64,000 nucleotides of DNA from Natrialba hulunbeirensis JCM 10989 (lineage in GTDB: Archaea; Halobacteriota; Halobacteria; Halobacteriales; Natrialbaceae), in NCBI RefSeq assembly GCF_000337575.1, contig NZ_AOIM01000035.1, positions 111,498 to 175,497 on the forward strand, written 5' to 3'. Below the pieces are notes generated by a model. That model was given only the letters and a program-made list of their open reading frames with translations. It was not told the DNA's origin and did not search any database. Within the stretch, counting starts at the first letter, position 1; each line of letters opens with the position of its first letter. Positions 1 to 64,000 of this stretch are shown in pieces. Position numbers and translations under genes: made by a program.

Positions 1-59
1 TTTGAACCCGCGTCACGACCGTGACAGGGTCGTATGATGGGCCACTACACCACCCGGGC
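1..59 (-). tRNA. tRNA-Asp(GTC), 3' end cut by the window edge
   Basis: On the minus strand the sequence starts with the acceptor 5' strand GCCCGGG at 59-53, followed by a D-arm and an anticodon stem-loop whose loop CTGTCAC gives anticodon GTC (Asp). The T-arm is only partly inside the window (GCGGG then TTCAAA), so the gene continues to the left of base 1. The gene is divergent from the RNA polymerase operon. Confidence 0.88.
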
Positions 60-383
60 TTGCAATACTTGGTTTCCCGCTCGGAGTATTAAGGCTTTCC
101 AATCGAACCCACTGTGGTACGGGGAATCGCCACACAATCCGGCCCCACATCGTCAAATCATGGTGGTAATTGACACGACCCACAAGGGATTTAACTGAGA
201 ATCGGCTATTCACACTCGTGATCGTTCACACCGGTCAGGCCCGCCCGGCCGGATAGCGATGCTTCTGAGCCGAGTTAGTAACCGTTAAATGCCTGCCGCC
301 GCTACCTCGCTGTAGTATCTCGTGACAGCCGCTTCTCTCCCAATAGCGCACACGCACATCACTGACCCCAACCAGACCAATAC
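60..383. other. intergenic region between tRNA-Asp and rpoH; no gene seen
   Basis: About 320 bases with no open frame that looks coding. It must hold the tRNA-Asp promoter (minus strand) and the promoter of the RNA polymerase operon (plus strand). An AT-rich GTTAAAT at 284-290 is a plausible TATA element for the operon and would leave a leader of roughly 70 nt before the rpoH ATG. This promoter call is inference only. Confidence 0.4.
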
Positions 384-611
384 ATGGTAGACGTAAGCCA
401 ACACGAACTCGTTCCAGACCACTCCGTCCTCGAGGAGGACGCACTCGAGGAGGTGCTCGACGAGTACGACATCGACCGTACCGATCTGCCAAAAATCAAA
501 CGTAACGACCCCGCGCTGCCGGACGATGCGGCGGTCGGCGACGTCATCAAAATCGTCCGAAACTCACGTACAACCGATCAGGCCGTCGTATACCGACTTG
601 TGGTGGAATAA
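384..611 (+). CDS. rpoH: DNA-directed RNA polymerase subunit H (Rpo5)
   Basis: The 75-residue product matches the archaeal counterpart of the C-terminal part of eukaryotic RPB5, which binds the A'' side of the polymerase jaw. Visible signatures are the N-terminal [13 protein letters not shown] and the C-terminal [18 protein letters not shown] and VVYRLVVE, which are typical of this subunit. Length is normal for the archaeal protein, which lacks the large eukaryotic N-terminal domain. It is the first gene of the operon, and its stop codon directly abuts the ATG of rpoB2, which implies tight co-translation. Confidence 0.96.
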
Positions 612-2192
612 ATGGCAATGGAACTTGACCGAGACAAACGACGGGACATTTCGCGCGAATACTTCTCGAGAGAACGGCTCGCAGAACATCACTACCGCTC
701 CTTCAACGCCTTCCTCAACCGGGGGATGCAGGAGGTCGTCGACGAGAAGGCGACCATCGATACGGACATCGGTGACAAGGAAGGCGAGGAGCCGGTTCAC
801 GTCGAACTGGGCGACGTTCGCGTCGTCACGCCCCGCGTTCGCGAGGCAGACGGCTCCGAGGAACTGCTCTATCCGCAGGAAGCCCGACTCCGTAATATCA
901 CCTACTCTGCGCCGGTCTTCATGGAGATGTCCATCGTCAAGGGCGAGGAGGGCGATCAGCGCGTCGTCGACTCGACCGAGACGAAGATCGGCCGAATGCC
1001 GATCATGGTCGGCTCCGATAAGTGTAACATCGCCGGCTTCTCGGACGAAGAACTGATCGAGATTGGTGAGGACCCCGCCGACCCCGGTGGCTACTTCATC
1101 GTCAACGGCTCCGAGCGCGTGCTGATGACCAGCGAGGACCTCGCACCGAACAAGATCCTCGCGGAGTACGACACCAAGTACGGCGACGAGATTCAGGTCG
1201 CAAAGACCTTCTCCCAGCGCCGTGGCTACCGCGCGCTCGTTCTCTGTGAGCGTACCCGCGACGGGCTGCTCGAAGTGTCGTTCCCCTCGGTCTCCGGCTC
1301 GATCAACTTCGTGACGCTCGTGCGTGCCCTCGGCCTCGAATCGGACGAGGAAATCGTCCACAAGGTCTCGAACGACCCGGAGGTCGTCAAGTACATGCTC
1401 GAAAATCTGGAGGAAGCGGAGGTCCAGACCGAGGAAGAGGCCATCGAGGCACTCGGGAAGCGCGTCGCCTCGGGCCAGGGCAAGAACTACCAGCTTAAGC
1501 GAGCCAACTACGTCATCGACCGCTATCTCCTGCCACACCTCCACGAGGAGGGTGTCGAGGAGGAAGACGTTCGGATCAACAAGGCTCACTACCTCTGTCG
1601 GATGGCCGAAGCCTGTTTCGAACTCGCGCTCGGGCGACGCGAGGCCGACGACAAGGACCACTACGCCAACAAGCGCCTCAAGGTGTCGGGCGACCTGATG
1701 AAGGACCTGTTCCGGACAGCGCTTAACAAGCTGGCACGTGACGTGAAGTACCAACTCGAGCGCGCGAACATGCGTAATCGGAATCTCTCCGTCTCGACTG
1801 TCGTTCGCTCGGACGTGCTGACCGAGCGACTCGAGCACCCGATCGCGACAGGTAACTGGGTCGGTGGCCGCTCTGGGGTTTCCCAGCTGGTCGACCGCAC
1901 CAACTTCATGGGCGTTCTCTCTCACCTTCGCCGACTGCGCAGCCCACTCTCGCGCAGCCAGCCCCACTTCGAAGCACGGGACCTGCACGCGACACAGTGG
2001 GGTCGCATCGGGCCGTCGGAAACGCCCGAGGGACCGAACTGTGGCCTCGTGAAGAACTTCGCGCAGGCGATGGAGCTCTCCCAGAACATCGAGGACGAAC
2101 AGGGGCTCAAGCGGGAACTGGCCTCGATGGGGGTCGAGGGCATTCCCGGACTCGAGGGCATCGAACGATCGACATCCACTGCAGACGACTGA
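612..2192 (+). CDS. rpoB2: DNA-directed RNA polymerase subunit B''
   Basis: This 526-residue protein is the N-terminal half of the RNA polymerase second-largest subunit, which methanogens and haloarchaea split into two genes. It contains the lobe and protrusion and the fork region (GRSGVSQLVDRTNF, then SPLSRSQPHFEARDLHATQWGR and PSETPEGPNCGLVKN), all highly conserved. It ends shortly after this segment, and the remaining B' half follows six bases downstream. The start ATG abuts the rpoH stop. Nothing is missing compared with other haloarchaeal B'' subunits. Confidence 0.97.
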   Translation: MAMELDRDKRRDISREYFSRERLAEHHYRSFNAFLNRGMQEVVDEKATIDTDIGDKEGEEPVHVELGDVRVVTPRVREADGSEELLYPQEARLRNITYSAPVFMEMSIVKGEEGDQRVVDSTETKIGRMPIMVGSDKCNIAGFSDEELIEIGEDPADPGGYFIVNGSERVLMTSEDLAPNKILAEYDTKYGDEIQVAKTFSQRRGYRALVLCERTRDGLLEVSFPSVSGSINFVTLVRALGLESDEEIVHKVSNDPEVVKYMLENLEEAEVQTEEEAIEALGKRVASGQGKNYQLKRANYVIDRYLLPHLHEEGVEEEDVRINKAHYLCRMAEACFELALGRREADDKDHYANKRLKVSGDLMKDLFRTALNKLARDVKYQLERANMRNRNLSVSTVVRSDVLTERLEHPIATGNWVGGRSGVSQLVDRTNFMGVLSHLRRLRSPLSRSQPHFEARDLHATQWGRIGPSETPEGPNCGLVKNFAQAMELSQNIEDEQGLKRELASMGVEGIPGLEGIERSTSTADD

Positions 2193-2198
2193 TCTACA

Positions 2199-4028
2199 AT
2201 GAGCAGCCAACAACGAGAAGCCAAAGTCTACGTCAACGGGTCGCTGGTGGGAACACACCCCGATCCGCACGAGCTAGCCGAACAGATCCGCGAAGCGCGA
2301 CGCATCGGTGACGTCAGCGAGATGGTCAACGTCTCCGTTAAAGAGCGCACCCGAGAAGTCATCGTCAACGCCGACGCGGGCCGCGCTCGCCGCCCGCTGC
2401 TCGTCGTCGAGGACGGCGAGCCACGGATCTCCGAGCAGGAGATCGAGGCGCTTCGCGACGGTGATCTCGAGTTCGAGGATCTCGTCGACCACGGCTACGT
2501 CGAGTTCATCGACGCCGAGGAGGAAGAGGACATCTACGTCGCCGTCGAGGAGGACGATCTGACCGCGGATCACACGCACCTCGAAATCGACCCACAGCTG
2601 ATCTTCTCGATCGGCTCGGGGATGATTCCGTACCCGGAACACAACGCGTCGCCGCGAATTACGATGGGTGCAGGGATGATCAAGCAGTCGCTGGGGCTGC
2701 CGTCGGCCAACTACCGAATTCGGCCGGACACGCGCCAGCACCTGCTTCACTACCCACAGCTCTCGATGGTCAAGACCCAGACCACGGAGCAGATCGGCTA
2801 CGACGACCGCCCTGCGGCACAGAACTTCGTCGTCGCCGTGATGAGCTACGAGGGGTTCAACATCGAGGACGCACTCGTCATGAACAAGGCCTCGGTCGAA
2901 CGCGCACTCGCTCGTTCGCACTTCTTCCGCACCTACGAGGGCGAGGAGCGACGGTATCCGGGCGGTCAGGAGGACCGCTTCGAGATTCCGTCCCAGGACG
3001 TCCGCGGTGCGCGCGGTGAGGAAGCCTACGCGCATCTGGACGAGGACGGCCTCGTCAACCCCGAGACGGAGGTCGACGAGAACTCCGTCCTGCTCGGGAA
3101 GACGAGTCCACCGCGATTCCTCGAGGAGCCGGACGACATGGGCGGTCTTTCGCCACAGAAGCGCCGTGAAACCTCCGTCACGATGCGCTCGGGAGAGAGC
3201 GGCGTCGTCGACACGATCACGCTCATGGAGGGCGAGGACGGCTCGAAGCTGTCGAAGGTCTCCGTGCGCGACGAACGGATTCCGGAACTCGGCGACAAAT
3301 TCGCATCCCGGCACGGCCAGAAGGGTGTTCTTGGCCACCTCGCACCGCAGGAGGACATGCCGTTCACCGAGAACGGCGTCGTCCCCGACCTCGTGCTCAA
3401 CCCGCACGCGCTGCCATCGCGCATGACCGTCGGACACATCCTCGAGATGATCGGCGGCAAACTCGGCGCGATGGAAGGCCGTCGCGTCGACGGGACGCCG
3501 TTCCTCGGCGAGGACGAGTCGGCACTGCGCGAGGGACTCGAGGAAGCCGGCTTCGACTCCGCGGGTAAGGAGACGATGTACTCCGGTGTGACCGGCGAGA
3601 AGATCGAGGCTGAAATCTTCGTCGGGATCATTTTCTACCAGAAGCTCTACCACATGGTCTCGAACAAGCTGCACGCCCGTTCGCGCGGGCCGGTGCAGGT
3701 CCTCACTCGCCAGCCGACCGAGGGTCGTGCCCGCGAAGGTGGACTGCGTATCGGGGAGATGGAGCGCGACGTCTTCATCGGTCACGGTGCTGCGATGACG
3801 CTCAAGGAACGACTGCTCGATGAGTCCGACCGCGAGTTCATCAACGTCTGTGGCCAGTGTGGTATGAGTGCAGTCGAGAACGTCGAACAACGGCGTGTCT
3901 ACTGTCCGAACTGCGAGGAGGAGACCGACATCCACGAAATCGAGATGAGCTACGCGTTCAAGCTCCTCTTAGACGAGATGAAGGCACTAGGTATCGCGCC
4001 GCGACTGGAACTGGCAGACGCCGTCTAA
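2199..4028 (+). CDS. rpoB1: DNA-directed RNA polymerase subunit B'
   Basis: This 609-residue protein is the C-terminal half of the split B subunit. It contains the hybrid-binding and wall regions ([30 protein letters not shown]) and the C-terminal clamp/anchor segment ([23 protein letters not shown]). Near residues 550-575 it has a four-cysteine zinc site (CGQCG ... CPNC). It is co-transcribed between B'' and A' with only a few bases on each side. Length and motifs are normal for haloarchaea. Confidence 0.97.
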
Positions 4029-4035
4029 GATCACA

Positions 4036-6966
4036 ATGCGAAACAGTACACCAAAAGACATCGGATCAATCAACTTCGGGCTCATGGAGCCCGAGGAGTA
4101 CCGGGAGATGAGCGCGACGAAGATCATCACCGCCGACACCTACGACGACGACGGCTTCCCAATCGACATGGGGCTGATGGACCCACGTCTCGGCGTAATC
4201 GACCCCGGACTCGAGTGCAAGACCTGTGGGAAGCATTCGGGCTCGTGTAACGGCCACTTCGGTCACATCGAACTCGCCGCGCCCGTCATCCACGTTGGCT
4301 TTACGAAGCTCATCCGCCGGCTGCTGCGTGGCACCTGCCGTGAGTGTTCGCGGCTGCTGCTGGTCGAGGACGAGCGCGAGGAGTTCCAGGACCAGATCGA
4401 GGAGTCCCGAAAGCTCGGCCGTGACCTGAACGACGTGACGAAGGCGGCGATCCGTCAGGCACGCAAGAAGGACCGCTGTCCGTTCTGTGGCGAGGTGCAG
4501 TACGACATCGACCATGAGAAGCCGACGACTTACTACGAGGTTCAGCAGGTTCTGACCAGCGAGTACTCCCAGCGCATCGCCGGCGCGATGCAGGGCGACG
4601 AGGAAGCCGGTATCGAGCGAACCTCGCCGGACGAACTCGCCGCGGAGACGGAGATTGACCTCACCCGGATCAACGAGATCCTCTCGGGGTCGTTCCGTCC
4701 GCGTGAGAGTCAGCGCGAGGCCATCGAGAAGGCACTCGACATCGACCTTACCGAGGAGGACACGAACAAGCTGATGCCCTCGGACATCCGGGACTGGTTC
4801 GAGAACATTCCGGACGAGGACATCGAAGTGCTCGGCATCGACGCTGACCGTTCGCGGCCGGAGTGGATGATCCTCACTGTCCTCCCCGTCCCGCCGGTCA
4901 CCGCGCGTCCGTCGATTACGCTCGACAACGGCCAGCGCTCCGAGGACGACCTCACCCACAAACTGGTCGACATCATCCGGATCAACCAGCGGTTCATGGA
5001 GAACCGTGAGGCAGGAGCGCCACAGCTGATCATCGAGGACCTCTGGGAACTGCTGCAGTACCACGTCACCACGTTCATGGACAACGAGATTTCGGGGACG
5101 CCGCCGGCCCGACACCGCTCCGGGCGGCCGCTCAAGACGCTCTCCCAGCGCCTGAAGGGCAAGGAGGGTCGCTTCCGTGGCTCGCTGTCCGGGAAGCGTG
5201 TGAACTTCTCTGCGCGTACCGTCATCTCGCCGGACCCGACCCTTTCGCTGAACGAGGTCGGTGTCCCGGACCGCGTCGCAAAGGAGATGACCCAGACGAT
5301 GAACGTCACCGAGCGAAACGTCGAGGAGGCTCGACGCTACGTCTCGAACGGTCCCGAGGGTCACCCTGGCGCAAACTACGTGCGCCGACCCGACGGCCGC
5401 CGACTGAAGGTGACCGAGAAGAACTGCGAGGCACTCGCAGAGAAGGTCGAGGCCGGCTGGGAGGTCAACCGACACATGGTCGACGGCGACATCGTCATCT
5501 TCAACCGTCAGCCGTCGCTCCACCGGATGTCGATCATGGCCCACGAGGTCGTGGTCATGCCGTACAAGACGTTCCGCCTGAACACCGTCGTCTGTCCGCC
5601 GTACAACGCCGACTTCGACGGCGACGAGATGAACATGCACGCGCTCCAGAACGAGGAGGCTCGCGCCGAAGCGCGCGTCCTTATGCGCGTCCAGGAGCAG
5701 ATCCTCTCCCCGCGCTTCGGTGAGAACATCATCGGTGCGATTCAGGACCACATCAGCGGGATGTACCTCCTGACCCACGACAACCCGCGGTTCAACGAGA
5801 CGCAGGCACTCGACTTGCTGCGTGCAACCCGGATCGACGAACTACCGGAGCCAAGCGGCATCGACGACGAGGACCAGCCGTTCTGGACCGGCTACGACGT
5901 CTTCTCCGAACTCCTGCCAGACGATCTGAACCTCGAGTTCACCGGCACCATCGGCGAGCCTGTTGTCATCGAAGACGGCCAGCTCATCGAGGGAACCATC
6001 GCCGAGGACGAAGTCGGCGAGTTCGGCGGCGAGATCGTCGACACCATCACGAAGATCTACGGCAACACTCGCTCGCGGATCTTCATCAACGAGGTTTCGA
6101 CGCTCGCGATGCGCGCCATCATGCACTTTGGTTTCTCGATCGGGATCGACGACGAAACCATCCCAGGCGAAGCGCAGTCTCGCATCGACGAGACGATCGA
6201 GGACGCGAACGACCGCGTCGAGGAACTCATCGAGGCCTACGAGAACAACGAACTCGAGTCCCTCCCGGGCCGGACGCTCGACGAGACACTCGAGATGAAG
6301 ATCATGCAGACGCTCTCGCGTGCGCGTGACAATGCCGGTAACATCGCGGACGAGCACTTCGACGACGAGAACCCGGCGGTCGTCATGGCCAACTCCGGTG
6401 CGCGTGGGTCGATGCTCAACCTGACGCAGATGGCCGGTGCAGTCGGTCAGCAGGCAGTTCGGGGTGAGCGGATCAACCGCGGCTACGAGGACCGGACGCT
6501 CTCTCACTACAAGCCGAACGACCTCTCGGCTGAGGCCCACGGCTTCGTCGAGAACTCCTACACGTCGGGGCTGACCCCGCGGGAGTTCTTCTTCCACGCG
6601 ATGGGTGGCCGTGAGGGTCTGGTCGACACGGCAGTCCGGACCTCGAAGTCCGGCTACCTGCAGCGTCGCCTGATCAACGCGCTCTCGGAACTCGAAGCGC
6701 AGTACGACGGTACGGTTCGGGACACCTCGGATACGATCGTTCAGTTCGAGTTTGGCGAGGACGGCACCTCGCCGGTGAAGGTCTCTTCGGGTGACGACAA
6801 CGACATCGACGTCGAGCAAATCGCAGATCGTGTGCTCGATTCGGAGTTCGCCTCTGAGGCTGAGAAGGAAGAGTTCCTCGGCACGAAGCGCCAGCCGACG
6901 AACCTCTCCGAGTACGCCGATACTCGCTTTGTCGAGGAGACAGAGGAGGTGACCTCCGATGACTGA
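4036..6966 (+). CDS. rpoA1: DNA-directed RNA polymerase subunit A'
   Basis: This is the 976-residue N-terminal portion of the largest RNA polymerase subunit. The active-site motif NADFDGD lies at residues 524-530 and its three aspartates would bind the catalytic magnesium. The clamp zinc sites are visible as [17 protein letters not shown] near residues 54-70 and as CREC with CPFC farther on. The bridge-helix region ([18 protein letters not shown]) and trigger-loop start ([18 protein letters not shown]) are intact. The gene overlaps rpoA2 by eight bases, so the two halves are translationally coupled. Confidence 0.97.
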
Positions 6967-8158
6967 GGTCGACTACGCCGTCGACGACGACATGATCGCC
7001 GTCGTCGAGGACAGCGACCTGCCACGTCGACTCAAGGACAACGTCTACGAGACGCTCGAAGACCGCGGCGACGCGACCGTCGAGGACGCAGACGAACTCG
7101 CGAAGGCGGTCGAAGCCCGCTACGTCGACACGCGTGTCGAGCCGCTCGACCCCGTCGGCACCGTCTCGGCACAGTCGATCGGTGAGCCGGGGACGCAGCT
7201 GACGATGAACACGTTCCACTACGCGGGGGTCGCAGAGATCGACGTGACCCAGGGACTGCCGCGGCTGATCGAACTGGTCGACGCCCGGAAGACCCCGGAT
7301 ACGCCGATGATGACGGTCTATCTCGAAGACGAGTTCGCGACGGAGCGCGAACGCGCCCACGAGGTCGTCTGGAACATCGAGGCGACGAAGATCCTCGCGC
7401 TGGGTGACGTTTCGACGAACGTTGCGGACATGCGCGTTCAGATCTCGCTCAACCGCGATACCTTAGAAGAGCGGATGATCACGCCCGAGGAGGTCGCCGA
7501 GATCATCGAGGACAACCTCGGTGTGAGCACGGTTCAGCAGGGGACTGACATCCAGTTCGGACCTGAAGAGCCATCCTATCGCGACCTGCTCCAGCTCGTC
7601 GAGGAGCTTCGCGAGATCACGTTCAAAGGAATCGAGGAGGTCTCTCGCGTCGTTATCCGCCGCGAGGAGCTGGACGACGGCGACGAGCAGTTCGTCCTGT
7701 ACACCGAGGGATCGGCGTTCGGCGACGTCCTCGAGATCGAGGGCGTCGACGCCTCTCGGACGACGTGTAACAACATCCACGAGATCCACCGCAACCTCGG
7801 CATCGAGGCTGCCCGTGAGGCCATCATTGAAGAAACGAACAACACGCTCGCAGAGCAGGGGCTCGACGACGTGAACGTCCGCCACCTGATGCTGGTTTCG
7901 GACATGATGACCAACCGTGGCGAGATCGAGTCGATCGGCCGCCACGGTATTTCGGGTTCGAAGGACTCGGTTCTCGCACGCGCAGCGTTCGAGGTGACGG
8001 TTAACCACCTGCTGAACGCGGCGATCCACGGCGAGATCGACGAACTCGACGGCGTCACGGAGAACGTCATCGTCGGTAAACCGATCAAGCTCGGGACCGG
8101 AGACGTCGACCTCCGGATGGGGTCGACCAGCCCCGAAAGCGGCGGTCAAGCAGACTAA
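6959..8158 (+). CDS. rpoA2: DNA-directed RNA polymerase subunit A''
   Basis: This 399-residue protein is the C-terminal part of the largest subunit, including the end of the trigger loop and the jaw. The conserved segment [19 protein letters not shown] followed by [18 protein letters not shown] is present near residues 62-100. The ATG lies inside the end of rpoA1 in another frame (eight-base overlap). The start was chosen because of this overlap, which is common in haloarchaea, and because the N-terminus [19 protein letters not shown] matches the usual acidic lead-in. The gene is followed at once by nusA. Confidence 0.96.
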
Positions 8159-8161
8159 TCG

Positions 8162-8656
8162 ATGGCGGTTACCCTCGACGACGACGCGCGTCAGTACCTC
8201 GCGACGTTCGAGGAGGTGACGGGCGCGGACGGGACCGATTGCATCCTCGACGGCGGCCGGACTGACGCCGCCGACGAGGGCGAGGACGCCGGTGCCGGCA
8301 ATGGCGGCTCCGCCGGTGAGAGCACTGCCGACCGGCTGATCATCGTCGTTGCAAGCGGCCAGATGGGCGAAGCGATCGGCCCCGAGGGACGGACGATCCA
8401 GCGCTTCGAAGATCGGGTCGACCTGCCGGTTCGACTCGTCGAGAACGCGGCCGACCCGGAAACCTTCGTCGCGAATACGTTCGCGCCGGCGGCGGTATAC
8501 AACGTGACGATCAGCGAGAACAACGACACCGTCGCCTACGTCGAGGTCGCAGACGCCGACCGCGGTATCGCGATCGGGACGAACGGCCGCACGATCGACG
8601 CTGCACGCCGGCTCGCAGAGCGTCACTTCGACATCGACGATGTCCAGCTCACCTGA
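8162..8656 (+). CDS. nusA: NusA-family transcription elongation/termination factor
   Basis: This 164-residue protein has the archaeal NusA layout: two KH-type RNA-binding domains without the bacterial N-terminal and S1 domains. The first KH signature is GQMGEAIGPEGRTIQRFE and the second DADRGIAIGTNGRTIDAARRL. Between the N-terminal strand and the first KH core there is a glycine/alanine/acid-rich insertion of about 25 residues (around residues 36-60) that looks like a flexible haloarchaeal loop. It ends the RNA polymerase operon, where archaeal nusA is usually found. Confidence 0.92.
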   Translation: MAVTLDDDARQYLATFEEVTGADGTDCILDGGRTDAADEGEDAGAGNGGSAGESTADRLIIVVASGQMGEAIGPEGRTIQRFEDRVDLPVRLVENAADPETFVANTFAPAAVYNVTISENNDTVAYVEVADADRGIAIGTNGRTIDAARRLAERHFDIDDVQLT

Positions 8657-8787
8657 CGCCACGTCAACACGCAAACCTGGCGCACCTCGACACGCAATTC
8701 ACATCGACACGCCGTGGAAGGCTCACACCCTACACGACGTATGCGTTGGTGCCAAGCTATTTTCTGTCGCACTGTGAACGGGACTCT

Positions 8788-9984
8788 ATGAGCGACGAGC
8801 AAACACCGCCGTACGGCCGCGAACGGCTGGTCGAAGTCTACACGCAGGGGATGCTCGCCGACACCACTCCATCGATACCACCGCGTTTTGAAGACCTCGA
8901 GGCTGCCGCTCGCGAGGTACTCGAGTCCGACGCCTACGCGTACGTCGCGGGGAGCGCGGGCGCGGAACGGACCGACCGGGAGAACCAGACGGCGTTCTCG
9001 AAGTGGCGACTCGTGCCTCGGATGCTCCAGGGTGTCGACAATCGCGACCTCTCGGTGACGCTGTTCGGTGAGCGCTACCCAGCTCCGATTGCGCTGGCTC
9101 CCATTGGCGTGCAGTCGATCCTGCACGAGGACGGTGAACTGGGGTCGGCACGCGCCGCAGCCGATCTCGGCCTCCCCTTCGTTCAGAGTTCGGCGTCGAC
9201 GGAGCCACTCGAGTCCGTCGCCGAGGCGAGCGGCGATGAGCCGGCGTGGTTCCAGCTCTACTGGAGTTCGAACCGCGACCTCACTCGGAGCTTCGTCGAG
9301 CGTGCTGAACAGGCAGGGTACGAAGCCCTCGTCGTCACCGTCGACACGCCGGTGATCAGCTGGCGCGAACGCGACATCGAGCAGGCGTACCTCCCGTTCC
9401 TCGACGGCGAGGGTGTCGGGAACTACTTCACGGATCCCGTCTTTCGCGACCTGGTCGGCGCACCGCCCGAAGAGAACCAGGATGCCGCAGTCATGCAGTT
9501 CGTCGACGTCTTCGGCGACGCCTCGCTCACGTGGGCCGATCTCGAGTGGCTCCGCGGCGTAACCGACCTGCCGATTCTGGTCAAGGGAATCGTCCACCCC
9601 GACGACGCACGGCGTGCACTCGAGTCCGGCGCGGACGGCGTGATCGTTTCGACGCACGGTGGTCGGCAGGTGGACAATGCGCTGCCTGCGATCGAGGCGC
9701 TGCCGCGAGTGGTCGACCATCTGGAGTCAGAAGGCTACGGCGACACACCGGTGTTGTTCGACAGTGGGATTCGCCGTGGTGCAGACGCCGTCGTGGCGCT
9801 GGCACTCGGTGCGGAGATGGTGTTGCTCGGCCGACCGTACGTCTACGGACTGGCGATCGACGGCGAGGACGGTGTTCGCGAGGTCTGTCGGAACCTCCTG
9901 GCGGATTTCGATCTGACGATGGGGTTGTCGGGACAGGCCTCGGTTGCAGACCTCGATCGGTCGCTGTTGGTTGAGTCGCACTGA
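8788..9984 (+). CDS. FMN-dependent alpha-hydroxy-acid oxidase / lactate 2-monooxygenase-like
   Basis: This 398-residue protein has the TIM-barrel fold signature of the L-lactate dehydrogenase / glycolate oxidase / lactate monooxygenase family. These enzymes oxidise a 2-hydroxy acid to the 2-keto acid using FMN. Visible motifs are the FMN-binding APIGVQSILHEDGEL, the substrate-side TVDTPVISWRERD, LVKGIVHPDDARRAL, and the active-site VSTHGGRQVDN with catalytic His290, followed by DSGIRRGADAV and LGRPYVYGLA. The overall pattern resembles lactate 2-monooxygenase more than respiratory lactate dehydrogenase, but substrate cannot be fixed from sequence. An in-frame ATG lies 42 bases upstream. I prefer 8788 because the family similarity begins shortly after it. 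Confidence 0.85.
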   Translation: MSDEQTPPYGRERLVEVYTQGMLADTTPSIPPRFEDLEAAAREVLESDAYAYVAGSAGAERTDRENQTAFSKWRLVPRMLQGVDNRDLSVTLFGERYPAPIALAPIGVQSILHEDGELGSARAAADLGLPFVQSSASTEPLESVAEASGDEPAWFQLYWSSNRDLTRSFVERAEQAGYEALVVTVDTPVISWRERDIEQAYLPFLDGEGVGNYFTDPVFRDLVGAPPEENQDAAVMQFVDVFGDASLTWADLEWLRGVTDLPILVKGIVHPDDARRALESGADGVIVSTHGGRQVDNALPAIEALPRVVDHLESEGYGDTPVLFDSGIRRGADAVVALALGAEMVLLGRPYVYGLAIDGEDGVREVCRNLLADFDLTMGLSGQASVADLDRSLLVESH

Positions 9985-10150
9985 TCGGCGTTGGCGTGAT
10001 TGGGAGCACCCGCGTTCGGAAACCTCTCGTCCGCCGAGGGTCGCTACGCCACGCTCTGGCCGTAACTCGAGATCGTAAAACGGCCTCAGATTCGGCGAGC
10101 GGGGTGCGTCGAGCGCTCTCGTGGCGTAACGTCGAATCCAAACAGGGACG

Positions 10151-10159
10151 CTTAAGTGG
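10151..10159 (+). promoter_or_regulatory. probable TATA element of the rpsL-rpsG operon
   Basis: CTTAAGTGG lies about 25-33 bases upstream of the rpsL ATG, the distance expected for a leaderless or short-leader haloarchaeal transcript. The call rests on position and base composition only. Confidence 0.45.
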
Positions 10160-10183
10160 CTCCGACGGATAGCGACGGGTACT

Positions 10184-10612
10184 ATGGCAAACGGCAAATA
10201 CGCCGCGCGCAAGCTCAAGAAGGACCGCCAGAACCAGCGGTGGTCCGACTCTGACTACGCGCGCCGCGCTCGTGGCCTTCGCGAGAAGTCTGACCCACTC
10301 GAGGGAGCACCACAGGCACGCGGTATCGTCCTGGAGAAGGTCGGTATCGAAGCAAAGCAGCCAAACTCGGCGATCCGAAAGTGCGTCCGAGTGCAGCTGA
10401 TCAAGAACGGAAAGCAGGTCACCGCGTTCTGTCCCGGTGACGGTGCAATTTCGTTCATCGACGAGCACGACGAAGTCACCATCGCCGGTATCGGTGGGGC
10501 GAAGGGTCGTGCGATGGGTGACCTCTCGGGTGTCAACTACAAGGTTGATAAGGTCAACGGCGTCGCGCTGAAAGAGCTCGTACGCGGGAACGCGGAGAAA
10601 CCGGTTCGATAA
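10184..10612 (+). CDS. rpsL: 30S ribosomal protein uS12
   Basis: This 142-residue protein is the decoding-centre protein S12 in its archaeal/eukaryotic (S23e-like) form. The universally conserved [20 protein letters not shown] is present, as are AFCPGDGAI and the C-terminal [18 protein letters not shown]. It is followed after two bases by rpsG, the usual S12-S7 pair that precedes the elongation factor genes in archaea. Length is normal for the family. Confidence 0.97.
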
Positions 10613-10614
10613 TC

Positions 10615-11223
10615 ATGGCTGCAGAAGATCAACCAGACCCAGACGCCCCAGCCGGCGGCGCAGACGTCGGCGCACAGCTCTTTGGCACGTGGGAAATCGA
10701 CGAGATCGCCTACGAGGACCCGTCGACCGAACGCTACATCTCGGTGACGCCGGTCGCACACACCGCCGGTCGCCACGCGAGCAAGCAGTTCCAGAAGTCC
10801 CAGATCTCGATCGTCGAGCGCTTCATCAACCGCTTGATGCAGACCGAGGATAACACGGGTAAGAAGCAGCAGACGCTCAACTTCGTCCGTGAGGCGTTCG
10901 AACTCATCCACGAGCGCACCGAGGAGAACCCGATTCAGATTCTCGTCACGGCTGTCGAGAACGCTGCTCCACGTGAGGAGACCGTCCGCCTGAAGTACGG
11001 TGGCATCTCCGTTCCAAAGGCCGTCGACGTCGCGCCACAGCGTCGCGTCGACCAGGCCCTGAAGTTCCTCGCCGAAGGCGTCCACAACAACTCGTTCAAG
11101 TCGTCCACGTCGGTTCCAGAGGCGATCGCCTCCCAGCTTACCGGCGCGGCGAACTACGATGTCCAGACCTACGCAGTCAGTCAGAAAGAAGAAAAAGAGC
11201 GCGTCGCGGCGGCTGCCCGCTAA
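10615..11223 (+). CDS. rpsG: 30S ribosomal protein uS7
   Basis: This 202-residue protein is S7, which organises the 3' major domain of 16S rRNA. Core motifs are KSQISIVERFINRLMQ, GKKQQTLNFVREAFELI, ENPIQILVTAVENAAPREETVR and the C-terminal IASQLTGAANYDVQTYAVSQKEEKERVA. The acidic N-terminal extension of about 25 residues is usual for haloarchaea. It lies two bases after rpsL and is clearly co-transcribed. Confidence 0.97.
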   Translation: MAAEDQPDPDAPAGGADVGAQLFGTWEIDEIAYEDPSTERYISVTPVAHTAGRHASKQFQKSQISIVERFINRLMQTEDNTGKKQQTLNFVREAFELIHERTEENPIQILVTAVENAAPREETVRLKYGGISVPKAVDVAPQRRVDQALKFLAEGVHNNSFKSSTSVPEAIASQLTGAANYDVQTYAVSQKEEKERVAAAAR

Positions 11224-11240
11224 CGTCGGTTTCGTTTCGT

Positions 11241-11257
11241 TCGACTGGTCCAGTCGA
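11241..11257. repeat. perfect inverted repeat just downstream of rpsG
   Basis: TCGACTGG and CCAGTCGA are separated by a single T, 18 bases after the rpsG stop. It could help form the 3' end of the rpsL-rpsG transcript, but no long T-tract follows, so a terminator role is only a possibility. Confidence 0.35.
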
Positions 11258-11380
11258 GTTCGGACCGTCGACACCGACTATCTTCTCTCGCGTTCGACAC
11301 TATCTGTTCGAGAGCTGTAGCGACAGCACCGGTAGTCGGTGTGAGCGTCGAACGCATGGTGGACTCGGAGCGCAACCGTC

Positions 11381-12142
11381 TCAGTCTGCGGCCGCCGAGT
11401 TCGAATCGACGTATGAGCGCGTCGCATCGACGAGCACTTTCCGGTACGTGCTCGCATCGGTTTCCCGGCCGAGTTCGCGAAAGCGACGGCGAAACGCCAT
11501 CGTATCGACAGCGGGTGCGTCCATCGCGGCCGCGTGTGCAAGGTCGTAGAGGCGATGGCTCTCGTCCGGGTCGACGAGGTCGTGGCGCTCTGCGAGTGCG
11601 AGCGCGAATGCGGCGTTGACGGCCGTAATGTCCGGATCGGCACTCGCGGAGAGCCGTTGGAGTCCCGGTCGCGATGGGGTGTCCGGTCGGTCCGCGACCG
11701 CTGCTGCGAGGCTGGACTCGAGAAAGGAGAGCAGTTTCTCGCCGGGGCCGACCGAGAGCGTGATGTCGTCGGCGTAGATGTCTTTCATGTGGTTCGCGAT
11801 CTGGTGGCAGTGTGAGAGTTTTCGGCGCTCGACGGACTTGCCAGCCAGCGCGAGGTAGAGGACTTCTTCGATGGACTGGGTGTGAGACGGATGGTCCTCT
11901 TCGTATCTGGCCATGTGGGCGAACTCGTGGAGGGCGAGTTCGCGGGCCATCGCACTGGAGGCGGCCTGCCGTGAGATGTTGAGGACGTGGCGGTCCTCGT
12001 AGTGGCCGGCCCAGGTTCGCTCGTCTGGATCATCGCGCAGGCGCACGTAGACCGGAAGGGAGAGATCGTGCTCGGTTTCGAAGAGGTCCCGGGCGCTGAG
12101 AAATGGGGAGGTCGGACCCGGCCCCTGAATACGAATGTCCAT
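11381..12142 (-). CDS. DUF5781-type protein with an HEFAH metallopeptidase-like motif
   Basis: This 253-residue soluble protein is conserved in haloarchaea next to rpsG/EF-2 and matches what I recall as DUF5781. It contains [21 protein letters not shown], an HExxH pattern of the kind that binds zinc in metallopeptidases, around residues 71-75. There is no signal peptide or membrane span, so it should act in the cytoplasm. The start [14 protein letters not shown] was preferred over a start 90 bases upstream, because the extra N-terminus is unlike the rest and the first conserved segment begins here. It is divergent from EF-2 and convergent with rpsG. The protease function is inferred from the motif only. 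Confidence 0.72.
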
Positions 12143-12357
12143 GTGCAAGAATAGCAAGGGCTGTGGCGGTATGTCTCTTACGCCGGTTCGTGTTTCGTGT
12201 GAATCAGTCGGACGGCCGTTGTCGCAGCTCACTTGCTTGGTGCATGTTATTCACTCACGCAAAATGGATATTCACCGCTGCGGACGGGGATACGCGTCGG
12301 ATTCTGCCGGCGACGAAACACTACCCTTTTGACCCCGCTAGCGGTAATGAGGGGTAT

Positions 12358-14544
12358 ATGGGCCGACGCAAGAAGATCGTCCAAGAGTGTGAACGGTTGA
12401 TGGACGAACCGGAGAACATCCGGAACATCGCCATCGCCGCTCACGTCGACCACGGAAAAACGACCCTTTCTGACAACCTCCTCGCGGGTGCAGGCATGAT
12501 CTCTGACGAGACTGCCGGCGAACAGCTCGCGATGGACACGGAGGAAGACGAGCAGGAACGTGGGATCACCATCGACGCGGCAAACGTGTCGATGACCCAC
12601 GAGTACGACGACACCAACCACCTGATCAACCTGATCGACACGCCGGGCCACGTCGACTTCGGTGGCGACGTGACGCGTGCGATGCGTGCCGTCGACGGTG
12701 CGCTCGTCGTCGTCGACGCCGTCGAGGGTGCCATGCCGCAGACCGAAACGGTCCTGCGCCAGGCACTCCGCGAGGGCGTCAAGCCGACCCTGTTCATCAA
12801 CAAGGTCGACCGCCTGATTTCGGAACTGCAGGAAGGACCAGAGGAGATGCAACAGCGTCTCGTCTCCGTCATCGGCGACGTCAACGAACTCATCCGCGGC
12901 ATGACCGAGGACATGGACGACGTCGACGACTGGACTGTCTCCGTCGAAGACGGCACCGTCGGCTTCGGATCCGCCCTCTACAAGTGGGGTGTCTCGATGC
13001 CGTCGATGCAGCGCACCGGCATGGACTTCGGCGACATCATGGAACTCGAGCGCAACGACGAGCGCCAGGAGCTCCACGACCGGACGCCGCTGTCGGACGT
13101 CGTGCTCGACATGGTCTGTGAGCACTTCCCGAACCCAGTCGACGCACAGCCACGCCGTGTCCCGCGTATCTGGCGCGGTGACGACGAGTCCGAACTCGCA
13201 GAGGGTATGCGTCTCGTCGACGAGTCCGGCGAAGTCGTCTTCATGGTCACCGACATCGGAATGGACCCACACGCCGGCGAAATCGCCTCCGGTCGTGTCT
13301 TCTCGGGCTCCCTCGAGAAGGGCCAGGAGCTGTACGTCTCCGGGACCGCGGGCAAGAACCGCGTCCAGTCCGTCGGGATCTACATGGGTGGCGAGCGCGA
13401 GGAAGTCGAGCGCGTCCCAGCAGGTAACATCGCAGCCGTCACCGGTCTGCGTGACGCCATCGCCGGCTCGACCGTCTCCTCGGTCGAGATGACGCCGTTC
13501 GAGTCCATCGAGCACATCTCCGAGCCCGTCATCACGAAGTCCGTCGAGGCACAGAACATGGACGACCTGCCAAAGCTCATCGAGACGCTGCGCCAGGTCT
13601 CCAAGGAGGACCCGACGATCCAGATTACGATTAACGAGGACACCGGCGAGCACCTGATCTCCGGTCAGGGTGAACTTCACCTCGAGGTCATCACCCAGCG
13701 TATCGAGAAGAACCAGGGCATTCCGGTCATCACCGGTGAACCGATCGTCGTCTACCGCGAGCAGCCACAGCAGGCAAGCCCGGAAGTCGAAGGCATTTCG
13801 CCGAACCGTCACAACCGCTTCTACATCTCCATCGAACCGATGACGAACGACCTCGTCGACACGATCAAGCTCGGCGAGGCCTCGATGGACATGCCAGAGC
13901 AGGAACGCCGTGAAGCCCTGCAGGACGCCGGCATGGAGAAGGATGCGTCCCAGAACGTCGAACACATCCACGGGACGAACATCCTCATCGACGACACGAA
14001 GGGTATCCAGCACCTGAACGAGACGATGGAACTCGTCATCGAGGGATTCGAGGACGCCCTCGACAACGGCCCGCTCGCAAACGAGCCAGTGCAGGGGACG
14101 CTCATCCGTCTGCACGACGCCCGTCTCCACGAGGACACCATCCACCGTGGTCCGGCACAGGTTATCCCTGCAACCCGTAACGCGCTTCACAACGCGCTGA
14201 TCCACGGCAAGATCAAGCTGCTCGAGCCGATGCAGGACGCCCGTATCGACGTGCCAAACGACCACATGGGTGCCGCCTCCGGCGAGATCCAGGGTCGTCG
14301 TGGCCGCGTCGACGACATGTACCAGGAGGGAGACCTCATGGTCGTCGAGGGTATCGCACCCGTCGGCGAGATGATCGGCTTCGCGAGCGACATTCGCTCC
14401 GCAACCGAGGGTCGTGCCTCCTGGAACACGGAGAACGCCGGCTTCGAAGTCATGTCTGACTCGCTCCAGCGTGAGAAGATCATGGAGATCCGCGAGCGCA
14501 AGGGCATGAAGCTCGAACTGCCGGAAGCGATCGACTACCTCTAA
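12358..14544 (+). CDS. fusA: elongation factor 2 (EF-2)
   Basis: This 728-residue GTPase drives translocation on the ribosome. The G-domain has P-loop AHVDHGKTT, the switch region [24 protein letters not shown] and NKVD. His596, in the segment [16 protein letters not shown], is at the position that archaea and eukaryotes convert to diphthamide. The C-terminal segment [15 protein letters not shown] is intact. The open frame extends about 85 codons upstream, but [15 protein letters not shown] is the standard N-terminus and an ATG sits there at 12358. The S12-S7-EF2 neighbourhood is typical for archaea. Confidence 0.97.
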
Positions 14545-14556
14545 GACTGGGCCGTA

Positions 14557-14600
14557 CTGGGACTTGTCACAGCGTCCCAGCTCCCTGTCGTTCATTTTTT
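14557..14600 (+). terminator. hairpin plus T-run after EF-2
   Basis: CTGGGAC (14557-14563) and GTCCCAG (14574-14580) can pair across a ten-base loop. They are followed by a T-rich stretch ending in six Ts near 14600. The T-run is the element most likely to end transcription in archaea; the hairpin may protect the 3' end. Confidence 0.5.
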
Positions 14601-14713
14601 GCACTGCTGACCGAGACCACACTGAGACCACGGTGAGCCGCTATGGTATCCAGCCCGTTGTTCTACGCCGACTGCGCTGCTGGGAAACTATCGGCTGTCT
14701 GTTCTACCGGCCA

Positions 14714-15064
14714 TCAGCCGCTGTTTCTGTTCCTCTCTTCAGTGTCGCTCTCTGTCGTCATTTGAACGTGAACCGTCGTTCGAGTGACGGTAACAGCACA
14801 GCCGCTGTAGGTGAACGAGAGTTCCGCTTGCACTGTGTCGGGTGTCTTCTCGTACAGTTCGTCCAGTTGCGTCGGATCGATGACGGTGTACAGCGGTTCG
14901 AGATCCAGTATGGGTATGTTCGTGAGCGCGGCCACACCGCGAACGACCGTTTCGCTCGGTAATCGACCGTCGGTAATCTCGTACGTCGACTGTGTGGCTG
15001 CCGGTTCCGGTTTTCCCTCACTGTCGTCGCCGTTGCCACCGTCGGAGCGAAGTTTATCAGTCAT
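14714..15064 (-). CDS. HalOD1 output-domain protein
   Basis: This 116-residue protein contains a stand-alone HalOD1 domain, a haloarchaeal module often found at the C-terminus of response regulators or alone. The diagnostic stretch is VVRGVAALTNIPILDLEPLYTVIDPTQLDELYE followed by the strand pair FTYSGCAVTVTRTTVHVQ. The role is presumed to be in signal output or gene control but is not established. It lies two bases downstream of the HTH regulator on the same strand, so the two are probably one operon. A second HalOD1 protein sits at 53661-53912. Confidence 0.82.
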   Translation of the reverse strand: MTDKLRSDGGNGDDSEGKPEPAATQSTYEITDGRLPSETVVRGVAALTNIPILDLEPLYTVIDPTQLDELYEKTPDTVQAELSFTYSGCAVTVTRTTVHVQMTTESDTEERNRNSG

Positions 15065-15066
15065 CG

Positions 15067-15915
15067 TTACAGTTCAAACGGCAGTTCACCGCTGAAGTGG
15101 TCGCTCTGGTAGTCCAGATGATCGAGGCGCGGACCGAGTAGTTCACGGACGAGCACGACAAGCGGATTGGTCTTTCCCTCGCCGATCATCGCCGTCTCTG
15201 TCTTCGAACCGGTCGCCATCGGTTTGTCTCGTAGCGAGAGCATCACCTTATCGCGGTCGGCAACGATGAGCCGGCTGATCCGTGGATACCGCGAGGGTTC
15301 GTTCATCCAGTCGAGTTGTGGCTCCCAGAGTGTCGTCTCGGGGATGTGTTCCCGGAAGAACTGCCGGACAGCTGGGTTTTGCGATCCGACGCAGAACTCG
15401 ACGCCCCGGTCTATCGCCTGTGTCGCGTGAGAGAGACAGTCCTCGTCGAGGAGGTCGTCGGTCCTGTAGATAAGAAAGAGCTCATCTTCAGCTCGGTCGG
15501 CCAGTTCGCGGCCATAGTCGTAGACCGCTCCCTCCCCTTCGATCACGCCGATCGCATCCGTATCGGCGCTCCGTCGCCCGGTAAACCGCGAGAGAAACTC
15601 GTCGATCAGATCGATCGTCACCCACTCCGGATCGATCGCGTCGCCTCGAGTCAACACGAGATTCTCGTCTGCGTCGTACTCGACCAGGCCAGCCTCGTCG
15701 AGCTGTGGGAGTTGCCTGTGGTGCAACGCGACCGTGGTCCGTTCGAATTCCCTGTCGTAAGTCGCGGCATCGACCACCGTCGTATCCCGCTCGACGAGTT
15801 GCTGTGTGAGTTCGTCGACGGTGAGCGGACCCGACACGTCGTCCAGACAGGAGAGGATCGCACGGTTCTCTGGATCAGCGAGCAGTCGAACGATCTGTTC
15901 CTCGGGTATTGCCAT
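15067..15915 (-). CDS. winged-helix transcriptional regulator with a C-terminal sensor-like domain
   Basis: This 282-residue protein begins with a haloarchaeal winged-helix domain (DUF7344-like): LLADPENRAILSCLDDVSGPLTVDEL and the following VALHHRQLPQLDEAGLVEYD cover residues 10-80. The C-terminal 150 residues (VYDYGRELADRAEDELFLIYRTDDLL onward) resemble the TrmB-type or phospholipase-D-like sensing domains attached to such regulators. The effector and target genes are unknown. It is likely co-transcribed with the HalOD1 gene and lies near no obvious metabolic target, so it may be autoregulatory or global. Confidence 0.72.
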   Translation of the reverse strand: MAIPEEQIVRLLADPENRAILSCLDDVSGPLTVDELTQQLVERDTTVVDAATYDREFERTTVALHHRQLPQLDEAGLVEYDADENLVLTRGDAIDPEWVTIDLIDEFLSRFTGRRSADTDAIGVIEGEGAVYDYGRELADRAEDELFLIYRTDDLLDEDCLSHATQAIDRGVEFCVGSQNPAVRQFFREHIPETTLWEPQLDWMNEPSRYPRISRLIVADRDKVMLSLRDKPMATGSKTETAMIGEGKTNPLVVLVRELLGPRLDHLDYQSDHFSGELPFEL

Positions 15916-16072
15916 AGATCGGTTTCGGTTGTTGGATAGATAAGAGTACTCGCCTATTTTGTTTTCTGTTCAACAAACGAAACTCTCGTTGTCTGATGAC
16001 GCTTCCGGTACGTTCGGAGCAGACGTTCACGGCACGATGGACTCGAGTACACGGTGTCGTTCAGAGGGGTGG

Positions 16073-16120
16073 GCAGTCAGGTGGTCAGGTGGTCAGACGG
16101 TCGGGCGGTCAGGCGGTCAG
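16073..16120. repeat. six tandem 8-bp units (GTGGTCAG-like)
   Basis: Units of eight bases run GCAGTCAG, GTGGTCAG twice, ACGGTCGG and GCGGTCAG twice. On the other strand each carries a GACC or similar core. The array overlaps the last codons of the small membrane protein gene at 16109-16255. A longer array of the same period lies at 29605-29716. Confidence 0.8.
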
Positions 16121-16255
16121 CAGTCTCGCGAAGAAAGGAACCATCGTACAGAGTGCGAGCAGCGCGAACAACCACGGTGCGAGAACGACGCTCATGGTGG
16201 CGAATCCGAGCCCAACGACCGAGGCGAGGAGTTTCTGCGTGAAATCGATGTCCAT
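16109..16255 (-). CDS. small membrane protein, 48 residues
   Basis: The product begins MDIDFTQKLLASVVGLG and has two hydrophobic stretches (LLASVVGLGFATMSVVLA and WLFALLALCTMVPFFARLL), so it is predicted to be a two-span membrane protein. A longer frame starts 36 bases upstream with an arginine-rich stretch that does not look native, so the inner ATG was chosen. The hydrophobicity pattern is coherent enough to support a real gene. I know of no assigned function. Its 3' end runs into a tandem repeat. Confidence 0.5.
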   Translation of the reverse strand: MDIDFTQKLLASVVGLGFATMSVVLAPWLFALLALCTMVPFFARLLTA

Positions 16256-16397
16256 ACTCGGTACTCGTGCTCGTGCTTGTGATCGAATCACACTCCCGTA
16301 CTAATACTCCTTCTATTTTGACAGAACCTCGGTCATACCGCGACACGTTTACGAGTTAACGTCGGATTTTATTAATAACTCGGACGACCATCGTACC

Positions 16398-17324
16398 ATG
16401 GGATTAGCACAGCACGAAGTGACCGCAGACGACGGAACGGCACTGAATCTCTGGGAGCTGTCAGCGGATCGATCCGACGCCGCCGTCCTGTTTGTACATG
16501 GCGCGTTGACGTGTTCTCGCGCGCTGTTCGCTCCACCAGTCGCCGGTGACGACTCGTACTCGTGGCTTCACGCGGCGGCCAACGACCGAACCGCCTTCGC
16601 GCTCGACGTTCGTGGGTACGGAGATAGTGACCTCCCAGCAGCACTCGAGGAACCGCCCGAAGCGAACGGGCCACCGGTTCGTGCGACTGACGCGGTCCGA
16701 GATATTCGGGCGGCAGTCGAGTTCGTGAGCGATCGGTTCGAGACGGTTCATTTCGTCGGCGTCTCCTGGGGGACGATAACAGGGGGACTGTACCTCGCCG
16801 AAAACGATCCTGATCTCGCCTCGGCGACGCTGTGTGCACCGGTTTACAAACCCGAGTACGAGTTCGAAGTCGGCATGCAAGGGTTCGGACTGGAGACGGA
16901 TCTGGACGCCTACTTCGTCGAGCGGCGCGAGGAGGTCGAAGCGAGACAGGATCCCGATAACGAAGCGTTGTTCGAGGCGGTCTGGAACACGCAGGTCGAA
17001 TCGAATCAGGGTCTGGAAGACGGTGAGGGGTACCTCGCTCAGACTGGTGCACTCGCCGACGTTCGAGAGGGCTGTGAGGGGAATCCGGTGTATGACGCCA
17101 GCGAGGTCGACTGTCCGACGCTCGTCGTCCGAGGCTCAGACGACCAGGTCGCCGGTCGTGGCGACGCGCTGGCGCTGTACGACGAACTGTCGCTCCCGAA
17201 CGACCACAGGGAGTACGCCGAGATCGGCGGCGGCGACCACTTCGTCATGCACGGCGCGCGCCGGCACACGCTGTACGACCTGGTCGATACGTATCAACGC
17301 AGACACGAGGACGGTGCGGTCTGA
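16398..17324 (+). CDS. alpha/beta hydrolase
   Basis: This 308-residue protein has the alpha/beta hydrolase fold. The nucleophile elbow is GVSWGT with Ser123. The oxyanion region is LFVHGALTCSRALF near residue 30, the acid is probably in VRGSDDQV, and the histidine is in GGGDHFVMHG near the end. The N-terminal GLAQHEVTADDGTALNLWEL is typical of lysophospholipase or epoxide-hydrolase-like members, but the substrate is not deducible. There is no signal peptide. An AT-rich tract (TTTATTAATAA) about 25-30 bases upstream of the ATG fits a haloarchaeal TATA box. Confidence 0.85.
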   Translation: MGLAQHEVTADDGTALNLWELSADRSDAAVLFVHGALTCSRALFAPPVAGDDSYSWLHAAANDRTAFALDVRGYGDSDLPAALEEPPEANGPPVRATDAVRDIRAAVEFVSDRFETVHFVGVSWGTITGGLYLAENDPDLASATLCAPVYKPEYEFEVGMQGFGLETDLDAYFVERREEVEARQDPDNEALFEAVWNTQVESNQGLEDGEGYLAQTGALADVREGCEGNPVYDASEVDCPTLVVRGSDDQVAGRGDALALYDELSLPNDHREYAEIGGGDHFVMHGARRHTLYDLVDTYQRRHEDGAV

Positions 17325-17466
17325 AGCACTCGGTTCCTCGGTCGACCGATGTACCGCGAGCGCAGTCGCGCTGTTCGACGGTGAATAACTGCTCACCGCA
17401 AGGCCGAGCCGCAGGTTGACATATGAACATTATGTGTTTCGTACTAGTAGCGGCTCATATATTGTC

Positions 17467-18834
17467 ATGGTACGTCACACCACGAGGCGCAGTGTTCTCA
17501 AGGGCTCGGGTGCAGCGGCTGCGGTCGGAACGACGCTGCTCGCGGGTTGTGTTACCGAAGAGGATAATGGCACCGGGGACCCGGACGAGCAGACGATTCG
17601 AATCGGTGCGTTCCAGCCGACATCGGGGGATCTGGAATATTACGGCCAATCAGCGCTACAGGGATTCTACTGCGGACTCGCGTACAAGTACGACGATGTC
17701 GAGCCGGTCGACACCCTCTCGGCGGGTGAGTACACGGTTGACCCTGCGGACGGTCCGACGTTCGAGATCATCCTCGAGGATACGGCGTTCGATCCGGACA
17801 CCGCACGACGCGTGGCGGAAGACCTCGTCGTCGACGAGGATGTCGACATCCTGTTTGGGGGGACGTCGTCCGACAGCGCACGCCGTGTAATCGACACGAT
17901 CGTCCCGGAGACTGACATCCCGTATCTCTGTGGACCGGCGGCGGACGGGGACATCACCGTTTCGGACGAGTACTGCCACGAACGCGTGTTCCGCGCGAGC
18001 GAGCACACCTCGATGGACGCGCGGTCCGGTGCGAGGTACGTCGCCGAGGAGATGGATATTTCGACGGTGCAGTTGTTTGGCTCGGACAACGCGTTCGGTC
18101 GGGGCGGCGTGGAGAACTACACGGCCGTCCTCGAACAGTCCGATGACATCGAAATCCTCGAACCGCGCTTTACCGAAGTCGGCTACTCCGAGTTCGAGGG
18201 AATGATGGACGAAGCCGTGGACGCAGGTGCCGACGCCGTCGGTGGCGTGTACACGTTTCAGACGCTCCCGCAGTTCATCGGCACGGCGATGGCGTACGAC
18301 GTACAGATTTTCGGCGGCTTCGCGGAACTGGTCACGACACAGGTGCTCGGCGGTGCGGTCGTGGAGGCACTCGGCGAGGACTTTACCGCGGAAGACATCG
18401 AGGAATCCGGATTGGGTCCGTTCACGACGCGATATCACTGGAACCAGTACGACAACCCGGTCAACGACGCGTATATCGACATGAACGTCGAGACCTACGA
18501 ACAGGTTCCGGACCTGCTCAGTGCGGGTACCTTCACGATCGCCTCCGCGCTGGTGCAGGCACTGGAGGAGGCCGAGGACGCCAGCTCCGATGCGATCGTC
18601 GACGCCCTGACTGGTATGACCGTGACGGATACGCCGAAGGGCGAGAACGGCTATCAGTTCCGCGAGGAGAACAACCAAGCGGCCTCGGAGATGACCGTCG
18701 CCTACCCGGTGCCGACGTCCGAGGAGTTCGAAGAGACCTGGGACGCTCCGATCATGCCGGGCGAACCGATCGAAACCGTGGCCGCCGACGAGGCGATGGT
18801 GCCGGCCGACGAGATGGGTTGTGACCTTAGTTAG
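17467..18834 (+). CDS. Liv-type ABC transporter substrate-binding lipoprotein
   Basis: This 455-residue protein has a Tat signal (RRSVLKGSG) followed by a lipobox (LLAGC), so it is exported folded and lipid-anchored, as usual in haloarchaea. The mature part begins IRIGAFQPTSGDLEYYGQSA, the first strand of the periplasmic-binding-protein type I fold of LivJ/UrtA/AmiC relatives. It captures the solute for the permease encoded just downstream. Substrate could be branched-chain amino acids, urea or amides; there are no adjacent enzymes to decide. The ATG 51 bases upstream was rejected because the Tat signal begins here. Confidence 0.9.
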   Translation: MVRHTTRRSVLKGSGAAAAVGTTLLAGCVTEEDNGTGDPDEQTIRIGAFQPTSGDLEYYGQSALQGFYCGLAYKYDDVEPVDTLSAGEYTVDPADGPTFEIILEDTAFDPDTARRVAEDLVVDEDVDILFGGTSSDSARRVIDTIVPETDIPYLCGPAADGDITVSDEYCHERVFRASEHTSMDARSGARYVAEEMDISTVQLFGSDNAFGRGGVENYTAVLEQSDDIEILEPRFTEVGYSEFEGMMDEAVDAGADAVGGVYTFQTLPQFIGTAMAYDVQIFGGFAELVTTQVLGGAVVEALGEDFTAEDIEESGLGPFTTRYHWNQYDNPVNDAYIDMNVETYEQVPDLLSAGTFTIASALVQALEEAEDASSDAIVDALTGMTVTDTPKGENGYQFREENNQAASEMTVAYPVPTSEEFEETWDAPIMPGEPIETVAADEAMVPADEMGCDLS

Positions 18835-18842
18835 AGTTAGCA

Positions 18843-19658
18843 ATGTTACTTTCGACCACCAATTTGACGAAACAGTTCGGTGGGATCACTGCCGTGGACG
18901 GCGTCGATTTCACGCTCGAGGACGGCCAACTCTGTTCCGTAATCGGTCCGAACGGGGCCGGCAAAACGACGTTCTTCAATCTGATTACGGGTGAACTCGA
19001 GCCCACGTTCGGGACGATCGAGTTCGACTCCTCCGAAGCGGGGTCCATCGAGATCACGGACGCCGATCCGGCGACGACCGCCCGGCTTGGACTCCATCGG
19101 TCGTACCAGATCACGAACATTTTCCCGACGGTCTCGGTTCTCGAAAACGTCCGAATCGCAGCCCAGGCCCACCGTGGCAACGATTCGTGGCGATTTTGGC
19201 GGAACGTCAACAGCTTCGACGAACACTTCGAGGAGGCCCACGCCATTCTGGAGCGAATCGGTCTGTCCAACGACGCCGACATCGCTGCTCAGAACCTGAG
19301 TCACGGCGAGAAACGAAGTCTCGAGATCGGAATCGCGCTCGCCGGTGACCCGGACGTGCTGTTGCTCGACGAACCGACCGCCGGCGTCTCGAGCGAAGAT
19401 ATCGGTCGGCTCACCGACCTCATCGACGACGTCGCCGAGGATCACGCGATCATGCTGATCGAACACAACATGGACATCGTGATGGACATCAGCAATCGCG
19501 TCGTCGTCCTCGACAACGGCGAACTCATCGCGGACGGGGTTCCGTCAGAAATTCGCGAGAGCAAGCGGGTCCAGCAGGCGTATCTCGGCGGGTACGAGCA
19601 AGACGACGAAAGTGACGAATCCGCCGACGACTCGGAGGCAGGGGTGACGGCCGGATGA
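18843..19658 (+). CDS. livG: branched-chain amino acid-type ABC transporter ATPase LivG
   Basis: This 271-residue ATPase has Walker A (GPNGAGKTT), the LivG-type signature LSHGEKRSLEIGIAL and Walker B (VLLLDEPTAGVSSED), followed by the switch region MLIEHNMDIVMD. The phrase FGGITAVDGVDF near the N-terminus is diagnostic of LivG. The acidic C-terminal tail is haloarchaeal. It starts eight bases after the substrate-binding protein gene and overlaps livF by four bases (ATGA), so all are one operon. Confidence 0.93.
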   Translation: MLLSTTNLTKQFGGITAVDGVDFTLEDGQLCSVIGPNGAGKTTFFNLITGELEPTFGTIEFDSSEAGSIEITDADPATTARLGLHRSYQITNIFPTVSVLENVRIAAQAHRGNDSWRFWRNVNSFDEHFEEAHAILERIGLSNDADIAAQNLSHGEKRSLEIGIALAGDPDVLLLDEPTAGVSSEDIGRLTDLIDDVAEDHAIMLIEHNMDIVMDISNRVVVLDNGELIADGVPSEIRESKRVQQAYLGGYEQDDESDESADDSEAGVTAG

Positions 19659-20353
19659 GTTTCCTCGAACTCGAGGACGTTCAGACCTACTACGGCGAGA
19701 GCCACGTCTTACAGGGAGTCACCCTCGACGTCGAAGAACAGGAGATCGTCGCACTGATCGGGCGTAACGGTGTCGGGAAGACGACGACGCTCCGATCGAT
19801 TCTCCAGTTGACGCCGCCTCGAGAGGGGACGATCCGTTACAAGGGCGAGGAGATCGGTGGGAAGGACACGCACGAGGTTAGCAACGACGGGATCGGCTGG
19901 GTTCCCGAGGAGCGGCGGATGTTCGGATACCTGACCGTCGAAGAGAACATCCGGGTTGCGGTCAAACCGGACGACGATTTCGAGGCCCAGCGAGAGTACG
20001 TCTACTCGCTGTTTCCTGCGCTCGACGAGTTCAGCGAGAAGGAAGCGAGGAACTTGAGCGGCGGCCAACAGCAGATGCTCGCCATCGCTCGCGGCATGGT
20101 CGGACAGAACGAGTTGTTGCTCGTCGACGAGCCGAGTGAGGGGCTGGCACCGATGATCGTCGACCAGGTCGTCGACGCGCTCGAAACAGCCTCGGAAGAC
20201 ACGACGATGGTCCTCGTCGAGCAGAACTTCCCCCTCGCGATGGAGCTCGCAGACCGGTTCTACCTCATCGATCACGGGACCGTCGTCGAGTCCGGTTCCA
20301 CGGAGGGTGTTACGGCCGACGACGAACGGATACGGAGGTATCTCAGCGCATGA
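19655..20353 (+). CDS. livF: branched-chain amino acid-type ABC transporter ATPase LivF
   Basis: This 232-residue protein is the second ATPase of the Liv system. It has Walker A (GRNGVGKTT), signature LSGGQQQMLAIARGM, Walker B (LLLVDEPSEGLAP) and MVLVEQNFPLAMELADR. The QTYYGESHVLQGVTLDV start is typical of LivF. It shares the ATGA overlap with livG. A gap of about 70 bases separates it from livH. Confidence 0.93.
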   Translation: MSFLELEDVQTYYGESHVLQGVTLDVEEQEIVALIGRNGVGKTTTLRSILQLTPPREGTIRYKGEEIGGKDTHEVSNDGIGWVPEERRMFGYLTVEENIRVAVKPDDDFEAQREYVYSLFPALDEFSEKEARNLSGGQQQMLAIARGMVGQNELLLVDEPSEGLAPMIVDQVVDALETASEDTTMVLVEQNFPLAMELADRFYLIDHGTVVESGSTEGVTADDERIRRYLSA

Positions 20354-20422
20354 GTTGGAGCGAGCGAGACGACGAGGGAGTGCAACGCCGACAGCGAACC
20401 CACTGTACAGGAGGTCGAGACG

Positions 20423-21445
20423 ATGCCGATTGAACTCGCGACCGAGGTTCCGCTGGTGATCGAGACGCTCGAACGGCTCTTCCAACCGAGTACGATCGCA
20501 CGGATCATCGTCGAAGGGCTTGGCAAGGCGGCCGTCTACTTCGTCCTCGCGGTCGGATTGACGCTCGTCTTCGGTCTGATGGGCGTGCTCAACTTCACCC
20601 ACGGTGCGATGGCGATGCTCGGTGCGTACATCGGGGGGCTCGTCATGGTCCTTTCCGTCTCCGACGGCACGGACGCACTCGTTCGAATCGCGCTCTTCAT
20701 GGTCGTGCTGGCGGTGGTCTTCGCGCTGCTCACCGGCTTCGGGAGCGCCTTCGAGTATTCGCTGATCCGTCCGATCTATGATCGGACGCCGATGTACCAG
20801 ATCCTCCTGACGTTCGGCGTCGCACTCATCCTCGAGGAGGTGACGCGGATCGTCGTTCTCTCGCAGGGAATTCAACCCGAACCACCGTGGTCGGGAGCGA
20901 TGGGGACTGCACCGGCGGTCTTCACCGAGCGGTACGACATCCTCGGTGCACCGATCCGCGGCCTATACGCGTTCGAAATCGTTCTCGGGATTGTTGCCGT
21001 TGTTGGTGTCTGGCTGTTCCTCAACCGGACGCTGTACGGTCTCTATATCCGAGCCGGCAGCGAGGACCCGGAGATGGTCGAGGCGCTCGGCATCGACGTT
21101 CGTCAGGCGTTTACGATCGTGTTCGGCCTCGGTACTGGTCTCGCCGGTATCGGTGGCGTGTTGCTCATGTGGGACCCGCTGTGGGGGCCAAGCGCCCTGC
21201 TCGCCATCGACGTGTTGCTGTACGCGTTCGTCGTGGTCATCATCGGTGGACTCGGCTCGTTCAAGGGCACCGTCGTGGCGGCAATCTTGGTTGGCATCGC
21301 AGACTCGTTTACCACGTGGCTGTTCGCCACCGGGATCGTCACCTTCACCGGGCTCCCAGAACTGACAATATTCGGTTTATTGGTAATCATGCTCATTATC
21401 CGTCCACAGGGACTGTACGGCGTCGAGGAGGTGGGGGGCCATTAG
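20423..21445 (+). CDS. livH: branched-chain amino acid-type ABC permease LivH
   Basis: This 340-residue membrane protein has about eight to nine hydrophobic segments and the LivH signatures VGLTLVFGLMGVLNFTHGAM, EALGIDVRQAFTIVFGLGTGLAGIGG and VVIIGGLGSFKGTVVAAILVG. The conserved EAL-like loop contacts the ATPases. It forms the membrane channel with LivM, encoded next. Length is slightly above the bacterial norm. Confidence 0.92.
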   Translation: MPIELATEVPLVIETLERLFQPSTIARIIVEGLGKAAVYFVLAVGLTLVFGLMGVLNFTHGAMAMLGAYIGGLVMVLSVSDGTDALVRIALFMVVLAVVFALLTGFGSAFEYSLIRPIYDRTPMYQILLTFGVALILEEVTRIVVLSQGIQPEPPWSGAMGTAPAVFTERYDILGAPIRGLYAFEIVLGIVAVVGVWLFLNRTLYGLYIRAGSEDPEMVEALGIDVRQAFTIVFGLGTGLAGIGGVLLMWDPLWGPSALLAIDVLLYAFVVVIIGGLGSFKGTVVAAILVGIADSFTTWLFATGIVTFTGLPELTIFGLLVIMLIIRPQGLYGVEEVGGH

Positions 21446-21569
21446 CCCGACTGACAGCGATCGAGACTCCGACCGCGATCACGACCGCAACCGTGACCGC
21501 GAGCGAACCGCGGACGGCGGCGTCGAGACCACACCGGACCAGTCCGCCGAGCAGCGCTCGGCGACGGCC

Positions 21570-22820
21570 GTGAGTTCCAGCGACGAACACTGGATCAGGT
21601 CGTATGGCCGCGACCAGTTCCCGCACGTTCTGGTCGTGCTCGGATTCGCGCTGTATCCGATACTGCTGGGCGTCCTCAACCGGACACCGGTCGCGTCGGA
21701 GGCCAGCGCGTTCCTTCCGGGACTCACCTTCATGATCATCGTCCTCTACATGGGACTGTTCGCGATCAGTTTCGACTTCATCAGCGGCTACACCGGGTAT
21801 CTCTCGTTCGGCCACGCCGCGTTCTACGGAACGGGAGCATACTTCGTGGTGCTCGCTGCAAACGGACAGGTCCCAGGCGTCCCGGAGGGGATGCCGTTCA
21901 TGATTACGATGTTCCTCGGTGCGACCCTGGCGTTCGTCGTTGCGCTCGCGATCGGTGCCGTTTCGTTCCGGCTCACGGGCGTCTACTTCGCGATGCTTAC
22001 GCTCGGCTTCGCTCAGGTGATGTACGAGTTCATCCGCCACTGGGGATACGTCAGTTCGAACCCGACTGAGGGTGCGACGATTCCGTCCGGTGCGGACATG
22101 TCGATCGGTGTTCCGTTCGTCGACTCGCTCAACTTCGCCGTCGGCCGACTCTCCGGGGACAGCTTCGAGAACGTCCTCGGCCTGGGAATCGACATTTCGG
22201 CGACGATGACGTCGTACTACGCGCTCGGCATCGTCGTCCTCCTGTCGTACTTCGTGATGCAGCGGATCATCCACTCTCCCTTCGGCAAAGTCATGATCGC
22301 GATCCGCGAGAACGAAGAACGCGCTAGAGCGGTCGGCTACAACGTCTTCTGGTACAAGATGGGAGCGTTCGCGACGAGTGCGTTCTTCGCCGCTATCGCC
22401 GGTGCACTGTTCGCCGCGTACGCGGGCGGGGCCTCGCCGGACAATTCATTCTACTTCCTCGTCACGGCGGACGCCTTGATCATGGCGATCATCGGCGGTA
22501 TCGGAACGCTCGCCGGACCACTGTTCGGAGCACTGTTCCACGAGTGGTTCGAAGACATCCTCTCGACGGAGAGCGACGGACTCTCCACGTACCTCGAGCA
22601 GCTCCTGCCGGAGAGCGTCCTCACCGCCGAGGTCGCGGGACTGACGATCAACGACTTCATCGGGACGTTCCTCGACGGCCGCGCCCCGCTGTATCTGGGG
22701 ATTATCTTCGTGCTGTTCGTGCTGTTCGTCCCCAACGGACTGCTCGGATCGATTCGAGATCGGCTCGGTGGAACGGTAAGTAAGCGGATCCCGGCCGCTC
22801 TCGAGCGCTACCGGCGATAA
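21570..22820 (+). CDS. livM: branched-chain amino acid-type ABC permease LivM
   Basis: This 416-residue membrane protein has the LivM hallmarks FDFISGYTGYLSFGHAAFYGTGAY, AIRENEERARAVGYNVFWYKMGAF and AIIGGIGTLAGPLFGA. The start codon is GTG. The reading frame stays open upstream to 21387 and would encode a run rich in Asp-Arg pairs, but it contains no ATG, GTG or TTG, so 21570 is the first usable start. This leaves about 125 bases between livH and livM. It completes a five-gene importer with no regulator attached. Confidence 0.9.
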   Translation: MSSSDEHWIRSYGRDQFPHVLVVLGFALYPILLGVLNRTPVASEASAFLPGLTFMIIVLYMGLFAISFDFISGYTGYLSFGHAAFYGTGAYFVVLAANGQVPGVPEGMPFMITMFLGATLAFVVALAIGAVSFRLTGVYFAMLTLGFAQVMYEFIRHWGYVSSNPTEGATIPSGADMSIGVPFVDSLNFAVGRLSGDSFENVLGLGIDISATMTSYYALGIVVLLSYFVMQRIIHSPFGKVMIAIRENEERARAVGYNVFWYKMGAFATSAFFAAIAGALFAAYAGGASPDNSFYFLVTADALIMAIIGGIGTLAGPLFGALFHEWFEDILSTESDGLSTYLEQLLPESVLTAEVAGLTINDFIGTFLDGRAPLYLGIIFVLFVLFVPNGLLGSIRDRLGGTVSKRIPAALERYRR

Positions 22821-22910
22821 ATCGACTCTCTTTTTCCGCGTTCGTTGACCGGTGTTTCCGTCACAACGCGTTCGTCGACCAGCGTTTCGTCCGACGTGTT
22901 CGGCTTTCGA

Positions 22911-24290
22911 CTATTCCCGTTCACCCGACCCAAGCGCGCTCTCGCCGACCTTCTCGTGACCCTCGATGACCTCCTGGCCACCCATGTACGGCCGCAGCGC
23001 TTCGGGCACCGTGACAGTCCCGTCCTCGTTCTGGTAGTACTCGAGTACGGCCACCATCACGCGCGGTAGTGCGAGCCCGGAGGCGTTCAGCGTGTGGAGG
23101 TAGTCGGCCGATTCGTGGCGCTCTGGGCGGTAGCGCAGGCCGGCGCGGCGGGCCTGGAAGGCTTCGAAGTTCGAGGCCGAGGAGACCTCGAGCCAGCGGC
23201 CGCCTTCGTCGGGGCCGTCGTCCATGTCGTCTGCGGGGGCCCAGACCTCGATGTCGTAGGTTTTGGCCGAGGCGAAGGTGAGGTCGCCGGTACAGAGTTC
23301 GAGGATGCGGTAGGGGAGGCCGAGTTGCTGGAGTACTTCCTCGGCTTCCGAGAGCAGGCCCTCGAGGCGGTCGTAGCTGTTCTCGGGTTCGACGAAGTTG
23401 ACGAGTTCGACCTTGTTGAACTGGTGGACGCGGACGATACCGCGGGTTTCGGTGCCGTGCTCGCCGGCTTCGCGCCGGAAGTTCGGGGTGTACGCCTGGT
23501 GTTTGAGTGGGAGGTCGTCTTTGAGGAGGATGTCGTCGGCGTACATGTTGGTGACCGGCACCTCGGCAGTGGGACAGAGCCAGAGATCGTCGTCCTCGTA
23601 GTCTTCCTCGTTGCTGCCGCCGAGTCGGTAGGCGTCGTCGGCGAACTTCGGCAGTTGGCCGGTGCCGCGCATCGACTCGCTGGTGACTGGCACCGGTGGG
23701 AGGAGGTCCACGTAGTCCTGCTCGCGGTGGATATCGAGCATAAACTGGATCAGCGCGTGCTCTAAGCGCGCGCCGTCACCCTTGAGGAAGTAAAAGCCCG
23801 AGCCCGTTGTCTTCGCGCCGCGAGCCTCGTCGATGATGTCGAGGTCCTCGCCGAGATCGTAGTGGGGGGTGATGTCGTCTGGAAGGGCACGCATGTCGTC
23901 GAAGCCCCAGCGCCGGTCCTCGACGTTGTCGTCTTCGTCCTCGCCGACCGGGACGCTCTCGTCGGGAAGCTGTGGGATCTCGAGGAGTCGTTCGTCGAGT
24001 TCATCGCGGAGTTCGGCGGCTTCGGCCTCGACGTCCTCGATCTCGGCTTTGAGCTCCTTCGATTCCGCGATGGCGTCCTCGCGTTCCTCGTCTTTGCCTT
24101 CGGCGACGAGTTCGCCAATCCTGTCCGTAATCTCGTTTCGCTCGTGGCGGAGTTCGTCGCCGCGGGCTTTCAGTTCGCGCCAGCGCTCGTCCGTCTCGAG
24201 AAGGTCGTCGAGGTCGACGTCGGTGCCCCGGTTCTCGAGTGCCTCGCGAACGGCGTCGGGCTGTTCGCGAAGCGTCGTTTGGTCGATCAT
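22911..24290 (-). CDS. serS: seryl-tRNA synthetase
   Basis: This 459-residue protein is a standard (bacterial-type) class II seryl-tRNA synthetase. The N-terminal coiled-coil arm that grips the long variable arm of tRNA-Ser covers residues 25-105. Motif 2 is visible as FRREAGEHGTETRGIVRVHQFNKVEL and motif 3 as NASGLALPRVMVAVLEYYQNEDGTV. The start MIDQTTLREQPDAVREAL is canonical; an upstream extension of 74 codons was rejected. It is divergent from the PhoU/TrkA-C gene. Confidence 0.95.
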   Translation of the reverse strand: MIDQTTLREQPDAVREALENRGTDVDLDDLLETDERWRELKARGDELRHERNEITDRIGELVAEGKDEEREDAIAESKELKAEIEDVEAEAAELRDELDERLLEIPQLPDESVPVGEDEDDNVEDRRWGFDDMRALPDDITPHYDLGEDLDIIDEARGAKTTGSGFYFLKGDGARLEHALIQFMLDIHREQDYVDLLPPVPVTSESMRGTGQLPKFADDAYRLGGSNEEDYEDDDLWLCPTAEVPVTNMYADDILLKDDLPLKHQAYTPNFRREAGEHGTETRGIVRVHQFNKVELVNFVEPENSYDRLEGLLSEAEEVLQQLGLPYRILELCTGDLTFASAKTYDIEVWAPADDMDDGPDEGGRWLEVSSASNFEAFQARRAGLRYRPERHESADYLHTLNASGLALPRVMVAVLEYYQNEDGTVTVPEALRPYMGGQEVIEGHEKVGESALGSGERE

Positions 24291-24426
24291 TGCCCGTGGG
24301 TTCTTTGTGGCCGTCCAAAACCGTATCGGAAGGCGTCGTCTGTCCGTCGCCGCGGCCAGTTTTGGATCCGGGAGATCGCGGCCCACGCGGGAAACGTTTT
24401 TTTCGACGCGGCGGGTTTGTCGACGT

Positions 24427-25647
24427 ATGGACCCGTTCGAGGGGGAAGCGGCGGTACCGATCGAGTACGAGCCACGGAGCGTCAAGGACGTCCTCGTCGA
24501 GATGAAGGACACAGCGGAGCTGTTGATCGACCTCTCGTACTCGGCGGTGCTTCACCGCAACGAGAACCTCGCGCGGGAAGTGCTCCGGCTCGAAGAGCGC
24601 ATGGACGTACTCGAGTTACAGGCGCGGATGAGCCTCATGCTGGCCGTCCGGAACCCGGACGACGCAGAGCAACTCGCACCGGTGCTCGGTATCGTCACCG
24701 CGGCGGGCGATATCAGCGATGCGGCTGGCGACATCGCGAAGATCGTCCTTGAGGAGGTCGGGCTCCCCGAGGCGATGCGCGCGGCGCTGCCCGAGGCGAC
24801 CGAGACGCTCGTCCGTGGTGTCGTCGCGTCCGATTCCGAGTACGCCGGGCGCACGCTGGTCGATATCGACCTCGAATCCGTGACTGGTGTCCGGGTGATC
24901 GCGCTCCGGCGCGGTGACGAGTGGCTGTTGAACCCCGGTCCGGAGACACAGATTGAGCGCGATGACGTCGCGCTCTTGCGCGGTCCCGAACCGGCAGTCG
25001 ATGGGGTCTACGAGACGCTAACTGGCGAGCCCTACGAGTCACCGGTGATCGACGCGCCGGATATCGAGGATCTGGAGCGAGCGGTCGACACGATCGTCCA
25101 CATGAAGAACCTCTCGGAACTCGCAGTCGATCTGGCCTACAGCAGTGTGCTGTTCGACAGCGAGGGTCTCGCAGAGGAGGTTCGGAATCTCGAGGTCGAA
25201 GTCGACGCGATGGAGTCACGTTTCGAGGCGTGGACCCTCCGGGCCGCAGCGGATGCCGACGATCCGGTCGTGTTGCGCGGGCTGATCCAACTCGGCAGCA
25301 GTACGGAGGTTATCAGCGACGCCGCAGTCGACATTAGCGAGGGTGTGCTCAGAGACCTTGAGGTGCATCCGGTCGTCCAGATGGCCGTCGAGGAGAGCGA
25401 CGAGATCATCACGCGGGTCGTGGTCGAACCGGGGAGCACACTCGACGGGGCGACCGTCGTCGGGGGCGTTCCCGATACCGAATCGACGATGTCGATCATC
25501 GCGATTCGTCGCCCCGAGGAGGGCTGGTTGCTCGTCGGCGACGCCGACACCGAACTCGAGGCGGGTGATGTCCTGATCTCGAAGGGGACGCGGACGGCGG
25601 CGGAGGCGTTCGACGACCTCTCGCAGGAACAAGAGCGGTCGCCGTAG
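24427..25647 (+). CDS. tandem PhoU / TrkA-C domain protein, probable ion-transport regulator
   Basis: The 406-residue protein is a duplication. Residues about 15-105 are a PhoU-like helical bundle (SVKDVLVEMKDTAELLIDLSYSAVL), about 120-195 a TrkA-C (RCK C-terminal) domain (VRVIALRRGDEWLLNPGPETQIERDDVALLRG), then about 215-300 and 315-395 repeat the two. TrkA-C domains bind small ligands and gate potassium or other cation transporters. There is no membrane segment here, so it must act on a separate protein. Its neighbours are MgtE-type membrane genes, suggesting it controls divalent cation or potassium transport. The partner is inferred from neighbourhood. Confidence 0.85.
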   Translation: MDPFEGEAAVPIEYEPRSVKDVLVEMKDTAELLIDLSYSAVLHRNENLAREVLRLEERMDVLELQARMSLMLAVRNPDDAEQLAPVLGIVTAAGDISDAAGDIAKIVLEEVGLPEAMRAALPEATETLVRGVVASDSEYAGRTLVDIDLESVTGVRVIALRRGDEWLLNPGPETQIERDDVALLRGPEPAVDGVYETLTGEPYESPVIDAPDIEDLERAVDTIVHMKNLSELAVDLAYSSVLFDSEGLAEEVRNLEVEVDAMESRFEAWTLRAAADADDPVVLRGLIQLGSSTEVISDAAVDISEGVLRDLEVHPVVQMAVEESDEIITRVVVEPGSTLDGATVVGGVPDTESTMSIIAIRRPEEGWLLVGDADTELEAGDVLISKGTRTAAEAFDDLSQEQERSP

Positions 25648-25744
25648 CAGCGCGACGAGTGCGACGTTGTCGAGCAGAATTCGAGCCAGCGCTGAAACGT
25701 CGAACTGACGGCATTTGACGGCCAACGCTAACCGTCGATACCGG

Positions 25745-26329
25745 TCAGAAGCCGATAACCAGCGCCGAAACGCTGATGAAGATGATCATCCCGAAGACGT
25801 CGACGACGTTCGTGACGATCGGAATCGTCGTGTCGTCAGGGTCGATCCCCAGTTTGTAGGAGGCGTACGTCGCCGCGAACGCGAAGACGATCGCGATGAC
25901 CGCGACGGACAGCCCGCTCGTCAGCGAAATCACGAGCAACATCCACAGCGGTAACGCGCCGCCGATGAGCTGTCCGAGCAGCCAGGCACCTACGGCAAGC
26001 GCGGTAAAAACAGTCACCGCGAGCGCGAGAATCGCAAGAATGTTCGCCCAGAGCTCCCGGTCTCGGGGATCGAAATCCGTCATCCCCAGGTGAAGTCGAG
26101 AGGTGAGCCGCGAACTCAAAATCGCACCGAGATTCCCACCCATGTCGACCATCGTGGGCACCATCACCGCGAGCAGCCCGTACTCGGTGAGCATCTCCTC
26201 TGCGTCCTCGAGTGTGATCCCCGCTGCGAGGACGATGACCGAGAGGACGATCAACAGCGGGAACATGTTCCTGACGATACTGTGTGCATCCCACGAGCCG
26301 AGCGAGCCCTGTCCCTGTGGGACGACCAT
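25745..26329 (-). CDS. MgtE-type (SLC41-like) half transporter
   Basis: This 194-residue membrane protein has five hydrophobic segments and corresponds to a single MgtE transmembrane domain without CBS or N-terminal regulatory domains. Recognisable motifs are MVPTMVDMGGNLGAILSSRLTSRLHLG and the C-terminal IPIVTNVVDVFGMIIFISVS, which match the pore-lining P..(D/M)GGN and T...D regions. It overlaps its partner (26329-26898) by ATGA, so the two are co-translated and probably form a heterodimeric magnesium or divalent-cation transporter. Direction of transport is unknown. Confidence 0.83.
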   Translation of the reverse strand: MVVPQGQGSLGSWDAHSIVRNMFPLLIVLSVIVLAAGITLEDAEEMLTEYGLLAVMVPTMVDMGGNLGAILSSRLTSRLHLGMTDFDPRDRELWANILAILALAVTVFTALAVGAWLLGQLIGGALPLWMLLVISLTSGLSVAVIAIVFAFAATYASYKLGIDPDDTTIPIVTNVVDVFGMIIFISVSALVIGF

Positions 26330-26898
26330 CAGACGATCACCTCGACGACGCCGATCGCGAATAGCAAGAAGAGCATCCCAAAGATGTCGCCGAGGGTGGT
26401 CACGATCGGTCCGACGAGGTTGTCCGGATCGTAGCCGTACTTATAGCCCGCGAAGATCAGCGCGAGCAGGCCGAAGATGAGCACGACCGAGGTCAGTACG
26501 CCGGCGACGAGCATGATCCCGACGAGTTCGTACAGCGCGGCAGACTCCCAGCCGAGCACCTGTAGTGCCAGCCAACTCACGACGCCGATAACAACCGAAA
26601 TGCCGATCCCGTTGACGAACGAGGCGATGACGGCGTTGACGAGTCGCTCGTCCCACTCGAATCGCGGCTCGATCAGCCCCTGGTGGAGCCCACTCGAGAT
26701 GCGCCCGCCGAGAGCACCGTAGACGTTCCCCCTGGTCGCGAGAAAGACGGGAACCATCACGAGCAAGCCGGGAAAGCGCTCGACGCTCTCGAGCATCCCC
26801 TCGAGGACGAGGCCGGCGAACAGGCCACCCCCGAGCGCGATGAGGAGAATTGGCATCGCCTCACGATAGATCGACCAGACGTCGCCGCGAACGCTCAT
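26329..26898 (-). CDS. MgtE-type (SLC41-like) half transporter, partner subunit
   Basis: This 189-residue protein is the upstream half of the split MgtE-like pair. Its motifs LLVMVPVFLATRGNVYGALGGRISSGLHQG and GPIVTTLGDIFGMLFLLFAIGV parallel those of the downstream gene, with the MGGN replaced by ATRGN. There are about five transmembrane segments and no cytosolic domain. Regulation may come from the separate PhoU/TrkA-C protein at 24427-25647, but that gene faces it and is convergent. Confidence 0.82.
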   Translation of the reverse strand: MSVRGDVWSIYREAMPILLIALGGGLFAGLVLEGMLESVERFPGLLVMVPVFLATRGNVYGALGGRISSGLHQGLIEPRFEWDERLVNAVIASFVNGIGISVVIGVVSWLALQVLGWESAALYELVGIMLVAGVLTSVVLIFGLLALIFAGYKYGYDPDNLVGPIVTTLGDIFGMLFLLFAIGVVEVIV

Positions 26899-27265
26899 AT
26901 CAGTTCATCACTCAGTTGTCTGTTAAACGTATCGGGACTGGAAGCGCCAACACTGGTGCTGGAAGACGAGACACGTAGTTGAGTACCCTCGATCCCACTC
27001 GAGTTTGGCACCGGTGTCTCTCACACCACTGTGTGACTAAAACACATAGGTGATCTAAAAGGGAAACAACTTTTGACATGTCTAATAATTCGCCACTGTA
27101 TGCTGGATACCAACCACAGCAGTCGATACGGAACTGAAACTGCGATCGCCGATGCTGCCGTCGCTGACGGTATTGAACGGCGACGGACACTCGAGGAGCT
27201 CGTGCTCGACCTGCTCGAAGGAGAGTTTGCAGGTGTCATTCGGTCTCACATCCGAGGTGAAGTGT
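26899..27265. other. divergent intergenic region with a possible 59-codon leader frame
   Basis: Shared promoter region of the half-MgtE pair (minus) and mgtE (plus). It holds an imperfect dyad around 27018-27055 (CACTGTGTG and CACATAGGTG parts). An open frame at 27100-27279 (59 residues, beginning MLDTNHSSRYGTETAIADA) ends 14 bases inside mgtE in another frame. That frame is acidic with a helical stretch RRRTLEELVLDLLEG and could be a real small gene or leader coupled to mgtE, or decayed coding DNA. No other gene is seen. Confidence 0.35.
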
Positions 27266-28303
27266 ATGGGGGCTGCTGAGAACACCGCCGAATTCCACGC
27301 GGACCGCGTCTTCGAAATCACCGACGACGAGTACGTTGCCGTCACCCAGGAAACGTTCGTCGGCCCCGCGATCGAGGAGTTTCGTCACTTCGAACCGATC
27401 GACGACGAAACGACCGTCTATTATCTCTACGTCACCGACAACTCCGGCCGGTTAGTCGGCGTTATGTCCCTCCGGGAACTGCTCAACGCCCCGGAAGACG
27501 ATGTCGTCGAGGAACACATGCATACCGACCTCGTGACGATCGACGCCGATGCAGACCCCGAGTACGCGGCCGACGAGATGGCTGAACGGGACTTCCCGGC
27601 CCTGCCGGTTGTCGACACTGACGACGTGCTAATCGGCGTCCTCCGGACCGACGACATGCTCGACGTCGTCGAGGAGGAAGCCACCGAGGATATCATGAAA
27701 AGCGCCGGCTTCTCGTTCGCCGATGTCGAGAGTTCGCGCAGTTCGGCGATACTCGAGTCCTCGATCCCGAAGATCCTCCGGCTGCGACTGCCGTGGCTGA
27801 TCGTCGCGCTGGCCGGCGGTCTGCTGGCCGGCGGCGTCATCGAGCAGTTCGAGGACACGCTCGAGGCCGTCGTGGCACTCGCCTTTTTCGTCCCGGTGAT
27901 CATGGACATGGGCGGGAACGTCGGCACGCAGGCGTCGACGATTTTCGTCCGCGGGCTCGCGCTGGGTCACATCGACGACCGAAACGCGATGCGTCACTTC
28001 GCCCGCGAGGGACTGATCGGTCTCCTCATCGGGCTGATCATCGGTGGAATCGGTGCCGGTGCGGCGTATGTCTGGCAGATCGACGAACCGTACGCATTCG
28101 AGCTGGCGGCGGTCGTCTTCGTCGGCCTCGTCACGGTCTGTGTGGTCGCGTCGGTCGTCGGCTACGTTATCCCGTGGATCATGAACAAACTCGGCTTCGA
28201 CCCCGCTGCGGCGTCGGACCCGCTGATCACGACGGTCAAAGACATCACCGCGCTGCTAATCTACTTCGGGCTCGCCGCAGTGTTGCTGTCCGAACTGATC
28301 TAA
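27266..28303 (+). CDS. mgtE: magnesium transporter MgtE with CBS pair, lacking the MgtE N-domain
   Basis: The 345-residue protein has two CBS domains at residues about 20-140 (YYLYVTDNSGRLVGVMSLRELL; FPALPVVDTDDVLIGVLRTDDMLDVVEEEATEDI) followed by the MgtE membrane domain with VPVIMDMGGNVGTQASTIFVRGLALG and DPLITTVKDITALLIYFGLAA. MgtE is a gated Mg2+ channel closed when Mg2+ binds its cytosolic N and CBS domains. Here the helical N-domain found in bacterial MgtE is absent. The product starts directly before CBS1, so gating must rely on CBS alone. The ATG at 27266 overlaps the end of an upstream 59-codon frame. Confidence 0.9.
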   Translation: MGAAENTAEFHADRVFEITDDEYVAVTQETFVGPAIEEFRHFEPIDDETTVYYLYVTDNSGRLVGVMSLRELLNAPEDDVVEEHMHTDLVTIDADADPEYAADEMAERDFPALPVVDTDDVLIGVLRTDDMLDVVEEEATEDIMKSAGFSFADVESSRSSAILESSIPKILRLRLPWLIVALAGGLLAGGVIEQFEDTLEAVVALAFFVPVIMDMGGNVGTQASTIFVRGLALGHIDDRNAMRHFAREGLIGLLIGLIIGGIGAGAAYVWQIDEPYAFELAAVVFVGLVTVCVVASVVGYVIPWIMNKLGFDPAAASDPLITTVKDITALLIYFGLAAVLLSELI

Positions 28304-28369
28304 CTCATCGTCCCTGCCGGGGCACTCCTGCCGAAATACACTGTTTGAAACTGCCGCCGTAGCAGTCGT

Positions 28370-28716
28370 CTGACCGAGCACATCCTCGTTCCAGTCGACG
28401 GCTCCCAGCCAGCGACAGCGGCACTCGAGTACGCCCACGAGCACTTCCCCGAGGACCGACTGACGGTGCTGTACGTCGTCGATCCGATGGCGGATTACAG
28501 CCGTGAGCGCTCGTATCCGGGGTATACGGCGGACGACGAGTTCAAGACGGAACACGAGAAGGGAGACGCGATACTCGAGACGGCGTGCGAGCGACTGTCG
28601 GACGGGCGGGTGCCGTCCGCTATCTGCTCGGGAGCGTTGCAGAACAGGTCGTCCGCCGGGCTGGGGTGCCGATCACCATCGTTCGTGGCTCCCCCGACTC
28701 TGACCCCTCCGGTTAG
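28370..28716 (+). pseudogene. broken universal stress protein (UspA) gene
   Basis: The N-terminal UspA sequence TEHILVPVDGSQPATAAL starts at 28373, but the codon before it is CTG where ATG would be expected. The frame runs to about 28610 (LSDGRV). The sequence then resumes in the next frame at 28618 with the C-terminal UspA motif RYLLGSVAEQVVRRAGVPI, ending at a TAG at 28714-28716. The central part carrying the nucleotide-binding G-2x-G motif, roughly 30 codons, is missing. A start-codon loss plus an internal deletion with frameshift make it non-functional. The end touches the crcB stop. Confidence 0.82.
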
Positions 28717-29126
28717 ACGACGGCGACGACCACCCACGCGAGGCCGATGCCCGCGAGCGAGAGGACGAGGTTGACGACTGCGTTGGCGGCGGCGAGCAGT
28801 TTGTCGCCGCGCTCGTAGAGCTGGACCGTTTCGACCGAAAAGGACGAGAACGTCGTGAACGCACCGCAGATGCCGATTCCGACCAGCTGAATCACCGACT
28901 CGCTCGCGCCCGCGAACGTCGCCAGCGCGAAGACGAAACTCCCGACGACGTTGACGAGCAGCGTCGGCCAGGGGAATCGGTCACTCGAGAGCTGTTGGTA
29001 CACAGCATAACGCAGCATCGCGCCGATTGCGCCGCCGGTGCCGACGATGTGGGCCGGTTCGGGATCGATGGCGATGAGGTCGGTAGTGAGTGCCAGTGCC
29101 AGCGCCAGCGTCGAGAGTGCACTCAT
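28713..29126 (-). CDS. crcB: fluoride exporter FluC/CrcB, subunit
   Basis: This 137-residue four-span membrane protein belongs to the Fluc fluoride channel family. It shows GGAIGAMLRYAVYQQL, LLVNVVGSFVFAL with the pore asparagine, and GAFTTFSSFSVETVQL with the phenylalanine-box residues. Fluc works as antiparallel dimers. Two adjacent genes usually mean a heterodimer of oppositely oriented subunits, as here with the gene at 29123-29542, which it overlaps by four bases. Confidence 0.93.
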   Translation of the reverse strand: MSALSTLALALALTTDLIAIDPEPAHIVGTGGAIGAMLRYAVYQQLSSDRFPWPTLLVNVVGSFVFALATFAGASESVIQLVGIGICGAFTTFSSFSVETVQLYERGDKLLAAANAVVNLVLSLAGIGLAWVVVAVV

Positions 29127-29542
29127 GCCGTCTCACCTCCGGCCGCTGCGGCTCCGGGACTGCGAACCCGGCGGGCGAGTTCGCGACTCGCGAGCACGCC
29201 GGCAAAGCCGAGTCCGTAGTTCCCCAGGACGATGGCGGCGAGCAGGAACGGGTCGGCGGCGAGCGCCGACTGGAGTGCGAACGTACTGTAGGTCGTCAGC
29301 GACGACAGAAAGCCGGTCGTGAAGACGAGTCGTGACTTTCGCTCGACGATTCCCGAGTACTGCGCCTCGTAGGCGATAAAGCCGAGCGCGAAGCAGCCGA
29401 GCACGTTGACGAGCAAGACGGCGACGACGTCCGGAAAGAGCCCGAGCGCGAAAAACCGGAGGTTCGCGCCGGCGAAGCCGCCGATGCCGACCAGCGCGAG
29501 CGTTTCGAGTCGAACGAGGGGGTGGGGTTGGGATCCTGCCAT
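29123..29542 (-). CDS. crcB: fluoride exporter FluC/CrcB, partner subunit
   Basis: This 139-residue membrane protein is the first gene of the FluC pair. Motifs are GGFAGANLRFFALGLF, VLLVNVLGCFALGF and TGFLSSLTTYSTFALQSA. The four-base overlap with the second crcB implies coupled translation and heterodimer assembly in the membrane. I looked for a fluoride riboswitch upstream on the minus strand and did not recognise one. An 8-bp tandem repeat array lies about 60 bases upstream of its start. Confidence 0.92.
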   Translation of the reverse strand: MAGSQPHPLVRLETLALVGIGGFAGANLRFFALGLFPDVVAVLLVNVLGCFALGFIAYEAQYSGIVERKSRLVFTTGFLSSLTTYSTFALQSALAADPFLLAAIVLGNYGLGFAGVLASRELARRVRSPGAAAAGGETA

Positions 29543-29933
29543 GGCTACCGAAGCAGGGACCGTCAGCCGGCCGTGGGGTACAGGCTGAACGCACGGAGTG
29601 GATTCGACCAGCCGACCGGCCGATCAGCCGATCATCCGGCCAGCCGACCAGCCGACCAGCCGACCAGCCGACCAGCCGACCAGCCGAATAACCGAATGAC
29701 CGAACAGCCGAAAGCGTCTCGCGTACACAGTCTGCCCACAGCACCGGCAGTTGGGTCAGGCGGGCCCCATCGCCCAGTGTCTGTCACGCCCTTCTCAGAG
29801 CTAGCCAATGAGCGTTGTGGAACTGTGAGCAGGGGTGTACTCGAGTCCGACTCGGAGTCCGCACCGTTAGCCACCACAGCCAGCAGCCATCGCGAAGGAA
29901 AAGACCCAAGGTTAGACTGGCTCTAAAACAGCC
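29543..29933. other. divergent intergenic region between crcB and the CDF gene
   Basis: About 390 bases without a credible gene. The part near crcB is filled by the 8-bp tandem repeats at 29605-29716, which keep several frames open and create spurious proline/arginine-rich or tryptophan/glycine-rich reading frames. The right part should hold the promoter for the CDF transporter gene. Confidence 0.6.
29605..29716. repeat. tandem 8-bp repeat array (CGACCAGC), about 14 units
   Basis: Fourteen successive 8-base units start at 29605. Six are exactly CGACCAGC (one at the start and five in a row at 29645-29684), and the others differ by one to four bases, decaying toward the right end (CGAATAAC, CGAATGAC, CGAACAGC, CGAAAGCG). 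The array has the same period and GACC-type core as the array at 16073-16120 read on the other strand. Confidence 0.88.
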
Positions 29934-30845
29934 ATGGTCGAGGCCGTCGAGGACCGACGCGGGTTTGCGCGGGCGTCGTGGGCCAACGTGCTCGGAAACG
30001 CGGTAAAGATCATCGTCGAGGGAGCGGCGGGGCTGTTGTTCGGCAGCGTCGCGTTGCTGGCCGACGCGGCCCACTCCGTTGCGGACCTCGTCGCGAGTAT
30101 CGTCGTCCTCGTCTGGGGACGCAGTTCGTTCGACGAACCCGACGACACGCACCCTCACGGCCACGATCGGATCGAACCGCTGACGGCGCTGTTCGTCGGC
30201 GCGGTGATCGCCCTGTTAGGGTTGAATCTCCTCTATAGCTCCGTTGAGGGGCTCATCACCGGCGTCGATGTCACGTTCAGTCCGCTCCTGCTCGGCGCGC
30301 TCGCGTTCGCAATCGTCGACATGTACCTCGTCTACCGCTACACCGAGGCCATCAACGAACACTTGCAGTCGACCGCACTCGAGGCGCTCGCGACCGACTG
30401 TTTGAACGATATCTACACCTCCTTCGCTGCCGTCGTCGGCGTTATCGGCGTTCTACTTGGCCAGCCGCTGCTCGACCCGCTCGCTGGCGCGCTCGTCAGC
30501 GTCCTCGTCGTCTACCAGGGCGTCGAGATCGGTCGCGAGAACATCGGCTACCTCATCGGTGCTGCGCCGACGCCAGAGAAGCGCGAGGCGGTAACCGAGG
30601 TCCTTCGCGAGCATCCTGACGCGCACGGAATGCACGACCTGACGGTCTTCTACGACGGCCCCGTCCTCGAGGTCGAAGTCCACGTCGAGGTCGACGGCGA
30701 CCTGCCGCTCCGGCAGGCTCACGACATCGAGTCCGACCTGGTCGAAGACCTGCGGGCACTCGAGGACGTGGGTGACGCGCACGTCCACCTGGATCCGTCG
30801 GGGATCGGGGAGTGGAAGGAGCAGTCGGACGAGGCTGAACAGTAG
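29934..30845 (+). CDS. cation diffusion facilitator (CDF) family transporter
   Basis: This 303-residue protein has six predicted membrane spans and the CDF signature SVALLADAAHSVADLVAS, followed by HPHGHDRIEPLTAL with metal-binding histidines. The C-terminal cytosolic domain (HDLTVFYDGPVLEVEVHVEVDGDLPLRQAHDI) is the ferredoxin-like zinc-transporter dimerisation domain. It most likely exports zinc, manganese or iron by proton antiport. The specific metal is not determinable here. Its place beside MgtE and FluC genes makes this a block of ion transporters. Confidence 0.9.
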   Translation: MVEAVEDRRGFARASWANVLGNAVKIIVEGAAGLLFGSVALLADAAHSVADLVASIVVLVWGRSSFDEPDDTHPHGHDRIEPLTALFVGAVIALLGLNLLYSSVEGLITGVDVTFSPLLLGALAFAIVDMYLVYRYTEAINEHLQSTALEALATDCLNDIYTSFAAVVGVIGVLLGQPLLDPLAGALVSVLVVYQGVEIGRENIGYLIGAAPTPEKREAVTEVLREHPDAHGMHDLTVFYDGPVLEVEVHVEVDGDLPLRQAHDIESDLVEDLRALEDVGDAHVHLDPSGIGEWKEQSDEAEQ

Positions 30846-30929
30846 CGGGGGCCGGCACCACCGGGGAACGGCGGGCGTGCTGTGATCACGTATACGTGCT
30901 TTTATCTCGCCAGCGGACGCGCTTCCGAT

Positions 30930-31847
30930 ATGGCTATCGGAGACGTTCGCGAGGTGACGGTCGGCGACTGTTCGGATCTGTACTACCTGGATACCGGAAT
31001 GTACGAGACGGAGGGGTACGGTGCCGTCTACATCAGAGACGACGAGCGGCCGGCGATCGTCGAGACCGGTATCGGAACCAACTACGAGCTCATTCTCGAC
31101 GCGCTCGCGGAACTCGACATCGCGCCCGAGGACGTCGCGGTCATCACCGTCACGCACATCCACCTCGATCACGCGGGCGGTGCGGGACTCCTCGCAGAGG
31201 CCTGCCCGAACGCCGACGTGCACATCCCCGGCGTCGGCGCGAGCCTGCTCGCCGACCCCGGCAAACTCGTCGCCGGGACGAAAAACGCCGTCGGCGACCA
31301 GTGGCAGTACTACGTCGAACCGGAACCGATCCCCGAAGACCGGATCGTCGAACTCGAGGACGGTGACGTGATCGACCTCGGCGAGCACGAACTGCGCGTC
31401 CACACCGCCCCCGGCCACGCCTTCCACCAGGTGGTCTTCGAGGACCCTGCAAACGACGCGGTCTTCACCGGCGACGCGGCGGGAATCTGGATTCCCGACC
31501 GCGAGGAAATCGTCGAGACCTCTCCACCCTCCGACTTCGATCTCGAGCAGTGTCTCGACGACACCCGAACGATCGCCGACATCGACCCCGACGTGCTCCT
31601 CTATACCCACTTCGGCCCTCGGTACGTCGGCGATGACGCCGACCGGGCACTCGAGGAGTACGCCACCGTCCTCACCGAGTGGGTGAACGCGGTCGAGGCG
31701 AAGCGGGGTGAACTGGACGACGAGGAACTCATGGACCACTTTGCGGCCGCGACCGACCACGGTGACGCCTGGAGCGACGAGAAGGCGAGCGCCGAGGCGG
31801 CGATGAACGTCCGCGGCGTCGTCGGCTACCTTGACGGCCGGGAGTGA
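30930..31847 (+). CDS. MBL-fold metallo-hydrolase
   Basis: This 305-residue protein has the metallo-beta-lactamase fold with the metal motif THIHLDHAGGAG (His76, His78, Asp80, His81), further ligands in TAPGHAFHQVVF and FTGDAAGIW, and a late histidine in YTHFGPR. The family includes thiol ester and phosphodiester hydrolases, so the substrate cannot be named. The ATG at 30930 was preferred over one 48 bases upstream because the conserved N-terminus DVREVTVGDCSDLYYLDTGMYE follows directly. Confidence 0.85.
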   Translation: MAIGDVREVTVGDCSDLYYLDTGMYETEGYGAVYIRDDERPAIVETGIGTNYELILDALAELDIAPEDVAVITVTHIHLDHAGGAGLLAEACPNADVHIPGVGASLLADPGKLVAGTKNAVGDQWQYYVEPEPIPEDRIVELEDGDVIDLGEHELRVHTAPGHAFHQVVFEDPANDAVFTGDAAGIWIPDREEIVETSPPSDFDLEQCLDDTRTIADIDPDVLLYTHFGPRYVGDDADRALEEYATVLTEWVNAVEAKRGELDDEELMDHFAAATDHGDAWSDEKASAEAAMNVRGVVGYLDGRE

Positions 31848-31997
31848 ACTGCGAGCGCGGAGTGGCGTCTCTCGAACGAACTCGCCAGTGCTGTCGACAG
31901 ATCGGCGGTAACAGGTTCTCGAACACGAATAAACGGAAATTCGACCGAAATCAGTTTCATCACGTTTTATCGCGTGGGCCTCACTCTCATTGGATAT

Positions 31998-33998
31998 ATG
32001 AACTGGCGGGACGCCGAACGCGAGTACGACGACGAGGTGATCGGGACGACGACGCTCGGACGGATGTTCGAGGAGACGGCCGAACGGAACACGAATCGGC
32101 CGGCCCAGCGCTACAAGGGTGGGGTTTACGATCGCTCGCTCACCGACGACGTGCTGCCGGCGGCCGATCCAGGCTCGTTCAACGCGATCTCTTACGCCGA
32201 GATGCGCGACATCGTTCGCAACCTCGCCGCCGGCTTTCGCGATCTTGGCGTCGAGTCGGGCGACCGGGTCGGCATCTTCAGCAACACCCGCATGGAGTGG
32301 GCACAGACTGACTTCGCGCTGCTCAGTGCTAGCGCAGTCGTCACCACGGTCTACACGAGTTCCTCGCCCGACCAGGTCTCCTATCTGCTTGACGACCCCG
32401 ACGCGGACGGCGTCGTCGTCGAGAATCAGGACCTCTTAGAGCGCGTCCTCGAAGTCGAGGACGAACTGGCACTCGAGTTCATCGTCTCGATCGACGAACT
32501 CGACGGGTACGATGACCGGGACGACATTCTGACGCTCGCCGAACTCCACGACCGCGGCGCTGGGGCGTTCGACGAGGACGCCTATCAGGAATGGGTCGAC
32601 GAACCCGCGATGGACGATCTGGCGAGTCTGATCTACACGAGCGGGACGACCGGCAAGCCAAAGGGCGTCCAGCTCACCCACAGCAACTTCCGGTCGAACG
32701 TCAACCAGATCCGTAAGCGTTTCGCGCCGCGACCGGACCGCGACGACGACGTGCCGGTGATCGACTCGGACTGCCAGGCAATGTCCTATCTGCCGCTGGC
32801 ACACGTCTTCGAGCGGACGGCGGGCCACTTCCTGCTGTTTGCAAGCGGTGCCTGCGTCGCCTACGCCGAAAACCCGGACACGCTGCAGGAGGACTTCAGC
32901 ACCGTTCAGCCGAACACGGCGACCAGCGTCCCGCGCGTCTACGAGAAGATCTACGATGCGATTCGAGAACAGGCGAGCGAATCGCCGGTCAAGAAGCGCA
33001 TCTTCGAGTGGGCGACCGACGTGGGCGTCGAGTACCAGCGTGCCGACTCGCCCGGTCCGATTCTGAACGCGAAGCGTGCGCTCGCGGACAAACTCGTCTT
33101 CTCGACGGTCCGCGAAGCGTTGGGGGGCGAGATCGAAATTCTGATCAGCGGCGGCGGCAGTCTCTCGCCCGAACTCTGTCGGCTCTACCACGCAATGGGG
33201 CTCCCGATCTTCGAGGGCTACGGCCTGACCGAGACCTCGCCGGTCGTCGCGGTCAACCCACCAGAGGAGCCGAAAATCGGGACGATCGGGCCGACGGTGA
33301 CCGACGTCGACATCTCGATCGACGAGAGCGTCGTCGACCAGGACGCGTTCGACGACCCGGGAATGGTCGGCGAACTGCTCACCCGCGGGCCGAACGTGAC
33401 CCAGGGCTATTGGAACAAGCCCTCGGCGACCGACCGGGCGTTTACCGACGCCGCACAACCTGACGGCGGTGCAGCCCTGGAAGACCCAGATGCCGACGCC
33501 GCCGGGGGGCAGTGGTTCCGCACCGGCGACGTCGTCCACCTGCGCGACGATGGTTACATCGAGTTCCGCGACCGCGTCAAACAGCTCATCGTCCTCTCGA
33601 CCGGCAAGAACGTCGCGCCCGGTCCGATCGAGGACGCCTTCGCCGCGAGCGAGGTCGTCGAACAGTGTATGGTCGTCGGCGACGGCGAGAAGTTCATCGG
33701 TGCACTGCTCGTCCCGAACGTCGAACACATCCGCGAGTGGGCCGACGAGGAGGGCATCGACCTGCCCGCCGATCTCGAATCGCTCTGTGACGACAAGCGC
33801 GTCCGCGAGTACGTCCAGCAGGAAGTCGACCGCGCGAACGAAGACTTCGAGAAACACGAGACGATCAAGCAGTTCGAACTCGTTCCCCAGGAGTTCACTG
33901 AGGAGAACGAGATGCTGACGCCGACGATGAAGAAGAAACGCCGCGTCATCATGGACCGATTCGAAGACCGCGTCGACCGGATCTACGACGAATCGTAG
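31998..33998 (+). CDS. long-chain acyl-CoA synthetase (AMP-forming)
   Basis: This 666-residue protein has the adenylate-forming family motifs: P-loop LIYTSGTTGKPKGVQLTH, LPLAHVFERTAG, GGGSLSPELCRLYHAMGLPIFEGYGLTETSPV and the hinge FRTGDVVHLRDDGYIEFRDRVKQLIVLSTGKNVAPGPIE. The length and FEKHETIKQFELVP end match FadD15-type long-chain fatty acid CoA ligases. These activate fatty acids for beta-oxidation or modification. Haloarchaeal membrane lipids are isoprenoid, so the likely use is catabolism. The ATG follows an AT-rich region; a GTG lies 24 bases upstream. Confidence 0.9.
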   Translation: MNWRDAEREYDDEVIGTTTLGRMFEETAERNTNRPAQRYKGGVYDRSLTDDVLPAADPGSFNAISYAEMRDIVRNLAAGFRDLGVESGDRVGIFSNTRMEWAQTDFALLSASAVVTTVYTSSSPDQVSYLLDDPDADGVVVENQDLLERVLEVEDELALEFIVSIDELDGYDDRDDILTLAELHDRGAGAFDEDAYQEWVDEPAMDDLASLIYTSGTTGKPKGVQLTHSNFRSNVNQIRKRFAPRPDRDDDVPVIDSDCQAMSYLPLAHVFERTAGHFLLFASGACVAYAENPDTLQEDFSTVQPNTATSVPRVYEKIYDAIREQASESPVKKRIFEWATDVGVEYQRADSPGPILNAKRALADKLVFSTVREALGGEIEILISGGGSLSPELCRLYHAMGLPIFEGYGLTETSPVVAVNPPEEPKIGTIGPTVTDVDISIDESVVDQDAFDDPGMVGELLTRGPNVTQGYWNKPSATDRAFTDAAQPDGGAALEDPDADAAGGQWFRTGDVVHLRDDGYIEFRDRVKQLIVLSTGKNVAPGPIEDAFAASEVVEQCMVVGDGEKFIGALLVPNVEHIREWADEEGIDLPADLESLCDDKRVREYVQQEVDRANEDFEKHETIKQFELVPQEFTEENEMLTPTMKKKRRVIMDRFEDRVDRIYDES

Positions 33999-34126
33999 AT
34001 CACGGTTCACACGGTCGGACCCACTCCAGTTGGAGGCCGACGCCGCCAGGTTTCTCTCGAGACGCATCGGCTCGTCTCGGCTATTTTGCTCACTCGAACA
34101 CGTCCGTACACGTCGGCCACTCTGTG

Positions 34127-34140
34127 TTAGGCTCGCCTAA
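34127..34140. promoter_or_regulatory. iron-box operator 1 (DtxR/SirR-type)
   Basis: TTAGGCTCGCCTAA is a near-perfect palindrome matching the TTAGG-n-CCTAA operators of DtxR-family metal-dependent repressors (IdeR, and SirR/Idr in haloarchaea). It lies 66 bases before the ABC ATPase ATG and is the first of two such boxes. Confidence 0.75.
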
Positions 34141-34160
34141 AACGATGCACTTTTCAGTAG

Positions 34161-34174
34161 TTAGGCCAGCCTAA
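34161..34174. promoter_or_regulatory. iron-box operator 2 (DtxR/SirR-type)
   Basis: TTAGGCCAGCCTAA repeats the same palindrome 34 bases after the first and ends 31 bases before the ATG, in the core promoter zone. Two boxes this close suggest cooperative repression of the ATPase gene when iron or manganese is sufficient. Confidence 0.78.
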
Positions 34175-34205
34175 AACACGAACAGGCGGTCCTGTTCGGT
34201 ACGCT

Positions 34206-35210
34206 ATGAGCAACGACACGAACCAGCACCACCATTCTTCCTCGAAATCGCCGTCTGAAGCGCGAACACGAACCAGCCGATCCCCCGCGCACGAGTCCGA
34301 TGACACCAGCACTGCCAGCCCACTCCCCGACGGTGGCACCCACTCTGCCCCACGGTCAACCGACTCCGCTGCTGACGACCACTCGAGTCGGAGTCCCACC
34401 GCTGACGACAGCGGGGTGCACTCGAGTCAACTCGTCGGCGATACCCTCGCAATCGGCTACCCGACGACCGAAGAGCCGGTCGTCGAGGTCGACCGCATCG
34501 ACCTTCCGGCGGGCGAGATCACGGCGCTCGTCGGACCGAACGGGAGCGGTAAGTCGACGCTGCTGAAGGCGCTGGCTCGCCAACATGCGCCCGAACACGG
34601 CACTGTCCTCCTCGACGGAGACGACATCGACGACTTCGATAGCAAGCCCTTCGCTCGCCGTGTCGGGATGCTCTCTCAGGAGCACGAGTCACCCGGCGGC
34701 ATGACCGCCGAGGAGCTGATCTACTACGGGCGGTATCCGCACATGGGCTTTTTCGACGCGCCAACCGAGTCTGACGAGGCGGCGGTCGAGCGTGCGATCG
34801 ACCTCGCGGGCGTCGACCACCTGCGCGAGGAGGAAGTCGGCAACCTGAGCGGCGGCCAGAAGCAACTCGTCTGGATCGCGATGGTACTCGCCCAGGAGAC
34901 GGACGTGTTGCTGCTCGACGAGCCCACGACGTATCTCGACCTCCAGCATCAGCTACAGGTGATGGAACTCGTCCAGACATTGAACGAGGAGCGCGGCGTG
35001 ACGGTTGGAATCGTCCTCCACGACATCTCGCAAGCGGCCCGCTACGCGGACAACCTCGTCGCGCTCAAGGACGGCTCCGTCTTCGACTGGGGGCCGCCGG
35101 ACGAGGTCGTCACCGACGACCTTCTCGAGACGGTCTTCGGCGTCGTTGCGACCGTTGGCTACGGCGAGAACGGGCCGACGATTATGCCCCACCACCCTGT
35201 CGAGCAGTAA
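34206..35210 (+). CDS. iron-siderophore/cobalamin-type ABC transporter ATPase, orphan
   Basis: This 334-residue protein has a FecE/BtuD-type ATPase from residue 75 on: Walker A GPNGSGKST at 110-118, signature LSGGQKQLVWIAMVLAQ, Walker B VLLLDEPTTYLDLQHQ and GVTVGIVLHDISQAARYADN. The first 74 residues are a low-complexity tail rich in Ser, Thr, Asp and His with no similarity to the family. Two iron boxes precede it, so it is probably induced by iron limitation. The permease and binding-protein genes normally next to such an ATPase are not in this neighbourhood, so it must serve a transporter encoded elsewhere. Confidence 0.9.
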   Translation: MSNDTNQHHHSSSKSPSEARTRTSRSPAHESDDTSTASPLPDGGTHSAPRSTDSAADDHSSRSPTADDSGVHSSQLVGDTLAIGYPTTEEPVVEVDRIDLPAGEITALVGPNGSGKSTLLKALARQHAPEHGTVLLDGDDIDDFDSKPFARRVGMLSQEHESPGGMTAEELIYYGRYPHMGFFDAPTESDEAAVERAIDLAGVDHLREEEVGNLSGGQKQLVWIAMVLAQETDVLLLDEPTTYLDLQHQLQVMELVQTLNEERGVTVGIVLHDISQAARYADNLVALKDGSVFDWGPPDEVVTDDLLETVFGVVATVGYGENGPTIMPHHPVEQ

Positions 35211-35279
35211 CGCCACAGGCTCGCTACGAGTCAGTACGAGTCCGAATCGCTCAAGTACGACAGTCGTGTACCACGTATC

Positions 35280-37346
35280 GTGTCGAAGCAGGTCCAGCAG
35301 GTCGAAACCATCTTCTGCCACGAAACCGGCGGCGACTACCTGATCGTCGTCCAGCGCGACGGCAAGCGGCTGTTCCGGGCAAAGCTCGGGCTCTCCGAAA
35401 CCTCCGCCGGGCCCCGCCCCGCGAAGTTCCGTCTCAAAGACGGCTCGAGCGAGGAGCCACGCCAGCCCGACGAGTTCGTCGAACTCGCGCGTCGCGCGAA
35501 GCGAATTCGAATTTCGGAGCAGACCTCCCGCACCGGCCGCGAGGAACTCCTCGAGATGCTCTCGGGCTACCAGCTCGAGGAGAAGGCCAAGGCCGTTCGG
35601 ACCTGTCGCTACTGCGCCTCCGCGGGCCGTTACTCGCCGATCACGACCGAAACAGCGGTCAAGGACGACGAAGACTGGATCTGCCAGGACTGCGCTCGCC
35701 AGGAACTCGAACGCCAGCTATCGTACTCCGGCGGCGGCAAGGTCACCGGCGCTGCCAAGGACCGACTCGAGGACCTGATGATCGAAGTGCAGGACCTGGA
35801 TCGAATCGTCAATCTGCTGCAGGGCCAACTCGACCCCGATCTGACGAAGTTCGATACCATCTCGGCGACGACTGACGAGGTCGACCCCGTCCGGGTCGAC
35901 TCCCTGAACCTCCACCCCGGCCTGCAGAACCTGCTCGAGGACCGGTTCGAAACGCTGCTCCCGGTTCAGAGCCTTGCCGTCGAGAACGGACTCTTCGACG
36001 GCGACGACCAGATGGTTGTCTCCGCGACGGCGACCGGGAAGACCCTCGTCGGCGAGATGACCGGGATCAACCGCGTGCTGAACGGCAAGGGGAAGATGCT
36101 CTTTCTCGTCCCGCTCGTCGCACTCGCGAATCAGAAACACGAGGACTTCGAGGACGAGTACGGCGACCTCGTCGACGTCTCCATCCGCGTCGGTGCCAGC
36201 CGCATCGCGGACAACGGCAACCAGTTCGACCCCAACGCCGACGTCATCGTCGGCACCTACGAAGGGATCGACCACGCCCTCCGAACCGGCAAGGACATGG
36301 GCGACATCGGGACCGTCGTCATCGACGAGGTCCACACCCTCAAAGAAGACGAGCGCGGCCACCGCCTCGACGGCCTCATCTCGCGGCTCAAACACACCTG
36401 CGAGCAGCGGGCAAAGCGGCGAGACGACTACCAGGGCGCACAGTGGGTCTACCTCTCCGCAACCGTCGGCAACCCCGAACAGCTCGCGACCGCACTCGAG
36501 TCCACCCTCATCGAGTTCGAGGAGCGTCCGGTCCCCATCGAGCGCCACGTCACATTCGCCGACGGCCAGGAGAAGGTCCGCGTCGAGAACAAACTCGTCA
36601 GACGCGAGTTCGACACCGAGTCCTCGAAGGGGTATCGCGGGCAGACGATTATCTTCACGAACTCCCGCAGACGGTGTCACGAAATCTCGCGGAAACTCGA
36701 GTACTCCTCGGCGCCGTACCACGCGGGTCTCGATTACAAGCGCCGCAAAACGGTCGAGCGCCAGTTCGGTGATCAGGATCTCGCGGCGGTCGTGACGACG
36801 GCGGCGCTCGCAGCGGGTGTCGACTTCCCCGCGTCGCAGGTCGTCTTCGACTCGTTGGCGATGGGGATCGAGTGGCTCTCCGTGCAGGAGTTCCACCAGA
36901 TGCTCGGGCGTGCGGGCCGACCCGACTACCACGACAAAGGCAAGGTGTACGTTCTCGTCGAGCCTGACACCGCCTATCACAACTCGATGGAGATGACGGA
37001 GGATGAGGTGGCGTTCAAATTGCTCAAGGGTGAGATGGAGTCGGTGATGACTCACTATGACGAGAGCGCGGCGATTGAGGAGACGCTCGCGAACATTACC
37101 GTCGGTGGCAAGGCGACGAAGTCGCTCAACGACCGAATGCTGGGTGACGTACCGACGAAGCACGCGGTTGGCAAACTGCTTCAGTACGACTTCATCGACG
37201 GCTTCGAGCCGACGCCGCTGGGACAGGTCGTGACGGAGCACTTCCTCGACCCCAGCGAGGCGTTCATGCTGCTCGATGGTATTCGAAAGGATGCACATCC
37301 GTACGAACTCGTGGCGGATATCGAGCTTCGCGACGAGGATCTGTAG
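35280..37346 (+). CDS. ASH-Ski2-type SF2 helicase (COG1202)
   Basis: This 688-residue protein starts with GTG. The N-terminal region contains a four-cysteine zinc motif (CRYC ... CQDC, residues about 108-140) and a DUF5814-like segment. The helicase core follows with VSATATGKT (motif I), VIDEVHTL (motif II, DEVH), WVYLSATVG (motif III), TIIFTNSRRRC (IV), AALAAGVDFPASQVV (V) and QMLGRAGRPDYHDKG (VI). I recognise it as the archaeal Ski2-like helicase ASH-Ski2, reported to associate with the 5'-3' exonuclease aRNase J in Thermococcales. A role in RNA decay is therefore likely but not shown for haloarchaea. Confidence 0.82.
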   Translation: MSKQVQQVETIFCHETGGDYLIVVQRDGKRLFRAKLGLSETSAGPRPAKFRLKDGSSEEPRQPDEFVELARRAKRIRISEQTSRTGREELLEMLSGYQLEEKAKAVRTCRYCASAGRYSPITTETAVKDDEDWICQDCARQELERQLSYSGGGKVTGAAKDRLEDLMIEVQDLDRIVNLLQGQLDPDLTKFDTISATTDEVDPVRVDSLNLHPGLQNLLEDRFETLLPVQSLAVENGLFDGDDQMVVSATATGKTLVGEMTGINRVLNGKGKMLFLVPLVALANQKHEDFEDEYGDLVDVSIRVGASRIADNGNQFDPNADVIVGTYEGIDHALRTGKDMGDIGTVVIDEVHTLKEDERGHRLDGLISRLKHTCEQRAKRRDDYQGAQWVYLSATVGNPEQLATALESTLIEFEERPVPIERHVTFADGQEKVRVENKLVRREFDTESSKGYRGQTIIFTNSRRRCHEISRKLEYSSAPYHAGLDYKRRKTVERQFGDQDLAAVVTTAALAAGVDFPASQVVFDSLAMGIEWLSVQEFHQMLGRAGRPDYHDKGKVYVLVEPDTAYHNSMEMTEDEVAFKLLKGEMESVMTHYDESAAIEETLANITVGGKATKSLNDRMLGDVPTKHAVGKLLQYDFIDGFEPTPLGQVVTEHFLDPSEAFMLLDGIRKDAHPYELVADIELRDEDL

Positions 37347-37558
37347 CGTTAGTTGGCCCGTTGTTCATCGTTCGTCGTTCACCGGTTATCGCTCATCGCT
37401 CGATTTTCACACTGGCTTGTCGACTTTCCTACTCGTCAGTATCGCGGGTGCAACAGCGGTCGGCAGCAACGGGGTCGGCGGTGAGAAACGCGGGGACGAC
37501 GGCTGAGAGTCGACGATCAGGTTTAGCGTTCGTTTCAGAATCAGTTTCAGGATTCGTT

Positions 37559-37816
37559 TCAGGGAACGAACGCGATCCCGAACAGCGACAGCAGGATGAC
37601 GAGCAGCGAGCCGGGGAAGCCCCCGATCGCGACGACTGCGATCGCAATCGGGGTGATTGCAACGGAGAGTCCGAAGACGGCCTGGGCTAGAAAGAGGACG
37701 ATGAGGCCCACGACGGCGTTGACGATGAAGGGACGGACCGTCTGGATGATGGTCGTTGCGCCGAGAAGCGCAGCGAGAACGAGGACCAGCAGAAGGATTT
37801 CGAGTCCTGTAACCAT
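37559..37816 (-). CDS. BofA-like (pro-sigmaK processing inhibitor family) small membrane protein
   Basis: This 85-residue, almost wholly hydrophobic protein has three spans and ends in AIAVVAIGGFPGSLLVILLSLFG. The phrase FIVNAVVGLIVLFLAQAVFG followed by ITPIAIAVVAIGGFPG is typical of the BofA family found across haloarchaea. In Bacillus BofA inhibits an intramembrane protease; the archaeal role is unknown. The ATG at 37816 is the natural start, since a longer frame upstream runs through the tRNA-Pro gene. It is divergent from tRNA-Pro. Confidence 0.72.
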   Translation of the reverse strand: MVTGLEILLLVLVLAALLGATTIIQTVRPFIVNAVVGLIVLFLAQAVFGLSVAITPIAIAVVAIGGFPGSLLVILLSLFGIAFVP

Positions 37817-37899
37817 GCACGACTCTAGGGTCGCGAGGAACAAAACCGTTCGGAACAGAACGAAACCCTTTATGCAGTGCACCCAAAAGAAGGAGGTAC

Positions 37900-37973
37900 G
37901 GGATCGTGGGTTAGCCTGGTATACTTCGGGCCTTGGGTGCCCGTGACCCCGGTTCAAATCCGGGCGATCCCAT
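37900..37973 (+). tRNA. tRNA-Pro(TGG)
   Basis: Acceptor strands GGGATCG (37900-37906) and CGATCCC (37966-37972) pair fully, with discriminator A. The anticodon stem CGGGC/GCCCG closes the loop CTTGGGT, giving anticodon TGG. The T-arm is CCCGG-TTCAAAT-CCGGG. No CCA is encoded and no intron is visible. CTTTATGC about 25-32 bases upstream is a possible TATA element. Confidence 0.95.
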
Positions 37974-38049
37974 ATTTTTGCCGCTGACCAACTCGCGAGT
38001 AGCGACTGGAACCGTTCGAAATGAAAAAACTGCACCGGCGAGTACGATC

Positions 38050-38208
38050 TTATACCGCATCGCCGAGTTCTTCCGCTTCCCATTCGGCCACGAGTCGCGT
38101 GGCCAGTTCACGGGGCTTGTGGCTGTACACCAGGTGATGCTCGAGCGTGTCGTCGGTATCGATTTCCTCGTTGCACAGGTGACAGTAGACTGGGGATCTG
38201 GTTGCCAT
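38050..38208 (-). CDS. 52-residue C2H2-like zinc-finger protein
   Basis: The frame starts MATRSPVYCHLCNEEI and contains CHLC followed 12 residues later by HHLVYSH, a CxxC...HxxxxH spacing typical of small C2H2-type zinc fingers in haloarchaea. The C-terminal part is an acidic helix (ELATRLVAEWEAEELGDAV). Haloarchaeal genomes encode many such micro-zinc-finger proteins, some affecting regulation or stress. It lies between tRNA-Pro and the DUF502 gene, transcribed away from the latter. The start is the first ATG of the frame and gives a complete finger. Confidence 0.75.
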   Translation of the reverse strand: MATRSPVYCHLCNEEIDTDDTLEHHLVYSHKPRELATRLVAEWEAEELGDAV

Positions 38209-38372
38209 ACCAACTCTACGCCGTAATCGACGAAAACCATCTCGTCCGTGTGTGTTGAGCGGACGACTATCACGTATGCAATGAGATATTGCGGCTCATT
38301 GCCACGCCCCAGTCGACACGAGGCTCCCGAAAGCCGAACGGTTTACTGGGTGTCCCACTCCATTCGCAACGT

Positions 38373-39071
38373 ATGGCAGAATTTTGGGACGGGGCACGGA
38401 CTGCGCTCAAGCGATGGCTCATCAACGGGATCGCGATCACGATTCCGCTGGTCATCACGCTCCTCATTCTGATCGTCGTCGTCGACTTCGTCCTCGGCGT
38501 TCTCTCTCCCATTGTCGACGGAATCATCTACCTGTTGCCGAACGATCCGCCGACCGCGGTCGTCCAGTTCGTTACGTTGGCGTCGCTGTTCGGTTTCTTC
38601 CTGCTCGTGGGAATCGTCGCGGAATACACACCCGGTCGTCACATCTCGAAGCGTCTCCACGCCACCATGGAGACGATTCCGGGCATCAGCACCGTCTACG
38701 AGAGTATTCGACGCGCGAGTCATATGCTGCTCGACGACGATACGGATCAGTTCAAGGACGTCAAACTCGTCGAGTTTCCACACGAGAACGCTTACATGCT
38801 GGCCTTTCTCACCGCCGAGACGCCGCCTGTCATCGAATCACGGGCCGACGAGGGGCCGATGGTGACGATTATGGTTCCCCTCGGGCCGAACCCGACGACG
38901 AATGGATTCGTTATGCACGTTCCCGCGACGAACGTCTACGACATCGATATCTCAGTTGAGGAAGCGATCCGCTCGATTGCGACGCTCGGTGTTGCCTCCT
39001 CGGAACTCGGCTCCCAAACGGCTGACTCGTCGTCAGATGCGCCGGACGCAACCGTCGATACGGAGAGGTAG
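38373..39071 (+). CDS. DUF502 family membrane protein
   Basis: This 232-residue protein has two membrane spans near the N-terminus (WLINGIAITIPLVITLLILIVV and VVQFVTLASLFGFFLLVGIVA) and a soluble C-terminal domain with TIPGISTVYESIRRA and VTIMVPLGPNPTTNGFVMHVP, the characteristic DUF502 motifs. The function is unknown; relatives in plants (LCV proteins) affect membrane trafficking. The ATG at 38373 was chosen because the conserved GARTALKRWLINGIAITIPL follows at once. It is preceded by its own intergenic region. Confidence 0.85.
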   Translation: MAEFWDGARTALKRWLINGIAITIPLVITLLILIVVVDFVLGVLSPIVDGIIYLLPNDPPTAVVQFVTLASLFGFFLLVGIVAEYTPGRHISKRLHATMETIPGISTVYESIRRASHMLLDDDTDQFKDVKLVEFPHENAYMLAFLTAETPPVIESRADEGPMVTIMVPLGPNPTTNGFVMHVPATNVYDIDISVEEAIRSIATLGVASSELGSQTADSSSDAPDATVDTER

Positions 39072-39173
39072 GGGACGCTGTCTCCAGAACGGAGAGCGTG
39101 AGAGAACGTTACTGCCTGTCCATCTCGGTGCATTCTCTGCCATCCGATTCAGTTTCAGTCCGGTTTGCGACCA

Positions 39174-39180
39174 TTTATAC
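39174..39180 (+). promoter_or_regulatory. TATA element of the mcm gene
   Basis: TTTATAC is centred about 29 bases upstream of the mcm ATG, which fits a leaderless transcript starting at or next to the start codon. Confidence 0.6.
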
Positions 39181-39205
39181 CCGATGGCGAACCTAGGACA
39201 GTGCA

Positions 39206-42200
39206 ATGGCGCAAGCGGGAAATTCTGAACTTGTCGACGCGTTCGAGCAGTTCTTCCGCAACTACTACGACAACGAGATCAAGCAGCTTGCGCAGCAGTA
39301 TCCCAACGAACAGCGCTCGCTCCACGTCGACTGGCAAGAACTCTACCGATTCGATCCGGATCTAGCCGACGACATGCTGGCCCAGCCTGAGCAGCTTCAG
39401 CGCTACGCTGAGGAGGCCTTGCGGCTCTACGACCTGCCGATCGACGTCAGTCTCGGGCAAGCCCACGTCCGTATCAAGAATCTGCCCGAGACCGAGACAC
39501 CCGAGATCCGCGAGATTCGCGCGCGTGACATGAACTCGCTGGTCGAGGTTCACGGCATCGTCCGCAAGGCGACGGATGTCCGTCCCAAAATCGAGGAGGC
39601 AGCCTTCGAGTGCCAGCTCTGTGGCACGCTCAGCCGTGTTCCCCAGTCGAGCGGGGACTTTCAGGAACCCCACGAGTGTCAGGGCTGTGAGCGACAGGGG
39701 CCGTTCAAGGTCAACTTCGACCAGTCCGAGTTCGTCGACTCCCAAAAGCTTCGGATTCAGGAGAGTCCCGAGGGACTCCGTGGCGGCGAGACGCCACAGG
39801 CGCTCGACGTCCACGTTGAGGACGACATTACTGGCGAGGTCACGCCGGGCGATCACGTCTCCGCGACGGGTGTGCTCAGACTCGAACAACAGAGCAACCA
39901 GGGCGAGAAGACGCCGGTGTTCGACTTCTATATGGAGGGCATGTCCGTCGATATCGACGAAGAGCAGTTCGAGGACATGGACATCACCGACGAGGACAAG
40001 AAGCGAATCTACGAAATCTCGAATCGGGACGACGTTTACGAGAAGATGGTCGGCTCCATCGCGCCCTCCATCTACGGCTACGATCAGGAGAAACTCGCGA
40101 TGACGCTCCAGTTATTCTCGGGCGTTACGAAACACCTCCCCGACGGGTCGCGGATTCGTGGCGACCTGCATATGCTCCTTATAGGGGATCCAGGTACCGG
40201 AAAGAGTCAGATGATTGGTTACATCCAGAATATCGCGCCGCGATCCGTCTACACCTCCGGGAAGGGGTCGTCCTCGGCTGGTCTGACGGCCGCAGCTGTT
40301 CGCGACGACTTCGGCGACGGCCAGCAGTGGACACTCGAGGCCGGTGCGCTCGTCCTCGCCGATCAGGGAATTGCGGCGGTTGACGAACTCGACAAGATGC
40401 GGTGCGTGACTGGTGACACACTGGTTCATACTGGTGACGGCATTAAGCCGATCCGTGAACTCGCACACGAAGCGATACCGAGTGGTTCAATTGAAGAACT
40501 CGAGAACGGGCGAACGATCCGGGACGTTGACGTGGATGTCTTGACGATGACAGAGGATGGATCCATCGTCAAGCGCGACGTTTCAGCGATCCACGAGTAC
40601 GACGCACCTGATGAACTTCACGAGATTACGCTAGAGAGTGGGGAACAACTGACAACGACAGCCGATCACCCGTTCTTCGTTCTGAACGAGGGCAACCGGG
40701 AGGAACGCCAGGCACAGTATTTGAACGAAGACGATTGGATATTTGTTCCCGACACGATTCCCGCGACAGTGGCCGATGGCGGAGTCAGCGTACTCCCGTC
40801 TGGCAACGTTGAAACGGAAACGAGTCGACTATCCCCTTCGCACGGCGCGATCCTCGGATATATCGCCGGTGATGGCAATATCTTCTATGACCGTGACGAG
40901 GGGTGCTATGGCTTCCGCTTTACGAACAAAGAAGAGGAACTGCTGAGCGACTTCGAAGAGACGTGTACGAACGCGTTCAGTACCCAGGCTGTTCGCCATC
41001 CGAGCGAACAACGAGCTGACGGTGTCCAAACGGTTCGAGTACACGGAAAACAGTACGTCGACGAACTCCTCAAGTCCGGTGCGAACCTCGAAAACTACGA
41101 TGGAAAACGGCTCCCGGAGGCGGTAACAAGCGCGTCTCGCGAGACGAAATCTGCCTTTATTCGTGCGCTCGCGGATTCGGAGGGAACAGTTGACGAGCGC
41201 GCTGTCAAACTCTTTTCATCGAGCTATGAACTCTTGCTCGGAACGAAAATGTTGCTGCTCGAGTTCGGGATTTCGAGCCAGATCCAGACACGACCTCGAG
41301 ATGGCGGACGCGATCTGTTCATTCTTGCAATCACGTCCAGCGAATCGCTGGAAGCGTTCAAGCGTTCCATCGGATTTACACTTAAACGAAAACAGCACGC
41401 GTTGGAACGTGCCTGCGAGCGGACGACAGGAGACCGGACCATTCTCGACGTACTTCCGGAGTGTGGTGAACTGTTTGAACAGGCGCGGGGAGCACTTCGC
41501 CTCTATCAATCCGAGTGTGGTCTCGAAAATTGTTCAACCTACTGTAACTTCGAAAACGGGGACGCAAATGCGTCTCTTCGTCTCTCGAGAACAATACTCG
41601 AAGCGTTCGAGGGTCGGAAATTAGCTGCGAAAGAACATTACAGTGAGCTTGCATCTGAGGTGTCTTGGGAACGACTTGCTGAACTTCGGGAGCAATATCA
41701 CATTTCCCAACAGGAATTAGCTGCCGAGATGTCAATGTCACAGCAACAACTTTCGTCTCGGTGGGGTGGTGGTTTCGAACTTCGAGAACGAGTTCGTTAT
41801 CGACTTCGCGACTTGCTCGATACCCCGGCTTCAGTCGATCTCGATCCGCTTCGAGAGTTAATCGAGAGCGACGTAAAGTGGCGGCGTGTCGAAACTATTC
41901 GACGAATCGATTCTCGAGAGCACACCGATACCAGAGTCCGGGTTCTCGAACAACGCCTTGCCGATGAAATCGGTGCCGGAACCGTCGACTCGGTTCGTAA
42001 GTCGGCTCGGTCTCTGGTCGAAACAGAGAGTTCGGCTGAAACGTGGGATGAACTCCGAGTTCGGCTGGAAACGTATGGCATCTCATTCCAGCAGGTCGCT
42101 GCGGAGATGGATGTCGCAGGGTCGACCGTCTCACGATGGTTCTCTGGAACCGTCGATGTTGACAACTTCGAGGCCGTTAGATCCGTCTGCGAAGAATTAC

Positions 42201-43234
42201 TCAATACGAAGCGTCGTCGAATCTCAGGGCTTCTCCAGGAAATCGATCGACGTGATCAACCAAGAGTCTACGACCTCACGGTTGAGGGCACGCACAACTT
42301 CGTCGCCAACGGTATGGTCGTCCACAACTCTGAAGATCGCTCTGCCATGCACGAGGCCCTCGAGCAGCAGAAAATCTCGGTTTCCAAGGCCGGCATCAAC
42401 GCCACCCTCAAGTCCCGCTGTTCGCTGCTGGGTGCAGCGAACCCCAAGTACGGTCGCTTCGACCAGTACGAACCGATCAGCGAACAGATCGACCTCGAGC
42501 CGGCGCTCATCTCGCGGTTCGACCTGATCTTCACCGTCACGGACACGCCCGACGAGGAGAAAGACCGCAATCTCGCAGAGCACATCCTGACAACCAACTA
42601 CGCGGGTGAGCTAACCACCCAGCGCGAGCAGATGACTAACCTCGATGTCAGTCAGGACGAAATTGAGGAGATGACCGAACAGGTTGACCCGGAGATCGAC
42701 GCCGACCTCCTTCGGAAGTACATCGCCTTCTCCAAGCAGAACTGTCACCCGCGGATGACCGAGGAAGCCCGCGAGTCGATCCGGGACTTCTACGTCAATC
42801 TTCGCTCGAAGGGGACCGACGAGGACGCAGCCGTTCCCGTCACTGCCCGAAAGCTCGAAGCGCTGGTTCGTCTCTCGGAAGCGAGTGCGCGTGTCCGACT
42901 CTCGGATACGGTTGAGCAATCCGACGCGGATCGAGTCATCGAAATCGTCCGCTCGTGTCTCCAGGACGTCGGTGTCGACCCAGAAACGGGCGAGTTCGAC
43001 GCCGACATCGTCGAAGCGGGAACCTCGAAGTCTCAGCGCGACCGGATCAAGAACCTGAAACAGTTGATCAGCGACATCGAAGAAGAGTACGACGACGGCG
43101 CGCCGGTCGACATCGTCATGGATCGCGCAGAGGAAATCGGTATGGATCACTCGAAGGCCGAACACGAGATCGAGAAGCTAAAGCAGAAAGGCGAGGTCTA
43201 CGAGCCGAGTACGGATAATCTACGAACGACGTAA
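39206..43234 (+). CDS. mcm: replicative helicase MCM, interrupted by an intein
   Basis: The 1342-residue precursor should splice to a 700-residue MCM, the hexameric 3'-5' replicative helicase. N-extein: zinc motif CQLC ... CQGC near residues 137-165, Walker A GDPGTGKSQ near 330, and Walker B VLADQGIAAVDELDKMR ending at residue 399. The intein fills residues 400-1041. The C-extein resumes with SEDRSAMHEALEQQ, AANPKYGRF, the arginine-finger region LISRFDLIF, and a C-terminal winged helix. The insertion sits right after Walker B, so unspliced protein could not hydrolyse ATP. Splicing is therefore presumably essential for replication. Confidence 0.96.
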   Translation: MAQAGNSELVDAFEQFFRNYYDNEIKQLAQQYPNEQRSLHVDWQELYRFDPDLADDMLAQPEQLQRYAEEALRLYDLPIDVSLGQAHVRIKNLPETETPEIREIRARDMNSLVEVHGIVRKATDVRPKIEEAAFECQLCGTLSRVPQSSGDFQEPHECQGCERQGPFKVNFDQSEFVDSQKLRIQESPEGLRGGETPQALDVHVEDDITGEVTPGDHVSATGVLRLEQQSNQGEKTPVFDFYMEGMSVDIDEEQFEDMDITDEDKKRIYEISNRDDVYEKMVGSIAPSIYGYDQEKLAMTLQLFSGVTKHLPDGSRIRGDLHMLLIGDPGTGKSQMIGYIQNIAPRSVYTSGKGSSSAGLTAAAVRDDFGDGQQWTLEAGALVLADQGIAAVDELDKMRCVTGDTLVHTGDGIKPIRELAHEAIPSGSIEELENGRTIRDVDVDVLTMTEDGSIVKRDVSAIHEYDAPDELHEITLESGEQLTTTADHPFFVLNEGNREERQAQYLNEDDWIFVPDTIPATVADGGVSVLPSGNVETETSRLSPSHGAILGYIAGDGNIFYDRDEGCYGFRFTNKEEELLSDFEETCTNAFSTQAVRHPSEQRADGVQTVRVHGKQYVDELLKSGANLENYDGKRLPEAVTSASRETKSAFIRALADSEGTVDERAVKLFSSSYELLLGTKMLLLEFGISSQIQTRPRDGGRDLFILAITSSESLEAFKRSIGFTLKRKQHALERACERTTGDRTILDVLPECGELFEQARGALRLYQSECGLENCSTYCNFENGDANASLRLSRTILEAFEGRKLAAKEHYSELASEVSWERLAELREQYHISQQELAAEMSMSQQQLSSRWGGGFELRERVRYRLRDLLDTPASVDLDPLRELIESDVKWRRVETIRRIDSREHTDTRVRVLEQRLADEIGAGTVDSVRKSARSLVETESSAETWDELRVRLETYGISFQQVAAEMDVAGSTVSRWFSGTVDVDNFEAVRSVCEELLNTKRRRISGLLQEIDRRDQPRVYDLTVEGTHNFVANGMVVHNSEDRSAMHEALEQQKISVSKAGINATLKSRCSLLGAANPKYGRFDQYEPISEQIDLEPALISRFDLIFTVTDTPDEEKDRNLAEHILTTNYAGELTTQREQMTNLDVSQDEIEEMTEQVDPEIDADLLRKYIAFSKQNCHPRMTEEARESIRDFYVNLRSKGTDEDAAVPVTARKLEALVRLSEASARVRLSDTVEQSDADRVIEIVRSCLQDVGVDPETGEFDADIVEAGTSKSQRDRIKNLKQLISDIEEEYDDGAPVDIVMDRAEEIGMDHSKAEHEIEKLKQKGEVYEPSTDNLRTT
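40403..42328 (+). mobile_element. MCM intein with DOD homing endonuclease and two HTH-like segments
   Basis: The 642-residue intein starts with Cys (block A CVTGDTLVHTGDG), has block B TTTADHPFFVLN, and ends with VEGTHNFVANGMVVHN before Ser+1, so all nucleophiles for protein splicing are present. The LAGLIDADG-type motifs ILGYIAGDGNIF and FIRALADSEGTV (precursor residues about 550-560 and 650-662) keep an acidic residue each, so the endonuclease may be active. Two helix-turn-helix-like segments follow at about 822-856 (HISQQELAAEMSMSQQQL) and 947-986 (ISFQQVAAEMDVAGSTVSRW). The DNA is visibly less GC-rich than the flanking extein. Confidence 0.95.
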
Positions 43235-43291
43235 CGAATCGACTTCTCTGCTATCATCGTCAACGGCTGCGCCCAGTCGATCTGTTCGAGA

Positions 43292-44290
43292 CTACTCAGA
43301 TGCTGACTCGATTTCGGATTCTGTCTCGCTCTTTGTCTCTGTCTCTGTCTCTGTCTCCGACTCCGACCTTGACTTTGACTCTGTCTCTGTCTCGAGTGCC
43401 CGAAGTTTCTTGACTGTCGCTCGGATCGTTGTGGCTGCGACGTCTGCGACAGCAGCAGCGTCGGCCTGCGTGATGGTTGGCCACTCATCGCGTTCACCGG
43501 CAGCATGGTAGAGACAGGCTGCGGCGACGCCGCTTGGGTTGCTGCCACAGATTCGGTTTGCCTGCTGTAGTGCGGTGACGTGTTCGTGTGCGCGTCGCTC
43601 GGTAGGCATCTCGAGATCGAGTTCTGAGGCGAACCGTGGGAGATAGTGAGTGGGATCGATCGGTCCGGTTTCGAGTCCGAGCTCGCGATTGAGGGCGGAA
43701 TAGGCGGCTTTGAGTTCGGCTTCGTCTGCGGATGCGACGGTAAGGATTTCGTCGATCGTTCGTGGGAGGTCGTGGATACGACAGATTGCGTAGACGACTG
43801 CAGCGGCAAAGCCTTCGAGTGAGCGACCCTGGAGGAGATTTTCGGATTGGGCGCTGTCGAACAGGGCACAGGCCTGCTCGGTGATGGGGTCGGTTAGCGA
43901 TAGTCGGGCGACGATGCATTTGATTTCGTTGAACGCACGAATCTGGTTGTACTCTGCTTTCGTTCCGATCTGTGAACGGGTGTGTTCGCGCTGCAGCCTG
44001 GTGAGCTGGCGGCGCTTGCGGCCGGTGATTCGTGTGCTCCGGTCGAACTGTGACCCGGGCCCGTATCCGATCATCGTTGACAGCCCCCGGTCGTGTCGTG
44101 AGCGAGTGAGCGGGGCACCGGTTCGGCGACGATCAGTCGGATCGTCGGCAAAAGACCGCCACTCAGGGCCACGATCGATCGGATCAGTGTCAACGACGGC
44201 ACCACACTCCTCGCAGATCGTTTCCGTTTCGCGCTCCCGGAGTATTCCATCGCACTCCGGACAGTGAGTCGACGAATCGTTGCGCTCCAT
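43292..44290 (-). CDS. tfb: transcription initiation factor TFB with acidic Glu/Ser/Thr tail
   Basis: This 332-residue TFIIB homologue has the N-terminal zinc ribbon (Cys10, Cys13, Cys26, Cys29), a B-reader region (GPEWRSFADDPTDRRRTGAPLT ... DRGLSTMIG) and two cyclin folds. TFB recruits RNA polymerase to TATA/TBP complexes. Haloarchaea have several TFBs that direct different gene sets. After the second cyclin fold it carries a 35-residue tail of alternating Glu, Thr and Ser encoded by a GTCTCT-type repeat, absent from standard TFBs. The ATG lies about 40 bases downstream of a TTTAAA element at 44332-44337 read on this strand. Confidence 0.93.
   Translation of the reverse strand: MERNDSSTHCPECDGILRERETETICEECGAVVDTDPIDRGPEWRSFADDPTDRRRTGAPLTRSRHDRGLSTMIGYGPGSQFDRSTRITGRKRRQLTRLQREHTRSQIGTKAEYNQIRAFNEIKCIVARLSLTDPITEQACALFDSAQSENLLQGRSLEGFAAAVVYAICRIHDLPRTIDEILTVASADEAELKAAYSALNRELGLETGPIDPTHYLPRFASELDLEMPTERRAHEHVTALQQANRICGSNPSGVAAACLYHAAGERDEWPTITQADAAAVADVAATTIRATVKKLRALETETESKSRSESETETETETKSETESEIESASE
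43316..43393. repeat. GTCTCT-type hexanucleotide repeat within the tfb 3' end
   Basis: Imperfect runs of GTCTCT/GACTCT (plus strand) fill the last codons of tfb, with the cleanest block at 43333-43357. In frame they encode the Glu-Thr-Glu-Ser tail. Slippage in such a repeat would lengthen or shorten the tail in steps of two residues. Confidence 0.75.
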
Positions 44291-44479
44291 TGGTTATATC
44301 GCTTCATTCTAGTCTGGGGCCGGAATACTATTTAAAGTAATCGAATGGTTGGAAACATAACACCATTGTGGTGGGGAGCGGCTACGCTGAGACAGACACC
44401 GCTCGTCGTTGTGAGTAGCAGTAGACAGACTGAACACACGTCGAGACAGCGTGTGTGGTCCACGACCGATCTAAACGGT

Positions 44480-45061
44480 CTACGGGGCGAACGCAATTTC
44501 GTCGCCCGCAAGTACCTCGCCAAACAGCCAGGCAGCGTGGTCGAGGGCGTACTCGTGATGGTCGTCCTCGAGTGCACCGATACAGTCTTCGATCATGAGC
44601 GGTCGGAAGTCTCGGAGGCCGGCGCTGCCGCCAGTGTGGAGCACGCAGACGTTCGCGAGCGTGCCACAGATGACCAGGTCGTCTATCCCACGAGCATTCA
44701 ACCAGCCCTCGAGTTCGGTGTTGTAAAAGGCGTCGTAGGTGTGCTTTTCGACGACGTGGTCGTCGGGATGAACGTCGAGTTCGTCCACGATTTCGGCCTC
44801 CCAGGAGTCTTCGAGGACGTGTTCGCCCCACTGCTCGAACTCGTTGTAGTAGTGCGCCCCATCGAACTGCTCCGGTGGGTGGACGTCCCTGGTGTAGACG
44901 ATGCGCGCACCCGCGTCGCGAGCGTGATCGACGAGTTCGGCGACTGGTTCGATGACTTCCTCGCTGCCGGGCGCATACAACGCCCCGTCTGGGTGACAGA
45001 ACCCGTTTTGCATATCGACGACGATGACGGCCGTACGGTCTGGCTCCAGCGTGACAGACAT
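44480..45061 (-). CDS. isochorismatase-family cysteine hydrolase, probable nicotinamidase
   Basis: This 193-residue protein has the catalytic triad of the family: Asp16 (VVDMQNGF), Lys106 (VVEKHTYDAF) and Cys139 (CGTLANVCVLHTGG). Members include nicotinamidase, which deamidates nicotinamide to nicotinate. The metal-binding Asp and His of nicotinamidases are plausibly at 60-61 (DVH). Two genes further on lies nicotinate phosphoribosyltransferase, which uses nicotinate, so NAD salvage is the best guess. The start codon was set at MSVTLEPDRTAV; a frame 45 bases longer was rejected. It is divergent from the first HVO_1808-like gene. Confidence 0.82.
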   Translation of the reverse strand: MSVTLEPDRTAVIVVDMQNGFCHPDGALYAPGSEEVIEPVAELVDHARDAGARIVYTRDVHPPEQFDGAHYYNEFEQWGEHVLEDSWEAEIVDELDVHPDDHVVEKHTYDAFYNTELEGWLNARGIDDLVICGTLANVCVLHTGGSAGLRDFRPLMIEDCIGALEDDHHEYALDHAAWLFGEVLAGDEIAFAP

Positions 45062-45170
45062 ACGTGATGGTACGAACGCTTCTGTCAAAACGTTCGCGGC
45101 GAGCACGTTCGCTTCGGCCGACCGTCGCTCTTTTCACGATTGCTTTCGTACAGGTTCGCATCTATACCCG

Positions 45171-46961
45171 ATGAATTCGACGCGAACGCGGCGTATGGCG
45201 GGTCTTGCCCTCCTTGCAGCACTCGTCCTCCTCGTTGCTGCGATCGGTGGTGTTGCTATCTTTTCCCCGGGTGAAGATCCGGGTCCGGGGCCCGACTCTG
45301 ACTCGGGTGCCAGCGATCACGAGCAGAACGGACTCGAGTCGGAGGTCCCACAGGAGGACCGACCGGAGGATCCGTCTACGACTGAGACAATCGGCTACGT
45401 CGACGGCTACTGGTACGACGATGAGTTACCGGTCGACGACCGTGCGGACGCCGTCGTCGAGTCGGACGAGCTGGACGCCGTCGTCGCCCGGTCGATGGCG
45501 CGCGTCGAACTCATCCGTAACCTGACCTTTCAGGATGAGGCTGACGTCGATGTCATCTCCCGCGAGGAGTATCAGACGGAACACGGCGACATGTTCGCGA
45601 ACGTGACTGGCGACGAGCGCCTTCAGCAGAACGTCAACTACGAGGCGCTGTTCATGGTCGACCGCGAGACCGACGCGACCGAGGCGTTCGAGTCGCTCTA
45701 CGGCGGTGCCGTCGACGGCTTCTACGATCCGGCGACCGACGAAATCGTTATCGTCTCGGACAGTCCCGACTCGCCAGAACTGGATGAAGTCGTGCTGGGC
45801 CACGAGTTACTCCATGCCTTGCAGGACCAGCACTTCGACCTCCGGAGCTACGACCGCGAGACGATCGACCAGGATAACGCCAAGAACGGCCTCATCGAGG
45901 GCGACGCGGTCTGGGTCGACACTACGTACGAACAGCGATGTGCGGCGGACTGGGATTGTCTCCAGCCAGAGCGCATCCCGCCTGCTCCGGACGATCTCAA
46001 CTGGGGGCTGTACCTCACTATCTACCAGCCCTACGACGACGGCCCCGACTACGTCGACTACCTGCTCGAACAGGACGGTTGGGATGCCGTCGACGCAGCC
46101 TACGACGACCCACCTGCGAGCAGTTCCGAAGTGATCCGGCCGGGCGACGACCGGGACCCGGTTGCGATCGAGATCGAGGATCGATCGAACGACGAGTGGA
46201 CCCAACTCGAGTTGGACGGCGACGACGTTGCGACCGAATCCGTCGGTGAAGCGGGGATGGTTGCGATGTTCGCCGGCGGTGCGTTCGACGACATGCGACC
46301 GACGGTACTCGAGCAGGCTGACATCCTCGGCTCCGGGATGGGGTACGAGTTCGATCACGCCATCACCGACGGCTGGGCGGGCGACGAACTGGTGACCTAC
46401 GTCGCGACGAACGACGGGGAGACCGTGACCGCTGACGATGTCGACGACACTGGCTACGTCTGGCAGACTGAGTGGACCTCCGACGAGGACGCCGCACAGT
46501 TCGCCGACGCGTACACCGAGTTGCTCGAACTGTACAACGGCGGCCAGGCCGACGACTCGGCAGATACCTACGTGATCGACGACGGCTTCCCCGGTGCGTA
46601 CCACGTCGACCAGGACGGTGAGACGGTGACCATCGTCCGCGCACCGACCATCGACGACCTCGATGCGCTCGACGCGGGCGCTGTCCCGGGCAGTGCGGAC
46701 GCGTCTAGCTCGAACTCGAGCGGCGCTGACTCGACCGCGGCCAGTACTACCGACGAACAGGAGGGCGCTGTGCTTGCAGGACTCAACCCTGGCTTCGGAA
46801 CAGTGACGGCCGTCTTCGTGTCCGTCGCGCTCGCAGGAACCGTTGGCTGGCTCGTCATCCTCGGTACGCGCGCTCGGTCACGGGGACACTCGAGTCCATC
46901 CGGGTCGGCCGCACACGGCGCACGTCCCGTAGCGGTGGTCGTAAAGCCGACGAAGCTTTGA
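45171..46961 (+). CDS. HVO_1808-like surface protein, membrane-anchored HExxH protein
   Basis: This 596-residue protein has an N-terminal membrane segment (MAGLALLAALVLLVAAIGG), a long acidic extracellular part and a C-terminal span (VTAVFVSVALAGTVGWLVILG) followed by a basic tail. I recognise it as related to the Haloferax surface protein HVO_1808. VLGHELLHALQDQHFD contains HExxH at His211-Glu212-His215, followed by a helical region with ENGD-like acidic residues, as in zinc metallopeptidases. A paralogue follows after 24 bases, so the two are likely one transcript. Protease activity is inferred from the motif. Confidence 0.8.
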   Translation: MNSTRTRRMAGLALLAALVLLVAAIGGVAIFSPGEDPGPGPDSDSGASDHEQNGLESEVPQEDRPEDPSTTETIGYVDGYWYDDELPVDDRADAVVESDELDAVVARSMARVELIRNLTFQDEADVDVISREEYQTEHGDMFANVTGDERLQQNVNYEALFMVDRETDATEAFESLYGGAVDGFYDPATDEIVIVSDSPDSPELDEVVLGHELLHALQDQHFDLRSYDRETIDQDNAKNGLIEGDAVWVDTTYEQRCAADWDCLQPERIPPAPDDLNWGLYLTIYQPYDDGPDYVDYLLEQDGWDAVDAAYDDPPASSSEVIRPGDDRDPVAIEIEDRSNDEWTQLELDGDDVATESVGEAGMVAMFAGGAFDDMRPTVLEQADILGSGMGYEFDHAITDGWAGDELVTYVATNDGETVTADDVDDTGYVWQTEWTSDEDAAQFADAYTELLELYNGGQADDSADTYVIDDGFPGAYHVDQDGETVTIVRAPTIDDLDALDAGAVPGSADASSSNSSGADSTAASTTDEQEGAVLAGLNPGFGTVTAVFVSVALAGTVGWLVILGTRARSRGHSSPSGSAAHGARPVAVVVKPTKL

Positions 46962-46985
46962 TCGCACCGGCGAAAGCGAGACTCG

Positions 46986-48689
46986 ATGACGAAGCGACGG
47001 GGCTCGGACTCTCGGCAGGTGGTCGGCGGACGACTGCGTACTCGAGTACGAAGCCTGCCGCTGGGACTCGTCGCTATTGTACTTCTCGTTCTGCTTGCGG
47101 GCTGTACGCTTCCAGCGTCGCCGGATCAGTTCGGGACTGACCGCGAGTACGGCGATCTCGGCGAGTACTCGCCCGAGGACACGTTCGCGTTCGACGAGGA
47201 GGCCACGGCCGAACTCAGCGAGGCCGAACTCGAGCAGGCCAAGTATCGCGCGATGGCCCGCATCGAAGTCGTCCGCGAATTGCGGTTCGAGCACGACGTC
47301 GAACTTGAGGTGATCACTCGTGAGGAATATCGCGAGCAACGTGGTGAGTCCGGCACTGCGTCGCCGTTCGTCAACGAGTTCTGGCGCGGGACGTTCGTCG
47401 TCGACGGTGAGACGGACGCGAATCAGGAACTCGACGCCCTCTACGGCGCTTCAGTCCAGGGCTATTACACCGACGACCGGATTGTCATCGTCACCGACCC
47501 AGCGAACGATGGTGTCCGAATCGATCGCGACACGCTGGTACACGAACTCGTCCACGCGCTGCAGGACCAGCACTTCGGCCTCGCACGCGAGGGTGAGACG
47601 CTCGACGAGCGCCGTGCCGAACTCGGCTTGATCGAGGGGGAAGCGAACTACGTGCCGGAGCTGTACGACGAGCGCTGTGGCGAGCAGTGGCACTGTCTCG
47701 CTGCCAGTGTTCCGACGGATGCGTCTACTCCCGAAGCGGACGATGGCACTGGGGGTGAAGCCGATGTCGATGGCGATGGCGATGGCGATGCCAATTCCGA
47801 TACCGACGCCGATACCGATACCAACGAGATCAACTCCGGGCTCTTTCTCTCCATCTACGCTCCCTACGCCATGGGGCCGGAGTTCGTCGCCACCCTCCAC
47901 GACCGCGGCGGCTGGGATGCTGTCGACGCGGCCTACGACGACCGGCCGACGAGCACGGCACAACTGATCGACCCCGAGCGCTACCCCGACGACCCAGTCA
48001 CCGTCGACGTTCCCGACCGCTCCGATGCGGCGTGGGAACCGATCACAGTCGGCGGCGAGAGTGACGAACCGCGGACCGACACCGTCGGCGAGGCAACACT
48101 GTTCGCGACGCTGTGGGCCAACGGCGTCATCGACCGGCCGCTCACTGCGGGCGCACCCGAGCACTCGCCGTACAACTACTCGGCACCCGAAACCAGTGGG
48201 TGGGCCGGCGATACGTTTCAGGTGTACCAACAGGTGAGTACGGACGGGGACGAAGGTACGAACGCGAACACAGACGCGGATGGGGGCGAAGGCGGGAGTG
48301 ACGACGACCACGAGCACCACGACTCACAGCACGCCTTCGTCTGGCAACTCACCTGGGACACCCCCAACGATGCGGCCACCTTCGCCGACGCCTACCGGAC
48401 CCTTCTCGCCACCCACGGTGCAACGCTCGAGGACTCGAACTCACCCGTGCCCGGAGCGCAGCAAACGATCCACCACCTCCCCGACAACGACCCGTTCGCC
48501 GGCGGCTATGCCGTCTCAGTCTCTGACGACACGGTAACCATCGTCGGCGCGCCGTCGACAGCAGCACTCGAGTCCGTCCACGACACGGTCCCCACACCGA
48601 CGCCCGACTCCACAGCGGCCACCGCTTCTCCGCCCGCCCGCGCTGGTGGTGCAGGACCGTACTCGAGTCCGGTTCCATCCGCACCATAA
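46986..48689 (+). CDS. HVO_1808-like surface lipoprotein with HExxH motif
   Basis: This 567-residue paralogue of the preceding gene begins with an export signal ending in a lipobox (LLVLLAGCTL), so it is lipid-anchored rather than membrane-spanning. The shared motifs are AMARIEVVRELRFE, REEYREQ, and LVHELVHALQDQHFG with HExxH at His186, Glu187 and His190. It has an acidic insertion near residues 250-277 encoded by GATGGC/GATACC hexamer repeats (about 47763-47822), and a second near 415-440. The duplication and different anchors suggest the two proteins act side by side on the cell surface. Confidence 0.8.
   Translation: MTKRRGSDSRQVVGGRLRTRVRSLPLGLVAIVLLVLLAGCTLPASPDQFGTDREYGDLGEYSPEDTFAFDEEATAELSEAELEQAKYRAMARIEVVRELRFEHDVELEVITREEYREQRGESGTASPFVNEFWRGTFVVDGETDANQELDALYGASVQGYYTDDRIVIVTDPANDGVRIDRDTLVHELVHALQDQHFGLAREGETLDERRAELGLIEGEANYVPELYDERCGEQWHCLAASVPTDASTPEADDGTGGEADVDGDGDGDANSDTDADTDTNEINSGLFLSIYAPYAMGPEFVATLHDRGGWDAVDAAYDDRPTSTAQLIDPERYPDDPVTVDVPDRSDAAWEPITVGGESDEPRTDTVGEATLFATLWANGVIDRPLTAGAPEHSPYNYSAPETSGWAGDTFQVYQQVSTDGDEGTNANTDADGGEGGSDDDHEHHDSQHAFVWQLTWDTPNDAATFADAYRTLLATHGATLEDSNSPVPGAQQTIHHLPDNDPFAGGYAVSVSDDTVTIVGAPSTAALESVHDTVPTPTPDSTAATASPPARAGGAGPYSSPVPSAP
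47763..47822. repeat. short in-frame hexamer repeat (GATGGC, then GATACC)
   Basis: The stretch reads as four GATGGC-like units and then several GATACC/GACGCC-like units, and encodes an Asp-Gly then Asp-Thr run in the surface lipoprotein. It is a local expansion of an acidic linker. Confidence 0.65.
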
Positions 48690-48811
48690 TCTGTCTGCTT
48701 CACCAGCCCCACTCCTGTACGCTCTCTGCCAGCGTACAATCGCCCGCCACAACGAAGCCGAAATCGACCGGAGACGGGTAGATTTTTGGCTTCGCGCAGG
48801 AAATCGACGCT

Positions 48812-49972
48812 ATGTCAAACCCGTTCGGAACCATCCCCGACGAGGCGATTCTCGAGGGGACCGCGACGGACGCCTACTTCGACCGCACGCGGACGACACT
48901 CGAGTACGCCGGGAAGAACCCCCACGTCGTCGCCGAGGTCACTGCCGACCAGTTCCCGACTGGGTCGTTCGACGTCGTCACGGGCGTCAAAGACGTCGCA
49001 ACGCTCTTCGAGGGGAGGGCCGTCGACGTCGACGCCCTGCCTGATGGTCTCCTGTTCGACGGCGGTCCAGTCATGCGAATCGAAGGCCCCTATCTCGAGT
49101 TCGCCGAACTCGAGACCTCGCTGCTCGGCTTTCTCTCACAACCGAGTGGGTTCGCGACGGCGGCACTCGAGGCTCGACTGGCTGCGCCGGAGTCGACCGT
49201 CCTCTCCTTTGGTGCGCGCCACGTCCACCCGTCGATTGCGGCGACGGTCGAGCGTGCGGCGTTGCTCGCCGGACTCGACGGCTTTTCGCACGTCGCTGCG
49301 GGCGAACTCCTCGGGCGTGAAGCAGGTGGCACGATGCCCCACGCGCTCATGTTCTGTTTCGGCGAGGGGAATCAGGCCGAGGCCTGGGCAACGTTCGACG
49401 AGGCGGTTCCGGAGGACGTTCCCCGGATCGCACTGGCCGACACCTTCTGGGACGAGAAGAGCGAGAGCCTGCTCGCAGCGGAGACGCTCGGCGAGGATCT
49501 CGATGGCGTCCGTATCGACACCACGGGGTCGCGTCGCGGTGACTTCCGCCACATCATCCGCGAAGTTCGCTGGGAACTCGACGTACGGGGCTACGAGGAT
49601 GTTGCCATCTTCTGCAGCGGCGGACTCGGACCGGATTCGATCCGCGAACTGCGAGACATCGCGGACGGCTTCGGCGTTGGAAGCCACATTACCGGTGCGG
49701 ACTCGGTCGACTTCAGCCTCGATATCGTCGAGATCGCAGGCGAACCGATCTCTAAACGCGGCAAGCTCTCGGGTGTGAAGGAGGTCTACCGAACCGAAGC
49801 TGGTGGCCACCACGTCGCGCTGGCCGACCGCGACGCGCCTGACGATGCGACACCACTCTTCGAACCGCTCGTCCGTGACGGCGAACTCGTCCGTGAGTTC
49901 GACCTCGACGAGGCGAGTGAGCGGTGTCTGGCCGACGCCGAGGCGGTCGGATTCGCCGACACAGAGCCGTAG
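48812..49972 (+). CDS. pncB: nicotinate phosphoribosyltransferase
   Basis: This 386-residue protein matches the archaeal/short nicotinate phosphoribosyltransferase: FGARHVHPSIAATVERAAL, HALMFCFGEGNQAEAWATFDEAVP, GVRIDTTGSRRGDF, FCSGGLGPDSI and SHITGADSVDFSLDIVEIAGEPISKRGKLSG are all family blocks. It converts nicotinate and PRPP to nicotinate mononucleotide in NAD salvage (Preiss-Handler pathway). With the probable nicotinamidase at 44480-45061 this gives nicotinamide to NaMN in two steps. The start ATG follows a TAGATTTTTGGCTT stretch that may carry the TATA element. Confidence 0.93.
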   Translation: MSNPFGTIPDEAILEGTATDAYFDRTRTTLEYAGKNPHVVAEVTADQFPTGSFDVVTGVKDVATLFEGRAVDVDALPDGLLFDGGPVMRIEGPYLEFAELETSLLGFLSQPSGFATAALEARLAAPESTVLSFGARHVHPSIAATVERAALLAGLDGFSHVAAGELLGREAGGTMPHALMFCFGEGNQAEAWATFDEAVPEDVPRIALADTFWDEKSESLLAAETLGEDLDGVRIDTTGSRRGDFRHIIREVRWELDVRGYEDVAIFCSGGLGPDSIRELRDIADGFGVGSHITGADSVDFSLDIVEIAGEPISKRGKLSGVKEVYRTEAGGHHVALADRDAPDDATPLFEPLVRDGELVREFDLDEASERCLADAEAVGFADTEP

Positions 49973-49980
49973 TTTCGTTG

Positions 49981-50121
49981 TCACTGCCTTCCGGTCACGA
50001 TAGCCGATCTCGTCTCCGAACTGGTGTTTGCTGACTCATTTGCCCAGATGTCCTCATTCTGATGGTAATACCGATCCGATAGTTCCACCGAGTCGGCGCT
50101 GTATTTACCGATACTCGGCAT
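49981..50121 (-). CDS. possible 46-residue small protein
   Basis: An open frame beginning MPSIGKYSADSVELSDRYY is acidic and ends at 49981. It lies in an otherwise empty intergenic region and could share the AT-rich promoter zone near 50150-50200. I see no domain and no family match that I can name, so it may be chance. Confidence 0.22.
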   Translation of the reverse strand: MPSIGKYSADSVELSDRYYHQNEDIWANESANTSSETRSAIVTGRQ

Positions 50122-50156
50122 CTATTAACTCACTCACTCCCTGATGCATCGGTAAC

Positions 50157-50196
50157 ATATTCGAAACATATAGTAAGGAATATTTATATATTCGAA
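50157..50196 (+). promoter_or_regulatory. TATA box flanked by repeated ATATTCGAA, promoter of the 50213 gene
   Basis: ATATTCGAA occurs at 50157-50165 and again at 50188-50196, 31 bases apart (about three helical turns). Between and overlapping them is TTTATATA at 50183-50190, placed correctly for a leaderless start at 50213. The TTCGAA core is palindromic, so the pair could be an operator around the promoter. Confidence 0.5.
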
Positions 50197-50212
50197 CTAT
50201 CTTTTTCGTGGT

Positions 50213-51406
50213 ATGGCATCTACTGCCAGGAATGGAAAACTCCTGTTTGGGCTTGGGGTACTGTTATTTGTAATTGATGCTGCCGGACTTACTGGGCCGG
50301 GTGAACCGCTGACAGCGCTGGGATCAGTTGTCAGTTTCTGGTGGTTGCTGGTCTTCGCCGGCGCTGCACTCGTACTCCTCCCGCGTCTCACCAGCGGTGG
50401 GAGCGTTCCGTTCCTCGACATCGATAACGGAATCAGTCAGGAACGCCAGGATATCGTCGCCGAAACTGACTGGTCCCGACTGGGCCGGTACACGCTCCGC
50501 AACTCCTATGGACTCGCACTGACCGTTTCTGCGGTCATCCTGTTCATTGTCGCGCTTGGGTTACAGGAGTTCGGTCTCGTTGCGCTCTGGGTCGCTGCGA
50601 TGATCATCGGGGCGATCATCGTCGCGATTACGTGGCGTTCCTCCTACGGGATCATTGCCGACCACACGGAGACGATCGCCGTCCGGGCACCGGACAACTT
50701 CGCTGCCCACTCGTTCCACATCGCACTCCGGCAGCAGGCAGAAGACCTCGGTTATCGAATCGCGACGTCCACATCTCCCACTGCGGCCGGCAGGGCATCG
50801 GCCGTTGCTGATGACGTGTTCCACGCAAGCGGTGGATTCGAGGCAACGACCCGTCCAATTGAACACTCCAGATCACTCGCACCCGAAGTTGACGACGAAT
50901 ATCTCGAACAGATTCTCACTGTCGCCACACTCGGGGTCTTCATCTCGTTGCTCGGCATCACACTCGTCGGCATCGACGCCGGCGGCGCTGCCGTGAGCGC
51001 GTTCGGTGGTGTCTTTTTCCTCGTCGGCACTACCATCGTCGCCTACGACTACGCGACCCGAACGCGAGAGTGGGCCAAACTCTACTGCGTCGAGGAGGGA
51101 ACCATCTATTCGACGACCGTCAACACGTACGATGACGGTGTCCAGGAGGCCTTCGAGTCGCCACGAATCGACCCGAGTTCGTCGACCACTGAGACAGCCG
51201 CAATCCTCTCAGTAACGGTCAGCGCAACGTGTACGCCGATGTACGGCGAAGAGAACGTCGAGGAAGACTTCGAGGAACTCGTCGCTGCCGTCGAGGACGC
51301 CGCAGACGAGTACCAGTTCTCCGTCGTCGACTCGGACACCGCACTCGAGTACGACGAGTCGACAGCCGACACGACTGCGGAGACTGCGGCGACTGACGCA
51401 GCGTAA
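50213..51406 (+). CDS. integral membrane protein of unknown function
   Basis: This 397-residue protein has two spans near the N-terminus, another pair around residues 100-145 (YGLALTVSAVILFIVALGL and LVALWVAAMIIGAIIVAIT) and a third pair around 225-280 (ILTVATLGVFISLLGITLVGI; VSAFGGVFFLVGTTIVAYDY). A soluble domain with conserved-looking strands separates them, and there is an acidic tail. I do not recognise a family. The C-terminal repeat of Thr-Ala-Glu is a typical haloarchaeal tail. A strong AT-rich promoter precedes it. Confidence 0.7.
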   Translation: MASTARNGKLLFGLGVLLFVIDAAGLTGPGEPLTALGSVVSFWWLLVFAGAALVLLPRLTSGGSVPFLDIDNGISQERQDIVAETDWSRLGRYTLRNSYGLALTVSAVILFIVALGLQEFGLVALWVAAMIIGAIIVAITWRSSYGIIADHTETIAVRAPDNFAAHSFHIALRQQAEDLGYRIATSTSPTAAGRASAVADDVFHASGGFEATTRPIEHSRSLAPEVDDEYLEQILTVATLGVFISLLGITLVGIDAGGAAVSAFGGVFFLVGTTIVAYDYATRTREWAKLYCVEEGTIYSTTVNTYDDGVQEAFESPRIDPSSSTTETAAILSVTVSATCTPMYGEENVEEDFEELVAAVEDAADEYQFSVVDSDTALEYDESTADTTAETAATDAA

Positions 51407-51468
51407 CTGATTCGTCGTGGTTTTCGTGGTTCTTCGTTTTCGAGGCGTATCCGCTGTTTCGACGCGAG

Positions 51469-52044
51469 TTAGCTGGTAGCCGACTCGGGTTCTGAGACGG
51501 GTCGTCGCCGCCATCCATACCAGAGGCCGCTGATACCACAGCCAAGAACGAACAGCACCGTCGTTTCCATCGCGATTAACAACAGGTATGGATCGAAGAC
51601 GACGAACGCGAAGGCTTCTTCGGCGACCGTCGACTCGCCGGTGAAGTACTCGCCAAAGAGGAGGCTATAGGGGATAGTTACGTCAGCAACCGACGTCATT
51701 GAGAGGTACGGATCGACCTGTCCCTCCGAATGCATTCGAGCGAGCGGCTCTGCCCTGAACACGCGAAAACTCGACCGAAGCAGGCGTCCGAAGCCCGAGA
51801 GCAGAAGCAGCAGTATCAGTGCCGGAAGTGTGACAACGACACCTCTGGTCAGTGCATAGACTGTCGATTCGGAGATGCCGCGACAGTCCGCCCGCCACAG
51901 TACGATCGGGATCGCTGCGATTCCGAGGAGAAAGGTCGACCAGACGGGAAGGTAGCCGGCAATAATCCCATACACCCAGAGACAGTATCCGACAGCGACC
52001 GCCGTTCCGACCAGCTCGGGAAGCAGTTGCGGGTGGCCTGCCAT
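51469..52044 (-). CDS. integral membrane protein of unknown function, 191 residues
   Basis: Five hydrophobic segments are visible (AVAVGYCLWVYGIIAGYL, WSTFLLGIAAIPIVLW, VVVTLPALILLLLLSGFG, YSLLFGEYF region, YLLLIAMETTVLFVLGCGIS). The loop between spans three and four is partly soluble. No motif identifies a family. It is convergent with the gene at 50213 and divergent from nothing close, with its own 150-base upstream region. Confidence 0.6.
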   Translation of the reverse strand: MAGHPQLLPELVGTAVAVGYCLWVYGIIAGYLPVWSTFLLGIAAIPIVLWRADCRGISESTVYALTRGVVVTLPALILLLLLSGFGRLLRSSFRVFRAEPLARMHSEGQVDPYLSMTSVADVTIPYSLLFGEYFTGESTVAEEAFAFVVFDPYLLLIAMETTVLFVLGCGISGLWYGWRRRPVSEPESATS

Positions 52045-52195
52045 TGGTACCGTTCTCGAGTCGGTGGTCGAATAGGTGTTCTGGCTGAACTGGGTACTAG
52101 CGACTACTGTGTGTACTCCAAACTGCTTGCTGACAGCGACTGTTGGTATCCAATATGGCTGTCAGCAACAGAAGGACGCGACAGTATCGGTTTCG

Positions 52196-52795
52196 CTACA
52201 GTTCTTCGATACTGCCGTCAGCTTCGCGCTCGCGGAAGACCTGGCCTTCGAACAGCGTGACGACGACGTCGTCGTCCTGCCAGGCAGTCGGTGCGAGTTT
52301 GGCCTTGCGGCAGGTCCGATCGAGATACTCACGTTCGCTCCAGCCGTTTTCGACGGGCACTGTCGGGTAGAGCCAGCCACCCTCGCCGCCGTCGATGGCG
52401 ACACCGTGCGTGCCGAGTTCGATATCCGTGAGTGGATCGTCGGTGAGGACGACGTTTTTGACCGCACAGACCGAGACCGTGAGATTTGGCAACTCGGAGG
52501 GGCTTACCTCGGAGCCACAGGAGTCTTCGCTGGCGGCCTCGATCGCCGCGTCGACGATGACGTGACCGAGCTGTTCACCCGAGCGGTAGCCGCCGGCGCA
52601 GCCGCGCAGGCTGCCGCGACCGCGGGTGGACTCGAGCCGAACGAACGCACCGGTTCGCTCGTAGAAGCTCTCACGCATGCTCCCTGGTTGTTCTCGTTGG
52701 CCGTGTTCGACGTAGGATTCGACGGCTTCACGCGCGAGTTCGACCGCTCGCGCACCGTCTTCGTAGGAAAGGTTGACGCCCTGTCCCTGGGACAT
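52196..52795 (-). CDS. AMMECR1 domain protein (TIGR00296 family)
   Basis: This 199-residue protein is the archaeal AMMECR1 homologue. The diagnostic motif LRGCAGGY (here RGSLRGCAGGYRSG) lies near residues 70-80, followed by LPNLTVSVCAVKN and the C-terminal WLYPTVPVENGWSEREYLDRTCRKAKL. The family is widespread in archaea and eukaryotes but its biochemical role is not settled. The start MSQGQGVNLSYEDG was chosen; a longer start 12 bases upstream is possible. It is divergent from rnpB. Confidence 0.9.
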   Translation of the reverse strand: MSQGQGVNLSYEDGARAVELAREAVESYVEHGQREQPGSMRESFYERTGAFVRLESTRGRGSLRGCAGGYRSGEQLGHVIVDAAIEAASEDSCGSEVSPSELPNLTVSVCAVKNVVLTDDPLTDIELGTHGVAIDGGEGGWLYPTVPVENGWSEREYLDRTCRKAKLAPTAWQDDDVVVTLFEGQVFREREADGSIEEL

Positions 52796-52950
52796 ACACG
52801 TGTACATGAGACAGTCGTCCTAAAACGCTTCCATTCGGTTCGAAAATCAAACCACTGGGTGGTAGCGTTCCGATAGTGACACGTATTGTGGCTATCGACA
52901 ATCGACTGTGGCTTCGACCGAGGGACTTATTCGCTACTAGCACCTAGAAA

Positions 52951-53549
52951 TGGTGGAGAGAGAGCCTGGCTGCCGCGGCGGCGATCCTGGCAACGGGATG
53001 GCCGTGCAACGCGGACTACCCCTTCGGGGTGGCCCGCGCTCTTACCGTTGCCCGACTCTCCGAGTCGCGCAACGTGCCTAACGTGGGCCGTCTCTTCGAG
53101 ACGCCCCACGCTCCTAACGTTGGCCAACCCTCCGGGTTGCCCAACGCTCGCGAGGAAAGTCCCCCCACCTGTTCGGGCAGGTGACCGGACGCAAGTCCGG
53201 AGCGGGAGACCGCTGGCTCTGGAACAGAAACGACACGTCTCGGCCCGACCGATGATGCGTGCGAACCCGACCGAGAGGAAGGGGAGTCAACCCGCAGAGG
53301 GACGGCGACTCGGAGCGCCTCTGGCGCACGAGCTGCCGAGCGGTGTGTGGTCGGCGTTCACGGTTCGAAACCGTGGATCGTGCTCGTCACGATCGACCAC
53401 ACAGAGACGGCCGAGGATCGATGGAACGGCGAACCCTCACCGGTGCAAGTCCACGCCGTGGTAGCCCGAACACCACGGCTTTGCCGTGACGGCGTGGACG
53501 CTCAGCCGAATGCCGGGATGAACAGAAGGGGGCTTACTCCTCTCACCAA
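52951..53549 (+). ncRNA. rnpB: RNase P RNA
   Basis: This is the catalytic RNA that matures tRNA 5' ends. CR-I (GAGGAAAGTCC) lies at 53152-53162 and the 3' conserved block ACAGAAGGGGGCTTAC at 53522-53537. P1 is formed by TGGTG plus AGAG at the 5' end (52951-52960) and CTCTCACCA at the 3' end, and P3 by 52979-53004. The molecule is about 600 nt, clearly longer than the roughly 430-460 nt usual for haloarchaea. The extra length is mostly the 144-nt hairpin array between P3 and CR-I. A short T-run follows the gene. Confidence 0.95.
53010..53146 (+). repeat. four tandem 36-nt hairpin units inside RNase P RNA
   Basis: Units begin at 53010, 53046, 53082 and 53118, exactly 36 bases apart. Each has a 29-nt hairpin: an outer 6-bp stem, a 2x2 internal loop (CC opposite GC in units 2-4), an inner 5-bp stem and a 3-base loop (TTC or TCC), then a 7-nt linker (CTCTTAC, TGCCTAA, CTCCTAA, CTCGCGA). 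Outer stems are CGTTGC/GCAACG, CGTGGG/CCCACG and CGTTGG/CCAACG in units 2-4. Inner stems are ACCCC/GGGGT, GACTC/GAGTC, GTCTC/GAGAC and AACCC/GGGTT. The paired changes show selection for the fold. Confidence 0.9.
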
Positions 53550-53660
53550 TTTTTCACGCTGAGCGCCAGGACTGTCCTGCGCAACTGGCGTCGATACGAA
53601 TACCGCTCGCGTCAGCGATCAGGCGACGACTCGAGTTGGAAAAAGAACGGTGTGTCGTCC

Positions 53661-53912
53661 CTACTGTGCGATCTCGACGGAGAGATGAACTTCGGTCCGG
53701 CCAATCGTCACTTCGTACTGATCGTACGTAAACGAGATTTCTGGGCGGACATCGGTTGCAGTCTGGTCCGAAAAGAGTGCATCGAGTGCATCCGGATCGA
53801 TAGTATCGTACAGTGGTGGCAGCTCGGTCGGGTCGCAGTCAGCAGCCGTCGACACGGCTTCAATCACCGCGAGTGACGCGGTATGGTCGGTGTCGTAATC
53901 GTACTGTGCCAT
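53661..53912 (-). CDS. HalOD1 output-domain protein
   Basis: This 83-residue protein is a complete minimal HalOD1 domain: VIEAVSTAADCDPTELPPLYDTIDPDALDALF followed by ISFTYDQYEVTIGRTEVHLS. It is the second stand-alone HalOD1 in the window and has no regulator next to it. The start MAQYDYDTDHTASLAV was chosen because the domain begins there; an in-frame ATG 51 bases further upstream would add an unconserved tail. Confidence 0.8.
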   Translation of the reverse strand: MAQYDYDTDHTASLAVIEAVSTAADCDPTELPPLYDTIDPDALDALFSDQTATDVRPEISFTYDQYEVTIGRTEVHLSVEIAQ

Positions 53913-54244
53913 TGCTGTTGATCCCGCAGTCGAGTTCGTCCGATGGTGTACTTTCGAATCCATCCCACTTCTTGGAAGATGGGCCACACCATCTCATAAA
54001 AAGCTATCTAAATCCAAACTGTGTTCTCTCAGTTTAGGAAATAGCTATTGGAAACCAGAACACTTGGGAACGGACTATATGTATCCATTCTCGCACCATC
54101 TAGTATCGTCTCACTGCCAGTATCACCGCCCCGTTGGTATCGGAAGAGATGATTTGTTGACATCTAACATAGGCAGTCACACTGGACACCTCAACTCAAC
54201 CGTAAAACGGCCGCTGAACACGATGTTGTATCCCCAATACGTAT
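53913..54244. other. intergenic region without a recognisable gene
   Basis: About 330 bases between the HalOD1 gene and the left repeat copy near tRNA-Arg. Base composition is less GC-rich than the surroundings. No tRNA, no coherent open frame and no known motif was seen. It may be leftover of an integrated element whose edge is the repeat at 54245. Confidence 0.5.
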
Positions 54245-54370
54245 GCGTCCTGACGGAGTCCAACGCGAGTGGTAGCGAGCGTTGGGCACGTCAGGACCGA
54301 ACGCAAAAGCGGACGCTGAGCAATGCGAAGCGTCCGCGATAAGTGAGCGTCCTGACGGAGATTTGAACTC
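54245..54370. repeat. left copy of a 126-bp direct repeat (truncated tRNA-Arg 3' end plus two hairpins)
   Basis: Identical to 54494-54619 except for three substitutions. Its right end carries GTCCTGACGGAG and ATTTGAACTC, the last part of the tRNA-Arg gene read on the plus strand, then diverges from the tRNA. It therefore holds a 3' tRNA fragment that cannot fold into a tRNA. Inside are two inverted repeats: GTCCTGACG...CGTCAGGAC with an inner CCAACGC...GCGTTGG, and GCGGACGC...GCGTCCGC. Confidence 0.88.
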
Positions 54371-54493
54371 GCCAAGATGTTCCGGGCATGGGGCCCAAAG
54401 CGCCGTTCCGGACTGCAATTTGTCTGCTCAAATCTTCCAGGTCCGTCTTCTGAACACGGACGACTCGCTCCGGTCGTTGTTGTGTTCGGAAAA

Positions 54494-54619
54494 GCGTCCT
54501 GACGGAGTCCAACGCGAGCGGTAGCGAGCGTTGGGCACGTCAGGACCGAACGCAAAAGCGGGCGCTGAGTAATGCGAAGCGTCCGCGATAAGTGAGCGTC
54601 CTGACGGAGATTTGAACTC
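54494..54619. repeat. right copy of the 126-bp direct repeat, overlapping tRNA-Arg
   Basis: Same module as 54245-54370, offset by 249 bases. Its last 23 bases are the genuine 3' end of tRNA-Arg (54597-54619). The arms of the outer hairpin repeat the tRNA acceptor/T-arm sequence GTCCTGACGGAG, so the flank contains an extra copy of the tRNA tail sequence. The 123 bases between the two copies show no gene. Confidence 0.88.
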
Positions 54620-54669
54620 CGGTCCCTGGCTCCGCAAGCCAAGAGGATAGTCCACTACCCTATCAGGAC
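54597..54669 (-). tRNA. tRNA-Arg(GCG)
   Basis: On the minus strand the acceptor strands GTCCTGA (54669-54663) and TCAGGAC (54604-54598) pair, with discriminator G at 54597. The anticodon stem TTGGC/GCCAG closes the loop TTGCGGA, giving anticodon GCG. The T-arm is CGGAG-TTCAAAT-CTCCG. No CCA is encoded and no intron is seen. Its 3' end is part of the direct repeat described at 54494-54619. Confidence 0.93.
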
Positions 54670-55129
54670 TCATCTCTTCGTAGCCGCGTGGACATTAAAG
54701 CCCTTTCGAAAGCAACCGGCGAACGGGCCTGTTTCGGCCGATTGTGCCTGTCTAACTCTCCCACGACACCGTTCAGCGTCCCACCCCACCGCAAGTCGTG
54801 CTGGCGGTAGCACGAACGCCTGTACTCGAGTACTGACCCTGACCGACCACCTGCGCACATTCAAATAGGATGACAGGCCCATCATGCGGTACGCACGATG
54901 ACGCAGGGAACCAAGACGAGTTGTACTCGAGTTGCGTCCGGCGCGCGTCGGGTACTCGAGGTTGGCTGTCCGTCCGCGATGCCCGGCAGCGCTTCCGAAT
55001 TCGGCGTGGTCGTTACGTCGAGCATGGGCAGAGACGAGCCAAACAGCGAGGGCCAACAGTCTTCGCGCGTCCATCGCACACATCGAATGGATAACGCTTA
55101 TGCGCGGGCTACGCCTGCACGAGCATAGA
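54670..55129. other. intergenic region between tRNA-Arg and rpa2; no convincing gene
   Basis: About 460 bases. Several frames of 60-75 codons are open on both strands, but none has a familiar motif, a plausible composition or a good start. TTTAATG (minus strand, about 54691-54697) is placed to serve as the tRNA-Arg TATA element. The rpa2 promoter should lie within the last 100 bases. Confidence 0.45.
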
Positions 55130-56566
55130 ATGAGCGATATCGAGGGCGTCTACGAAGATCTCGAGGCCGACGTTTCTCTCGACGAGTTTCGCGAGGCCGT
55201 CGAGGCGAAAGTCGAGCAGATGGGGGGGCTCGCGGACGAGGAGACCGCGGCGATGTTGATCGCCCACGAAATCGGCGAAAGCGAGGTCGGCGGCATCGCC
55301 GACATCGAACCCGGCATGGAGGTGGCGAAGTTCGTCGCCAAGGTGCTCTCGATCGGCGAGCGCCGCACCTTCGAACGCGACGGCGAGGACGAAGACGGCC
55401 AGGTCGTCAACGTCGAAGTCGCCGACGAAACCGGCTCCGTGCGTGCGGCGTTCTGGGACGAACACGCCGAGGCCGCACTCGGAGAACTCGAGGAAGGCCA
55501 GGTACTACGAATCAAGGGTCGCCCGAAGGACGGCTTCAGCGGCGTCGAGGTCAGTGTTGATGAAGTCGAACCGGATCCGGACACTGAGGTCGACGTGCAG
55601 GTTTCGGATACGCACACCGTCGAGAGCCTCTCACTCGGTCTTTCGAACGTCAACCTGGTCGGACTGGTTCTGGATACGGGGACTGTCCGGACGTTCGACC
55701 GCGACGACGGCTCCGAAGGGCGCGTTTCGAACCTCGTGCTCGGCGACTCGACCGGGCGCGTCCGCGTAACGTTGTGGGACGAACAGGCAGACCTCGCGAC
55801 CGAGACCGAGACGGGGACGACCGTCGAGGTCGTCGACGGCTACGTCAAGGAGCGCGACGGCAGTCTCGAACTCCACGTCGGCAACCGCGGCGCAGTCGAG
55901 GAAGTCGACGCCGAGGTCGAGTACGTGCCGGAGAGCACGTCTATCGAGAGCGTCGAAATCGGCCAGGAGGTCGACCTCGCCGGCGTCGTCCGCTCGGCGG
56001 ATCCGAAACGGACGTTCGACCGCGACGACGGCTCCGAAGGGCAGGTCCGGAACATTCGCGTTCAGGACGCGACCGGGGACATTCGCGTCGCGCTCTGGGG
56101 CGAGAAGGCCGACATTGACATCGGGCCGGGCGACGAAGTCGCACTCGGCGACGTCGAGATCCAGGACGGCTGGCAGGACGACCTCGAAGCCTCCGCAGGC
56201 TGGCAGTCGACGATTACGGTACTCGAGTCCGACTCCGAGCGCACGACGGACGGCGATGAGAGCGGTAGTGACGACGAGAACGCGGGACTCGGCGCGTTTG
56301 CGGGCGATGCGTCCGGAGACGACGAGACGTCCGACGCGGCGAGCGCCGATGCAGCTGACGCCGCCGACGGCGACGATGCTGGTGACAGTGACGGCGACGA
56401 AACCGAGTTCACCGGCGTCGTCGTGCAGGCTGGCAACCCGGTCGTCCTCGACGACGGCGAGACGACGATGAGCGTCGACACCGACGTCGATGTCGGACTC
56501 GGCGAGGAAGTCACTGCACGGGGCGTCGTCCGAGATGGCCGCCTCGATGCAAACGACGTGTTCTAA
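55130..56566 (+). CDS. rpa2: single-stranded DNA-binding protein RPA2-type, multi-OB-fold
   Basis: This 478-residue protein resembles haloarchaeal RPA2. After a helical N-terminus (VYEDLEADVSLDEFREAVEAKVEQMGGLADEE) three OB folds follow at about residues 60-150, 165-265 and 285-395. All share a motif such as RTFDRDDGSEG(R/Q)V, then a strand ending in RVALWG or RVTLWD. After an acidic linker (about 396-435) comes a short C-terminal OB-like piece. RPA coats single-stranded DNA in replication and repair. It is transcribed toward the histone gene and is separated from it by about 64 bases. Confidence 0.9.
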   Translation: MSDIEGVYEDLEADVSLDEFREAVEAKVEQMGGLADEETAAMLIAHEIGESEVGGIADIEPGMEVAKFVAKVLSIGERRTFERDGEDEDGQVVNVEVADETGSVRAAFWDEHAEAALGELEEGQVLRIKGRPKDGFSGVEVSVDEVEPDPDTEVDVQVSDTHTVESLSLGLSNVNLVGLVLDTGTVRTFDRDDGSEGRVSNLVLGDSTGRVRVTLWDEQADLATETETGTTVEVVDGYVKERDGSLELHVGNRGAVEEVDAEVEYVPESTSIESVEIGQEVDLAGVVRSADPKRTFDRDDGSEGQVRNIRVQDATGDIRVALWGEKADIDIGPGDEVALGDVEIQDGWQDDLEASAGWQSTITVLESDSERTTDGDESGSDDENAGLGAFAGDASGDDETSDAASADAADAADGDDAGDSDGDETEFTGVVVQAGNPVVLDDGETTMSVDTDVDVGLGEEVTARGVVRDGRLDANDVF

Positions 56567-56630
56567 GCAGTCCTTGCGCTGTCAAGCGGCGAGGAAAAGC
56601 GTTAAGGGCGTTAACTTCACCTATGATGGT

Positions 56631-57062
56631 ATGAACGTCGAACTCCCGTTCGCGCCCGTGGATACGATTATCCGCCGGAACGCGGGCGAGCTTCGGGTGA
56701 GTGCCGATGCGTCCCAGGAACTCGCAGCCCGGATCCAGGACCACGGGAGCGAACTCGCGATCGACGCCGCCGAGTGCGCCACTGACGACGGCCGAAAGAC
56801 GCTGATGGCCGCCGACTTCGGCGTCGAAACCGTCGTCGACAAGAACGAACTCGAGTTGCCCGTCGCGCCCGTCGACCGGATCGCCAGACTGGAGATCGAG
56901 GACCAGTACCGGGTCTCGATGGATGCTCGCGTCGCGCTCGCGGACATTCTCGAGGACTATGCCGACAACGTCGCGGGTGCGGCGGCGATTCTCGCACACC
57001 ACGCCGATCGGCGCACAATCATCGACGACGACATCGAGACGTACTTCTCGCTGTTCGAGTGA
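56631..57062 (+). CDS. hstA: archaeal doublet histone
   Basis: This 143-residue protein consists of two fused histone folds. The first is LPFAPVDTIIRRNAGELRVSADASQELAARI through MAADFGVE; the second is LPVAPVDRIARLEIEDQYRVSMDARVALADIL through DDDIETYFSLFE. Each has the PVDRI start, a long central helix and the R-T-I/D-D end pair. Haloarchaeal histones are encoded as one tandem gene, as here. A longer frame upstream exists, but MNVELPFAPVDTI is the canonical start. It is six bases from the deacetylase-family gene. Confidence 0.95.
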   Translation: MNVELPFAPVDTIIRRNAGELRVSADASQELAARIQDHGSELAIDAAECATDDGRKTLMAADFGVETVVDKNELELPVAPVDRIARLEIEDQYRVSMDARVALADILEDYADNVAGAAAILAHHADRRTIIDDDIETYFSLFE

Positions 57063-57068
57063 CAGCAG

Positions 57069-58103
57069 ATGCAATTCGGCTACAGCGAGGCCTGCCTCGC
57101 ACACGATCCCGGTCCGCGCCACCCGGAGTCGCCGGACCGACTGCGTGCCATTCGAGAGCGCCTGAAGAAGAAACACGGCGTCGAGTACGTTGAGGCAGAC
57201 CCCTGTCCAATCGAGGACATTGCGGCCGTCCACGACCGAGCGTACATCGACTCGGTCAAGGAGTTCTGTGAGGACGGCGGGGGGAACTGGGATCCCGACA
57301 CGACGGCAGTCGAGGCGACCTGGGATGCGATCTGTGCCAGCGCCGGACAGGCCTGCTGGGCCGTCGACGCCGCGCTCGCGGGTGACTCAGGTCGCAAGAC
57401 GCCGTTTGCGATCGGCCGACCGCCGGGCCACCACGCCGTCCCCGACGACGCGATGGGGTTTTGTTTCGCAAACAACGTCGCGATCGCCGCACAACACGCA
57501 CTCGACCACGACGAGTACGATGTCGACCGCGTCGCGATCTTCGACTGGGACGTCCACCACGGCAACGGGACACAGGACATCTTCGATGACGGCGACGACG
57601 TCTTCTTCGTCTCGATCCACGAACAGGGCCTCTATCCCGGCACCGGCGATGTCGAGGAGACGGGGACTGGCGACGGTGCAGGGACGACGATGAACATCCC
57701 GATGCCTGCCGGCACGAGCGACGCGGGCTATCTCGCCGCGTTCGACGGCCCCGTTGCGACCGCACTCGAGTCGTTCGATCCGGACCTCTTGCTCATCAGC
57801 GCAGGGTTCGACGCCCACCGCCACGACCCAATTTCACGAATCCGCCTCTCGACGGAGGCCTACGCGCTGTTGACCGATCGTGTGCGGACGCTTGCTGGCG
57901 AACTGGGTGCACCGCTCGCGTTCGTTCTCGAAGGCGGCTACGGGCTGGACGTCCTCGCAGACAGCGTCTCGATCGTCCACGAGACGTTCGACGGCCGCGA
58001 ACCGATCGGGCCGGACGACGACGCCGAAATCGACGAGGCAGTCGAAGCTGCACTCGAGGCGGTTCTCGAGGAACACGAGTTAGATGCCGATCTTGGCCTG
58101 TAG
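57069..58103 (+). CDS. histone deacetylase family enzyme
   Basis: This 344-residue protein belongs to the HDAC/AcuC/acetylpolyamine amidohydrolase superfamily. Active-site residues are visible: His121-His122 in GRPPGHHAV, Asp161 and His163 in FDWDVHHGNGTQ, and Asp248 in SAGFDAHRHDP, followed by LEGGYGLDVLAD. The zinc-dependent enzyme removes acetyl groups from lysines or small amines. It lies six bases downstream of the histone gene, so both are likely on one transcript. Whether histone lysines are the substrate is unknown; the doublet histone has no classic lysine-rich tail. Confidence 0.92.
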   Translation: MQFGYSEACLAHDPGPRHPESPDRLRAIRERLKKKHGVEYVEADPCPIEDIAAVHDRAYIDSVKEFCEDGGGNWDPDTTAVEATWDAICASAGQACWAVDAALAGDSGRKTPFAIGRPPGHHAVPDDAMGFCFANNVAIAAQHALDHDEYDVDRVAIFDWDVHHGNGTQDIFDDGDDVFFVSIHEQGLYPGTGDVEETGTGDGAGTTMNIPMPAGTSDAGYLAAFDGPVATALESFDPDLLLISAGFDAHRHDPISRIRLSTEAYALLTDRVRTLAGELGAPLAFVLEGGYGLDVLADSVSIVHETFDGREPIGPDDDAEIDEAVEAALEAVLEEHELDADLGL

Positions 58104-58179
58104 CTGTCCCAGCGGATAGTTGTCCACGTTTCATCCGCCCTTGATCTGCCCTCGATATCGAATTGTGACCGCGTGTCGG

Positions 58180-58377
58180 TCACATTCCTACTGCGACAGC
58201 CAAACCAGCAAACACAAAGAACCCGCCAATCAGTCTGTAGAACAAAATTCCACCACTAGACAAGGTTCCTTCTTGCAGAAGCCCTAGAAAGAACATCCGT
58301 AGCAACTTTTCTGGAAACGCCACGATCGCAAGCCCGAACAGAAATAACAATACACCAGCAGGATTCATGACAGACAT
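58180..58377 (-). CDS. small membrane protein, 65 residues
   Basis: The product has two predicted spans (AGVLLFLFGLAIVAFPEKLLRM and LFYRLIGGFFVFAGLAVAVGM) and a short polar loop (QEGTLSSGGI). This arrangement resembles the DUF6199-like short haloarchaeal membrane proteins, but I cannot assign it firmly. DNA around it is less GC-rich than the flanking genes. It stands alone between the convergent deacetylase gene and cca. Confidence 0.6.
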   Translation of the reverse strand: MSVMNPAGVLLFLFGLAIVAFPEKLLRMFFLGLLQEGTLSSGGILFYRLIGGFFVFAGLAVAVGM

Positions 58378-58445
58378 TCTATCCTGATCTCGTATATTTG
58401 TTCCGCCATTCGAACTCTGTTACTAATTCATAACTCGAGACGAAC

Positions 58446-59903
58446 TCATGGCCGCGGCTCGAAGTACGTCCTGAGCTCGCGACCGAACTCCTCGAGTAGC
58501 ACTGTAATTTCGTCGCCCACTAACACCTCGTAGTCGGACTCGAGTGCTGTCTGGACGTGCGCCCCGAGGCCAACGTCGAAGAGACGCTGGCTCTCCAGAA
58601 ACTCGCGTGCGCTCGTAAATTCTCGCTCGCGCTCGGTGACGTAGCGGTCGCCGTCGATGAACGGGCCGTAGGCGTCGGGATCGTCCGCGTACGCGTTGTA
58701 GAACCCCTCAGCGTGGTCCTGCACGTGAACTGGCGGTCCGTCGTGGCGCTCGACCGCGGGGCGCTCGGCGACGGCGAGTTCGACGAACACGACGGCCGTC
58801 TCGTCTGCGAACGCCGCAGCGCGGAAGACGTCGAAGCCGCGGTCGTCGAGCCCCTGTGTGATCCCGTCGAGCGATTTCTGGAGCTGGGGGTAGAGCTGGT
58901 CCTCTACAAGGTCCGGCGCGTCGAATCGGATCGCAACCGGCGTCGTCTGGCGTCGCTCGAGGTGCTCGCGAAGTTCCGTTTTGGGTAGTGGTTTGGGGTC
59001 GGCAGGCTCGACGTACTCGAGTGCCGGTTCCTCGAGGAACGCGCGAGCGTAGTGCTGGAGTCGAGCGACGTTCTCGGGGGAGCAGACGGCGGCGACGTTG
59101 CGGTCGGGGTCTGTGGGGTCGATGACGATGAGCGGGTCGGCAAAGGTTTCACGGCCGTGGTCCTCGGGATCGAGTTCAACTGGTGGCTGCCAGTCCGCAG
59201 CAGCCTCGAGAAGCGGGCGAAAGCCGCCGTACTCGCAGACGAGCAGTTCGGTCAGGTAACCGCTGAACCCACGTGTTCGGAGGTCGCTCCCGTAGGCACC
59301 GATCCCCTTCAGGAACTGCTTCGTGACGCGCACGTCGGCGGCGAGTTCGTCGTCGAGGCGCTGGCGCAGGTATTCCGTGTGGAACGGTGTTCGGTCGACG
59401 GCCGATCTGATTTCGGTGGCCGACTCGAGTCGAAAGCAGGGGACGACGTCGACGTCGAATCCCTCGACGGTGCCTTTGACGTAGGGGTGTTCGGCGTACT
59501 CCTCGTGGCCGTCGGGGAGGGTGGTGTGTCCGACCTCGAGGCCGTGGGACTCGAGTGTCTCCCGGTCGAGTTCGAGCGGGAATCGGACGAAGACGTCGAT
59601 GTCGCGGTCGCCGCTGATCCAGGTGCCTCTCGCGGTGGAGCCGACCTGAATGACGTCTGCGTCGTCGCACAGCTCGGTTGCGGCCTCTTCGGCGCGGGTG
59701 GTGAGCCGGTCGGCGACTGCACGGAGTCGCTCGCGTTCGTCTTCGTCGGGGTCGACGCGGTCTCGGACGGTGGCGACGACGCTGTTGAACTCGTCGCTAG
59801 CAGCATCACTGCTGTCGCTGCCGTTGCCTTCGTTTCGAGTTCCTCCGGCATCACGGTCGCCGGCGTCTACGCCAGCGCCGGCGTCTGCATCCTCGTCGCT
59901 CAT
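58446..59903 (-). CDS. cca: archaeal CCA-adding enzyme (tRNA nucleotidyltransferase)
   Basis: This 485-residue class I nucleotidyltransferase adds or repairs the CCA end of tRNAs. The catalytic motif is GSTARGTWISGDRDIDVFVRF around residues 88-108, with carboxylates Asp101 and Asp103. The archaeal body is recognised by EYAEHPYVKGTVEGFDVDVVPCF, RVTKQFLKGIGAYGSDLRTRGFSGYLTELLV and DPTDPDRNVAA. None of the tRNA genes in this window encodes CCA, so the enzyme is needed. The first 40 residues are an acidic low-complexity leader. It is divergent from tRNA-Asn. Confidence 0.95.
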   Translation of the reverse strand: MSDEDADAGAGVDAGDRDAGGTRNEGNGSDSSDAASDEFNSVVATVRDRVDPDEDERERLRAVADRLTTRAEEAATELCDDADVIQVGSTARGTWISGDRDIDVFVRFPLELDRETLESHGLEVGHTTLPDGHEEYAEHPYVKGTVEGFDVDVVPCFRLESATEIRSAVDRTPFHTEYLRQRLDDELAADVRVTKQFLKGIGAYGSDLRTRGFSGYLTELLVCEYGGFRPLLEAAADWQPPVELDPEDHGRETFADPLIVIDPTDPDRNVAAVCSPENVARLQHYARAFLEEPALEYVEPADPKPLPKTELREHLERRQTTPVAIRFDAPDLVEDQLYPQLQKSLDGITQGLDDRGFDVFRAAAFADETAVVFVELAVAERPAVERHDGPPVHVQDHAEGFYNAYADDPDAYGPFIDGDRYVTEREREFTSAREFLESQRLFDVGLGAHVQTALESDYEVLVGDEITVLLEEFGRELRTYFEPRP

Positions 59904-59999
59904 TTCCCCGCATCTACTCGTGCGGTGCGTGAAAGGGTGTCGAACCGCCGGAAGCGAAAACGAAAGCCCTATCAAATGAACCCTCCAATCACGAGTTGA

Positions 60000-60072
60000 G
60001 CCGAAGTAGCTCAGATGGTAGAGCACCTCGCTGTTAACGAGGTTGTCCCAGGTTCGAGTCCTGGCTTCGGCG
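60000..60072 (+). tRNA. tRNA-Asn(GTT)
   Basis: Acceptor strands GCCGAAG (60000-60006) and CTTCGGC (60065-60071) pair fully, with discriminator G. The anticodon stem CCTCG/CGAGG closes the loop CTGTTAA, giving anticodon GTT. The T-arm is CCAGG-TTCGAGT-CCTGG. No CCA is encoded. Its 3' end faces the accessory-looking DNA that starts at about 60100. Confidence 0.95.
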
Positions 60073-60134
60073 TCCAACACTTCTTCGGAATTGGTGGCTC
60101 TCTCGCTACACTCGAGTCGATCTGTCGTCAGCTT

Positions 60135-60620
60135 TCAGTGCAACTCGTCGAGTGCACTCACGACGGCATCCGCGACATCCGCCCACTGCTCCTGCCGAAC
60201 GTCCATCGGCTGTTCGAGCTGAATCGTCTGTCCGATCGTTCCGACCTCGTTGAGCACGTTCTCGGGCGCTGCACCGGCGTAGCTCGTTGCGTCACTGCTC
60301 GCGAGCTCGACCGGCGTCTCGGGCAGGGCCTCCTCGAGTGCAGTGGCGACGAGTGCCCGGTCGGCTTCGCTTGCGGTCCCGCCAACGAGGATGGTGTCGC
60401 TCGTGTAGCCGTGGAAAGCGACGCTCCACTCGAACTCCCCGTGGCGGATGTCGTCGAGGGCTGGAAACGAGGCGTGGTGGATATCCGTCGAGTGGACGTG
60501 CCACCGGCCGAGCGCGCCGCCGCCGTCGTTGAAGCCCGCGCAGATCCAGGCGAGGCCGTCGGCCGTGTCGGCGACGCGCTCGGCCTGCCAGTCGGTTCCG
60601 TACTTTTGCTCGCCACGACG
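60135..60620 (-). pseudogene. truncated poly-gamma-glutamate hydrolase gene
   Basis: The frame ending at 60135 reads GTDWQAERVADTADGLAW, FPALDDIRHGEFEWSVAFHGYTSD, TILVGGTASEADRALVATALE and TIQLEQPMDVRQEQWADVADAVVSAL. These match the last ~160 residues of the poly-gamma-glutamate hydrolase domain in the gene at 60942-63461. The N-terminal third with the metal-binding HGG..E motif is gone. At about 60620 the sequence switches into an IS630-type transposase fragment with no start codon, so this is an insertion or rearrangement remnant. Confidence 0.85.
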
Positions 60621-60622
60621 AT

Positions 60623-60793
60623 TGGCAAGGTATTGCGTTTGAGTACTTTCCAGACCTGCTCAATTAAGTTGAGATCAGGTGTACCGACAGGAAGAAAGGC
60701 ATGATCAATACCGGGTTGGTGTGCGTACTTGCGCGTGTATTCACAAATATTTTCTTTTGCCCCCCTTGTAAAAATACAGTCTCTTTGAAACAT
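60623..60793 (-). mobile_element. C-terminal fragment of an IS630-family transposase
   Basis: The frame reads CIFTRGAKENICEYTRKYA, then FLPVGTPDLNLIEQVWKVLKR, the DDE-superfamily C-terminal signature of IS630-type transposases (FLP..TPDLN.IE..W). The N-terminal domain, the first two catalytic aspartates and the terminal inverted repeats are missing. The DNA is strikingly AT-rich compared with the flank. The last residues fuse out of frame into the decayed hydrolase gene, so the fragment marks the breakpoint. Confidence 0.75.
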
Positions 60794-60941
60794 GTCTTCA
60801 GAGCTCAGATTCGATCTCTGGTTCTCCGGTAACTCACGCTCCAGCGTCAGTTTGCTGAGGATGCCTTGGGAGGAACTGGACCTGACAGTGCTGCCATCAA
60901 ACTGCAGTATGGTTCGGGGTCAGACCACGCTCAGATAGATT

Positions 60942-63461
60942 TTACTCGATATTCATCTCCTGCCGGTAGAACGCGATCGTCGCTTCGGCTACATCTACCC
61001 ATTTACATTGTTCAGTCCTAACCGACGACGGGAGTTCAAGCTGAATACCGCCGCGACCATTCCTCTCGCCGCCGTTCGTAAACTCATTAGTAATATTCCG
61101 AGGATTCGTTCCAGCGAACGACTCTGCCCAGCTAGGGTGGTCATCGCCGTAGACGTGTACGTCCTCGTCGGGTAGCGCCTCTACGAGATAGCCGCCGTAC
61201 GTTTCACGGAGCTCCTGATCAAGTAGGCCGCCGACGAGTATGCCGTCCGCAGTGAATCCGTGGATTGAAAGTGAATAATCCCAGTCGAACCCTAGGGCCT
61301 CAATCGCGGGATACCCATTACGCATGTCCGACGAAGTCGTGTGCCACCGGTCAAAGCTCGAACCGATGGTCTCACGGTAACCTTCGTGGATCCAGTACGG
61401 AGTGTCGAGCTCTTGGGCGATGTAGTAACAAATTCGGCTTGTTCGCCACTCGGTGTCTCCCCCATGGGGAGCAAACGGAAGGAAGCGTTTGTCAGGGCTG
61501 TCTTTGTACCACTCGGCGGACTCCTCTTCCTCATAGACTGTTGGATGATAGACGTTGGCGTGTGGGAGTCCCTGTTCGGCAATCGCTTGTACCTCCTGTT
61601 CAACTGTCCCCGTAGAATTTCTAAGCGCTGGTTCGTCGATGTCTGGCTTTCTGAGGTCGGGATTTGGAACTTGATATTCAGTGTCAGTGTCGAGTTGAAC
61701 GACGAACGATCTAGGCACTCCATGTCGGTCTTGGTCCCACTGCCCTTTGTCGAAAACCTCGTCATCGTACTCTGGATTGTTGAGATGACGACGTGCGAAC
61801 CAAGTCATACGGATTCTTGGAACTTCTCTGTCATCAGAGTACGTTCCATAAGCCGTGTAGGCCTGGTAGCGGTCGTCGGGATAGTCGGCATGGTGGAGCC
61901 GTAGATTGTCCCAACCCTCGGTCACATTCGCTTCCTCTGGCTCAAAGCTGCGATCTATCGGCTCTCCGTCGAATTTCGTCAAAATGTTGAACTCGTCGAC
62001 CAGTTCCTCGTGGAAGAAAACTCGTTCGTTCGTCATGGAGAAATCCCACTCCGAACGCGCTTGACTAACACCGACGTACTTCTGTCCTTCCTCTGGTTCA
62101 AACGGCTCGATTTCGACATCCAGACCGATAACGTCGTCCTCCGTGAGCTTATCCACTTCGTCAGGCTCACTAGGACTAGTAAAGCGCGGGCTATCGTTTT
62201 TGACGGAAGCGCCGTCGGCGTTGGTAAACCGATGTCTACCCCAGCGTGCCGTCCGCATCACAGCCCGCATTCTATCGGTTTCGTGATCGCTGTAGACGCG
62301 ATGAACCTGGAAGACACGTTTTTGATTGAACGCTCGACTCCGAACCGTCACCATGTCGCCCTTCTCAACGCCGAGCTTGGCAGCGGTTTTTTCGTTGATT
62401 CCACAGAGGAGTGCATTTCCAACCTCCTCACCCCAATCACTCAAGGCTACACCCATTCGAGGCCAGATACCGGTGAACTTTTTGACCTCACATTGCGTAC
62501 CGGTATCAACATGGCCTAAACGCTCGCGGGCGTTACTACCCATTCGGATGCTTGGCCAGAAACCATCTTGGTCGTGCTGGGCCCAATAGCCGAAGCAATT
62601 AGCCTGTTTGGTATCACTCCGTTCGATCCAGATATTGTCTTCCCGTGATTTAAGTTGGTCAATCTGGTACTCTGAATGTTCGAAAAATCCTTTCGAAAGC
62701 CTGACTGCAAACTCGTCACCGACGTTGTCCCACTTTGTTTTAGCATACTCAATAGTTGGTTTCGGGTACGTTCGTCCAGAGGTCTCCGATGACGGTTTAT
62801 ATTCCACCGGTGATGCGATGTCAGCATCCCCCAACCGTTCCCTCGCAGCGGAACTCATACGAAGTGTATTAAGCGTATAGTCTTCGTTGTGGGTCCCGGC
62901 AACGCTATATAATGATTGCCCATTACCACTGAGAGAACTCACCTGAACGAAGTCCCCTACAAGATCACTATCTTCGGGTGGAACTCTGACTGTATATGGA
63001 GAACCCAATTCATACCAGCCTGTTTTTGCATAGTCGATATATGAGGGGGCTTCTTCGTCGTCTACTTTTTCCCAACTTACTTCATCATTAACTTCTGTAT
63101 TAGCTCGTTCTCGAGCATTCTTTCCCATGCGAATCGAGCTACTATAACCTTTACCGTGTGTACCATAGACTCCGAAATAGAACTCATCTGTGGTTCCTTC
63201 TACTGTAATCTTGATGATATCTCCTCCTCCGATCCCTTCAAAGCTATCTGGAACACGACAAGAATACATATCACTGATCTCTGGCCAGTCGCTCTGGGCC
63301 TTCTTGATGTATGTGCTTCCGGAGGTCTGACTAGATTCGGCCTCTCCTTCTGTTAGCGGAGTGCCTGCATCACTGCTTACTCCCGTTGCCGTCAATGCCC
63401 CGGACATGAGCATTGACCGGCGATACATTCCATCATCATTATCGTTGAAATCCTGACACAT
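60942..63461 (-). CDS. large secreted protein: five tandem beta-rich repeats plus poly-gamma-glutamate hydrolase domain
   Basis: The 839-residue product starts with a twin-arginine signal if read from the internal Met12 (YRRSMLMSGALTATG), so export is likely. Residues about 51-133, 141-223, 235-330, 336-430 and 462-576 are related repeats with a pattern like VRVP...GD(I/F)(I/V)(K/Q)(I/V), then an IRMG.NARERL block. Residues 600-839 are a poly-gamma-glutamate hydrolase domain with APHGGDTEW (His666, Glu671), HTTSSDM and LSIHGFTADGILVGG (His734). The DNA is less GC-rich than the core genes, indicating acquisition. It might attack gamma-polyglutamate capsules. Confidence 0.75.
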   Translation of the reverse strand: MCQDFNDNDDGMYRRSMLMSGALTATGVSSDAGTPLTEGEAESSQTSGSTYIKKAQSDWPEISDMYSCRVPDSFEGIGGGDIIKITVEGTTDEFYFGVYGTHGKGYSSSIRMGKNARERANTEVNDEVSWEKVDDEEAPSYIDYAKTGWYELGSPYTVRVPPEDSDLVGDFVQVSSLSGNGQSLYSVAGTHNEDYTLNTLRMSSAARERLGDADIASPVEYKPSSETSGRTYPKPTIEYAKTKWDNVGDEFAVRLSKGFFEHSEYQIDQLKSREDNIWIERSDTKQANCFGYWAQHDQDGFWPSIRMGSNARERLGHVDTGTQCEVKKFTGIWPRMGVALSDWGEEVGNALLCGINEKTAAKLGVEKGDMVTVRSRAFNQKRVFQVHRVYSDHETDRMRAVMRTARWGRHRFTNADGASVKNDSPRFTSPSEPDEVDKLTEDDVIGLDVEIEPFEPEEGQKYVGVSQARSEWDFSMTNERVFFHEELVDEFNILTKFDGEPIDRSFEPEEANVTEGWDNLRLHHADYPDDRYQAYTAYGTYSDDREVPRIRMTWFARRHLNNPEYDDEVFDKGQWDQDRHGVPRSFVVQLDTDTEYQVPNPDLRKPDIDEPALRNSTGTVEQEVQAIAEQGLPHANVYHPTVYEEEESAEWYKDSPDKRFLPFAPHGGDTEWRTSRICYYIAQELDTPYWIHEGYRETIGSSFDRWHTTSSDMRNGYPAIEALGFDWDYSLSIHGFTADGILVGGLLDQELRETYGGYLVEALPDEDVHVYGDDHPSWAESFAGTNPRNITNEFTNGGERNGRGGIQLELPSSVRTEQCKWVDVAEATIAFYRQEMNIE

Positions 63462-63464
63462 AAT

Positions 63465-63989
63465 TCACAGATCATCCTCCAGTTGCCGCTCATCACTGTC
63501 ATACTCAAAGTGCTCATCAGTGTGAGCTCCCTCCATGACTTCTTCCTGGTTTGCTGCAGTAGTGACGACTCTCTTTCCCTTTGTATCTACATAGTTGATT
63601 TTTGATGATTCGATCCAGACTGATCCCTTTTCACCAGGAACAGGGCCACCACCGTCAACGTCAGTTAGAGCTCTCACTCGGTGGTCCTCGTCTACGTACC
63701 GGAACTCGTCATTCTCAATCCAAAGCGAGCCTGGGTTGATCTCATCCCCTGGCTCACGAAAGTTCCCTTCGTATTTCCAGACGGTTCCATCACCCACGGT
63801 AAAGAAAAGGTCGTCTCCATCAACCCATATATCTCCTCGAATCCCACGTTTTTGACAATTGCTGGTATCGCCCCGAGACGGTACTTTAAGCGCAGTTGTT
63901 CGCGAGTCAGCAACAACATCTCCAGCTTTGTCAACAGGGATTTTCACACCATACATACCGCTGTCATGGTTCCCTACGAATACCTCCAT
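63465..63989 (-). CDS. repeat protein of unknown function, possible adhesin or tail-fibre fragment
   Basis: The visible 174 residues contain three imperfect ~30-residue strand-loop repeats with the pattern G(D/S)(I/L/V)W(V/I)..D...(F/Y)(V/T)..(D/G) at about residues 53-78, 87-112 and 120-147, which suggest a beta-helical or fibre-like shape. The frame has no stop before the window edge, so the gene may start further right; ATG at 63989 is the first one seen. It lies three bases upstream of the hydrolase gene on the same strand, so both form an operon. No signal peptide is evident in the visible part. Confidence 0.55.
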   Translation of the reverse strand: MEVFVGNHDSGMYGVKIPVDKAGDVVADSRTTALKVPSRGDTSNCQKRGIRGDIWVDGDDLFFTVGDGTVWKYEGNFREPGDEINPGSLWIENDEFRYVDEDHRVRALTDVDGGGPVPGEKGSVWIESSKINYVDTKGKRVVTTAANQEEVMEGAHTDEHFEYDSDERQLEDDL

Positions 63990-64000
63990 TGTGTCTACCT

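Follow-up and report, generated by a model that had tools for sequence, protein, structure and literature searches.

Archaeal RNase P RNA of type A (Rfam family RF00373) has a core with conserved CR-I and 3′ regions, and the Rfam model has one short hairpin at P3. In the RNase P of M. jannaschii, P3 lies in the C domain, with Pop5 at the P2/P3 junction (PMC6565675). The same helix is elaborated in eukaryotic RNase P and RNase MRP, where P3 is a single internal-loop domain that binds Rpp20-Rpp25. The expansion segments found at the periphery of RNase P and ribosomal RNAs are likewise self-contained helices attached to a conserved core. Tandem repeats within the RNase P RNA gene occur in cyanobacteria; these STRR repeats are 7-nt units of a kind that is also dispersed in the genome. 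Their presence in rnpB of heterocyst-forming species was described by Vioque (1997), a study cited in PMC2858038.

The rnpB gene studied here lies in a 64,000-nt stretch of Natrialba hulunbeirensis JCM 10989 DNA (G000:C35:111498-175497; hereafter, the window). It shares its core and its CR-I and 3′ regions with RF00373, but in place of the one short P3 hairpin it carries a hairpin, P3a, followed by four more. Unlike STRR repeats, these four are hairpin modules restricted to rnpB, whose stems covary and whose neighbors differ from one another; the period is 36 nt, the units are only about 71% alike, and there are no other copies in the genome. The array differs from expansion segments in being a repeated module of variable number, whose types are common to several genera and permuted between them, and from the eukaryotic P3 domain, which has no repeat array. 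Nor is it CRISPR-like, since the units are unlike one another and the linkers are 7 nt long and similar to each other. A repeated P3 hairpin may have been drawn earlier in the literature, perhaps for Halococcus. No description of such an array in RNase P RNA was found in the open literature, a coverage that stops short of the 1996 and 2001 archaeal comparative papers. The array is best read as a modular, fast-turnover expansion of P3 borne as insulated peripheral hairpins.

The rnpB locus and its hairpin array

The RF00373 match covers positions 53134 to 53542 of the window with 124.7 bits (gathering threshold, 84), and the two universally conserved parts, CR-I and the 3′ region, are both present, which places the RNA in the family. 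Together with P1 and P2, this bears out the original prediction that the array sits inside RNase P RNA. The alignment to RF00373 that had been proposed as a check recovered the core but left the 5′ part of the array outside the match, which starts inside the last unit, 18 nt before CR-I. The 5′ part of the gene was set by comparison with one-unit relatives (Table 1). A single short P3 hairpin, a consensus feature that is not essential for membership, is replaced here by P3a plus the four units, and these units explain much of the unusual length of this rnpB, as had been supposed.

Table 1 Features of the rnpB locus (positions in the window)
Feature	Position	Strand	Basis or remark
Probable promoter, BRE/TATA-like CCGAGGGACTTATTC	52918..52934	+	upstream of P1
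rnpB, archaeal type A RNase P RNA	52950..53549	+	~600 nt
P1 of rnpB	52951-52960 with 53540-53548	+	strands read directly off the sequence
P2 of rnpB	52965-52970 with 53512-53517	+	strands read directly off the sequence
P3a hairpin, GCAA (GNRA) tetraloop	about 52978-53005	+	fold
Hairpin unit 1, type A, CGCGGACTACCCC...	53010..53038	+	fold; unit model R1, 41.1 bits
Hairpin unit 2, type C, CGTTGCCCGACTC...	53046..53074	+	fold; R1 match
Hairpin unit 3, type D, CGTGGGCCGTCTC...	53082..53110	+	fold; R1 match
Hairpin unit 4, type B, CGTTGGCCAACCC...	53118..53146	+	fold; R1 match
CR-I (GAGGAAAGTCC)	53152..53162	+	3′ border of the array; sequence and RF00373 match

In rnpB genes with 1 to 4 units, the TATA-like box stands at a median of ~31 nt before the 5′ region of P2. 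Because this box lies upstream of P1, the array is expected inside the primary transcript and is probably transcribed as part of it. Upstream of rnpB is a divergently transcribed gene (52196-52807, minus strand), which we take to encode an AMMECR1-domain protein and whose relatives adjoin rnpB in many haloarchaea. The arm of the P12 region (53238-53412) is likewise enlarged and branched, and the distance from CR-I to the 3′ motif ranges from ~250 to >500 nt among relatives. Elsewhere in the window are the octamer CGACCAGC repeated in tandem in ~10 copies (29605-29687), an adjoining array of the octamer CCGAATAA (29684-29712), and ~12 copies of the hexamer TCTGTC (43320-43393).

Between P3a and CR-I, four 29-nt hairpins are joined by 7-nt linkers, so that the start-to-start distance is exactly 36 nt. 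Positions, folds, and Tandem Repeats Finder (53037-53149, period 36, 71% matches, score 121) agree on this predicted arrangement. Some details had to be corrected. The internal loop, described before as 2x2 followed by 5 bp, folds as a 1x1 mismatch of two C residues with a C-G pair after it, and a single unit is thus a hairpin of 6 bp, the mismatch, another 6 bp, and a 3-nt loop; the predicted fold of unit 1 differs (5 bp + 1x1 + 7 bp). The array does not add 144 nt: it is 137 nt long, and its excess over a one-unit sister species is 108 nt (3 x 36). Finally, the hairpin that had been called helix P3 (52979-53004) is present, but its identity is that of P3a, a GNRA-capped stem.

Each unit on its own was more stable than all 200 shuffled versions (z of −4.1 to −5.4), the 147-nt array fold had a z of −7.7 against shuffles, and in the ensemble of full-length rnpB the pair probabilities of the four hairpins were 0.90 to 0.99. 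P3a has a GNRA loop in 110 of the 111 relatives with at least one unit, and its stem varies freely while the cap stays. A tertiary contact is suggested because the loop is kept although the stem is free to change. When one unit per species was taken, P3a was less alike between genera than the units were (mean nearest distance, 4.8 compared to 3.0).

Distribution and turnover among haloarchaea

RF00373 was matched in 123 of 125 Natrialbaceae genomes, and the stretch from P2 to CR-I was examined in 120 of them, with unit number assigned by length. The lengths cluster at 88, 124, 160, 196, and 230 nt, a step of ~36 nt. There were no units in 9 genomes, one in 42, two in 42, three in 17, four in 6, and five in 1, and the remaining three, all of genus g11, have a longer P3 elaboration of another kind. 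The typical P3 region of the family is thus a GNRA-capped hairpin plus one to four units, rarely none. Most Natrialbaceae carry units, so the array is not unique to this genome. Unit number does vary among relatives (0 to 5), the point on which a comparison had been proposed; and since order is also permuted, the array is not an invariant set of four hairpins shared by most haloarchaea and described in the consensus, the finding that was to have marked it as an ordinary structural feature. In the three g11 genomes (L091, L094, and L090), P2 to CR-I spans 262 to 276 nt with eight or nine predicted hairpins, of which the last one or two alone resemble the 36-nt unit.

Most of the P3 regions sampled from other haloarchaeal families consist of a single short hairpin, for example GTGCCTCTGGCAT in Halorubrum. 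A single P3b-like unit beside P3a was found in genus g35 of family f7 (L215, L237, L238, L247, and L262). R1, a covariance model built for the unit, was scanned across 293 genomes of the order and matched in 45, all but three of them Natrialbaceae; among the matches listed, the Natrialbaceae ones are at rnpB. The three from other families comprise one at rnpB and two weak ones elsewhere, in protein-coding-looking stretches. Separate tandem arrays occupy the same P3 site in two members of family f6, genus g34 (L236 and L239), and in L243 of family f14. These consist of two or three copies of a shorter hairpin of about 18 to 20 nt, for example GTGCCAGCGGGCACGCAC, and are independent of the Natrialbaceae units. 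P3 could be a hot spot at which haloarchaea acquire tandem hairpins.

Close relatives differ in both number and order of units. The Natrialba species compared included N. chahannaoensis, N. aegyptia, N. asiatica, N. taiwanensis, and Natrialba sp. SSL1. Outside the array, this rnpB shares 97.9% identity with the gene of SSL1, which has three units in the order A-B-C compared to the four (A-C-D-B) found here, and 96.7% with the gene of N. chahannaoensis, which has D alone. An example of permuted order is TGGA-TGAT-TTGG in G074, G056, and G058 compared to TGAT-TTGG-TGGA in G057. Of the 19 genera represented by several species, 10 vary in unit number, and a tree of the rnpB core requires a minimum of 42 changes in this number, compared to 62 with shuffled labels.

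The units themselves recur across genera. The 148 units represent 108 distinct 29-mers, and one and the same 29-mer was found in as many as five genera. In the array studied here, unit 2 is identical in sequence to units of G045 (a Natrialba genome that we take to be N. magadii-like) and of two other genera, unit 4 is identical to units of genus g15, and unit 3 differs by one base from the only unit that N. chahannaoensis has. Identical unit pairs between genera are 55 times as frequent as expected if base pairs varied independently, and there is a statistical association between outer and inner stems (mutual information of 1.83 bits compared to 0.88 when shuffled), a linkage that the hairpin fold alone does not demand. 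This identity across genera and the stem linkage point to common descent of unit types, exchange between species, or both.

Pairing within units and unlikeness between neighbors

The original prediction held that the stem sequences of the units differ while pairing is kept, and this covariation holds in related species. A first set of 67 units had 97.4% of its cells paired, with changes on both sides in 8 of the 12 pairs, but these units had been selected for pairing and the set is biased. Because such selection biases the result, the analysis was repeated on last units chosen solely by their distance to CR-I. At least 11 of 12 pairs form in 63 of the 84 distinct last units, and 85% of cells pair compared to 68.5% when the 3′ letters are reshuffled. 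Several of the last units that fall short of this look displaced by a 1-nt length change. The C-C mismatch is present in 62 of the 108 distinct units (57%), and some have a Watson-Crick pair there. The pairing of units is maintained by compensatory changes.

Units of the same array are at least as different from each other as units from different species. Fresh duplication is rejected on this basis, in line with the original reading. None of the 82 within-array pairs is identical and only two have three or fewer mismatches, compared to an average of 10 such pairs when units are shuffled within genus pools (P = 0.0005), a test that is inflated by the orthologous copies that sister species contribute. 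With an all-genera pool the signal is weaker: 6.9 close pairs compared to the two observed (P = 0.03), with P = 0.05 for the mean distance.

Computed folds suggest a reason for this unlikeness. Two identical neighbors are predicted to form one 24-bp hairpin, which joins arm 1 of the first unit to arm 2 of the second and the two inner arms to one another; the probability that they fold separately is 0.02. This probability rises to ~0.8 at four differences and to >0.9 at six. Natural neighbors have a mean of 0.92, compared to 0.82 in genus-pool shuffles (0 of 300 as high) and 0.85 in all-pool shuffles (P = 0.02). The L063 array contains neighbors predicted not to fold separately, and for the short, near-identical P3 hairpins of L236 and L239 the calculation predicts fusion of this kind into a single long hairpin. 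The modeling suggests that fusion of identical neighbors may explain the unlikeness within arrays. Selection would be the cause, but deletion of near-identical repeats at the DNA level would yield the same unlikeness without selection at the RNA level, and cotranscriptional folding may favor local hairpins even when neighbors are identical.

Explanations for the array and their meaning

We consider it rather probable that the array is a lineage-specific modular expansion of P3 with fast turnover, in which fold-insulated modules are kept unlike by selection. An ancestral single P3 hairpin would have been replaced by a fixed GNRA-capped P3a plus a 29-nt P3b in Natrialbaceae and in one genus of a neighboring family, and P3b would then have multiplied into tandem modules of 36 nt, with a number (1 to 5), order, and type that turn over quickly through unit gain, loss, recombination, or slippage, within and probably between species. 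The tolerant loop beside P3 would accept such modules because every one of them forms a hairpin by itself, at the edge of the catalytic domain. Selection would keep every module paired and neighbors dissimilar, because identical neighbors would refold into one long hairpin; a copy that folds on its own would survive best, so that unlike modules build up and identical ones are lost. On this account, the array would be retained in mature RNase P RNA, tolerated rather than beneficial, with a neutral or mild effect on the enzyme. Recombination would be the presumed route of change and exchange between species the presumed supply of modules. Possible, but to be held tentatively, is a bolder version in which the array is a recombining cassette array within an essential ribozyme, supplied by exchange between species from a small cross-genus module pool and reshuffled, with selection for fold insulation deciding which combinations survive.

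A purely neutral slippage array, in which the unlikeness of units is a by-product of the deletion of near-identical repeats, would fit the lability of unit number and the faster deletion expected of identical copies. We think it rather unlikely, since near-universal compensatory pairing and identical types across genera need constraint or recent exchange. The hairpins might instead be a multivalent platform, each of them a binding site for a protein of RNase P or for some other RNA-binding protein, with unit number tuning dose or localization. The fold, the C-C mismatch (62 of 108 distinct units), the pyrimidine-rich UYC-type triloop, and the CG base pairs are kept, and there are protein neighbors at this helix, Pop5 where P2 meets P3 in M. 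jannaschii (PMC6565675) and Rpp20-Rpp25 on the eukaryotic P3 (PMC4919922). It is nevertheless improbable: number (0 to 5), order, and stem sequence vary freely among close species, which is too labile for a strict multivalent site, only 57% of distinct units have the mismatch and some have a Watson-Crick pair instead, and some Natrialbaceae have no unit at all.

The array might also be cut out of the RNA. Inserts are processed out of structural RNAs in other systems, and a tolerant loop filled with autonomous hairpins would suit an intervening segment whose removal from the precursor would leave the mature RNase P RNA split or shortened. This is quite improbable, however, as one-unit relatives would be cut as well and the full-length fold has the units alongside the P1/P2 closing region. 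On inspection, the predicted folds of the units and of the array showed no archaeal splicing-endonuclease motif of the bulge-helix-bulge intron type, which has two 3-nt bulges 4 bp apart at the exon-intron junctions. A mobile palindromic repeat (MITE- or REP-like) that settled in rnpB, one of the origins first proposed, is highly improbable. The units are indeed palindromic and variable in number, but in seven Natrialba genomes R1 found no copies outside rnpB save one weak match of 29 bits (G000:C35:292703) inside a TetR-like gene, and it had no match in phages or plasmids. The mobile repeat was rejected because these searches found no dispersed genomic copies.

The modular expansion of P3 that we favor has a practical consequence for annotation. 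The RF00373 match covers the 5′ strand of P2 in all nine genomes with no unit and in 40 of the 42 with one unit, but in none of the 57 with two or more. In these 57 the model systematically drops the 5′ end of rnpB, P1 and P2 included, and this loss may explain why the array has been overlooked. For the family, the arrays are a natural experiment on the growth of a structured, essential RNA, as modules come and go between sister species whose cores are 96 to 98% identical. A simple folding rule, that identical neighbors fuse, may explain which arrays persist, and the stepwise expansion of an RNA becomes testable in culturable haloarchaea.
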